64,000 nt of DNA from Mesostigma viride (lineage: Eukaryota > Streptophyta > Mesostigmatophyceae > Mesostigmatales > Mesostigmataceae). Both the position numbers and the translations under genes were made by a program. The stretch spans positions 7,244,750 to 7,308,749 of the forward strand of contig RPFO01000104.1 of NCBI GenBank assembly GCA_009746045.1. The letters run 5' to 3'. Each line of letters opens with the position of its first letter. The first letter of the stretch is position 1. This document shows positions 1 through 64,000 of this stretch, piece by piece. The notes under the pieces are model-generated. The model was not told the DNA's origin. It was given only the letters and a program-made list of their open reading frames with translations, and searched no databases.

Positions 1-664
1 ATCCTTGGCTAGACATTATGCTGCATTTCATTGTGTTGCCATCAGTTCCTAACTCCCTACTACACCCCATCCGTTGTCCTGTACTGTCTCCTACCCCTAA
101 AATGTGGGGCCCTTTCTATCCCACCCCTGCAATGAAAGTCATGCTAGCGTGTCTACGTTTTAATAGGCAGGGCTCCATGGCTACTATCTACGTTATGCAT
201 GTGTGTAATATAGAAACGATTCTTCTGCGGCATGCTTCCATAGATGGTTGTTGTGTACATGTGCGCCTGTGCCTAGAGCATGTTTCGCAGGCCATATTGT
301 GCAGAGCATTTAATGGCAGGGCATACGGTGTAAAGCATAGTGTGGCTCGATTCGCGGAGTCAATTTTGAGGACACCTGTCTGCCCCAGTGCCCCTGCAGG
401 TCACAATATCCACCGTGGGGTCAGCACCGTGTATCCACAGGCAATCGCAGATGGCTAGTTCGTCCACAGCAAAACGTGTCAGGGGGCACCCGCCTCGCGC
501 CAACGTGCACTCGACTTTCTTCAATTTCCGCCCAGGGTTCCAGAGGTTATGGCTAGGGGTCCGATCCCCATGCCCCCGGGGCAGTAACTACCCCACCATA
601 GCTGACTGATAAGATGTTGTCATATCCCCTGCTGTGGACGCGTGCGTCACCGCTGAGCTGGCAG
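1..664. other. 5' flank, no gene resolved
   Basis: No convincing coding exon is visible. The first exon or exons of the downstream YgfZ/IBA57-like gene, including any transit peptide, should lie here or just before the window, but no reading frame here resembles one clearly enough to call. Confidence 0.4.
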
Positions 665-9494
<8,830 letters not shown>

Positions 9495-10172
9495 GGACCC
9501 TCTTTTCTGGCGACTCCAGCGTGCTGCTACGTGGCTGCACATGTTCACTTCGCCTTCGTGTAATCGTGCAAACGGAGGTCTAGTTGTGATTTGAGGACAT
9601 GACCTGACAAGGCTTGGAGAAAAACAAGGCTGCCATATAAAAGTACCTGCAAGCGATGGTACATCAGCGGGCGCTCCTCGCACGAAGCATTTGGTTACTC
9701 ACAGACCGTATTTGAATTGATGTACACTTGATGTGAGATATTGTGCCTATGCAGTTTGTCACCGTAAAACCAATACTGGGTGCGTGGCAACTATGTGAAC
9801 ACACACATGTGGGTAAGTAAACCGATCAGGGGTGAAACTGATGCACACATGGCCGGTAAGCCATGGAAACCAGCCGTTTTTATTACTTCAGGCGAGGCCA
9901 AACAACAGACCTCATGCACGATGTTTTCCATGGGAAATTATTATGCGTCGCTTTATGCATGAACCATGTGCTCCCACCTCCTCGATCCACCACAACCGCA
10001 TCACAATGCCAGGCCACGGATCGGCTCAATTCTATGCCCCGCCTTTATTGCTGAAATCCTGGCTACCAGCAGCCGGCCCCACATTGCTTAAATCCTCGCT
10101 ACCAGCAGAAACGATTATTGAGGATTTATGAAAACGATTCACCAATTGTCTAGCTTGTGGAAAGGTTCACCA
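9495..10172. other. Intergenic space between convergent genes
   Basis: This stretch separates the 3' ends of the IBA57-like gene (+) and the OTU1-like gene (-). It must hold both polyadenylation regions. No reading frame or repeat of note is seen. Confidence 0.6.
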
Positions 10173-12463
10173 TCACCGGTATTCTTCAAAGCTGCCATGG
10201 CCCGTCGCCCTCGCGTGCTCCACCGCCTCCTTCTGCCCTTTGACGCCGGCTCGGCAGACACCGCAGCGCAGCGTGAACCGGCCCACGTCGGTGAACTGCT
10301 TCTTGTGATGGGCCTCGGTAACAAGTGCCAAAGCCATTTCCGACATCTGATCCGCATTCACTTCAGCATCTGCCAGCATTACACCTGCACTACCACCCTG
10401 TGGGCTCACGTCAAAGACCGTTACGAGCGCATCATCGGGCGACCCTTCAAACAGCGATAATCCCAGCGCATCATAATGAATACCATCATACATGAGGAAC
10501 ACGCGTTCCCTGTACCCGCTGCCTTGCCCATACAGGTCGCAGCGACAAGTGACCACGTCGTACGCCGCAATCTCCCGCCCATAGTGCTCCGAAAGGATGG
10601 CCAGCTCGATGCCACCCCCTGCAAGGACGCGCGGTGACGATGCACGGGAAGCAAGCACGGGCGTTGTGAGACAAATATGTTATGATGACGAGAGTGAATC
10701 GTGACCAGAAGTTTGTAACGAAGGGATAACTGAGACGCACCCAAGTCTTGCTTGCATCTGCGCTTTTTGCAAACAAAATACCTCGCACAACACAAGCACA
10801 TGAGGGAGGGTCGCGCCACCACACACATAAGGGCAGGTCTTCCAACCAGGGAGGGTCGAGGGAGACAGGGCAAAGGAAACTAACCCCATGAATTGGGCCG
10901 CCGGATCCAGTCGGCGTACTCGCTGCCCGGCTTGCCCAGCACGCCCTCGCTGAAGCGGAACGGGTCAGCCAGCACCGCATCCGCCACCACGCTCCGCAGC
11001 TGCGGCGCGAGCTCCTCGCGGTGGTCCATCACAAACGCAACCGCTCGGAAGAGACACGAGTTGTCCGACGCAATCTCTTTCCGCACCGCAGTCACGCCGC
11101 CCATGCCCCCGCTGTTGAACTGGGTATTGAAACCACCCCTGGCCCTGCTGTGACCACCCCCGGCGATGTCACTGTTGCCGTAGGTGCAGGGGGCAGGAGG
11201 GCTGGACACAGGGGCAGGAGTAGGAGCAGTGGCAGCAGCCCCTGCGGCCCAGGCAGGTCTCACCGCTGCCCCTCCTTGGCTTGCCTCCCTCGCTGCCGTG
11301 ACCTGTGCCGTGCTCCCCACCGGGGCGGTAGCAGCCGCGGCCAGTGAGGGTGCGTGAGAAGGGGTCGCGCCCCCGGCTGGCATCGTGCCAGGTGTCGCCT
11401 TGTCCATGGCCTGCAATGACAGCAGCATGGCATGTTCAAGCATGTCCTCTTCGGTGTCTGCCACCGAGGAGTGATCCATGCCCACCATGTGAGGAGAGAC
11501 TCTGGCATCCGGCACTTGAGGGGTCACACCGCTGCTGGTGGTGGTGGTGGGTGCCTCAGCGGCAGCACTGGCCGAGGGTGGTGTGACAGCGGGTGCAGGG
11601 GCCGCACGTGCTACAGGCGCCGCAGTGCTGGTTGGTTGGACCGCTGGCGTCTGCTCGTAAGCCACTACCTGCAAACGGTGGGGGTTGCACGGATGAAAAC
11701 AAAAGTTGGAGCACAGGTGCACATCGAGACAAGAGCAGGCAGCAGGTGGGTGACAAGAATGACCGACAAGAATGTCCGGACGGAAGGCAGTACGCCTCCG
11801 CGTTGCGAGGGCCAACCCTTTTACAAGGGGTCGCTCTGCCCAGTTCTATGCTAGAAATGGATCAAGGCAGGAAACGAATCGCTGCTCTACCTGTGATCCA
11901 TCGATTAGGGCTGCTACTTGCTACGGACACAAGGGCGTATGGGAAGGAAGGGCGCTGTGGAGCCTCGGTGCTCAAGCCACTATACACCCTTGCTGACCCT
12001 TGAGGGTGACAGTCGACAGCTGGCCCTTCCATCCCCAACACCATGAATGTTGTTGCACATGATAATGTGGTGAGCATGTGCCACCTGTCCTTGTGGCACA
12101 ACGCATCCACACCGCCCGTCCTTCCCATGCTCACCAACACCCGCGCACGACAGCCCGCCCACCAGCGGTCCTTTGTTGCTGCACACCCAAGCGTGCCATC
12201 ATCAGCCACCCACCAACTCTCCGTTCTCGTTGTGTACGCACCCACCACCCTTACGGGCAACCCGCCCGCCAGCACACACCAGGGGCCATCACCACCAGAG
12301 TGACAGCATCCACCCCCCTAGTGGCCATGGACCAACCACCCTTGTACCGTACTACTCAGCCCACCCACCAGCGTGTCGCCATCGGCCAGCGGTAGCTCGG
12401 ACAGGGGCGAGTCCCCCGTGGCGGATGGCGGTGGGAATGGTCGAGGGGGGAAGCCGCATTTCA
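10173..12463 (-). CDS. OTU1: OTU1/YOD1-type deubiquitinase (5' incomplete)
   Basis: Cysteine protease that trims ubiquitin chains; the family works with Cdc48/p97 in protein quality control. Recognised minus-strand exons are 12463-12369, 11668-10885 and 10618-10173 (stop), with matching phases. The first exon carries the end of a UBX-like domain (VKCGFPPRPF, then LPLADGDTL). The second holds a low-complexity Ala/Pro/Ser/Thr linker containing a UIM-like helix (EEDMLEHAMLLSLQ), then the OTU core with catalytic Asp and Cys in SDNSCLFRAV. The splice to the last exon builds SWGGGIELAIL. That exon carries the catalytic His (YDGIHYDAL) and a C-terminal C2H2 zinc finger (CGVC ... HARATGH). An upstream exon with the start Met and the first half of the UBX-like domain must exist above 12463 but was not identified. 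The UIM between UBX and OTU is unusual for this family. Confidence 0.9.
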
Positions 12464-12707
12464 CTGTAGCGGGGGCACAAGCACGCATGCACACACCGAT
12501 CACCAAGTAGTCATCCGTGGGCTTTTCACGGCGGCACAACAACAAGTATGTGACAACAAGAGCCCCCCACATCAAGTACCCATCACATCGCACGGCCACC
12601 GCCTGTCCAAGCTCACCCTCGCAGAGAGAAGATGGCTGCGTCCAAAAGGTTAGGGTGGGTGCAGCCGCAAATGACGAACCGCATGCCGTGACCTCGTGGG
12701 TTCGCAC

Positions 12708-15700
12708 CCGAACGACTCCCCATGGTGGGGGTCTAGGCTTACAGAATCAGTATTGTAGGCTATTTCTAGGCTTTGGGCTGGCAGAATAAGTATTGCAGTG
12801 CATGGCAGTGGGAGACATATTTTAAACTAGAGATTCCTGCCACAAGGACAGCCACGGGCAAAGCGATGGCAAGCGGGGCTCTGATGGTGGTTACACCCAT
12901 ACTTGTCCACTTGCGCGAGCCATCTCATGCAGAATCCCGCAACGCGCTCGCCGTGCCTGAGGAAGCCCTGGTCCACACCTGGCACGGGATGTCTCAAATC
13001 CTCACTAACATGCCCATCCTCTCAAGGAAAGGAGTCGGGACAGGGAAGGGGAATGGATACGCCGAGCAGTCGGTTTCGTGATCCAGCGCAGCTGACGACT
13101 GCTTAGCAGGCATGCATGAAATTTTGTTTAAATAACAAGGGAGCCCGGACAACAGCCACACCCAAAACCGAAACAGGGGCATCTCAGGACGTGTGAGACG
13201 ACCCAGCAACGAATAAATCAAAACACCATTGCAAGCCTTTTTTCTGAAGTTTCGGGGAAAAAGATTGGCAACACATTGACCATTAAATAAATGGTTGCAG
13301 GGTGCCACGTACGGGCCTGGTGCTCCGCAGCAATGCCCGTGGCGTCCGCGATCTAATGCACCCCGTTGTAGCGATGATGTGTGGCGCATGTCGCGTGGTG
13401 GTGTTGACGGGTTGTCGTGGTTATGCATCCGACATGATGTGGACATCGACAAAGCCGGGTGGGGGAGAGAGGGTGGGGGATGTGGTGAGCGCGTAAGCAG
13501 GAGGGTGGCTGGGTGGTCGGTTGATTGGGAGGTTGGGTGGGTAGAACGGAACGAACCCATGAGCGCCACGCACTGCTGTGCCCCACACAAACTGTCTGTC
13601 TGCCCATGCGGCGGTCTCTCAGGGATTGTTTGCTCATATGCCACGCGCGCTGCTGGCAAGACGTGCGTTCGACTCTGGCGAGACTTTGCGGTCATGCAGA
13701 TGCGTACCATCAGCATTGAAGTTACCAATAATAATTCTGATAATGATTCTTAGACACCAGTTATGGGGGGAAAAGAACAACAACTAGAAAAAAAATGCAC
13801 TGATTGATTCCTGGACATGCTGGAATACTAGGGTAATGCATTTCTTTATGATCCGTTTCCTGTAATTCCGCGCTCCTCTTCCACACGCACCTCGGCCGCC
13901 CGTCTTGGACGTTGCTTCGGTTTCTCAACGTTGGGAATCCATTGTTCACGACGCTGTAAAATTTTGCTATTGCACACCGTGCCACCTCCCCTTCTGTGTG
14001 CGGTGGCCATCGGGTGAAAATTGATTTAAATCTGCGCGGCTCTGCTGTCATGTCAGTGAATGGAGGCCAGTACTCTGTCGCCCGTCTGCCCACACGTGAG
14101 CAGAAATGAGCATCCCTTGTGCTTGCCGCCATCATATCCTTTCAGACCATGCAACCATCTAAGACCTCCTGGTTGACAAAAATGTGCATTCAGCTTGGTG
14201 GAAGGCACACAGAGGTACAAGGCACAGTGGGCGGCTAAACCCCAATTTTCAAAGAGTACAGAAACACGAGAGATGGTAAAAGAAGGCACATTCGCACTCG
14301 ATAGTCCAAACACCTAAGGACCAGATGCCTAGCTAAGTTGGTCACGGGTCAAATTGAATGGCGCACTGCCGCTACCTCAAATCAAGGGCACACGAGCCAT
14401 CAACAATTCCAAATGGGTGTTTGTACACACGTGTAAGCAAATGAGGCGCACCTTGGGAACTTATTACGACTACTTTCCCAAAGGGACGATTGTATTAACC
14501 TATACTGCACAGTGCACACACAAAAAGATCTTCCATATTACTTGCGTACGAGTGTGCTGGCAATTTCTTCCACGCACGGACAACAGAGGCCCCAAGCGAA
14601 TGACCGTCCGGCGCTATGATATGTCCGATGTCGACAATTAAAGTTGCCAGGAAAAGCTTTGAATCGGCGCGTTCACGTAACATCCTGACAACAACTTGGG
14701 CACAGCCCTCTGGAAGTGAACGCTGAAGAAACTGGCAGCATGTTCTTTTCTCATACTCTAATTCGATTAATGTTTGCTACGAACAGGTTCTGCCTTCGAC
14801 AAGTCCCACATGCTCTGGCAATAGGGGTGGAGATGAACTGTGTGCAAGACACGATGATGCGCCACACGAACAAACAATCCGTACCAATATCCGAAGTTCT
14901 GTTAGAGATGAGCTTGGTGGAATGTCAGGAAGCGATACCACTCCTTGGGGTCCTCTGCACCGGATTCGCTGGAGTTGCGATCGCAAGTCACAAAAACACG
15001 GGTGGGAGCATCAATTAGCCAAGAAATTTGAAACACTACCTGTACATCTGGAAAGACCGAAACAACCAGGGCAGCCTGACGTCGCGTTTGGCAATGAAAA
15101 TGGAAATAGAAAGCATGCATGCGACTTCCTCCATCCTCTACGCACCATTTTGACGAAGGACAACGCCCCACGCTCACAAACTATGATAAAATCTAACGAT
15201 ATTCACGTCTTCATCAGTGATCGGTGTAGGGGTGGTGTGTGACTGTGTATAACAACGACACGTTTTGCCCGTTGTCAGCAATGCTAGCATATGCATGTGA
15301 TGTGACCAAAAGCGCCCGACACGCGTGTCGAATCATCAAACCTCTCTTGCATACGTAACGCACCTTTTTCTTTCGGGGATCTGGGCCGGCCTCCCGCTCT
15401 TTGCACTTGGCAGCACATGATTCGCAGGCCGCGCTGCGCGCGTGTCCCGGGCTCCCGCCTCGCGCTCCGTACACGGCACTGCTGCGTGACGCAGCCAGGG
15501 CTGCCGAGTGCCGCCCGTTACAAAAAGGTACCAATTATTTGGCTGCCAGCACAAGGCCAGCAATTGGAAAATGCGAGGGAAATGGAGATGGCAATTAAAA
15601 TAATATTATGCACGGAGATGATGGGAAACCACAGCGCCGTCTGCAACACTGCAACGTAAGTGTGCTTTACCGCTAGGGGAGATGCCTGGATCTGAAAAGC

Positions 15701-15830
15701 CGATGCCAAGCATTATTAAAACTTTGCAGTCGACCATGGTTGACAGCTCGATTCACGTGCAGTGGTAAGGTCACGTGTCGGCAGCCACAGTTAGACCCAC
15801 TTGGTCATTGCGCCAGCGGGTGTCGTAAAC
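12708..15830. other. Gene-poor spacer upstream of two divergent genes
   Basis: About 3 kb between the OTU1-like gene (-) and the ATAD2-like gene (+). It should hold the missing 5' exon of OTU1 and the promoters of both genes. No reading frame here shows a domain I recognise, and no strong repeat is seen. Confidence 0.5.
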
Positions 15831-18800
15831 ATGGAGGCGGATGGAGGACGTTATGGCCTCAGAAGGCAGAGGCATAAAGAAGGATTCTATTTGGAGGCTA
15901 CGAATGGGCGTTTGGATAACTTTGGGTCTAGATGGACCGATGACGAGGCGGATGAGGAGGAACATGGAGCGAACAATACTAAAGGAACCCGTTTTGGCAA
16001 GGTGCGGAATGTTTTGATTTTCCTGCACGTTCTAGTTTCTCGGCAGATTTCCCCTTCTTGAAAAGTGTCTGTGCTCCTCGTATAAACAAAAGGCAGCCGC
16101 CTTCTAGAGGCCGCACTACATTATCGGTTTGGTTGTGGCTCGATTGTACTGCCGATTTTTATCGTCTTCGACGATGCCACGGGTTGCACATGTCCGTGAC
16201 AAAACGTGTTCGCGTTACTTTTTCTGTTCAAAATTCAGCGTTGACATTATCTGATCCCGGCAGAGGTCGTTAGTAGCCCTTTCGCGCCGCGACGCTTCTC
16301 TACCTTTTCAAGGCATAAGCGCTGCTACTGCGTTCCGTCGTTGTTGCGTTATTTCCACAATGCCCTACCTTGTGTCACTCTGCTAAAAATATATCATGGC
16401 TGGCAGACCAGATTAAATGGGCGCTAGTCTTCTTTCAGTCATCTTAGTTTAATGCTGATTTCATCTTGGTTTCTGAAATGCGGTATCGGGTTCTGAAATG
16501 TGGTTTGTTTTAAAACGGAAACTTTTCTTTTCGGAATTTGAACCATCCCAATGTGCAGCGCACATCGGACGGAGCAGGCTCCCACAGGGTGGAGGAAGCG
16601 GCCGTCGCCGGCCGCATCAAGAAGCGGGCGCGTTCCGTTGGCAATGCGGATGAGGTGCGCAGCCTGTTGACACATCCTGTTGACACAAAGCTGACATCAA
16701 TTGACTTGAGGCCTTTTCCATTGTGGTCCTTTCGTTGCTACGGTTTCGGATACTTGATGCTGGCTGGAAGCATGCCATGCTTTCATATGTTTTTAGTTTT
16801 ATCAGGCATGCATGAAGACTAGAGCCTTTGGGCCCCATGCATCCTTCTGGCAGGACTTCAAAGCTTTCATAACGATCCACCAGGTGGAGCGTTCCACTGT
16901 GCATCAGTTTCAGCAGCTATTGCTGCGCCTCCAATGGCTGCGTCACCGCGGCTCTAATGCCAGCCTATGGCTTCGCAGGGCAACGACTCCTCACCGCATG
17001 GGTAGCAAGGGTGCTGCTTGCCAAACGTGGCTTGTCCATTCACCACCTTTCATCTTATGGTCGGTAGTCCATTTTAAAAAGCTGTCTAGGGGCCCCGGTT
17101 TCTTGCGCTGCCTACTCATCCGTTTGCCTCATTTTCTCTGCACTGTTTGTGTGTGCACTTGAGGCCATGTAGTATGTCAGGTACCTGACCTGACCCTCTG
17201 AATACCTCAACCCCATCAAGACCTCCGCCCTGTTTCCCTGTCTTTTCTCAACACCCCCCCCACACACTTTTCTTCTCCTCCTGCCCCCACTTCCCCCCCC
17301 ACCCCTACCCACACTTGTACAAATAATAATAATCAATAATATCAATCAATTATCTCCACCGTTGCTCTCGAACCTCCCCACAGTACGAGGATGGTTTCCC
17401 TGCGCCGGCCGCCGTCCAGCGCAAGCCCCGCTCCCCCGTGAAGCTGCGGCCCCACCGGCATGGGGCCGCCTCCTCAACACCCGCCGAGGCATCGCCCCCG
17501 CAGGCACCTGGCACATCCGCCGCTGCCGCCAAAGCCATGGACATGGACGTGACGGTTGTAGCGGAGAGTCCTGAGGCCCACCTGGCGCGCGAGGGGAGCC
17601 GGTATGCGCTGCGGCGGGGGGCCGACACGGCTCCCTCAGTGGCAGGTGACCACCCGGTTGGTAGTGATGCGGGGGTCAAGGGTGTGCGGTCCAGTCAGCG
17701 TGGGGTAGGGCATGGCAGGGAGGAGCCAGGTGGGAACGGGGAGGCGGAGGGCGGGGACGGTGTGCAGCATGGGGAGGGCGGGAGGACGGAGGGTGGCGGG
17801 AGTGGGTCAAAAGGGGCACACAGGAGGGGGCACAGCACTGAGGCCGGGGATGGGTTGCCAGAACCTTTGCTGGCAGCACATGAGGGTGGGCATGCGACGC
17901 GGCGCGCAGGCCGCAGGGAGGGGGACAGTCAGGGGCATGAGGGCCAAGGAGATGGCCAGGGGGTGGTTGATGTGGCAGGGAACGAGAAGACTCCACCCGC
18001 ACGGTCCACACGGCGTGGTAGGCATGCGGAGGAGGACGGTCAGGGCCATGAGGTGACTCCTGACACGGGGGGAGAAGGGGCGGGCGGCCGCATCGGCCGA
18101 CGTGGGGACCCGGTTCTGCGTGACGTGGTGCCGGTTGCCAGTGGTCAAGTGGAGACGCGCCGCAGCACACGCAGGAGCGGGTCCGTCGAGCTGGTGGGGG
18201 CTTCCCCCGTGACGGAGGGGGAGGGCCACGCGCACACGCGGACAGGGGAGAAAGGCAAGGGGGTGGAGAGGGGTGGAGTGGGGGGGACGAGGGTCCTCAG
18301 GGGCAGGAACGGGGGCAACGCGGCGACCACTCCGCAGGATGGTCAACTTGGGTCCGGAAAAGATGGGGAGGAAGAGGAAGAGGAAGAGGAAGAGGAAGAG
18401 GAAGAAGATGAGGAGGAGAAGGAGGGTGCGGGCCGTGACGGGAGAAGGGGTGCCCGGGGCGACGCTGGTGGAAGCAAGGGCGGCAAGGTAGGCCGCGAGA
18501 CACGTGCCGGTCCGGGCACGGGCAAGGCCAAGGCCAAGACCAAGGCGAGGGAACTGGGAAGGCACGGCAGGTCCAGCGGTTCTTCCGATGGTGATGAGAG
18601 AGAGGAGGAGGGGGAGGAGGGCAGGGAGGGGAGCGGTGAGCCCGAGGAGAGCCGGTTCTATCGTAGTCTGCGCAGCCGGGCGGTTGCGGCGGGCAGGGGC
18701 AAGCAGTCGGCCTCGGGGCCCCGCGCTTATTCTACGCGCAGTCACAAGGGGGATGCACGCCAGGAGGAAGGGGACGAAGAAGAAGATGAAGAGGAGGAGC

Positions 18801-21800
18801 AGGACAAGGAGGTGGGGGAGGAGGAGGAGGAGGAGGAGGAAGAAGAAGAAGAAGAGGAAGAAGAAGAAGAAGAGGAAGGTGGCAAGGGGAGCGGCCAACG
18901 GCCACGGCGGACTGGCCGGGGGGACCCTGTGCTCCGCGAGGCGATCAACTCCAGGGACTTTGGGCGCTCGACCCGCCGGCCCAACCGCTGGGAGTCACGG
19001 CGCGATGCGGGTAAGGCAGTGGCGCGCGGCGTGGGCGGGTCAACGCGTAGGACCATGGACCCGGTGATACGTGAGGCGCTCGAGTCGGGGCGGGAGATCG
19101 ACTTGCACCCAGGGAGCCCTGGGCGGCGCAGCTTGCGGCGGCGGGGACGGATGGCGGAATCGGGGGAGGAGGAGGATGAGGATGAGGACGAGGAAGGGGA
19201 GGAGGAGGACGAGGAGGAGGAAGAGGAGGAGGAAGAGGAGGAGGAAGAAGAGGAGGAGGAGCGAGAGAGGAGGTATGCACTGCGGCGGCGAACTGAGGTG
19301 CAGCGGTTCTCGCCGGGTCGCCAGATGGCGAAAGCGCAGCGTGAGAAGATGGGGAACCAGATGAGGGGTGGGGGCGGGGGCGGGGGCGGCGGCGGGGGTG
19401 GCAATGGGGCTGGAGGGCGGGGCGCCGCCAAGGCATGGCATCGCGCCAACCGCCGACGTATCATGGGAGAGGAGTCTTCCTCGGGGGAGGACGATATATT
19501 CGCAGAGGCTGGGCCTGACATGCTGGTACCCTGGGATAGGGACGCCAGCCGGCTCCTGGGATCCGCCTCACGGTGGTCCCTGGGTGGCGCGGGTGGTGGT
19601 GACGGCGGTGGGTATAACGGCGGTGGTTCGAACGCGGTCCCAGCGCTCGGCGCCGGTTCTGCGCAGCCGCAGTGGGGCAGCGACAAGGCCCCCGCGGATA
19701 TCCAGCCGGTGGTGGTGGACCCTGGGGTAACGTTTGACAGCATCGGTGGCCTCGCACATCATATCCGCGCGCTCAAGGAGATGGTCTTCTTGCCCCTGGT
19801 GTACCCAGAGGTGTTCACCCGGTTCCACATCGCGCCACCGCGCGGCGTGCTCTTATATGGTCCGCCAGGCACGGGCAAGACGCTGGTGGCACGCGCACTG
19901 GCAGCCTCAGCGTCCAGGTGGGTCGGCTTGTGCAGCTGCTATTGAATCAGTGGGTGGGTGGGTGGTCTTACAGCCGGAAGTGTGTGGGTGGGTGGTGCTC
20001 TCGCTGTACTATACGTAATTGCGCGACGCTGTTACTGAAGTGGCGGTGATCCAGCTTGGCTACTGCGCTGACCTCTGCGTGGCTGGCTGTCAGTAGTTTT
20101 GTCTGAAAATACAATGCCCCTGTGTTGGATCTTCTCACAATGTGACGCCCAACGTATCTCACACAGTAGCTGAGCTGAAGTCCTTCACGGTGTGAGGGAG
20201 TCTTATTTACAATCTGGCCTTCTTGTCATGAATCTTGTGGGCTTTGATGCCCTTGCTTCAATCTGGTAAAGTGTGGCTGTAACATCCTTGCTTCCTTTTG
20301 GGGTCGATTGTAGCTGTCACGCCCTTGCTTCCTTTTGGGGTCGATTGTAGCTGTAACGCCCTTGCTTCCTTTTGGGGTCGATTGTAGCTGTAATGCCCTT
20401 GCTTCCTTTTGGGGTCGATTGTGGCTATAACATCCTTGCTTCCTTTTGGGGTTGATTGTAGCTGTAACGCCCTTGCTTCCTTTTGGGGTCGATTGTAGCT
20501 GTAATGCCCTTGCTTCCTTTTGGGGTTGATTGTAGCTGTAACGCCCTTGCTTCATTTGGCGGTGGCGCGCGGCCTGCTTCCTGTGGGCCACCCCTTCTCT
20601 TTAAATTTTCTCCAGGTGCGGCCAGCCCGTGCGCTTCTTCATGCGCAAGGGGGCGGACGTGCTCTCCAAGTGGGTGGGCGAGGCCGAGCGCCAGCTGCGG
20701 CTGCTCTTCGAGGAGGCACGCCGCCAGCAGCCGTCGATCATCTTCTTCGACGAGATCGACGGGCTGGCCCCAGTGCGCAGCAGCAAGCAGGACCAGGTGC
20801 ACAACTCGGTGGTCTCCACGCTGCTGGCGCTCATGGACGGGCTGGACGCGCGCGGACAGGTCGTCGTGATCGGCGCCACCAACCGGTCAGTGGGGGGTGC
20901 CTACTGGCGTCGCCGCCCGCATAAGCTATAGTGGGCTACTATTGTTGAGGTTCTCGGCTCTACTTTTCAATATTTTTTTTGGCGCTTGAATGGTGTTATC
21001 TGTCCGGTGGCCTCTGTCTGGCGGTGTCACTGCTAATTGAGGCTAGCGTTCCGTCTGTCCGTGTTGCAGAGGACACACACAATACATTGTCTGTGCCTCA
21101 ACTGTACATTCGCGCGAGGTGCTGCCTGGGCATGGCCTGTCAAACCAGCTGGGCATCACCGCGCCAAACGCAGCCGCCGCGGAGTTGGCCCCCAACCAGC
21201 CTGCTTTTTCCACGGTGCATGACCCAACCCAACGCCCTCTCTGTCCACCGCTCAAACCCAAGCCCTTTTCTGGGTGCCACTGCCCAACCTTTTGGAACCG
21301 GAAATTATATTCCTCATGCATTGACATTTATTCTAATGCGAAAATGTTTTTAATCATCCGGTCGCCATGCTGGTTCACCGCATAAACCCAACCGGTTGTC
21401 GGTTCGCCAGCATCGACGCGCTGGACCCCGCGCTGCGCCGCCCCGGCCGCTTTGACCGCGAGTTTGTCTTCCTTTTGCCCGACCGACCTGCGCGCGAGTC
21501 CATCCTGCGCATCCACACCGCCAAGTGGCAGCCGCCGCCCACCCCCGCGCTGCTGGGTGAGCTGGCGGCGCGTGCGACCGGGTACTGCGGGGCGGACCTC
21601 AAGGCGTTGACGACCGAGGCAGCGATACGCGCGCTGCGACGCACGTATCCGCAGGTGGGTTTGGGGGATGGGCGCATACCCTGCAGGTGGGGACGCACGG
21701 CAGCTCACAAATTAGGGACATGCGCGTGAGGCACATACCCGCAGGGGGGGCCGGGGGGTGGGTAGTTCAAGTTTTGGAGGTTTTAGCTTAGTTTGGAAGC

Positions 21801-22305
21801 TTTAGCATGGCTTTAATTTGTTTTGGGCGTGTGGGGTAGCGGGCAGGTTTAGCGTGTGAGGTAGCGGGCAGCTTTAGAGTTTTGCCTGAGTGCTCTACTA
21901 CGTGGCGTGCTGTGGGTGGCATGAAACTGACTGTGATGTGTGCCAACTTGCGTGGCGCTGTCGTCCTTTGATCTGCATGGTCGTGGCGTGCGCCAGATCT
22001 ACGACACAGAGGACAAGATGCTGATCGACGCGGCCAGCGTGCGCGTGCGGCGCCGCGACTTTCTGGACGCCATGAAGGCCATCACGCCCGCCGCCCACCG
22101 CTCGACGCAGGTGCACGCACGGCCGCTGCCGCCTGCCCTCGCGCCCTGTCTTGGCCACACGTTCGCGTTGCTCATGCAGGCCGTGGTGAGGTCGTTCCCA
22201 TTTTTGCCTCGCGGCCTGGTGGAGGGAGGGGGTAGTAAACGGAGGGAGGGGGGCCATGGGCAAAGGGGTGGGAATGAGGATGCGATGGGTGATGGCCTAT
22301 GGAGT

Positions 22306-22344
<39 letters not shown>

Positions 22345-25300
22345 GATGACAGCGATGACGACGCGGTGGAGGGCGGGGAGGATGACGATGGCCAGGGGTT
22401 AGGCGGGAGCCTCCTCCAGGGCCCGCTTGGTGACGGCGGCGGTAGCGGCAGCGTGGCAGCGCTCAACGGCGGCCTGGCCAATGGTCCCGGCGCCCTCGCG
22501 CTGCGCGGTGGCAACGGCGATGACGAGGATGAAGAGATGGAGATCGAGGCCATACGTGCGGGTGCAGAGGGGGGCGGAGCGGCAGGGATGGGCGCGGTGC
22601 TGGCATCTGTAGAGCGCAACGCGGGGTATGCAAAGAAGAAGAGGCGGAGGGGTAACCGGGATGGCCGCGAGAGGGTGGACCTGCTCTCCATGGGTGGCCT
22701 CCAGTCTCCCGGTAGCCTGGCCGCGCTGGGCATGCGGCGGCCGCGGATATTGCTGCATGGGGCGGAAGGCGCGGGGCAGGTGGGTGGGGTGGGAATGCAC
22801 GCTCTGCTTGACCACTTTTGGTTGGTCGCTTTCCCAGCCGTACTTGGTGGATGATTTGTATTGGATTGCTCTTGTTCTCTCCTACTAGTATATGATTTCT
22901 CATGCATGAGCTCCCTTCCGCCCACTGCGGCACCAGCACCTACTCTTAGCTCTCTTGTCAGAGAAGAAAAGGCGCTTCTGTTTCGCACCTCTGTTTGGCT
23001 CTTCTGTCTGGCTTCCATGTTCGGCGCTTATGTTTGGCTTTCATGTTTGGCGCCTATATTTTGCTCTCATGTTTGGCGCTTGGCGCTTATGGCTTTCATG
23101 TGTGGCGCTTATGTTTAGCTCTTCTATCTCGTACGTGACCGCCCTGTTGCCCCCCGCAGGGCTACCTTGCCCCCGCTGCTCTCATCATGCTCTCGTTATT
23201 ATCTGTTCACGCTCGCTCACATTTGGTCGCTCCTGTTGGATCCCTCCTCTGCCACCATGCCGCAGGGCTACCTGGCCCCCGCTGCTCTCATCATGCTCTC
23301 GTTATTATCTGTTCACGCTCGCTCACATTTGGTCGCTCCTGTTGGATCCCTCCTCTGCCACCATGCCGCAGGGCTACCTTGCCCCCGCTGCTCTCATCAT
23401 GCTCTCGTTATTATCTGTTCACGCTCGCTCACATTTGGTCGCTCCTGTTGGATCCCTCCTCTGCCACCATGCCGCAGGGCTACCTGGCCCCCGCGCTTCT
23501 GCACGCACTGGAGCAGCTGCCCTGCCAGGCGCTGGGCCTGCCCTCGCTTCTGTCGGACGTCTCAGCCAAGACGCCCGAGGAGGCGCTGGTGCATGCGCTG
23601 GGGGAGGCGCGCCGCAACACGCCAGGGGTGCTCTACCTGCCCCACATCCAGCTGTGGTGGGACACGGTGCGTGCGCTAGTGGGAGCGTGGAAGATGGGGT
23701 TTGTGGGAGCGTGCGGTGGTCACAAATGCATGGGGTGGTGGGCAGCTCATGCGTGTGGGGAGGGGGATGCATCGGCGTGAGATGGTGGTCGCGGTTGGTG
23801 CAGTGTGCATGTGCATATGCGCTTGTGTTCATGCTTGGTGCATGCATGTGTTTGTCTTGGTGGTTGGGGGATTGGATTGGGTGGGAGCAAACAATCATGC
23901 ATGTGGTTGCCCATGACCAGAAAATCAACATGTGCAGTCTAGGCTGTCACGAGGGCTACCCTCTCCAATAAGGGGTCGCTGTGCCAAGCTTTAGGTGCCA
24001 AGGGGGCGCATACATGCCACACCTCGGCAGTTTCTGACACACACACACACACGGTGTGGCTTGGAGAGCCCTTGGTTGTTTCTAATAATAGTAACATCAC
24101 TAGTAATATCAAACTATCTCTTACAGTTTCTTGTGCGGCGACCCCGATGCTTGCCCATGCGTGCCACTTGCCGCTGCATCGGTGTCACCCTCCGCCCGTT
24201 TACCCCCTCCCCATGCTTCCGCCAACGGGGTGACCGCGGCTCCCCATTCCCCCCCAAAATAGCTGACTGATGCCTGCACCAAGGTCATTCTCCCCCCCTC
24301 GCCCTGCCCCCCCTTCACCCTTGCCCTGCCCCCCTTCACCCTCGCCCTGCCCCGCTTTACCCTCGCCCTGGCCCCTTCACCCTCGCCCTGCGCCCCTTCA
24401 CCCTTGCCCTGCCCCCCTTTACCCTCGTCTACTCCTTGTCCCCCCAGGCGCACGACTCACTGCGCGCGACACTGTGGATGCTGCTGGCGGAGCTTCCCCC
24501 CTCGCTGCCCCTGCTGCTGCTGGCCACGAGCGACCTGCCGGTGGAGGAGCTGCCAAGCGAGGTGACCGCCCTCTTCGAGGGGTGCAAGTACGTGAATTTT
24601 ATGGTCATGATTGTGGAGGTGAGGGCTTTTGCAAGTGAACTTGTGCACATTGGGGTGGGTGGGTGGGTGGGTGGGTGGGTGGGTGGGTGGGTGGGTGGGT
24701 GGGTGGTGGGTGGGTGGGTGGGTGGGTGGGTGGGTGGGTGGGTGGGTGGGTGGGTGGGTGGGTGGGTGGGTGGGTGGGTGGGTGGGTGGGTGGGTGGGTG
24801 GGTGGGTGGGTGGGTGGGTGGGTGGGTGGGTGGGTGGGTGGGTGGGTGGGTGGGTGGGTGGGTGGGTGGGTGGGTGGGTGGGTGGGTGGGTGGGTGGGTG
24901 GGTGGGTGGGTGGAGGGAACATGTGCGTGTGTCGTGGGAGGGGCAAGAGAAGGCTGCAACTTGCACGTACGTTTTGGGTGGGGGTGGAAAAAGGAGGGCC
25001 AGATGCAAGCGTGCGCGAGCAAAAAAGAGCTGAAGGTGGCGTTTTCTATCATCCTTTGCGGTGGGTGTGGGCGTGCTGGATGGTATGGTGAGTACAGGTG
25101 ACAAGTCTGTTCTCCCGTGCAGTCCTTAGCTGATCTCTGCATCTTTTTTATCAAAAAATGGCATCCATTTCTTCTCTGTGCGTCTGCTTGTCAGACTTAA
25201 TTGTTTATCCATTGTGGTTGACCTCCTGCGACATGGAATCGCTCCCTCTCCCCCTGCCTCTCCTGCTCATGGAATATCCCCCCCACCCCCACCCCGCCAG

Positions 25301-27219
25301 CTTTGAGGTCCCGCGGCCCACCCCTGCCGAAACAGTGGAGTACTTCTCGCTCCTGCTGTCCACTGCAACGGGTGTGTACATCCGCAACCTCAAGCGCAAG
25401 GCAGCGCTGGAGGCCGCACAAGGGGCCGACACGCAGGCGCTGGAGGAGGCGAAGAGGCGGCGGCGGCAGCAGCCACCGCCACTGGCCAAGGCGCCCGTGG
25501 TCCCTGTGGGGCCGAGCGAAGAGGAGCTCAGGGCGCGCGCGGCGGCCGATGAGCTGGCACTCCGGCAGCTGCGGATGTTCCTCCGTGACGTGTGCAACCG
25601 GTAAGTGCAACCGCTGTCAGCGAGTGCAAGAAAAGAAGCGCGGAAAAGTGCCTCCGGTATAAAGCGGTTGGCAAAGTGCCACCGGTAACGGAAGGGAGTT
25701 TGTGCAACCGCTACGGGAGTTGTCGCGGTTGCAACCTGTATGCAAGGGGTGGTGGTGTTAACTAGTGAGAGTGGGGTGGTGTGCAAAAAATACTACGTAC
25801 GTGATGGGAGCAGCATGAGTCACGCCAAGTAACAGCCCATGGGCACTGTCAGGGTGAGCAAGCGCCAACAGTAGCTGGCACCGTGACGCGCGCAACCAGT
25901 AACGTAAGGTTGCTGTGTGGCGGCACCAGTAGCAGGGCGTAGGGACTGACGCGGCTCATCCCATGATGGCCCCATCGTTGCTGTTGTCGACGTGGCCAGA
26001 CACGCGCGGTCTCGGTCACTGGCCTCTTGGGGCCAATTTGCACGATGGCTACCACGGGGTTCATGAAGCTCACGGCGATTGACTTGGCGGCCAGACAAGT
26101 GATCTAGAGCACTGCACCTTCTGAGGCCATGCGGACTTGTGGCTACTGGCATCCTACTTTGGCTGTGTTTATGCGGCATCCCTGGAGGGTCTTCCTTTCT
26201 CCGCACCGGTGCCGGTGGAGATCATTGTCCTTAAAACCTGTATGCTACGGCATGGCTCATGTCTGCTGGCACGCCCATCCCTCCTCTACCCCACTTCCCC
26301 CCTCTCTTCAGCCCCTCCTCTTTCCCGATTCCCTCCCCCCCCCCCCCCCTTTTCACCCTCTTCTCCCCCAGGGTGCTCCTTTTTCGCACTTGTCTTTTCT
26401 CTGCTGCATTCCCCCGCCACCTCTTTTCTTATGCCGCCTCACCCCCCCCACCTTTTCCCCCTTCCACCCCCTTACCCCCTTCCACCCCCTTACCCCCCAC
26501 CTCTGCCTACCCCCCCCCCGCAGCCTGCTCATGGGCCGTCGCTGGCGCATGTTCGCGGTGCCCTTGACCGAGGAGGTCGCCCCTGGCTTCTCCAAGCACG
26601 TGTCACGCCCCATGGACCTGTCCACGCTGCTGCGGCGACTGGACGAGGGGGCCATCACGAGCTGCGACGCGTTTCTGCAGGATGTGCATGCGATCGTGAT
26701 TGGCGTCAAGGTGCGCGAGGCTACGATTAAGTTATAGTGCTTCGTTCATGGGAGGATGGTTGCCTAGCCAAGCTTTTGGGAGGGGTGGTCGGCATCAAGG
26801 TGCGCGACATGAAGTTGTAGTGCTTCGTAAGGTTATGGAAGAAGGGTTGCCTATCCAAGATGTTGGGAGGAGTGGTCGGCATTACGGTGCGTGATATATA
26901 ATGGGACAGTTTGTGATGAGGGTAGTGGGGCCTGTAGCTTCGCAAGCCAACCTCTTTACGGTGGCTGGATGCCTGCGTTGTCGGCGGGGACGGATGAGGG
27001 GTGAGGCGGATTGGGACGGTGGGAAGCGCGGCGGACGCATAGGGGGTGCGATGGCGAGACTGGAGGGTGCATGTAGGGGATGAGCGCAGGAGGGAGGCAC
27101 GTGTAGTTGGTGAAGATAGGTAGCGCATGTGGGGTAATGTTTAGGACAGGCATGAGGCGGGCTAGCGCAGGGTGATCCACGCACACATACCCAGACATAC
27201 ACACTCGCGCACGGACACA

Positions 27220-27251
<32 letters not shown>

Positions 27252-28583
27252 CATACACAGCGCGCTCATACATACACTGTAGCCCACCCTTATACGTGCC
27301 CACAGGAGTACTATAGCGCCGACGACCCGGAGGCCTCGCGCGTGATCAGCCGCGCGTGCGCCCTCGAGGACACGGCCGCGCTCATGCTGGCACGCGTCAA
27401 CCCGCAGCTGCGCGCCGCGTGCGACGAGATCACGGCGAGGGGTGCGGGGGGGATTCTCGCCGCGGCATGCCCGCAGCCGTCGGCCAACCCCGGGGGAGGG
27501 TCCCGGCGGGTGGCGGATGCCAGCGGCCACGCGCAGCATCCGCAGCAGCCGGCGGTGCGCACGAGCCGGCGGCTGCGAGGCCAAGCGGTGGAGCTGGTGG
27601 TGGACATCAACCCCGAGGACTTGCTGCGGCGCGCCACATCCGTCAGCGCCCGCCGCGGGGGAGGGGGGAGCGCCGTCTCTGAGGACGAGGGAGGGGCGTT
27701 GGTGGGGCAGGCCAGGGAGGACGGCGGTGGTGTTGCGGCGCCCAGTAGCTGTGATGGCGAGGGGGGCGGCGCCGGGTCGCCCTCGGAGGCCATGGACGTG
27801 GATGGGGCGGAGAACGGGGCGTGGCCAGCAAGGCATGGGCCAGGGGCACGGCCAGGGAGCGCTGGGCTAACCAGCGCAGGGATGGAGGGGCCGGAGGCCG
27901 GGGCACGGGTTGAGGGGGAGGGGTATGTGGCTCGATTGGAGGATGGTGGCGCTGCGGCTGGCAAGGTTGGGGTTGGTGGTGCACTGGAGGCATGCGCCGC
28001 TGGGGGGGCAGCGGCAGTGGCTGCTGGATTGGGGAGGGATGGACAGAATGGTGGTAGTGGCGAGCAGGCGAGGTTGGGCGCTGGCGGGCTGGTTGCGGGT
28101 GACAGGAGTAGTGGGGGTCCTTTGTTGGAGGCGGGCACAAACGGGGTGCATGCAGGTGCCCCGAGTGCTCAAGGGCTTGCCAAAGGCGTTGCCCATACTG
28201 TGGCTGGGGGGGCAGGGCCGTCAGAGCCGCGTGAGGGTGTGGATGATGTTGAGGGCGGGGACTGTGCTGCAGCAACGGCCCAGGGTGCTTTGTCATTGGC
28301 ACGACCAGCACCGCCTCCGTCACTGTCGCAGGAAGAGTTGGGTCGAAAGGAGCGCGCGTTTGCGGAGCGGCTGCCAGGGATTGCGCGACGGCTGGAGCAG
28401 GAGGCCCGTGGGTTGCTGCTGCCGGATCTGGAGATGGTGCACGCTGAGCTGGCGCGGCTGATCAGCAGCCATCAAGGGAATGCTGGCGACTGCGATGCGT
28501 TGCTGCGGGACTTGGAGGCGTTCAGTAGTAAGGAGATGGTGGTGTCCAGGCGTCTGGGCCGTGCATACTGCGGCGATGCTTGA
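15831..28583 (+). CDS. ATAD2: ATAD2/Yta7-like AAA+ ATPase with bromodomain
   Basis: Chromatin-associated hexameric ATPase of the ATAD2/Yta7/Abo1 family, which acts on histones. Eleven exons join in one frame: 15831-16001, 16559-16654, 17384-19917, 20616-20885, 21411-21654, 21997-22779, 23478-23666, 24448-24587, 25301-25600, 26524-26710 and 27306-28583. Total is 6192 bases, 2063 residues. Residues 1-830 are acidic and low-complexity with repeated Arg-rich motifs (RYGLRR, RYALRR, DPVLRE). AAA1 has GPPGTGKT at 915-922, Walker B IIFFDEID at 975-982, sensor GATNR, and RRPGRF at 1033-1038. An Asp-run insertion lies in exon 6. AAA2 is degenerate ([10 protein letters not shown]), as in the family. 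A bromodomain spans about 1565-1680 ([16 protein letters not shown]). A 380-residue tail follows. The start ATG was chosen because it opens exon 1 and leads straight into an RYGLRR motif. At about 2060 residues it is longer than animal ATAD2. Introns carry large repeats, and two splice sites are multiplied. Confidence 0.92.
20279..20560 (+). repeat. 37-bp tandem repeat, about eight copies
   Basis: Units (core CTTGCTTCCTTTTGGGGT) begin near 20287, 20324, 20361, 20398, 20435, 20472, 20509 and 20546. They lie in the intron before exon 4 of the ATAD2-like gene, ending about 55 bp before the acceptor. Confidence 0.92.
23154..23510 (+). repeat. 106-bp tandem repeat spanning the exon 7 acceptor
   Basis: The junction CCGCAG followed by GGCTACC occurs at 23160, 23266, 23372 and 23478, an exact 106-bp period. 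Only the last continues into the coding sequence of exon 7 of the ATAD2-like gene ([13 protein letters not shown]). The first three are followed by GYLAPAALI and then intron sequence. The repeat therefore includes the 3' splice site and the first bases of the exon. Confidence 0.93.
24270..24447 (+). repeat. Pyrimidine-rich minisatellite before exon 8
   Basis: Imperfect copies of a 21-bp C-rich unit (CCCTTCACCCTCGCCCTGCC) run almost up to the CAG acceptor of exon 8 of the ATAD2-like gene, forming a very long polypyrimidine tract. Confidence 0.8.
24654..24912 (+). repeat. (GGGT)n array
   Basis: About 260 bp of GGGT repeats with one GGT interruption, in the intron after exon 8 of the ATAD2-like gene. 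Long GGWV or HPPT reading frames across it are repeat products. G-quadruplex potential on the + strand is high because every unit has a GGG run. Confidence 0.97.
26702..26895 (+). repeat. About 88-bp repeat of the exon 10 donor
   Basis: GGCGTCAAG|GTGCGCGA at 26702 (the real exon 10 donor of the ATAD2-like gene) is followed by GGCATCAAG|GTGCGCGA at 26791 and GGCATTACG|GTGCGTGA at 26878, each with similar downstream sequence. The 5' splice site is thus present in three tandem copies. Confidence 0.88.
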
Positions 28584-29100
28584 TGATGTGTAGTAGCGAC
28601 ATCGGTAGGGCTCCTCAGGGTGTTAGCCTTTCTGTGGGAGGTTGGCATGCCACAGATGCAGCCTGCATGTGCGGTGATGAAGTTGTAATGTTGTCTTTTA
28701 TTGATCATGTGCGATCTGCCGCAAGCTTATGTGAAGGGTTACGGCTGGCCATAGACCATTTGCCCATATTTCCAATCATTTATTTGATTTATTCATGCAA
28801 GTCCCTGGATGTGGGTTTAGGGTTAAGAGTTCAGGGTTTAGGGGGTAGCCAGCCTAACTGTGTTTAGCCAGCCTAACTGTGTTCCGCCAGCCTGCAAGAC
28901 ACGTATTCCTAGGTATGGTATGGAAAATGTTGGACTACTGCATGTAGCAAATCCTGGAAGCAATAACGCACACTCCTCTTTTTTTTTAATTTGCAAGCTA
29001 GCGGGCATGTGTGGATTAATGAATATCGCACGCATTAATCCGCATTAATCAGCATTAATCCGCACGTGACTGTGTCACATGGGTGCCAATACAAAGTCCT
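28584..29100. other. 3' flank of the ATAD2-like gene
   Basis: No gene is seen. It contains a short degenerate plant-type telomere motif near 28815-28843 (GGGTTTAGGGTTAAG and GGGTTTAGGG) and a small ATTAATCCGC repeat at 29033-29062. It ends near the first retroelement sequence. Confidence 0.55.
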
Positions 29101-29108
29101 AGAACCCC

Positions 29109-29165
29109 TATCAAGGAGACAACGAGCGCAGGCCAGAAATCAGGAGAATCCGGACATCCATGGTA
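29109..29165 (-). mobile_element. Penelope-like element 3' end, orphan copy
   Basis: On the minus strand this matches the last ~55 bp of the full Penelope-like element at 35480-35531 (core GGCCTGCGCT, ending CTTGATA), with several differences. Only the terminus is present, so it is a severely 5'-truncated or rearranged copy. Confidence 0.7.
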
Positions 29166-29356
29166 ACTCATCATCCACCATGGTAACTCATCATCCATCT
29201 CATGAACTCGGCACAAATCCGGCCACGAGGTAGCCATGGCTGTCGGAGCTCATAACTTTCACGTTTGAGCACCGAATTTAGCCGTGAATATCACTATCGC
29301 TTCGTCTTTCTAAGACGCACATGCTGATATAATTTTCTGAATCTAAAACGCAATAT

Positions 29357-30714
29357 ATGGCAAACAAACGCGCCCCGACGCAACGCAGCCTGGCGGCCGC
29401 GCTCGGCAATGACAATACGTCTGCAGCTCCGGCTGCAGCTTCGCCATCAGGTCCGGCAGGCGGCGATGACACTAGTCGTGCACTGGTGGTCGTCCCGCAA
29501 CCCCCCGGGCTTAACGCCTCGCCATCTGCATCGCCTGACCATAAGCGCACCCGCCCAGCCGACGACACAGGAGGGTCTTCACGCCCCCAATACACAGAAC
29601 CGAGCTTTCGTCCCCGGCCTTTCAAGGTCGCAGATTACGACTGGGCCACCATTTCTCCGACCGATGCTATGCGCTGCATCTTCTTCGGGGATTACGCTTC
29701 GCTTAACGACCTGTGCCTCCATCTCTACTCCACCAACCGCCTCCTCGCCCCGGACGGCAGCCGCGTGGGCAACATCTACCATCTGATCGGCGGCTTCCGC
29801 CCCCATCTCCAGCACGCCATCCTCAACTCCCTTCTCCAGCGCTCTGACGCCGAGATCTGGGCTTCACCCCTTTCCGTCCCCACCCTCCGCTCCATCCTCA
29901 CGGAAGCCTTTCAGCAGCACGTGACCCCCCTTGCTGCCGACATAGCAGCAATCGGCGGCACGCTGACTGCTGAACTTCCTCACATTTCCACCGCCGCCGC
30001 CTCCACCTCCACTGCCATTTCCGCCTCCACTGCCGACATCAAAGCCCAGCTCCTTGACCTCGACCAACGCCTTCAAGCCACCGCCACCGCCCTTGAGAGC
30101 TTGCATGACACCGCCGGCCTCACCGCCCAGGCGGTGAAGGACATCGCCGCCCAGCCGGCGCCTGCTGGCTCGGCGGGCGATGCTCCCTCCACCTGGGCGG
30201 ACTTGCTTAAGCAGCACACCACCTCCACCACCTCCACCATCTCGGCACAACTCAAGCAACAAGCCCTCGACCTTCGCGAGGAAGCCGACATCGCCCGGCG
30301 CAGCCACAATGTCATCGTCAAGCACTTCGACCAGCTGGCAGGTGAGACCTCCACGAGCCTTCTTGAGGCATTTAAGCGCGCCATTCTTGCCCCCATGTTA
30401 CTCACTGGTGAGCTGGACATGTCGGCTGTCCGCCTCCCCCGCGCGCGGGGAAGGCTGGCCCGGCACCCGTGCTCCTCACCTTTAAGTACATGGCGGACAA
30501 GCTGGCGTTCCTTAAATGCCGCAAGAAGCTCTCGGAGACTCGCTTCACGCTGGACGACGACTTGACCCTGGCCCAGCAACAGCGGCGACGCGAGCTATGG
30601 CCGACCTACCTTCAGCTCCGGCAGAGCGCAAGGGGGAAGCCGGTATACTGGAGGGGGGCGGTCATCCACGTTGACCACAAGCCCTGGCAGCCCCCTCCTG
30701 CCACCTCAGACTAG
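29357..30714 (+). pseudogene. LINE-type ORF1 relic, copy 1 (one-base frameshift)
   Basis: A 402-codon frame begins with an Ala/Pro/Ser-rich N terminus, then a conserved block (DYDWATISPTDAMRCIFFGD), then a long Thr/Ala/Ser helical middle (STADIKAQLLDLDQRLQ). The C-terminal block continues in another frame from about 30469 (LTFKYMADKLAFLKCRKKL, then GKPVYWRGAVIHVD, stop 30714). Comparison with the second copy at 44091-45083 shows that a single T is missing near 30450 (GGGGAAGG against GGGGTAAGG), which explains the frameshift. The C-terminal block resembles the RNA-binding ORF1 or ORF1-like proteins of non-LTR elements. That assignment is inference from pattern, not a database match. No reverse transcriptase follows directly. 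Confidence 0.65.
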
Positions 30715-30822
30715 GAATATATATTAATAATATAATTACTTACAGCAGAGTGAAATCACTCAAACCAAAGCAAACGCCCAGCTATAAACCTCTATACAGA
30801 GCCATGTCAAACAGTGTGAGCC

Positions 30823-30906
30823 AGTACGGCAATACGGCAATACGGCAAAACCTCGGCGTATTGCGTATTGCCGTATTATACGCGTATTATACGCGTATTA
30901 TACGCC
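30823..30906. repeat. TACGGC/GTATTA palindrome-rich cluster, copy 1
   Basis: Direct and inverted copies of ATACGGC and GCGTATTATAC are packed within about 85 bp, beginning with three AATACGGC-type units and ending with three CGTATTATA units. A related cluster lies at 32350-32505. Confidence 0.8.
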
Positions 30907-31169
30907 AAAAAAAAAAAGTGTTTTTTTGACCGGAAAAGTGGATTTTCAACTAGGATAAAATATTCTAAGGTGTTTATCCCATGGGCGTGCCTCTCAAAAA
31001 CTCTAGCTAATGTCTCAATCTTGATGAAAAACAATACAATGCACGTAGAGGTCGCCGGTAGCCGTTTGACACTCACTTGGTTGTCTCATCAATTGTATGA
31101 AGTGTAATTAATTAATTAATTAGTTAATTATCACGTGACTGCGTCACGTGGGTGCCAATACAAAGTAGA

Positions 31170-32349
31170 GGAACCTTCAACCCCTGTACACAATGAGAGG
31201 GAGGGAGGGCGCCCTAGCTTCTCTCACTGCCACCGCCCACCAGTCGGTGGGCAGGCCACATCGAGCGCTCTATCCACATCACGGGGCCGGGGCGCATCAC
31301 TGTGGGACAACCATTATTAACGATACCAGAGGTAGGCTGAAGCATAGCTGATGCTGTACAAGAAAGGTGAAGTGGGCTCAACGGGCGTCTGCTAAGGCAT
31401 AAGCAAATGGCCACGCTGAGCCATGGCTGGGCTAATGTGATTGCGTTCATGCCACTCTAAACCGTTGGGGCTACTCTAAGCCGTTGGGGCTAGATCAGTA
31501 TACTATGCTCGAGAAATGCATGGCAAGTCATGCTATAATGTAAAAGCTATGTCGATTGCCCTCTTCTAGACAGCTGGCTAGAATCTATTCTGGGGGAGCC
31601 CTAGGGGGTGTCGACAGTTTGTTGTTTACATAAAGGTCATGAAGTGTGATACTCATCCACTGCATGGTATATAGATTGCTAATTGAACTAATTCCTTATT
31701 ACAACCATGAACTTATTGATAGGTATACGATTCGACCCAAAACCTTGATACAGTATGCAATAAAACGTGAACAGGATAGCACATACCAGATCAAAACCGC
31801 AGATTAATTACCTTCCTTGCTGGAGCTAGCCGGATGCCCACCTCATCGATGTAGCTGCGAGCCGCTTTCCTGGCCGTCGTCGCCAATAAAACATGTCAGC
31901 AATATATTTTACACATCTATCCGCGTACAAACGTATCGACTTATTTCCCGCCTAGTAACAGTTAGCACATGCACGGCGACCGACCTGGTCGCTGATCAAA
32001 CGAGGTTGCTGCACCGAGCATAGGGTCGAGACATATCTGCGCACACCCAGGCGTTGCCTGCCAATGATATACGCTGTTTAGGACCTATGGATCATGCCTG
32101 CAAAATTGCAGTTCAAAATGTCAAGCCATGCTCCCATACCAGTCAGATTTCTGCACCTCCATGGCCGCGGAGGTCAACTATCATATTTATGCAAGTCGGT
32201 CTCGTTTTGCCATCGTTTACCCACGCCGTCAACTGGCAGAGATGACAAGCGGGACCAACCGTAGGCCCGTACTCCCCAAGTACGGTTCAGGCTGCGTACC
32301 TGCCTAGGTCAGCAACGCCAAAACTAGCTCTGGCGCCAAATTCCGGAGC
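31170..32349. other. No gene resolved
   Basis: Moderate-GC sequence between retroelement relics, with no frame or repeat I can identify. Confidence 0.4.
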
Positions 32350-32505
32350 CGGGCGCCGTATAAGACGCGAAAAATACGTATTATGCGCCGTATTTGCGTT
32401 GAGAACGCAATACGGCGTATTTCTAGTACGTTAGTACGCCAAACCTCGCCGTATTGTATAATACGGCGTATTTACCGTATTATACGGCGTATTGGCGTAC
32501 GCTGA
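32350..32505. repeat. TACGGC/GTATTA palindrome-rich cluster, copy 2
   Basis: Repeated self-complementary words such as AATACGGCGTATT and CCGTATTATACGG, including AACCTCGCCGTATT, close to AACCTCGGCGTATT in the cluster at 30823. It ends just before a minus-strand retroelement relic. Confidence 0.8.
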
Positions 32506-32515
32506 TGTCAAATCT

Positions 32516-33139
32516 CTATACTACGATAAGACCAATGGAAACTCCTAACGGGAGGAACCTAATAGCCCTGCTGCACCGCAAAATCAGCCCGCGTACGGCG
32601 GAGCATGATGTCAGCCATGGCCCTCGGGAGTCAGCGCCACCGACAAGCGCTGACGCCAATATGACGTCCAGGTCCGCGCCGACCATGAGGCCCGCTGGCC
32701 CTCCAGGTACGTCCAGCCGGTCCTCCCGGAGCCGGCAACACTCCTTGAAGAAGGCGGAGGTCAGGGGCCCCATGGCCCCAAACTCCTCCAGGACAAAGGG
32801 CACCACACGATGGTGCCCGACGTCGCCGTAGGCCAGGAGCTTGGCCCGCTCCGCCCGGTCCGCCGTGTAAGTAACCTGCCGTGAGGGAGGCCCCAGCCAC
32901 GTGGCTAAGAGCCAAGGGCCGCGCCACCGAAACGTCGATAAGCAGATGCCGGCCACCCCCCTCAAAGTCCAGCACCACGATGTCAGGCCGGTGGTTGGGG
33001 GAATAGAAGGCAGCGCCATCCGCGCATCCTCGGACCGGATGTTCGCGTGGGGGAAAACCGACCGAATCATGGCGAGCACCACCGTCAGGAGGACAGTGTG
33101 CAAATACAAATACCAATTCTGATTCTGTTGGCCCCCCAT
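32516..33139 (-). pseudogene. Non-LTR element restriction-like endonuclease domain relic
   Basis: The minus strand encodes, across two frames, a block with RPDIVVLDFEGG followed by HLLIDVSVARP and then, in the other frame, RVVPFVLEEFGAMGPL. This order (R-P-D-I ... I-D-V ... P-F-V-x-E-x-x-G) is the pattern of the C-terminal PD-(D/E)XK-like nuclease region found in some LINE-type reverse transcriptase proteins. A frameshift near 32880 separates the halves, so this is a broken 3' fragment. No catalytic reverse transcriptase motifs are visible nearby. Confidence 0.55.
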
Positions 33140-33144
33140 GCAGG

Positions 33145-33595
33145 AAAGGAAACTAGGAATATATATACCAGTAGTGTAGATTAGTAAGGCTTAGCCTAGC
33201 ATGTGGCCCCGCGCATGTGCGCCCATAATGGCCCCCATGGATGATGCCTTCAACATTTAGCCATGCTTTGTCTATAATGGGACCCCCATGGATGTTGCAT
33301 TAAGAATTTAGCCATGCTATGCCATGCAGAGAGATGCTCTCTGTCGAGAAGCCATGCCCTAGCTCTTGTATAGCCATGATGATCTTCCCCCACATGACAT
33401 ACTCCCCCTTAGCTGGGCATAGTGTGAAGATCATGAGGGTGCCGGTGCCCTTGAGGCACCTAGAGCAAGTGCTGCTTACATTCCACTCTTGCAGGAAGTA
33501 GCCTAGAATGTATTAAAAGCCATATGCCCCTTCTCAGGGATATGTGCTACATTGACTCCCAACGGAGTGATGTTGATAATTAATTAATGGTAACT
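33145..33595 (+). mobile_element. Retroelement 3' UTR copy
   Basis: Matches the sequence directly after the ORF1 relic at 45083-45580 (shared block TACCAGTAGTGTAGATTAG, later CTCCCAACGGAG) and ends in a TAATTAAT tail at about 33590. Inverted relatives lie at 46020-46330 and 46825-47030. Confidence 0.7.
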
Positions 33596-33599
33596 CGGT

Positions 33600-33730
33600 C
33601 GAAGATTACGACTGGGCCAACCCGTCTCCGACCGATGCTCTGCGATGTGCACATCTTCTTCGGGGACTACGCTTCGCTTTACGACCTGTGCCTCCATCTC
33701 CACGACAACAATCGCCTCATCCTCCACATC
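33600..33730 (+). pseudogene. LINE-type ORF1 relic, short fragment
   Basis: About 130 bp match the conserved block of the ORF1 relic at 29630-29750 (ATTACGACTGGGCC, then TTCGGGGACTACGCTTCGCT), with frame-breaking differences. Both ends are truncated. Confidence 0.7.
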
Positions 33731-34718
33731 ACCTAAAATCGGTCCGTCCGGTTACATGAGATCCTGGGAATTTTGGCGCGAACGCGTCGCGTTGAGGACG
33801 ACGGGACCAGAAAAATTCCACCTCGCATGGCTGTCGACCCTATGTCCGCCGGAATATCAGTCAAAAGTCAATTATGCATGTTAACCCCTAAATGGGCAGA
33901 AATACTGCCGATGCATCGGCTGTAACTTCACAATTTTGCAAACCAGATGCCATCCAACCCACCCATATCCAATGGCTGTCCTTGGGGGCCAAGCATGTCC
34001 ATGAGTTGCCCTTCGGGTTGGTATATCACAACCTTACATATATGCAGGGTAGGCCATGTATAACTTCCGTCAAAGTCAGGGGGGTCAAGACGAGCGTTTT
34101 CATTTTTGGTAGAATGTGCATTTTGAATTATGTTGTAAGAGCTAGGCACCTACCACTTCAGGGATGATAAACAATTAGTTGCTGAACAGTTTGAGCCATT
34201 GGGGTCATCATTTGGGTGGGTATACCAGCAGTTACACCCAGTACAGCCCATAGGGGTACCGTTGGTAAAAAGCAACCAAGGGGGTAGGAGTGGGCATACT
34301 ATCTACTAATACCTACTAATATGGCCCCCAACCATGCCACACAATACATTTCCCTTCCACAATGATGGGGAAACATAACTGCATCATCACACTGCCCTTA
34401 CATGGCACCTATGTGCAGGTGCCACCTTGTCCATGCACGTAGGTAACGTGGTACGGATACCCTACGCAAGGCATGCATTCTAGGAGGCAGCCACCGACAA
34501 ACTAGTGATTTTAGGCCTATTTCAGCTTGCCCTAGCAAGGATAAACTAGGCCTAAGCTGCTATAGCTTGCCAGGTGATGGCCAGCACACCTGGTGGCACA
34601 TGCTGACAATGGGAAGCTTCTACTCACCGGTTACATGCTTGATGATGCCACAGAGACCAGCCAACTGCCTCACACTCATGCAATATGTGTGTGGGAAATG
34701 TATAACAAACATATATTA
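33731..34718. other. No gene resolved; flank of the Penelope-like element
   Basis: No reading frame is recognised. A motif at about 33909 (GCCGATGCATCGGCTGTAAC) has a relative on the far side of the Penelope-like element near 40894, suggesting that the element sits within or beside an older repeat. Confidence 0.4.
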
Positions 34719-35531
34719 AGCAAAATATGGTGTTGTTCTTTCTCAGTTACATCGTTTTTCCCGTCTTTGTTCTTATCGTGTTGATTTCATCACGACTCTT
34801 GTTGAACTCTTGCAGCGTTTATTGGTCAAAGACTATGACCGAGCCATTATGCTCCGTCAAGTCCGATGTTTTTTGCAACGTCACCCACATCTGTTCGGTG
34901 CTGCCCCTTGGCACAAGCTCTACAAACAGGTCGTGGACCGGCTGGATCGCATAGTATCTCCGCACATCTGAACCCTGTGATGCCAGATCTCCTTTGCGGC
35001 CGTTCCGAGCTTGGCACTGGATTCGTTGTCCACATCGTCGCGTCGCTGCCGCAACACGATGTTTTCTGGCATCCGCGGGCTTTTGGTTCCCGCCGCACAT
35101 TTGAAAGTGCTGTCCTCCGGCTTTTTGCCTTTGCACCGTGTGCAGTTCTTGGACGTTTGGAATCATGGCATGGCTAACGTGATGACTGACTAGCTAGACC
35201 TTTTCAGTGGTTTTCCATTTGCGGGTATTTCCTCGTAAATGGTGGGAGAGCGATCGCAGCAATGGTGCTCACCACTAGACACTCCCGGCCAGTTAGGCTA
35301 GAAACACACGCCCTGATCAAGCATGCTGTTTCCGGCCCCACCGTCTAGGTCATCTAGTCGCTCCACACGTAAGCCAGCCATAATTTCAATGCACAAGGAT
35401 ACACATTTCCATCACCATTCATCTTCATCATCCTGAACGACTCGAAAACGCGGAAAAGATAACGGCAGGCTCGAGCTACCATGGTCCGGATTCTCCCGAT
35501 TTCTGGCCTGCGCTGGTTGTCTCTTTGATAT
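34719..35531 (+). repeat. Left flanking repeat (pseudo-LTR) of the Penelope-like element
   Basis: This 813-bp stretch recurs at 39270-40082 at a constant offset of 4551 bp, and I see no mismatch by eye. It consists of the last ~250 bp of the reverse transcriptase ORF plus the 3' untranslated region. Such a 5'-truncated copy directly ahead of a complete copy is the pseudo-LTR arrangement typical of Penelope-like elements. Confidence 0.93.
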
Positions 35532-36466
35532 TAGATTGGTTGAATATAGTTCGTTTTCGGCTAGGAGGCGTGGCCTTTGCATGACGGGCAAGAGGATTTC
35601 AGCCGTGGGCAACCAAGCACACATGTCGTCGGGCTAGTCCGACGAGTGCGCACGTGAACCGGCACTCCCGGTCACACACGACACCATAGAGATAGTCAGC
35701 TGCACCGCCTCATGTCGGCGAAACCCATAGTTCCATCGGAATCGTTTCAGCGGCCGGCATTTCCTCTCCGCGTTTCCTCAACCTCGTTTTCAGGATCATA
35801 CTCATCGTTCCTGCATTTTCCTCTTCCACGCAGGTTGTGGCTTTTTTGAAAGCCACGAATGTACCCGGGGATGGGACGCTTCGGCTGCCTCAATGCCTAC
35901 ACATTCAATACGATGTCCCCCTCTCACCTTCCTCCATCATTCCGCTCACATTGCACTACGTGTCTGTGTTTTGTTCTTTTTCTTGTTCTCGTTTGTTTTG
36001 CTGTTCTTGTCCTTTTTCTTTTACTTTTACTGAGGGAGCTAGGCTGGGCTGCGCGCTGTGTGTGCTACTCTCGTGTTTTTCTGTGGGCACTTGAGAGACT
36101 AACCAAGGATCGGGCCCCCCACACGGCAATATCAGCCTTTGCTTTTGTTTACCCTCCCATATCTCTTTACAAACGCCAAAAAAACACAAAGGCAGGAGCA
36201 CGGTGACTCATCTGGAACATGAAGAAGGGAAATCTTTTCGTTACAGGAAAGAGGTGTCAAGTATGACAATTGGAAGGCCCCCCCACTGGGAATCCACATG
36301 TTCCGAGTCCATTCAGCTGTGTTGTTAGCCACATCCTGCCCCGGGGAGATGCATCATGGACCACCGCTATCGCGTAACGGGTGTTACGCAGTGAATATTG
36401 ACTTACCTCAATATGCTCCGCTCTGGTTCTGTTTGATGTCTTAGCTCTCAGTGCATCTGAATCATC

Positions 36467-37900
36467 ATGAAACACCTTATGACTTTCTGGCATGCTCTTA
36501 CCCTCCACAGAATACGGCAATCCAGTGGCATTGATTACCGGAAGTACACTGCTATTTCTCGGCAGTTCCCCTATCGTATCTCCTCACAGGCATGGCGGAA
36601 GCGTTGTCGCATCAACACGCGCCATAACCATCACTGCAAGGATGACCATACTCTACGTCGCCTCCGGCGCTTACAGCGCACGCATTTGTCGCTTACCAAC
36701 TCCACTCGCCCACACCCCGTAAGCACCCATCGCGTCATTTATGCCATTTACAACCGCAGGTACCCTCAGCGTATCTACGTTGGCCAGACGCAACGGGATG
36801 CCTGGACGCGTTTTCAGGAACATGTCCGAGCGGCACGCCGCCTTCATATTGGCCGCCCTGCCGCCAACGACGACACCCCCCTACATGGCGCCATGGCCCA
36901 ATACGGGTGGTGGGATTGGCGAGTCGTCCCCTTGGAACATGTCCCCGGCACCTTTACCGGCGCCGCTTTTCGCAAAGCCGCAGGGCATCGGGAAACGTTT
37001 TGGAAACGAATGTTACATGCATTTCTGCCCCACGGTTTTTGCATTGAAGGCAAGAGTTTCAAAGCTCGGTCTCGCCGCCGCCCGCCTCCCCTCCGTCCCC
37101 GCCCTCTTATGTTCATCCGTGCCTGGCGTCTGAAGCACAATCTCCACCCATATCGCCCCTATCCCCCCAGCGTCACCCCGGCCCCTCCACCTTCCACACA
37201 TGTGTCCACCGATCCTTCCCTTTACTCCACCAGTCTCCGCTGCTTACGTCACATGTCTCGGCTTATGCAACGCGGCAACTTTCATGCATCCTATCTCGAA
37301 GCCTGCAGCTTGAAGAAGCTTACCAGCTTACACATTGCCGTCGGGTCGTGCTCCCCAGCTGATCTGCAAGTCCCCCGCTCCCATGCCACTAGTCTGCGAG
37401 GCCTTCTCTCACGTATCATTCGGCACCGTGTCAATGGGAATGCAGATGCACTGCGTCCGCGCCGTTTGCTGATCTCACCTTTCATTCATGCTGCGATGGA
37501 TGAGCTGTGTTTGCCACACATTCTGCATTTGCCGCAAGTGCAGGCTGCGATGCCGCTCGTGGTGCGCAACACTTTCGGCACTCCCATTGCCGCCTGGCAT
37601 TACTCTCCCACCTTGGGACAAATGGTTTTCAGCAACGGGAAGGTCAGCCGCGATACAACGCCCACCGAGCTGGCCACCATCTTGGCAGGGCCCTGCCCCT
37701 GCCAACAACAACGGTATTTCAAGTACCTTGATCCCACCTCACAGCACGTCATGACCGCTGACCTCAGCATCCTGCCGAGCCACACGCTTGTAGACCTTTT
37801 TGCCAAAGGCACCAAGTTTCGGCCGTGGGTCCAGCGCACGTGTGCCAAAGAGGTGAATGCACTGCTCTCCACATCACTGCGCAAATTTGCAATGCCATGA
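36467..37900 (+). CDS. Penelope-like ORF1 with GIY-YIG endonuclease domain
   Basis: 477 residues. After a basic N terminus holding a Cys/His-rich patch (about residues 47-61), the GIY-YIG core runs from about residue 89: VIYAIYN, then RIYVGQT, with the conserved Arg and His in RFQEHVRA, and DWRVVPLEHV further on. The domain would nick target DNA for reverse transcription. The rest is basic, has no domain I recognise, and may bind nucleic acid. The stop TGA overlaps the ATG of the reverse transcriptase ORF by four bases (ATGA, 37897-37900). The start at 36467 is the first Met of the open frame; a later Met cannot be excluded. Confidence 0.82.
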   Translation: MKHLMTFWHALTLHRIRQSSGIDYRKYTAISRQFPYRISSQAWRKRCRINTRHNHHCKDDHTLRRLRRLQRTHLSLTNSTRPHPVSTHRVIYAIYNRRYPQRIYVGQTQRDAWTRFQEHVRAARRLHIGRPAANDDTPLHGAMAQYGWWDWRVVPLEHVPGTFTGAAFRKAAGHRETFWKRMLHAFLPHGFCIEGKSFKARSRRRPPPLRPRPLMFIRAWRLKHNLHPYRPYPPSVTPAPPPSTHVSTDPSLYSTSLRCLRHMSRLMQRGNFHASYLEACSLKKLTSLHIAVGSCSPADLQVPRSHATSLRGLLSRIIRHRVNGNADALRPRRLLISPFIHAAMDELCLPHILHLPQVQAAMPLVVRNTFGTPIAAWHYSPTLGQMVFSNGKVSRDTTPTELATILAGPCPCQQQRYFKYLDPTSQHVMTADLSILPSHTLVDLFAKGTKFRPWVQRTCAKEVNALLSTSLRKFAMP

Positions 37901-39522
37901 GCACGGACCTACAGCTTGCTCCCCTTGCCATGGAACCGTGGTTTCGCGCCGTCATTCACGAATGCAATGCACGTCTCACCAGGCTTGATTACCGTCTCCA
38001 GCAGGTCCACCGCACCACCTGGCTCAACACCACAGATAAAGCACTTCTTGACCACTTCAAGCAGGACTTTATCATCACGTGTGTTGACAAGAGTGCCAAC
38101 AACTTTGCTTTCATATGCAAGAAGCACTACCTTGCTACTTTGCAACACGAGTTGGCGTCCAGCCCTACCTATGTTCAGCGTGCACAGTCCACCGCCAGTA
38201 TCACCGCTGCTCATCGGGCTTTTCTGCACAGCCAAAACATTTTTGCTCGGGCATTCCTTAAGCGGCAGCGACGCGCCACCACCACTACGTTCCCATATCT
38301 GTATCTCACTCTTAAGCTGCACAAAACTCCTGTTGCTTTGCGCACCATTGCTGCGTCGCATTCAGCCCCACTGATGCCTCTCTCGAAACTCATCTGCCAT
38401 GCTTTGAATGCTCTTCTCCCCGAAGCCAATGCATTATGGGTGGAGGTGCTGTCGAATGCCGGGTATGAATGCGCTGGTAGTTGGATCGTCATAGACTCAG
38501 CCCAAGTACGCCTACGCCTTGCCGCCCTTAGCCGTTCTAAGACAGCAGCAGAGAAACGTATACCTATGCCCATAGCCACCTATGATTTCACCACTCTATA
38601 TACCACACTAGATTTGCACGATTTGAAAGCTCGTTTAGATAGCCTCCTTACTCGTCTGTATGCACGTAGGCCTCACGGGCGCAACCACCTGCACGTGCGT
38701 GTTTCTCAGACCAAGCCCACGGCAACGTGGCTCTCAGGGATCGCGGCAGGTGCTATCGTGCGGGATGGTTATAATTATATTATCACGAAGGCTGACCTTG
38801 TCCATTGGATCTCTTATCTTGTTGATAACACCTTCATCTGTTTTGCGGGCAATGTATACCAACAAGCTATCGGCATCCCTATGGGCACTAACTGTGCCGG
38901 GCTCCTTGCAAACCTCTATCTATACACTTATGAGCTTGCATTCATGGAGAATCTCATTGCCTCAAACGATGATGTTCTCATCAGGCGTTTTATCCATACA
39001 TGTCGATACATTGATGATGTCATCGCTTTCGACAACCCTGATTTCGCAACCCATTTGTATATCACCGCTGGTCTGCCTGGCATCTACCCGCAAGCGTCCC
39101 TCACATTAAAGCTCACGTCGGAGGATACTCATTGCAATTACCTCGATCTTAACATTACCCATAACAAGAAGGGCTGGCGTACGGCTATCTATGATAAGCG
39201 CAAGGATCCTAAATACCAGCAAATTCCTTTTATTCGTTACCCCGATATTCACAGTCTCCTTTCCCACACAGCAAAATATGGTGTTGTTCTTTCTCAGTTA
39301 CATCGTTTTTCCCGTCTTTGTTCTTATCGTGTTGATTTCATCACGACTCTTGTTGAACTCTTGCAGCGTTTATTGGTCAAAGACTATGACCGAGCCATTA
39401 TGCTCCGTCAAGTCCGATGTTTTTTGCAACGTCACCCACATCTGTTCGGTGCTGCCCCTTGGCACAAGCTCTACAAACAGGTCGTGGACCGGCTGGATCG
39501 CATAGTATCTCCGCACATCTGA
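37897..39522 (+). CDS. Penelope-like reverse transcriptase (ORF2)
   Basis: 541 residues from the ATG in the ATGA overlap; the open frame extends upstream to 37825, so readthrough by frameshift is also possible. Reverse transcriptase marks in order are LTLKLHKTP, YDFTTLYTTL (motif A, catalytic Asp), QAIGIPMGTNCAGLLANLY (motif B), CRYIDDVIAF (motif C, catalytic Asp pair), then KLTSEDTHCNYLDL and a conserved tail with HRFSRLC. The GIPMGTN and YIDD forms match Penelope-like enzymes and not LTR or LINE types. There is no C-terminal GIY-YIG domain; that domain is in ORF1. The last ~250 bp are duplicated in the left flanking repeat. Confidence 0.9.
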   Translation: MSTDLQLAPLAMEPWFRAVIHECNARLTRLDYRLQQVHRTTWLNTTDKALLDHFKQDFIITCVDKSANNFAFICKKHYLATLQHELASSPTYVQRAQSTASITAAHRAFLHSQNIFARAFLKRQRRATTTTFPYLYLTLKLHKTPVALRTIAASHSAPLMPLSKLICHALNALLPEANALWVEVLSNAGYECAGSWIVIDSAQVRLRLAALSRSKTAAEKRIPMPIATYDFTTLYTTLDLHDLKARLDSLLTRLYARRPHGRNHLHVRVSQTKPTATWLSGIAAGAIVRDGYNYIITKADLVHWISYLVDNTFICFAGNVYQQAIGIPMGTNCAGLLANLYLYTYELAFMENLIASNDDVLIRRFIHTCRYIDDVIAFDNPDFATHLYITAGLPGIYPQASLTLKLTSEDTHCNYLDLNITHNKKGWRTAIYDKRKDPKYQQIPFIRYPDIHSLLSHTAKYGVVLSQLHRFSRLCSYRVDFITTLVELLQRLLVKDYDRAIMLRQVRCFLQRHPHLFGAAPWHKLYKQVVDRLDRIVSPHI

Positions 39523-40082
39523 ACCCTGTGATGCCAGATCTCCTTTGCGGCCGTTCCGAGCTTGGCACTGGATTCGTTGTCCACATCGTCGCGTCGCTGC
39601 CGCAACACGATGTTTTCTGGCATCCGCGGGCTTTTGGTTCCCGCCGCACATTTGAAAGTGCTGTCCTCCGGCTTTTTGCCTTTGCACCGTGTGCAGTTCT
39701 TGGACGTTTGGAATCATGGCATGGCTAACGTGATGACTGACTAGCTAGACCTTTTCAGTGGTTTTCCATTTGCGGGTATTTCCTCGTAAATGGTGGGAGA
39801 GCGATCGCAGCAATGGTGCTCACCACTAGACACTCCCGGCCAGTTAGGCTAGAAACACACGCCCTGATCAAGCATGCTGTTTCCGGCCCCACCGTCTAGG
39901 TCATCTAGTCGCTCCACACGTAAGCCAGCCATAATTTCAATGCACAAGGATACACATTTCCATCACCATTCATCTTCATCATCCTGAACGACTCGAAAAC
40001 GCGGAAAAGATAACGGCAGGCTCGAGCTACCATGGTCCGGATTCTCCCGATTTCTGGCCTGCGCTGGTTGTCTCTTTGATAT
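39270..40082 (+). repeat. Right flanking repeat (3' end) of the Penelope-like element
   Basis: The second copy of the 813-bp repeat at 34719-35531. It covers the end of ORF2 and the 3' UTR, ending GGTTGTCTCTTTGATAT. The sequences beyond it differ from those after the left copy, marking the element end. Confidence 0.93.
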
Positions 40083-42240
40083 ATGGAGGTATTCAAACCC
40101 ATACAGCCTCTAAAACTTATCACCATCACCCTGTGGCAGGTCAACTGACTGAGGGAAGCATCTAAGAAGGGTGTTTTAGAAAGGGGCCAGGCCAGGGTCA
40201 AGAAAGAGCATGAATATTGCAAAAAGAATGTGCTACACAAACTAGAACGTATATATAAACGTCAAATATCGATTGGAAAACGATAACTCAGCTTTACCAT
40301 GCATGGATGGCGTTACCTTGGCCCAGGCGGTGGCCGCAAAATGGCGCATTTCGGCACACCAAAGTTGTGCAGCATGGTCGCTGGATTCGGCGATTTCTGG
40401 CCACCCTTGCACGTTTACGACTACCATGTATCATAAAAAGTACAAAGAAACCAATATATCCTTTAAAATACGCCGGAAAGGTATTGCTGTCAACGTTTCT
40501 ATCGTCCGGCCTGATCGCAGTTTTTTCCAGCAAGAACGCTGCCGACACCTATCAAATGGCATTCCCGCGAACCAAAAATTGGCCTGTATCATCTTTAGGA
40601 CGTATAAAATCAATTTCCTGAGTTTGGTCAGAAAATTCGAACGAAAACGTAAATGCCATGCGTGGGCGCAAGCCGCCATGGCCAGGTCGTCGTTTTCCGG
40701 AATGCACGTTGTACGTGAAAAAGTACCCTGACCCCTAGTACTTTGACCGGCCAGAACACCTCTATAACTTTGTCAGAAGTATGCAAACCCTAGTACCATG
40801 CTGTGAGGAAAATTATAAACTTTCGATCTTCTCAGCTAAACGTTTCCTAATTCTCAATAGTTTTCGCGGCATTTGGTCCCCCGAGAAGGGGCCGACGTGT
40901 CGGCTGTAACTCAGTTTTAGGCGGAAAATCGGCAGCCAGACCATTTAGGGGTTAAGTCGCTGCGATGGATGCAAACGACGCGTAAACTCTCCTGCTTTGC
41001 GATGATGCATGGTAGATATTATTCGCGTATGTTCATGCGTCAAAATAATTCGCAAACTGAGACGCTGATTTTTTGTGTCGGCCTGATCTGGAAATGGCAG
41101 CGAAAATGCATGTTTATTAATTGTGGGGGAAACTTTTTTGTTGCAAGCTCACAATTCCCAAAAGGTGGGATCCGAATGGGCTTCAAGTCTACTTTCACGA
41201 GCGCTAATCAGTTTTTCGAGAAACGAATCACATTTTCCAGGCTGTCGCATTACCTGCCGGCAGGTCAGATTTTGCTGTTTTCAGTGACGTTTACGACCGT
41301 CCTTGCTTGATGCGTTTCTTCCTTTTTTTCGGCTCACGGCATGGCGGGGCTTGTTCCAACATGCCTGCGGAGGTGTAAGCTGTGTAGCCATGATTTAAAA
41401 GTCACATATTGCTCTCGCGCCACCATCTGTTACTGCTCGACACTGCAAGAAACACTGGTTGCCTGCTCGCAACGCAAGCACAAGCACGACAACGGTGCCC
41501 TAATCCACATCCAGGCGTGTATTTCCGAGAAAAACTTCAGGCTTTTGTCGCAGCATACCTTCGGTGTTCCAAGCCGTTCACCGCTCCCCGAAATAGTCTT
41601 ATGACTCGCTTTTATAGCATTGTGGGTTCGCGTCCGCCATCTCCGCCGGGTGCTGACACGAGATGTTCGCGCTGAACCTGGACTGCAAGGTCGCCCGCTA
41701 CCGGTTAGCTGTACGTATTTAGCAAGCTCTGGATGATATTGTCATGGTTTTGGTGCAGGAAGGTGCTGTGGGGGGGTCTATCTCACCTCTTTACCTAGCT
41801 TTCCTCCTCCTAGCTTGACAGCTAAGTTTGCATCAGGAAGTCATGCTTACAAGTTGACAAAGCTCGATGGATGTCAACCTTGGGATGTGCTGTGAAGGTG
41901 TTAGCATGCTTGCTTGAAGAATTGAATGCGTATGTGTGCAAGCCATGGACATTTGTTTTTAAGGGCAGTAGGTAGCAGCCACGTTCTTATTCAATTGTGT
42001 CAGGATGTCTATGTTGCCTTTACTGCACTCTGTCCTAGAGGAGTTTGATGCCACTGTAGATGACTATGACCAGTGGGGTGGTGAGGATGGGCCGGTGTGC
42101 TGGGGTGAGCCTGAAGGGCACCTTGGATCTCACGTGACCCTTAGGCAATCATGCCAGGCTGTGCAGTTTATGGCTTGTGATGTATGGATGCAGCGGGTGA
42201 GGCAGGTTGTCATTGCCGTGGCCTGTTGTTAATTCACTCA
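40083..42240. other. No gene resolved
   Basis: Unrecognised sequence downstream of the Penelope-like element. A 75-codon open frame at 42005-42232 (acidic start, FDATVDDYDQWGG) has no family I know and no supporting context. Confidence 0.4.
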
Positions 42241-42241
42241 C

Positions 42242-42261
42242 GGTCCTAAATTTAGGACTTT
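42242..42261. repeat. 16-bp palindrome GTCCTAAATTTAGGAC, copy 1
   Basis: A perfect palindrome within GGTCCTAAATTTAGGACTTT. The same 20 bases occur again at 43964-43983 in the same orientation. Confidence 0.85.
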
Positions 42262-42282
42262 GTCCTAAATTGTCCTAGAGGT

Positions 42283-42440
42283 CACTATAACCGAGGTACC
42301 GGGTAGGGGGGGTCACTATATGGTCCGTACCCCATGTCCACCGTACCCGGTATGATGTACCCGACCCGTGGTACCGGCACATGGTACCCGGATTCCGTAC
42401 CCGGGTACCGGGTATAATGGCGGGAAAGTAGGTACCTCGA
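42283..42440. repeat. GGTACC/CCGGGTA palindrome-rich cluster
   Basis: About 150 bp packed with GGTACCGGG, GTACCCGG and related self-complementary words, in both orientations. It starts right after the first 16-bp palindrome. Confidence 0.8.
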
Positions 42441-43960
42441 CCAAAAATATAACCGATTTTGGAGCGAAAAAGTGGGTGCGGGAATGAAGTGAGGTGGATA
42501 TGGCGACCTGACAATCGTGGCCGGCGTTTTCACGTGCGTTTATCATTTCGGGCGCCCAGTAGCAAAAACGAAAGGTTGTTAGTTATGCTTAAAGGCTGTG
42601 AATATTTTCTGCGCAAGTTTTTATGTGTAGCGCTGTATCACAGCGGCACAACACAAATGGGTCGCAGATCGCCTGCTCGCGGAGGGTCGATTTTGGCACA
42701 AACATGTTAGTGTATTAGCAATGGTGGTGCGAATCAAGCCAGGAAATTTTTGTGGACGATTTTTATTTTAGTCTGGAATTTAGAAACGGAGTATTTGACA
42801 TGGGAGCGCCTGGGCCGTGATATTCTTGCCCGATTTCCATTGTCGACCATGTTTTAGGGACGTTCAGGCTGGGCAGCGAGCGCACCTTATAGGTCTTCAC
42901 TTTCGGTATTTCTTGGACCTAGAACGCAGCACAAGCGTGGTTTATATCATTGTCGAACCGGTTGGCCAGCTTTGGTGCGCTCAGCTCTCGGAAAGCTGAC
43001 CTCGCTGCGGATTTCAGCGACTTTTTTGCAACCATCTGGAATGAGGCGACGTAAGTAGCAGGTAAGTGCCGGGTTGTCCTAGATCATGAGTGTAACTGGC
43101 AACGCTGTCGTGGTGTTTTGAGTCAGCCAGCTATGCCTAAAAAGAGGGGACGCTCTCTGTGCACATAACTGTCACACATAGTTGGTTTACGTCATACAAT
43201 TTTTTACGTCTCTATCTTCGTCGTCCGCTGCAGCTAAAACACACATGCGTAAGAGCAGTTTTACTCATGTGTTAGTTATAAACCATTGTCCTATGGCCTG
43301 CAGTCGTTCAGGGTGTTCTCAGACAGTATATACAGTATGGTTTACGTGTTACATGCACGCTGAATTCGCTCACAAAGCGTTGCATGTTAGCACAACGTTG
43401 TTTTGTAACTTGATTTGGCTGCATTCATGTGTTAGTTGCAATGCAAATGCATTGTTTTTTCATCGCTGGGTGGTGGCCAGCATGTCCGTGATGTCAAAGA
43501 AGGTTTGGCATATGCTTAGAGAAAGTTTACCGCAAGGGGTGGGCCATGTTCAAGCCGGGCAACCTCAGCAACCATGCAACCCTATATTGCATTACCTGCA
43601 CCATCTGTGACACCGTTAATCACGCGTATATATAGAGGCAGCCACAGCAGGGTATGGCCTTGTTATACGCTGCCCCGCCATCCCAAGGCCTCGTAGGGTC
43701 CCCTAGCGCTTGTAAGATGCTCAAGGGACCGTGTGGATAGCATGGTCATGCGTTGACAATAATTGGTCCTAATGGTCCTAAAACCCACATTTTGGCCAAA
43801 TTCGCGCTTTGAGGTCTGGCAGGTGGCAGGGCCCATTCATGCACTAAATGTAATTATTTGACCCCAGGTTTTTGATGCCAACTAAAAAAGTGTGTTATCT
43901 GTCATGGGAACGAATGCCAGGGTCAAATTTTAATGTTTGCATGTATATATTTTAATTCAA
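42441..43960. other. No gene resolved
   Basis: Sequence between the two GTCCTAAATTTAGGAC palindromes. No recognised reading frame; a 142-codon frame at 43182-43610 lacks any family mark. Confidence 0.4.
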
Positions 43961-43963
43961 AGT

Positions 43964-43983
43964 GGTCCTAAATTTAGGACTTT
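43964..43983. repeat. 16-bp palindrome GTCCTAAATTTAGGAC, copy 2
   Basis: Repeats the 20 bases at 42242-42261 exactly. Half-forms (GGTCCTAA) also occur at about 43764-43780. Confidence 0.85.
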
Positions 43984-44090
43984 TTCTGGGAAGATTAACA
44001 CTGTGTTAGTGAACTCTATCATCTTTTAACTTACCCAAAGCCCCCCTAGACCTAAACTGCCTCGCATTCTTTGAGGGGTTGCCTTCTTTG

Positions 44091-45083
44091 CTAGGAGTGC
44101 CATGTCTTGAAAGGTTTGTACCCGGACGGCCGCCTCTGGCGACACCTCACCCTGCTGCCCGGTACGTGCACCCGCCCCGAACTCCAGCACGCCATCCTCA
44201 ACTCGGCCTTCTCCAGCGCTCCGACGGCGAGATCTGCATGGGCTCCATCCATCACCGCCCCCACACTTCGTTCCATCGATCCTCGCGGAAGCCTTTCAGC
44301 AGCACGTGACCCCCCTTGCTGCCGACGTAGCAGCAATCGGCGGCACGCTGGCTGCTGAACTTCCTCACATTTCCACCACCGCCGCCTCCACCTCCACTGC
44401 CATTTCCGCCTCCACTGCCGACATCGGCAGCCCAGCTCCTCGACCTCGACCAACGCCATCAAGCCACCGCCACCGCCCTTGAGTGCTTGCATGACACCGC
44501 CGGCCTCACCGCCCAAGCGGTGAAGGACATCGCAGCCCAGCCGGCGCCTGCTGGCCCGGCCGGCGATGCCCCCTCCACCTGGGCGGACTTGCTTAAGCAG
44601 CACACCACCTCCACCACCTCCACCATCACGGCACAACTCAAGCAACAAGCCCTCGACCTTCGCGAGGCGGCCGAGCTCGACAAGCGCAGCCACAATGTCA
44701 TCGTCAAGCACTTCGACCAGCTGGCAGGTGAGACCTCCACGAGCCTCCTTGAGCGCCATTCTTGCCCCCATGCAACTCACTGGTGAGCTGGACATGTCGG
44801 CTGTCCGCCTTCCCCGCGCGCGGGGTAAGGCTGGCCCGGCACCCGTGCTCCTCACATGACGGACAAGCTGGCGTTCCTTAAATGCCGCAAGAAGCTCTCG
44901 GAGACTCGCTTCACGCTGGACGACGACTTGACCTTGGCCCAGCAACAGCGGCGACGCGAGCTATGGCCGACCTATACCTTCAGCTCCGGCAGCGTGCAGG
45001 GGGGAAGCCGGTATACTGGAGGGGGGCGGTCATCCACGTTGACCACAACAAGCCCTGGCAGGCCCCTCCTGCCACCCCAGACT
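44091..45083 (+). pseudogene. LINE-type ORF1 relic, copy 2
   Basis: Matches the relic at 29357-30714 from about its middle to its C terminus (HDTAGLTAQAVKDIAAQPAP, LDMSAVRLPRARGKAGPAP, KPVYWRGAVIHVDH). It keeps the bases lost in copy 1 at the frameshift but has other breaks: a short deletion before LTFKYM and frameshifts in the middle and near the end. A retroelement 3' UTR follows at once, with no reverse transcriptase. Confidence 0.7.
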
Positions 45084-45580
45084 AGGGAATATACCAGTAG
45101 TGTAGATTAGATAGGCTTAGCCTTTGCAAGTGGCCCACGCGCATGTGCGCCCATAATGGCCCCCATGGATGATGCTTTCAGTATTTAGCCGCGCCCAGCC
45201 CACAATGGGACCTCCCATGGATGATGCATTAAGAATTTAGCCATGTGATGCCTATAGGGAGTTATATGCAGGGAGTTACTCTCTGCTGAGATGCCATGTG
45301 TACACCAGCTATAGCCTAGCCACATACCCTCCACCCCATATGTCATGCAGGCCTTCTAGGCCCTCTCGATCCTCAAGCCCCCCCTGGGTGCCTGTGCTTG
45401 TTAAGGAGGCATGAACCATCATGGCGGTGCAGGTGCACCTTGTGCACCCAGAGCAGGTGATAGATCCTCCACCTGCATGCAGGTTGTAGCCCTGATTGTA
45501 TTACAAACCCATAGATGCCCCTTTCTCAGGGCTATGTGTTACATATGCTCCCAACGGAGCTATGATTTTAATTAATGGTA
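45084..45580 (+). mobile_element. Retroelement 3' UTR following the ORF1 relic
   Basis: Directly follows the ORF1 stop and matches 33145-33595. It ends with CTCCCAACGGAG and a TAATTAA tail, after which an inverted Penelope-like 3' fragment begins. Confidence 0.7.
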
Positions 45581-45584
45581 ACTC

Positions 45585-46012
45585 GAGCCTGCCGTTATAT
45601 TTTCCGTGTTTTCAAGTCGTTCAGGATGATGAATTATAGTAGTATGAATGGAGATGGAAATGTGTAGCCTTGTTCATTAAAATTATATGGCTGGCTTATA
45701 CGTGAAGAGCGACTAGATGACCTAGACGTCGGTGGGGCCGGAAACAGCTAGTTGCTTGATCGATGAGCTAGGGGGCCCATGTGTTTCGATCGAGCCTAAC
45801 TGGCCGGGAGTGTCTAGTGGTGAGCACCAATGCTGCGATCGCTCTCCCACCATTTACGAGCATAAACGTACAGGCAAATGGAAAACCACTGAAAAGGTCT
45901 AGCTAGTTAGTCATTACGTTAGGCATGCCATGTTTCCAAACGTCCAAGAACTGCACACGGTGCAAAGACAAAAGTCCGGAGGACATCACTTTCAAATGTG
46001 CGGCGTGAACAA
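45585..46012 (-). mobile_element. Penelope-like element 3' end, diverged inverted copy
   Basis: On the minus strand this matches the 3' UTR and end region of the full element (about 35090-35480) with many substitutions and small indels. It lies between two retroelement 3' tails that point inward. Confidence 0.8.
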
Positions 46013-46016
46013 CATT

Positions 46017-47030
46017 AATTAATTAGGAACATAGGCTCCGTTGGGAGTATATGTAGCACATAGCCCTTGAGAAGGGGCATATGGCCTATAATACATTCTA
46101 AGCTACTTCCTGCAAGGGTGGGAAATATGTAATTATGTAAACGACACTTGCTCTAGGTGCATCATGGCACCTGCATCCCCATGATCTTCAAGCTATGCCC
46201 AGCTAAGGGGGAGCCTGTCATGCATGGGGGGAAGATCAGCATAGCTATACAAGAGCTAGAGCATGGCATCTCAGCAGAGAGCAGCTCTCTGCATGGGCAC
46301 AGCATAACTAAATAAAGCTAGGCATCATCTGGAGTGTGGCACATCATAGGCGCACATGTACATTAATTAATTAATTAATTAGACTCGTGCTCCCGTTGGG
46401 GAGTCACGGAGCATTAACCCCGATGGATGGATGGATGGATGGGTGCAAACAGTCCTACCGGTCTAATCTATCTACATCAGCTACACACTACATCTATCTA
46501 ACAGCATTCTAACTACAACATCTATCTAGACAGCCGCACGCTGCCCTAGGGCCGGGAGCTGTCTGGCGTGCCTCCCACGGGATTGCACACGCGGGCGCTT
46601 CCCCACTGGGGGGGGCTCGTTGTCCTCTATGACCTCCAGGGGCCCACTTGGCCTTGTCCATCATCTTCTTCCAAATCACGGAGAGGCCTAGGCCCCCCAT
46701 GTCCTCTACTAGCTGTTCTTTGAAGGTGCGGGCCTTGCGGCGTCTAACATCACTAGGCCCGGCCCACGTCAGGAGGTGCCGGCCAGGCTGGGCTGGTCGC
46801 AGTCCTGCGGGTATGTACATTGAATTGTAACATAACTCCGTTGGGAGTATATGTAGCACATAGCCCAGGTGAGAGGGGGGCATATGGCCTATCATACATC
46901 CTAACTCTACTTCCTGCAAGGGTGGGGATGTAAAGGACCCTTGCTCTAGGTGCACTAGGGCACTGGGCACTTGCATCCCCATGATCTTCAAGCTATGCCC
47001 AGCGAAGGGGGAGCCTGTCATGGGGGGGTA
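46017..47030 (-). mobile_element. LINE 3' fragments, tandem truncated copies
   Basis: Two minus-strand copies of a 3' UTR (46020-46330 and 46825-47030; CTCCGTTGGGAGTATATG, then a pair of blocks around GATCTTCAAGCTATGCCCAG) flank a C-terminal coding piece at 46509-46800 (RRRKARTFKEQLVEDMGG). A 75-bp block at 46367-46445 next to a short (GGAT)n run matches 60366-60445. Reading frames are broken. Confidence 0.6.
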
Positions 47031-47086
47031 TGTACATGCAGCTAAATAATACTCGTGAATCAGCTGGTATAGAGCCTATAGGAGGC

Positions 47087-47470
47087 TTACATGTACACGT
47101 GAACAAAAAGCCCACGTATTCCAGAAAACATCATGGTGGCGCGGCCCTGCCGCGCGCGGCCGGGGGCACGCCAGGTGAGGACATATCGCCCAGGCTGGGC
47201 GGGCTTGGTGCCAGCTAGTCTATCGGATGTATCTACCTGATCTGTGCGGGCCAGGTGCCCGGCTAGGCCCAGGCGCCTGTGCCTAATAATGTGGGAAACA
47301 TAGGGCGAATCAGCGTACAAATCCTCATTACTAATGTGCAACCCAAAGGGGATGTTAAGGGCCTTGCGCAGCATCTGGGTGACGGCGCCGTCGAGTCGTT
47401 GCTCCAGCTCCTGCGTCAGTGTCCACGTCTCGGCGCCGTAGGTCAGGATCGTCAGAACGGGAGGGAGTGG
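47087..47470 (-). pseudogene. LINE reverse-transcriptase C-terminal fragment, subfamily A
   Basis: The minus strand encodes LRKALNIPFGLHISNEDLY, then IIRHRRLGLAGHLARTDQV and QPGRYVLTWRAP. This is the region after the reverse transcriptase core in RTE/L1-like LINE proteins, where R-R-x-x-x-x-G-H-x-x-R is typical. It is truncated on both sides. Confidence 0.65.
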
Positions 47471-47479
47471 ATGCGGTGT

Positions 47480-48020
47480 TCAAACTGAGCTGCATGGGAC
47501 CACTAGGTCGGCCAGCAACATCTGGATGTAGTTCATGGCAGGTTTACCTACTAGCTTCCTGGAAATGTCCTTGGGGCCAGGCCAGGTCAAAATATGCCGC
47601 CCTGGTTGGCCGAGCCGCTGGGGGCCGGCCAGACCAAGGGCGGTGTCGACCTGGCCGGTGCGAGCAAGATGTCCCACAAATGCTAGATCCTACGCTGCCT
47701 AATCTCGTCCGAAATACGAGGCATACCCTGATACAAAGACTCTAATGACCTATGCTTGGAAAACCCTATATTCAGGACCTGTTGGAGCATCCTGTAAACC
47801 GTGCCGTCTAGCTTAGCCGCCAGTGTGTCCGTGAGTGTCCACGCCTCGGCGCCATACGTAAGCACCGTGAGGACGAGGACCTTGAAGAGCATGCGCTTGT
47901 GGTGCTCGCCCAGGCCCTTCGATCGAGCGCCAGTAGGTGTTGAGCGAACGGAGCCTGGCCCAGGCCAGGCCGATGCGGATGTCCACATCGTCGGCGGTGT
48001 CAGGGAGCATGCTCCCCAAC
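47480..48020 (-). pseudogene. LINE reverse-transcriptase C-terminal fragment, subfamily B
   Basis: Minus-strand frames read KRMLFKVLVLTVLTYGAEAW, LDGTVYRMLQQVLNIGFS and MPRISDEIRQRRI, then after a frameshift GHLARTGQVD and QPGRHILTWPGP. The L-T-Y-G-A-E-x-W block is characteristic of LINE reverse transcriptase tails. A closely related, less broken copy lies at 59771-60358. Confidence 0.75.
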
Positions 48021-48216
48021 AGTTTGAATGAACATGCATGCCAAGGGATAATTTTTTATACATGGGTGTGACAAACGCGTAAAACTGCACATGAATACTT
48101 GGGTTCGTTGGTTGAGAAATCATTTGTTTGATCTTATCAAAAGACCTTGAGAGAGTCGACCCGTGACCCAAGGTTATTAATTGCCTTTCAATGCCTTTGT
48201 TGTGCTGTGTGCACAC

Positions 48217-48935
48217 ACCTTGCTAGTACAACAGTATCGCCGCCAAACAATTTTAAATAAGGTATACAGTAATCTATCTAACTTCCTCAAAAGTTGGTCA
48301 AGCGTGGTTTCTCACAGGCATGTGGCCCTATGAGCCTGCAAGCCGGAAACCATTGACAGGAATACTGGCATGGATGCACCGTGTTGAACCGCACACACTG
48401 CTTTCCAACTGAGTCAGTGCCTCTTCGCAGCAGCCTGACATCGCATCTTCCAAGCCTGTGCAAAGGTACAGCTGGAGGGATACCGAAGATGAAAGTGGCC
48501 ACATCGCAGGAATGCATTCCGCCACGCAAGAGCCCTGGGTAATGCCAGGACTGCATACCCTGCAATTCTCCCGTGTCCGGCCTTGCACTAGCAATGCACA
48601 CCCCAAGTAGCACCCAGATATCCTTATGGCCATGCTCCTATCCACCTTGCCAGTTGTCATGGCTTCAGCCTAGGTGTCTGGTCTGAGACCTGGCCAGACG
48701 CTACTGCTGCTACATTTGATGTGTCCTGGCCAGTTGTCATCGCTGCAAACTCGGGAATAGGCCGGGCCACACGTAAAGGCTGCAGCCCAGGGGCTATACT
48801 AGGCCTGGCCAGACAGCAGAATAAGCGGGGCCATCAATTCCGTCTCTCTCTGCTGCATCCATCCCATTCGTCTCCTAGTCAGATAACGTTGTCGTAGTTG
48901 ATAGCAACCTTGCGGTGTCCATCAGATCGACCAAG
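48217..48935. other. 3' flank of the unrecognised minus-strand gene
   Basis: No coding sequence supported. It should contain the 3' UTR and polyadenylation site of the gene ending at 48936. Confidence 0.5.
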
Positions 48936-50204
48936 TTACTCCAGGCATGGCTGCGGCTCGGGTGCGTACACATTCCTGCGCACGGTGGTGCTCTCCAGTT
49001 TGCGGTAGATGCCCCCCCGGTGCCCCAGGCGCGAGAAGGTGACGCGGCCAAACACGTCCACGAGCTTGCCCTCAAAGCACGCCCACTCCATGATGATGTC
49101 CTCGCCTGATTGTGGGGACCAGAGAAGGGGCGCCAAGGGGGCCAAGAGGGGGGAATAGTCCGCCCAAACAGCAGTATTTCCCATCATTCCTCCGATGGAG
49201 ACACCTTGGCGCAGGCAGCCAGCATGCAGGAAGCAAAGCAGAGATGACATTGGCTAGAACAGCGTGTCCATCCTGTCAGCTGCCACGGGGATATTCCTGG
49301 TGGCGTGTCTGCGTCCACGGCCATGCCACGTGGGCAGTCATGGGTGAATGCGCTGCAAGTGTGAGACATGCTGGACCAAGGCTCGTTTTCAAGTATTTTT
49401 AAGTCAATCGGCGGCAATATGTCGATCAGTGGCAAGACACCTGCGCTGCTGGCGATGATGCGTTCCACGCTAGGCAAGGCAGCCAGCACACATCATTTGG
49501 CTGGGGGATGACCACTGATTGGCCCTTCCCAATGAACCGCCACCATCCGCCCTTACCGATAAACTGCACTGACGGCCAGCGCATGATGAGCTCGGGGTTG
49601 TCCTGCAGCGCCCACCAGCACGCCTCATACGGCACTGCGGCGCACACATGATGGGGCAAAGGCAGGGGTATGGCCAAGGCATGGTTTGGCAAGGCAGAGG
49701 TTAGGGCAAGGCACGATGGGGCAATGCAAGGTTGGGACTCGGGCAAGTTAAATGGGTCTGCAGAAGTCAGAAGCAGTGCAGAATCAGCGCATATCCTGTG
49801 GGCACGGTCAATATACCACGAGGGCCCAGGAGTTGCCGGCATCCGTGTCACCTGGTGTGAGAGCAGCAACTCTGCGCTATGGACCTAGCCTGGCACTTTA
49901 TGCAGGAGAGACCAAGGGGGAGCCAGGCGGCCATGACCTCCCCGACACATACGCGCGGAGCCCCATGGTGTGGCATGTGCGGGAAGAGGGCAATGTTGTG
50001 GGATGCCAAACATTCATGCAGGGTGGTCGAGGAGATCAGGATGGATGGAGGCGGGCAGCAGGGTAAGCATGACGCTGCCCCGCAAAAGACACATACAGGG
50101 AGAGGACTAGGGAAGAAACCAGACGGAAGAAATGGGCATGCACACAGAATTGCAGACCCTACCTGATACTCTTGTACCCCCTCCCCCCCCCCCCCCCCTC
50201 CCCC

Positions 50205-50245
<41 letters not shown>

Positions 50246-50461
50246 CCCCCCTCCCCCCCCCTCCCCCCCCCTCCCCCCCCTCCCCCCCCCCCCCCCCCCC
50301 CTCCCCCCCCCCCCCCCCCCCCCCTCCCCCCCCTCCCCCCCCCCCCCCCCCCCCCCCCCCCTCCCCCCCCCCCCCCCCCCCCCCCCCTCCCCCCCCCCCT
50401 CCCCCCCCCCCTCCCCCCCCTCCCCCCCTCCCCCCCTCCCCTCCCCCCCTCCCCCCCCCCC

Positions 50462-50497
<36 letters not shown>

Positions 50498-50590
50498 CCC
50501 CCCCCCTCGCCCCCCCCCCCCCCCCCCCCCTCGCCTCCCCCCTCGCCCCCCCCCTCCCCCCCCCCTCGCCCCCCCCCTCCGCCCCCCCCC

Positions 50591-50625
<35 letters not shown>

Positions 50626-50808
50626 GCCCCCCCCTCCCCCCCCCCTCCCCCCTCCCTCCCCCCCCCCCTCCGCCCCCCCCCCCCCCCCTCCCCCCCCCTC
50701 CCCCCCCCCTCCCCCCCTCCCCCCCCCCCCCCCCTCCCCCCCCCTCCCCCCCCCTCCCCCCCCCTCCCCCCCCCCCCCCCTCCCCCCTCCCCCCCCCCCT
50801 CCCCCCCC

Positions 50809-50848
<40 letters not shown>

Positions 50849-53800
50849 TTCCCCCCCCCTCCCCCCCCATCCCCCCCCCCCCCCCCCTCCCCCACTCCCC
50901 CCCACCCTTCCCCCACCCTCCCCCACCCTCCCCCCCACCCTCCCCCCACCCTCCCCCCCACCCCTCCCCCCCACCCCTCCCCCCTTCCACCCACCCACCC
51001 AAGCGTGCGCTACCTGTCTCCTCATTTATCTCCCAACCCTGCCAGCCCTCCAAAGCCACTTACTGGAGTCGGCGGTGCAGTTGAAGTACATGGACTGGTC
51101 AGCGTACTCGTTGGTCAAGATCTGATGCCGCGTGGGGGAGTAGCGTGCAAACGTTGCCCAGGGCAAGGAGGATGCGTGGGTATCAGGGTATGGATAAATA
51201 TGATGACGGGGAATTCAAGGTCTCCAGGAAGAAAAAAAAAATGCATCGGGGTTTAGCAGGATGCACCTTGCTAGAAAAGAAAATTAGCTGTAGTACAGGA
51301 TATAGAAGTAAAAGTTTAAGAATGGGAAATGCATGAATGGGCTGCAAGCATGTGGAGGGCATACAAAACAAAGCTACTATGCGGCCCCACATACTGCGTG
51401 GGCCACATGACTTGTGTACTTGGATGAGGGGGAGGCCCAGTAATGCCTCCGCCCAACCCAAAAGAGCAGATCACATGCCCGTGCCAGTCACCCATTCCCC
51501 GTAGCCTAAGACTCCAAATTACCATTCAGTGGACGTAGTTTGGTACTTTGGTAGCCCTCCTGCAGCCAGACTGTGCATGGGTAACCACTAACCACTGGAT
51601 CCACGAAACCTTACCCACTGGATCCACATAAACTAAGGCACAACAGGGATCTGACATCTTTCGTATTCGCTACCAGACAAACACAAAAGGATTTGCCCGC
51701 GCCCCCCCGGCTGCGAACCAAGCTGCCCCATATGTCATACGACGGTTTTCCACAAGCCATCGCGCCTACAACCTCAACCCTACCAGCCTCTCCCTCTCAT
51801 GCGTACCGAGATGCCAGAATAATTCTCCGCCTTGCCATCGACCACAAACCCTTGCTCTGGCAGACGCAGGTCCCGTACCGCCTGGCAGTGCGACAGGAAC
51901 CAGACCTGCCAGGGGGGGGGGAGAGAGGGCCAGGGAAGCCGGGGCCAGGCAGGGTGTGACAAACATGGGCGGGCAGGGGGCAGAAAGATGAGGATTCAAT
52001 TGCCAGTCAGTTGGTCAGGGATGGGACAATGTCTACACCAGCACGCAGAGTGGCCAGTCCATGCACCATGATGGCGCCCCCTCGATGGCACGTGGTGCCT
52101 TGCGATAGCAGGGATAGGGGTGGGGCGAAGCAGACATAGGATGCACACAGATGGGGGGAGTGCACGCAGATGGGGGGAGTGCACGCAGATGGGGGAACCT
52201 CTGCGCATCCCTTTGACGAGCCCGCTCAGCATGCAGCGTACATCCGACACATGTCGCAAATACCTGGCACCTGTCTGTGGCCCCCTCACTCTACTTGCCA
52301 TGTTCCCATCTTCCCCTCGCTCCCCCCGTTCCTTGCCCATTCCTGCTATAGCATCCTGCTCGCCCTCACAGTGTCCTCATGCGCCATTTGTCCGGCCCTC
52401 AGCTTCCCCGCCTCGCCCCCCATCAAGTTCTCCCGAACCCCCTCGGCATGCTCTCACCGGCACCTCATCCTCGCCCCTCTCCGTGTCCTCCTGCGCCCTT
52501 TTGCCAGGCTTCCTGCCCCACGCATCGCGTCCTGCTCCTGCCCCCCCCCCACCATGTTGTCCTACGTGAGCGCGCGCATGTCCTCCCCTCCCACGTTTCC
52601 GTACCCCTACGATACGATCCTCCTCCCCCTCCCCCCCCACCATGTTCTCCTACGTGAGCGCGCGCATGTCCTCCCCTCCCACGTTTCCGTACCCCTACGA
52701 TACGATCCTCCTCCCCCTCCCCCCCACCATGTTCTCCTACGTGAGCGCGCGCATGTCCTCCCCTCCCACCTTTCAGTACCCCTACGATACGATCCTCCTC
52801 CCCCTGCCCCGCCACCATGTTCTCCTACGTGAGCGCGCGCATGTCCTCCCCTCCCACCTTTCCGTACCCCTACGATACGATCCTCCTCCCCCTCCCCCCC
52901 CACCATGTTCTCCTGCGTGAGCGCGCGCATGTCCTCCCCTCCCACCTTTCCGTACCCCTACGATACGATCCTCCTCCCCCTCCCCCCCCACCATGTTCTC
53001 CTGCGTGAGCGCGCGCATGTCCTCCCCTCCCACCTTTCCGTACCCCTACGATACGATCCTCCTCCCCCTCCCCCCCCACCATGTTCTCCTGCGTGAGCGC
53101 GCGCGTGTCGCCGTACTCGCGCCGCAACGACGCGCCACGCAGGTACCCGCCGGGGCGCAGGTCGCGTGCCGCACGGATTGCTGGGGGGGGGGGGGGGGAA
53201 GGAGAGATAGAAAAAGGAAAGAAGGAACAAACAAACAAGGGGAGAGGACGGCAGGAAGGGTGGGGAAGAGGGCAGGGAGGGTGAGGTAGAAAAGGGAAAG
53301 GGGGAACAAACAGACAAGGGGAGAGGACGGCAGGAAGGGTGGGGAAGAGGGCAGGGAGGGTGAGGTAGAAGCGAGAGGGAGCGGAGGGCGAGAGGCCATC
53401 TGGGTGAGGCAGGATGAGCGAGGCAGGGCAGGACGAATCCGCAGAAAAGATGGGGGACAGGAGCGGGGAAGTGATGGGGAAGAGATGGGGCGGAAGAGGC
53501 AGTGTCGGGGGAGGTAATGATCCCAAGTCGAGGGCAGGGGGGTGTCAGCACTCGACGTGGTTGTGAACTGCAGCAACGACAGGTGTGACACATGAAAGCA
53601 GATACGAAGCGATGAGCATACGTGCGCTTGTGTGGGAAAAACATACACACGCCGGGCGTTGCAAACCCATCCACTTCCCACATACAATCTGCTGCTGTGC
53701 CGACATATGGGGTCCCTCCCAACCGGCGCTTGGATGCCCAAATATGTTGCTATTGACACTCCTGTCATATGGTATACTGACGCTCCTGTCATACGGTAAC

Positions 53801-54936
53801 TGACGCTCCTGCAACATGGTAACTGACGCAGGAGCATGACAGTTCCGCGTAAGGATTAACGTGGCATCGCCTGCTAGACATGCGCCACGCAGCCATACAG
53901 GGCAGAGGACGGGGCAAGTTTGCAGCGTACGTGCGTGGGAATGGCTAGCGACGCGGTGCCATGGCGCGCCGGTACTCTGGTGCAAGACACAAGCGGGTGA
54001 CGCTGGCGCCCGCCACCCACCAATGAGAGGGTATCTACGGTGCTAGCGTCCGCCACCCACCGCATATCCGGAGCGCGTCGGCGATGATTCGCGGCGGCTC
54101 TAGCTGTGTGGCGACCAGCTGGAAGGGGACCACCAGTGACTGTGCGGGAGACCAGCATCAACGATGGATGTGTATGTGTGTGTGTGTGAGCGCGCGCGCG
54201 CGTGGAACAAAACGCACGGTGGATAGGGATGAGCTGGCCAGGGCATGCGGTCATGCGCCCCAGCCCTGGGTGGTGGGCAGTCAATGGGCGCAGGGATGCG
54301 TGACAAGCCACACATGACAACAGACACGAGCGCAGCAAGAGAGAGCATGATGGAACAAGCGTGCCGGGCGGTACGGGGCTTGCTGGTAAGTTGGCCTGTG
54401 GGATGAGGGACTGCCGGAACGGGCAGAAGCACTAGATCAAGGAACACAGAACCAGCGACCCATCCTGGTGATCATCAATGCTTGAGGGGAGGGGGAAACC
54501 AAAATAAGATGTTGTCGGAGTGGGTGGGTAATGTACTATCTAGCCTAGGGGATGCACCTACTGGTTGACCACGCACCTTGTTTGCCAGCTCGGGAGGTAA
54601 GGTCCGGTTGGTGCCCTTAAAAACAGACGCCAGGTCCAGGCTGATGTGCGGCCCGATGCAGGTGACCTCGCTGTCGGGGTTGACGGCCATCAGGTAACAC
54701 TGAGCCGCCTTGACATCACCCGGGGAGTAAACGACGACTGGTTCCTGGGAGGTGCTGAGCGACGCGTCGGTGAAGTAAACAGCATGCGTGGTAATGCTGC
54801 GCGCCATGCGGTCCCTGTGCGGGCTATTTTTGGCCACCATGCCTAGCGAGCCAAGGAGCCCTCGTGTGCAGGGCATGGGCAGCCGGGCCCCGTGGAATCG
54901 GCTGTGTGATACGGGCAGGGCGCGAGGGGCAGCCAT
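48936..54936 (-). CDS. Unrecognised multi-exon gene, probable organelle-targeted protein
   Basis: I do not recognise this protein. Well-supported minus-strand exons are 54936-54577, 51905-51807, 51121-51064, 49634-49557 and 49105-48936 (stop TAA); the last four join in frame with GT-AG borders. Likely intermediate exons are 53976-53931 and 53180-53080, plus one near 52262-52215 whose phase I could not settle. The first exon begins MAAPRALPVSHSRFHGARLP and stays free of acidic residues for about 40 residues, as in mitochondrial or plastid targeting peptides. Later readable parts include AVNPDSEVTCIGPHISLDLA, GGYLRGASLRREYGDT, GFVVDGKAENYSGIS, NEYADQSMYFNCTADS, RWPSVQFIGEDIIMEW and GHRGGIYRKLESTTVRR. 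The C-terminal half might be an NTF2/SnoaL-like alpha+beta domain, but that is a weak guess. One intron holds the C-rich tract, another the 88-bp repeat that multiplies a donor site. Confidence 0.65.
50176..50997. repeat. C-rich tract, about 820 bp (C6-12 runs split by T)
   Basis: Almost only C with single T interruptions and a few CG or CA dinucleotides; on the minus strand it is G-runs split by A. It lies in the intron between exons 51121-51064 and 49634-49557 of the unrecognised gene. The Pro-rich and Gly-rich frames across it are artefacts. Confidence 0.98.
52545..53100. repeat. 88-bp minisatellite, about seven copies, covering a donor site
   Basis: The word GTGAGCGCGCG begins at about 52566, 52654, 52741, 52829, 52917, 53005 and 53093. 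On the minus strand each unit contains GCAGGAGAACATG or GTAGGAGAACATG followed by GTGGGG, the same junction as the end of the predicted exon 53180-53080 of the unrecognised gene. Confidence 0.92.
53183..53400. repeat. G-rich sequence with 68-bp duplication
   Basis: A poly-G run at 53183-53198 forms the pyrimidine tract of a minus-strand acceptor. It is followed by two near-identical copies of a purine-rich segment (AACAAACAGACAAGGGGAGA type). Confidence 0.7.
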
Positions 54937-55071
54937 GCATGCGGGCGGGGAGAGGTGGCGGGTTTTCCTGGCGTCAGAGCAGGCCCGTTGGGGGATGCCG
55001 GACGATGCCTGGACAAGGGTGGCACGGTGCGGGGTAACATTGATGTGGTTTGGGATCGCATCGGGATGCAA

Positions 55072-56383
55072 GCGGCGTGACGAGCAAGAGGGTTAGTCCA
55101 TGGCAAACAGAAGCGCGGGGAAACATGCAGGGACAGGAAGTGCCAGGAAAGGGATGTTTTAAACAACAAGCACTGCGTGCTATACACAACTGTGCGTCTT
55201 TCCAACTCAGTGCACACCGGAGCTTGGGCTACATCCAGTGGATGAAAGCCTGCCCAGCTGAGCTCGAAACACTACGCAAAAAATTTTAGAAACTGGACTT
55301 CAGCCCGGCTGCCCAGACGAGAATATTGGCGAATTGGAACTCTCAAGGTCCTGGCAGGTGCCTATGCTGAGTTGGCAGAGAAAGGGTCCCACCGATGAAT
55401 AAGAATTCAATGCTACTGACCGGTGGAAGGGACAAGAAGAAGGCAGTTGGGCGTGAGGGCCGGGAAGGCGCGGGGAGGGACTTTCAGGTAAGTGAGGACG
55501 GTAGCGACGAGTACAAGGGGCATTCGTCTAATTTTACCTGAATGTATCCCGGATGATCAAGCGACCCGGAGCTGACAAAGAAAGCTCGCTACAAAAAAAT
55601 ACCGACTACCTGTTGAAGGACTGCATATACGCGTGTCGGGACTTGCCTTCAGCGCCGAATGCGAAGACGCCATATGCGGGGACAGCTCGATAGTCGCCAT
55701 CGCCGGGCTCAGCACAGGAGCTTTAGAAATAGCGGCCTGAGTTGGACATTTTCAGCACGTAAAAATCAAATAATGCAACGACTTCGTTATTTCCCATCTC
55801 TATATTGAATGTTGAAACTGACATTTTGAATACCACAATTATAAGACTATGAAATCCTGGTGCATAAATCGGACGTCACTGAGTAAAATACCAGGAGAAT
55901 ATTAGGATAATTTACCTTCATGATTGCCGACGAGGAAACTTCTGCGATGATCCAAAATCCTTCGGTACACGGGCAGAAATGCAGCAGACTGCCGAGAGCG
56001 AAATTCCAGTCACTCGCCCCCCGGAAGCAACGAAAAGGAATGCACGCCGTGGGGATTTCCCGGGATTTTGTCGTTGCTCCCGCCAGTCTCATATCGATCC
56101 CGTTACGGAATACTGACGCACGCGAGATCTTTCGCGGAGTGCTGGCTGCTGGCGCGTTGGCAACTTGGAATGCCTCATCTTGTTCAGTCTGATTATGGTT
56201 GCCTAAAGGTTGCGCGGTACGGTAGATTTCCGTCTTCCGATGTTCCGAATATCCAAGTAGCTTTCATGGAAGGACGGTAACTCAATTCATAACTGAATTC
56301 AAATTTTCAAACGGGCCGCGCGTTCATCATGCAGGGTAATACATAAGATACATAAGGACTGTGAGATACAAAAACCCTAGAAA
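55072..56383. other. Spacer upstream of the unrecognised gene
   Basis: Likely includes the promoter of the minus-strand gene starting at 54936. No gene is seen on either strand up to the left end of the Mutator-like element. Confidence 0.5.
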
Positions 56384-56598
56384 GGGTTTTTGGAAATCGC
56401 ACCCGGTGCTGGGCGCACCCGATGACAGATGACAATGACGAGAGGCTACGGTACGCGTCGATAAATACGGGTAACGCTTGTGAAAGGAACGGTGTGGGCT
56501 GATAAATACGGGTAACGCTTGCAGACGCGGCGGCATGAGCCGGAAACATTGTGATCAGGGACGAAACGAACGGAAAGCGCAGCCTACTGGCTCATACT
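56384..56598 (+). repeat. Left terminal inverted repeat of the Mutator-like element
   Basis: Inverted relative of 62140-62354, containing the doubled word GATAAATACGGGTAACGCTTG. The inner boundary is after CTCATACT. Confidence 0.88.
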
Positions 56599-56730
56599 CG
56601 TGGGTCAAGATGGCGGCCTATGGGCCATACCATGCCAAGGCGGCCGCGTAAAGTGTTTATGAACGGTGATTTTGAACGTGGCGTAAGAAAGAACCTGGCC
56701 ACCACGCCGTTGTACAAGGCGGGAAAATAA

Positions 56731-57444
56731 TCAAAGGAACGTTTGGTTACGACCGGGGAGGACGGCCATGTTTTGGAGTGCACATGCCAATTTCCAACCT
56801 TTGTAGGCCTCCCATGCCGCCATTGTTTAGCCGTTGAGGTGCATCTTCATCAGTGCAAGCAGGTGCCGATGCAATTGGTGTGCGATAGGTGGAAGCAACC
56901 CAAGCCGGACACTATTGAGAGCCAGCTACAATTCCAACAGATGGTAACTGTACACCCTGAGAACAGCCGTGATGATGATGTCAACGTGGATGTCGCTCAA
57001 GGCACGGAGCCTACGTATACTGACATTCTCGCTCACATGAAGGCATGGGCTTCTTTGGCGCATGAGGGTCGTTGTGGCTCGGATTTTCTCAGGCATTGTA
57101 AGTCATACTGGCAGCAGAAGAGACTGCCATCAAGTCAGGTGAGTCAGCCGGGAGGGGATGGAAGTGCTGCTCGCTTGGTAGAAAACCCTTTAGGTCCTCC
57201 ACCCCGTGGTCGGGGAAAACAACCACGTAAACAAAGAGCACACCATCCCAACGAGCCACCCACGTCAAAACGCAAGGTCTCTGCAACTCTTGGTGGAAGC
57301 GTTGTCGGTGAGGCTACGGGTACTCCGAAGCGGGCCCGGGCCCGGGGCGGGTTCGTTGCTTCTCTTGGTCACGGCAACTGCCCTAGCAATGCCGCGTCTG
57401 CTCCAAGTGTTGGCAGTGCTTCTTCGCAACCCCAACTCCCATGA
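56731..57444 (+). pseudogene. Mutator/FAR1-like transposase C-terminal fragment with SWIM zinc finger
   Basis: The frame opens after a stop at 56728-56730, so the N-terminal and DDE catalytic parts are missing. Near the start it carries a SWIM-type finger, C-T-C ... G-L-P-C-R-H-C (CxCx(n)CxH), typical of MULE and FAR1/FHY3 proteins. A hydrophilic stretch and a basic, Pro/Arg/Lys-rich tail follow (RGRGKQPRKQRAHH), probably a nuclear signal. It ends at TGA 57442-57444, which overlaps the ATG of a small downstream frame. It lies 130 bp inside the left inverted repeat. Confidence 0.75.
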
Positions 57445-57626
57445 GCGAATATGAAACTGCAACCTCAATGCACCTTCACGAGGTCAATGCCCTCATGGAT
57501 CATTTGGAGGTATTTGCTGGCAATGTTGCTAGCATGGCAGCGCTTGCTATGTGCATTAGGGAAGGTGCAACTTCTATGCACCACAGGCTGCCTACATCCT
57601 TTGCGGCACATCCATCTTCACGTTAA
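57441..57626 (+). CDS. Small ORF overlapping the transposase stop (ATGA)
   Basis: 61 residues starting at the ATG that overlaps the transposase stop by four bases. The sequence is helical in character (HEVNALMDHLEVFAGNVASM). It may be the out-of-frame end of the transposase after a frameshift, or a separate short product. No family is recognised. Confidence 0.35.
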   Translation: MSEYETATSMHLHEVNALMDHLEVFAGNVASMAALAMCIREGATSMHHRLPTSFAAHPSSR

Positions 57627-59430
57627 CAATCCTAAGCGGGACAACATGTGTATCCTGGCTACATTTCATCTGTGTTTGTTGTAAGTTGGTGCGTTTCCTC
57701 GGCCATAAAACTTCGTATCAACATTGAACATCTTCTTGCCGTAGTGTAATGTGAGTATCTCAAACATATGTGCCGGGCCATTGTCTTGCTCCCGAACATT
57801 TTGCGGTGTTTGGCTTTAAGCACTATAATGGAATGTTGGAGTTGTGGTGTCCATTGTAGTGCTTGTTGGCTGCCTCCATGATCGTGAGATGTGGCCTTGA
57901 ATCTCATGTGTGTATTTTCTTTCAACGATGGACTTGAGTTCTTGGTTTCTTTGCGTTACTTATACATGTGGCGCCAACTCCTCCCAAATGTACAAGGCCA
58001 CCCCCAGACATGCAACCATGCCCTAGTCTCCACACTTGCAGGTGCGGCGCATGGTGGACGGACCTACGTGGCGCTGCATGCGACATATCTTCTTGCTGCT
58101 GCGGCCCGGCTACTATTGCTACACTTATCATCAAGGATGTGGCATATCAGTGGTGCCATCATCATAATTCTTGGCAACGTTTGAAGCTCAATCAGCCATC
58201 ATGGTGTGGACAGTAGGTCTAGTGGCCCTTGCTTGCGATGGAGCCGTGGTGCCATCACTTCCCCCGGTGGACATCTGTGCTTCCCATCAGTTCCAACGTT
58301 CACTACATGTGTTGAGCCGCTCATATTGACGGTGGTTCAACCATGGTTGAAGCTAGCCTGAAGTGGCTGGTTTGGCATGTGCCGATTTAGTGGCTAGACG
58401 AGTAGTGGGCTCTCAACCCACTCGGGTGCAAAAAGCGAATCTTCATTGGTAGTTTGACATGTCCGGCTTTGTTGGTGAAAGCTCGTGTAGGCTGTCCAAC
58501 TGAGTGGTGGTTTCAATGGCCGCCGCCGCCTCCTCCGGGCCGCCGCTGCCGCCGCCGCCTCCGGGCCGCCGCCGCCGCCTCCTCCTTCGGGCCGCCGCTG
58601 CCCCCTCCTCCGGGCCGCCGCTGCCGCCGCCGCCTCCTTTGGGCCGCCACCGCCTTAGCCGGGCCGCCGCCGCCGCTGGCGTTGGGTAGTGCCATGCATT
58701 GTGGTACCAACCCAAGGTTGCTGTGGGAGTTCCCTTAAACCCTGAGTGCCCCCCCTCAGGATAACATTACTGGATGTTCCCTAGCAACCGCCACCATTAG
58801 GGAGGACAGTCAATACTTGCTGACCCACATTTGCTTGACATGTCAATATGTAACAACCAAATCTGACTTGTTGTTACATCCTGAGTTTTGTAATAGTTTG
58901 GGATTTTATTTGAGGCCTTTTGGATGAGTATTGAGCTAGTTATGAGGTTTCCCACGTGCAGAGATATTTCGAGACCTGGACTTTGTCAACTGACTTGTTT
59001 AGACCCTCATTGGTCGTGGCCTGATCCACGTGGGGTTATTAGTTGGTCGGTTCTGCCAAGTCTTGCCTAGATATTTTAGGACTCCAATGCTTATCAAGAT
59101 TCGGTGATTCCACGTCTGGATTATGCCAGGCTGGTTTGTGTGCTCTTGTGTTACGTGTCTAGTTAGAGGGACGAAAGAATCTTACCTTGTGATGCTGTAA
59201 CCTGATTGGTCCATTTCAGGCTAACGGTGGAGCATGCTCGACATGCACGTTGAGATTAGGACGTATGGGTTGCCATTGCTGGAACGTTTGTTGTGATCTA
59301 ATCTAACATGGTATAATGTTAGTTCGCATAATTCATCCATCCTCAAAGCCTCTTGCTCGTTGACTACTTTCAGTTCCACAGAAGTAGTCAAGGATATTAC
59401 TTGTCTAACTTACTGAGATAACTAGACACA
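57627..59430. other. Mutator-like element interior, no gene resolved
   Basis: No transposase core is found. A GCC/CCG-rich stretch at 58518-58680 is a low-complexity microsatellite. Confidence 0.45.
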
Positions 59431-59448
59431 ATTATCAAGGAGACAATT

Positions 59449-59523
59449 ATATTTCTTGATCAACGCATCTCTCGATCTCTGGCCTGCGCTGGTTGTCTCC
59501 TTGATATTTCTTGATCAACGCAT
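59449..59523 (+). mobile_element. Micro-insertion of a Penelope-like 3' end with 20-bp target duplication
   Basis: A 20-bp sequence (ATATTTCTTGATCAACGCAT) occurs at 59449-59468 and 59504-59523. The 35 bp between them are the last bases of the Penelope-like element (CTGGCCTGCGCTGGTTGTCT within them). Just upstream, at 59433-59446, the target carries TATCAAGGAGACAA, the reverse complement of the element terminus. Confidence 0.8.
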
Positions 59524-59659
59524 TGCGGTCCAATGTGGTGTGATCAATTGTTTCTTAAGCCGCGGTATGATTGTGTGCACGAGTTTAATTCGTCAACCCC
59601 GATGGATTCGATTGACTAGATTAAGTGAGACAACTATGCATGCCTGAGATTAAATTAAA

Positions 59660-60358
59660 TTATAACATGCCTCCGTGGGGAGGTCATGTAGCACATATTT
59701 CATGATGGATGGGGTGGAGGAAGCCGCGTGATCGAACTATCCTAACTCTATCTAGAAAATCCTAACTGCACTACTCATCAAAACGCCTCCTCCGCTTGGG
59801 GGGAGGTGGCTTGCCCACAGGGTCGGGCGTGTGTGCCTTGACAATCTTCTTCCACCGCGTCTTGTCCTGCATGGCAGTCCAAAGACGGGAGAGAGAGTGG
59901 ATGCGGTGCTCAAACTGGGCTGGGACCACGAGGTCGTCCAGCAGCATCTGAACGTAGTTGGTGACAGGTTTCCCTACCCTTTTGGGAATGTCCTTGGGGC
60001 CAGGCCAGGTCAGAATGTGCCGCCCTGGCTGTCCAAGCCGCTGGGGGCCGGCCAGACCAAGGGTGGTGTCGACCTGGCTGGTGCGTGCAAGGTGTCCTAC
60101 AAATGCTATCCTACGCTGTCTAATCTCGTCCGAAACACGAGGCATGCCATGATACAGAGACTCTGATGACGGACGCTCGGAAAAACCTACATTAAGGACC
60201 TGCCGGAGCATCCTGTAAACTGTGCCGTCGAGCCGAGCTGCCAGCTTGGGGGGGAGGGTCCACGCCTCGGCGCCATACGTGAGCACCGTGAGGACGAGGA
60301 CCTTGAAGAGCATGCGCTTGCAGTGCCCGTTAAGGCCCTTCGAGCGCCAGTAGGGCAT
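59660..60358 (-). pseudogene. LINE reverse-transcriptase C-terminal fragment with 3' UTR
   Basis: A 195-codon minus-strand frame (60358-59771) reads KRMLFKVLVLTVLTYGAEAW, LDGTVYRMLRQVLNVGFS, MPRVSDEIRQRRIAFVGHLA, and ends KPPPPKRRRRFDE with a stop. It is the same subfamily as 47480-48020 but with an intact frame. The 3' UTR at 59660-59770 has the CTCCGTGGGGAGG and GTAGCACAT blocks seen near 46830. Upstream parts of the protein are missing. Confidence 0.75.
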
Positions 60359-60439
60359 GCCTGAGATGGATTAATTAATTTACTAATTAAAATCGTGCTA
60401 GCTCCCGTTTGGGAGCTAGTCATGGAGCATTAATCGCGA

Positions 60440-60846
60440 CGGATGGATGGATGGATGGATGGATGGATGGATGGATGGATGGATGGATGGATGGATGGAT
60501 GGATGGATGGATGGATGGATGGATGGATGGATGGATGGATGGATGGGTGGGTGGGTGGGTGGGTGGGTGGGTGGGTGGGTGGGTGGGTGGGTGGGTGGGT
60601 GGGTGGTGGGTGGGTGGGTGGGTGGGTGGGTGGGTGGGTGGGTGGTGGGTGGGTGGGTGGGTGGGTGGGTGGGTGGGTGGGTGGGTGGGTGGGTGGGTGG
60701 TGGGTGGGTGGGTGGGTGGGTGGGTGGGTGGGTGGGTGGGTGGGTGGGTGGGTGGGTGGGTGGGTGGGTGGGTGGGTGGGTGGGTGGGTGGGTGGGTGGT
60801 GGGTGGGTGGGTGGATGGATGGATGGATGGATGGATGGATGGATGG
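60440..60846 (+). repeat. Compound (GGAT)n-(GGGT)n-(GGAT)n array
   Basis: About 26 GGAT units (60440-60545), then about 65 GGGT units with four GGT slips (60546-60811), then about eight GGAT units (60812-60846). It sits beside a 75-bp block also found at 46367-46445. Confidence 0.97.
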
Positions 60847-61119
60847 GTGCACACAATCCAACCCGTCTATTCTATCTAGTAACAAACAATCCTACTAGTC
60901 TATCTTATCTAGCTAGAGTGTGCCAGACCCTAGGAGTCTTGCCTAGATATATACTCACTAGTAGATATGCTCTAGTTGTCTCACATCATTGTCTCACTTC
61001 ATAATTAATATGTGTGAATGCACGTAGTTTCACAATAATGACCAACTAGTGGCCGGGAGTACCTGTTCACGTGCCCCATTGAGGGCTTATATATATCGTC
61101 GGGGCAAGAAGCAACCATT

Positions 61120-61156
61120 TATCAAGGAGACAATGCAACAACCAGCGCAGGCCAGA
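61120..61156 (-). mobile_element. Penelope-like element 3' end, orphan copy
   Basis: The minus strand matches the element terminus (CTGGCCTGCGCTGGTTG ... TTGTCTCCTTGATA) with a short insertion in the middle. Confidence 0.65.
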
Positions 61157-62139
61157 TAATTTATACCAAGTCCTCAATTTGCATGATTTTTCAATTGCTC
61201 CTTATCCAATTACAATTTACAACACATACGCATGAATCCTAGAGCTTTGTGTGCTACAACGCAGACAGTTCTGGCGCTCCAGGTCGTCATCTTGCCGACA
61301 CCGGGCCACTGCGGTTGTCACCCGGCACCCCTCACCCCACCCCACTGCACAGCAAAAACCTGCTTCCTAGAATTGGCCTGCAGCCGAGAAGGGCGCCAAT
61401 GCCGTGTAGAAACTCATGATGTGAACGGCATGTGGTCAGTGGTCACAAGCGCCAAGGACACCTAGTGGCCTTTACCTGCCCCAAACCACAACATCCCAAG
61501 CATGCCTTTATCTGCGGAGCAGCTGATCCTGAAGTGGCAACCCCGCCCTTACGACACATAACACCGACCATGCCACCATGGGACCTGCGTCCTGCAATAA
61601 AATATTTGCCTAAATATCGTCGTCTTGTGCCCGCACGTCCATGGAGGTTGAAATTACTTATTAACATGCGAATATAATCAATGAGGCATGAAAATTGTTG
61701 CGTACAACCCGCCGGATTCCCTCCACAGCACAGCCGAAGGAACCAATCTAACAGCCCTGTTTTCTTGACTAGTTTGTCCTACCAGCTAGCACCGCAACGC
61801 AATACTAATTCGGCCGTTGATCGACATTTCCCCAGCGTACTTGACTGGAACAGATGCCGCTAAATTCTTTCGGTCCGTCAATTCTTTTGGTGTGGAGTTG
61901 AATTTATTCTACTAGGCCAAAGTCCCCCCGCGGCTCGCGCCCTGGCCATGGTGAAATTGGTGATGGACTTAGAAGTTTTCTGCCTTCCATCCTGCGGCGA
62001 GGCTCCGCTTGGCAGTTGACGCGCCAGCATTTTCTTCTGTCATTTGTACTTACGCACCATAAGCTTACGCGCCGGGGCGCGTGCGATCGATACAGTAGAC
62101 TTAGCAGTTCGCACAGGCATGTGCGTCGGCGCCCTCCGT
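61157..62139. other. Mutator-like element interior near the right repeat
   Basis: No coding sequence supported on either strand. Confidence 0.4.
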
Positions 62140-62354
62140 AGTATGAGCCAGTAGGCTGCGCTTTTCGTTCGTTTCGTCCCTGATCACAATGTTTCCGGCT
62201 CATGCCGCCGCGTCTGCAAGCGTTACCCGTATTTATCGGCCCAGACCGTTCCTTTCGCAAGCGTTACCCGTATTTATCGACGCGTACCGTAGCCTCTCGT
62301 CATTGTCATCTGTCATCGGGTGCGCCCAGCACCGGGTGCGATTTCCAAAAACCC
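62140..62354 (-). repeat. Right terminal inverted repeat of the Mutator-like element
   Basis: Reverse complement of 56384-56598 with a few substitutions. Confidence 0.88.
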
Positions 62355-62890
62355 GTTAGAAAAACCTGTAAAAACTAATAATAAGAACTGAGAGAAGCTC
62401 AAGTGCAACAAATTGAAAGCGATTCAGCAATCAGCATGCCTAAACAGCCACTTATTAGTCCCGACATACAGATAGCAGACAAGTGGCAGGTGATAAGCGG
62501 ATGTTAAAAAACGTTGCTCTCTGGCCATAGGAACGGTGCGCGGTGGCCCGATAACTCGGTATAGCAAAACTCGCATCTCAAACTGATGAATGGAAATGCA
62601 AACGTTCACGTGAAATCACGCCCGCTGTCCTCTGCCTGAGGCAACCTTCAGCTCTCAATTGAGGGACCACGTCGTGACGTGATCCGGTATGATTTGAATT
62701 CAACATGTAAGCCGCACACCCAAAGAATTTCTCCCCGGTGCATAATATAAACCTTTCTCGCTGACTGATGCCTAAGCTACCCACATGGGTGGAGCTATTT
62801 CCTGCGGTCAGCCAAAGTACTCTAATTGGCAGCATTTGCTTCCAAAATGCAGCGTTAGCGCGTTAGCGTCTTCCACGTAACCTGGTCATC
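62355..62890. other. Spacer, no gene resolved
   Basis: No supported coding sequence; possible promoter of the ORF starting at 62891. Confidence 0.4.
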
Positions 62891-63526
62891 ATGGAGATCT
62901 TTGAACGTGGGAAAACGTTGTTGCAAATGGGAAAACTGGCCCTTTCGAGGTCCTTCGACGAAGGGGCGTTGGCTGTCACGCCAACTCTCCGAGATGGGGT
63001 CGATCGGGAATCAATACCTTCCAACGACAACTTGAAGAAAAACAGCCAGGGTTTGAGCTGGGTGCAACTGGGAAAACTTGCAATCACCCGCTCATTCAGC
63101 AGGTCCTCACTCGAGTCACCGCCTGCCCATCGAGAGGCGCATTCGCAGGCAGCCTGTCGGGATACCACGCCGACCTATCGCGATGCACATTTGCAGCTGG
63201 AAGGTTGCGACGCGCGGCCTACCCGTGCGAAGGAGATAAATGAAGAGCATCCCCCCCGCAGAACAGCGAGGAACTTATCGGAATTCCAGTTAGCGGAAAG
63301 GTGGGCGAGGCTCTCACGCCGACTTCTTCGCCGGCAAAACTCGTCCAAAGCTCTAGCATTGTGGCACGACGAACGCATGAGCTTCGCGACGGCTCTGGTC
63401 GGGGACGGTGAGATCATGGACGCCCTGTTCTCGTTGCGGGATTCTGGCGTGGATAACCGTCAGCTGCGCGCGGGCGAAGGGTTAAACGGCCTCCGGGCGG
63501 CTCTGAAGGACCTTGTACATAAGACG
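62891..63526 (+). CDS. Hypothetical protein, probable first exon
   Basis: I do not recognise this protein. A 212-codon frame runs to a good donor (GACG|GTAAGC at 63526/63527); unspliced it would end at 63571. It is rich in Arg, Ser and Leu and has an internal near-repeat: LLQMGKLALSRSFDEGAL at residues 10-27 and WVQLGKLAITRSFSRSSL about 40 residues later. The C-terminal part (LAERWARLSRRLLRRQN, then MDALFSLRDSGVDNRQ) looks helical. A further open frame at 63590-63898 (IPYGTWVAPLLTAANTICDW) may be the next exon, joined through an acceptor near 63613. Retroelement origin is possible but unsupported. Confidence 0.4.
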
Positions 63527-63589
63527 GTAAGCTGCCAGTACAAAAGGAAATCCTGTCGAGCTTGTGGATAAATTATTTGTCCGATACAT

Positions 63590-63898
63590 GTGTGGAAGCT
63601 TGAATATCACAGCTGTCCTTATTCTGTCCCTCCCATTCCCTATGGAACGTGGGTGGCCCCCCTGTTGACGGCTGCCAACACCATTTGTGACTGGATTGGC
63701 GAGTCATCGTTTGAACACATGGCAGACTTGTTCGACAAACACTCCTCGTTTCACACTACTCACGGCAGAGTGGTAGACAACCTCTCCTTTCACAGCATTT
63801 CATGTGATGATTGGACGTTGACTGACATCCACGTTCTCAAGCAAGATGCAAAGGCTTTGACGACTGATGCCCCCAACACCATATACATGGCCAATTAA
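63590..63898 (+). CDS. Hypothetical ORF, possible second exon
   Basis: 102 codons ending in TAA. A CACAG acceptor near 63613 would open it as an exon after 63526. No domain recognised; it contains ANTICDWIGESSFEHM and ends NTIYMAN. The link to the upstream frame is inferred only from spacing and splice-like signals. Confidence 0.3.
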   Translation: MWKLEYHSCPYSVPPIPYGTWVAPLLTAANTICDWIGESSFEHMADLFDKHSSFHTTHGRVVDNLSFHSISCDDWTLTDIHVLKQDAKALTTDAPNTIYMAN

Positions 63899-64000
63899 GC
63901 AACCACCTCTGGCACCCACGACGGATGCACATGCCACAACATCTCCAACTTCTCTCAACTGTCACCAAGGCCCATGGTGAGGCACGTGCCCAGGGGCACA

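Follow-up and report, generated by a model that had tools for sequence, protein, structure and literature searches.

An apparently young family of Penelope-like elements in Mesostigma viride with a probable GIY-YIG nuclease ahead of the reverse transcriptase

Introduction

Within a stretch of 64,000 nucleotides from Mesostigma viride (contig RPFO01000104.1, in the following called the window) two overlapping open reading frames lie between, and partly within, long direct repeats, which raises the question what kind of mobile element this unit represents and whether the copy at hand is an intact one. An initial annotation of the DNA had regarded it as a young Penelope-like element (PLE) with the nuclease domain in front of the reverse transcriptase (RT) and with open frames, so that it might be active. 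How PLEs transpose is, according to the parts of PMC11167929 drawn upon here, relatively little known. A literature search by kind of element, rather than by host, retrieved no paper on this Mesostigma viride family.

Results

Organization of the unit and its predicted proteins

The unit and its immediate surroundings comprise the following features:

34711..34716, plus strand: possible left target-site duplication (TSD) ATATAT; low-complexity and tentative for the window copy alone
34719..35531, plus strand: upstream, 5′-truncated second copy (5′ pseudo-LTR), carrying the final 83 ORF2 codons together with the 3′ tail
35532..40082, plus strand: full-length element unit, 4551 bp in the window copy and 4552 bp in array units, with ends set by head-to-tail junctions
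36467..37900, plus strand: ORF1, 477 aa, putative nuclease domain and linker
36737..37054, plus strand: GIY-YIG nuclease domain, ORF1 residues 91-196, matching TIGR01453 and PF01541
37897..37900, plus strand: ATGA overlap of ORF1 stop and ORF2 start, resulting from a one-base length difference of the window copy
37897..39522, plus strand: ORF2, 541 aa, probable Penelope-type RT, matching TIGR04416
38791..39042, plus strand: RT core (ORF2 residues 299-382), containing the motifs GIPMGTNCA and YIDD
39270..40082, plus strand: 3′ end of the full unit matching the upstream repeat (3′ pseudo-LTR)
40079..40084, plus strand: possible right TSD ATATAT, tentative and overlapping the 3′ end of the element

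The start and the end of the unit carry an uncertainty of about one base, and the final AT(A) may be target sequence. The 813-bp repeats had been judged free of mismatches by eye, and a base-by-base comparison of 34719-35531 with 39270-40082 agrees exactly with this, as it revealed 0 mismatches (100% identity) and no possible extension by even one base at either end. Residues 459-541 of ORF2 match positions 34720-34968 in the upstream repeat (tblastn). This repeat is a second, 5′-truncated copy, which is joined head to tail to the full unit and thereby forms a pseudo-LTR.

The order of a GIY-YIG domain followed by an RT, as initially proposed, is backed by profile matches in both frames, with those in ORF1 being weak. 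The GIY-YIG region of ORF1 matched the NCBIfam model TIGR01453 (group I intron endonuclease), which we take to be of the GIY-YIG type, with an E-value of 0.006 for the whole ORF1 and of 0.0008 for the domain piece, the domain piece matched Pfam PF01541 (E 0.025) and the RT region of ORF2 matched TIGR04416 (E 9e-6), all of these being under the curated cut-offs of the models. The matches to the nuclease, although weak, are consistent with each other, and a GIY-YIG nuclease is present. A Pfam search with the whole ORFs gave no match at E ≤ 1, and PHROGs searched with ORF pieces yielded nothing for the nuclease and a single match for the RT (E 0.024). A sequence search of the PDB returned Defense-associated reverse transcriptase 1 as a weak match (E 0.0099), the remainder being chance hits. 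The RT contains KLHKTP, YDFTTLYT, GIPMGTN and YIDD, which we take to be Penelope-type motifs. Together with the tandem anatomy of the copies these motifs suggest that the RT is of the Penelope type.

Copies in the genome and age of the family

Copies elsewhere in the genome, for which a search had been suggested from the outset, were found in abundance in the 440-Mb assembly (2243 contigs). The RT query yielded 2489 candidates, the best 80 of which were scored, and all 80 were reported as 100% identical to ORF2, a selection that is biased toward young copies. All 30 fetched loci, the window copy among them, are 99.8-100% identical to the window copy over their longest alignment, although several of them are 5′-truncated and therefore compared over a shorter length. 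Among the 21 loci that cover ORF1 the mean pairwise divergence amounts to 0.029% over 3.6 kb, with 72 of the 210 pairs being identical. The exact 35-base head-to-tail junction occurs at 96 places genome-wide, and many copies are located far inside multi-megabase contigs. The family thus appears to be very young and recently amplified, and judging from its sequences it may still be active. Two narrow patterns retrieved no other families of the clade with a different motif or codon from this host. Next to one of the fetched loci (L009) an older piece was noticed, an additional alignment of 233 bp with 92% identity.

The window copy as a split variant

The suggestion of activity based on open frames is supported at the level of the family: near-identical copies, junctions and TSDs indicate that the family is young and has probably been active recently. 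The two frames of the window copy are each open, but this copy is not intact and represents a minority form. In the copy that was read for this purpose (L013) a single frame of 1018 aa extends from the nuclease through the end of the RT, with the nuclease N-terminal to the RT within one ORF, and 43 of the 80 scored places (the best 80 of 2489 candidates) have 1020 codons from stop to stop. The window copy is not intact in this respect; its ORF1 and ORF2, which lie in different frames and overlap at ATGA, represent a single gene interrupted by a one-base length difference in a short run near 37.88 kb that leads to the stop at ATGA. The same split form was found in seven other fetched copies (eight of the 29 loci holding the site). 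Exact-pattern counts gave 15 split and 75 unsplit places, these counts leaving out copies with other nearby changes and an unsplit site not being equivalent to a whole open frame.

The split form is found in four different combinations at two adjacent variable sites. Each combination is also present among unsplit copies, and the split form therefore either recurred or was exchanged between copies. Three split loci including the window are identical over 3686 bp. As their flanks differ, the split RNA was copied. This spread is most simply, and most likely correctly, explained by proteins that unsplit copies supply in trans. A complete tandem 5′ end is present at 12 of the 15 split and 37 of the 75 unsplit places (Fisher p 0.045 in an unplanned test).

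Alternatively, the split form could be functional alone, with ORF1 being translated and the ribosome re-starting at the overlapping ATG of ATGA to make the RT, so that fused and two-protein forms would co-circulate. The share of split places, their four backgrounds, the excess of complete tandem 5′ ends, the exact overlap of stop and start codon and the uniformity of other homopolymer runs (44 runs of 4-6 bases, 21 to 30 loci read per run, one length variant each) would all be in line with such a form. However, all of this can also be accounted for if a broken copy is mobilized in trans and templates are switched between copies. In addition, unsplit places outnumber split ones fivefold, the p value is borderline, and in the long frame the overlapping ATG is an internal codon. 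A self-sufficient split form is therefore considered unlikely. It likewise appears quite improbable that a fused nuclease-RT form and a two-protein form of the family circulate side by side, the latter arising from a switch of one base with re-initiation at ATGA, and that the split form moves autonomously and is maintained at roughly one copy in six. Frameshifting at a slippery heptamer was also considered and rejected, as the single heptamer that turned up close to the junction does not lie in the required frame. A codon-usage test of a frame switch was uninformative, with the ORF2 frame not being distinguished from the others downstream of the junction.

An error of sequencing or assembly could account for a one-base length change in a homopolymer run that is seen on several SNP backgrounds. 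Yet, the change recurs at 15 places, while the 44 other runs show one variant throughout the same loci, and an artifact is hence very improbable. A few other small indels are present among the fetched loci.

Insertion anatomy, tandem arrays and target sites

Both sides were read for 11 insertions, comprising 10 plus-strand loci chosen from the 30 fetched ones and the window. Seven of them consist of a 5′-truncated copy followed by a complete copy, the upstream copies starting at unit positions 3356, 3589, 3739, 4054, 4170, 4434 and 4441. The other four are single 5′-truncated copies with starts at positions 45, 262, 532 and 789. As the start of the upstream copy is a different one each time, the repeats are pseudo-LTRs rather than repeats of a defined length. 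The formation of pseudo-LTRs by a full copy beside a 5′-truncated tandem copy is described for PLEs in the relevant part of PMC8969392, and both these pseudo-LTRs and the combination of 5′ truncation with short, variable TSDs that characterizes PLEs were observed here. That the unit is a true LTR retrotransposon or another retroelement with 813-bp LTRs, as its mismatch-free direct terminal repeats could imply, can be rejected with near certainty, since the repeats include the end of the RT frame and vary in length between insertions (seven different upstream-copy starts), arrays of whole units exist and family scans of the ORFs revealed neither an integrase nor a protease.

Two full 4552-bp units in a row were found on three contigs (C1542, C307 and C1853), where they are 0, 1 and 1 differences apart, respectively, and a fourth contig (C1901) has a truncated unit followed by a single full unit. 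On C1542, C307 and C1901 a truncated copy stands furthest upstream and is followed by a full one, while the upstream end of the array on C1853 is cut by the contig end and gives no information on its upstream-most copy. This order of a truncated copy followed by full ones fits with a synthesis that proceeds from the RNA 3′ end to the 5′ end and then jumps to the next RNA. The array on C1542 terminates in a 3′-truncated unit, which is not explained by the scheme proposed below. The left flanks of C1542 and C307 are identical, and these two arrays may be a single locus that was assembled twice.

The insertions have their 3′ ends in common. TSDs of at least 6 bp were present in 13 of 23 junction pairs, compared to 14 of 506 mismatched pairs, and were lacking at the remaining 10 of the 23 insertions. 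Six of the 23 pairs (L010, L017, L025, L032, C307 and the piece at 29109) share just 2-3 bp, which is the level of the mismatched control with its mean of 3.0 bp shared. Eleven of the 13 shared words start with AT, next to the 3′ end CTCTTTG (CTCCTTG in one case), although this start is partly ambiguous because the element copies themselves end in AT(A). Two further fragments in the window (29109-29169 and 59468-59507) have the element 3′ end in common, the second one exhibiting a duplication of 19-20 bp.

Discussion

Proposed mode of propagation

Taken as a whole, the unit is very probably a Penelope-like retrotransposon that is young and was amplified recently, with a GIY-YIG nuclease at the N-terminus of its protein, and the following cycle is proposed for it. 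Intact copies would produce one protein of 1018 aa that unites nuclease, linker and RT. The nuclease would nick the target DNA, mostly at words starting with AT(A), and the nick would prime reverse transcription from the RNA 3′ end (...CTCTTTG). The RT would then proceed toward the RNA 5′ end, an early stop, as presumably often happens, resulting in a 5′-truncated copy. When reaching the exact 5′ end it would switch to a further RNA, starting at the 3′ end of this second template and continuing until it stops. Such a template jump would leave a complete copy preceded by a truncated one and thereby create the pseudo-LTRs. Integration would finally leave target duplications of variable length, about 5-20 bp. 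The window copy would be a variant in which nuclease and RT are split by the one-base length difference, and its RNA would have been copied into new sites most likely by using the proteins of unsplit copies. A fixed transcription start as the source of the exact 5′ end is a plain guess.

The family has 96 exact tandem junctions and near-identical copies, with clean TSDs at many of these, so that the two ends of the RNA template as well as the polarity with which tandems form are fixed. This makes the nuclease-first family suitable for testing template jumping as well as the movement of split copies in cis or in trans.

Relation to known Penelope-like elements

A single ORF in which the nuclease precedes the RT is a trait of the Chlamys/Naiad clade, of which the Chlamys group is present in green algae and protists and the Naiad group in invertebrates. 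Athena and Coprina are names of PLEs that are deficient in the nuclease. PLEs with "permuted domains" in the "green lineage", i.e., with the nuclease before the RT, were reportedly described by Craig et al. in 2021. The layout of the present element fits the Chlamys/Naiad clade as judged by these traits, and it would represent a new family of a known kind of PLE, with a putative clade membership that is suggested by layout.

With Chlamys the element shares the nuclease before the RT, a single ORF in intact copies, tandems with pseudo-LTRs, truncation at the 5′ end and a host that probably belongs to the green lineage. The assembly includes 33 matches to PF00504, i.e., chlorophyll-binding proteins, one of which was inspected and presumably resembles LHCII. 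A pattern search for 18S rRNA gave no hit. As differences from Chlamys, no hammerhead ribozyme was found in the searches described below, and a split ORF1/ORF2 form exists within the same family. Members of the Chlamys group have been reported in Ectocarpus, as stated in the part of PMC12477816 that deals with them.

The elements of the Penelope/Poseidon type (Penelope from Drosophila virilis, PAc from Anolis and Pen from Adineta) resemble the present one in their GIY-YIG nuclease, RT, partial-tandem pseudo-LTRs, short TSDs and 5′ truncation (passages of PMC3846280 and PMC11167929). However, PAc and the Penelope/Poseidon clade have a C-terminal nuclease, going by the corresponding passage of PMC11167929, while the nuclease match here lies in ORF1 upstream of the RT. 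The nuclease-deficient telomere PLEs and Terminons probably have the same kind of RT and share the head-to-tail arrays, but their RT unit comes without a nuclease and largely occupies chromosome ends, as far as the excerpts of PMC3846280 and PMC6431247 describe them, whereas the present family has many internal copies with TSDs.

Hammerhead ribozymes are reported from the terminal repeats of other PLEs in sections of PMC11167929 and PMC6431247. In the window neither a hammerhead nor another ribozyme was found, as no Rfam model reached its gathering score, and the three weaker Rfam matches obtained up to E 10 in 34400-40500 are not of ribozymes. Likewise, a pattern search for the hammerhead core CTGANGA was negative on the sense strand of 34301-40600. 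A hammerhead ribozyme is not treated as a requirement for belonging to the PLEs. A histone-type stem-loop at 35839-35856 turned out to be at chance level.

Peptide and protein queries against viral contigs and phage records, as well as a first scan of prokaryote contigs, did not reveal any relative. A candidate from the relative search (L051) was discarded as a chance match, being located on the strand opposite a 523-aa frame. When prokaryote genome contigs were scanned for the codons of GIPMGTNCA, two contigs were obtained. One of them, from the bin of a Bathymodiolus symbiont, contains a decayed RT that is 54% identical over 50 aa and 42% identical over 33 aa (E 3e-18), which we take to be a Naiad RT, and this contig is probably mussel DNA that ended up in the bin. 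The likeness to Naiad consists of the GIPMGTNCA motif and the 54% stretch, although this contig is broken and no nuclease was found in it. The second contig showed 58% identity over 31 aa (E 3e-6).

Insertion sites of the element

An old piece of the tail of the Penelope-like element, 85% identical, is located on the minus strand at window positions 45575-46010, flanked by the arms of an inverted repeat whose centre is AT-rich. As the young copy at the host locus L006 is inserted within an apparent relative of this repeat, it is suggested that repeats of this type are a preferred target of the element. At three further host loci with copies (L003, L011 and L027) the flanking repeats were similar and the element was joined at the same target word. 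A site preference inside another repeat family appears possible for these flanks.

Additional features

Window 17333-19945, plus strand: open reading frame
Window 35839-35856, plus strand: stem-loop resembling that of histone 3′ UTRs (score 16.5 bits, E 1.5)
Window 56381-56598 and 62140-62357: pair of 218-nt repeats in inverted orientation (98% complementary)
Symbiont-bin contig L001 3246-3582, minus strand: decayed Penelope-type reverse transcriptase

The stem-loop, which lies within the element, was rejected as a true histone 3′ UTR structure, its score being at chance level. Contig L001 derives from a prokaryote bin of a Bathymodiolus symbiont, and the decayed reverse transcriptase implies that it is probably DNA of the host animal.

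At its end, the open frame appears similar to the beginning of AAA ATPases that are ATAD2/Yta7-like. Two copies (window 29749-30721 and 44121-45093) of what we take to be a LINE-type ORF1 region are about 90% identical. Between the inverted repeats, simple repeats were found together with a zinc-finger-like piece, presumably similar to the zinc finger of MULE transposases.
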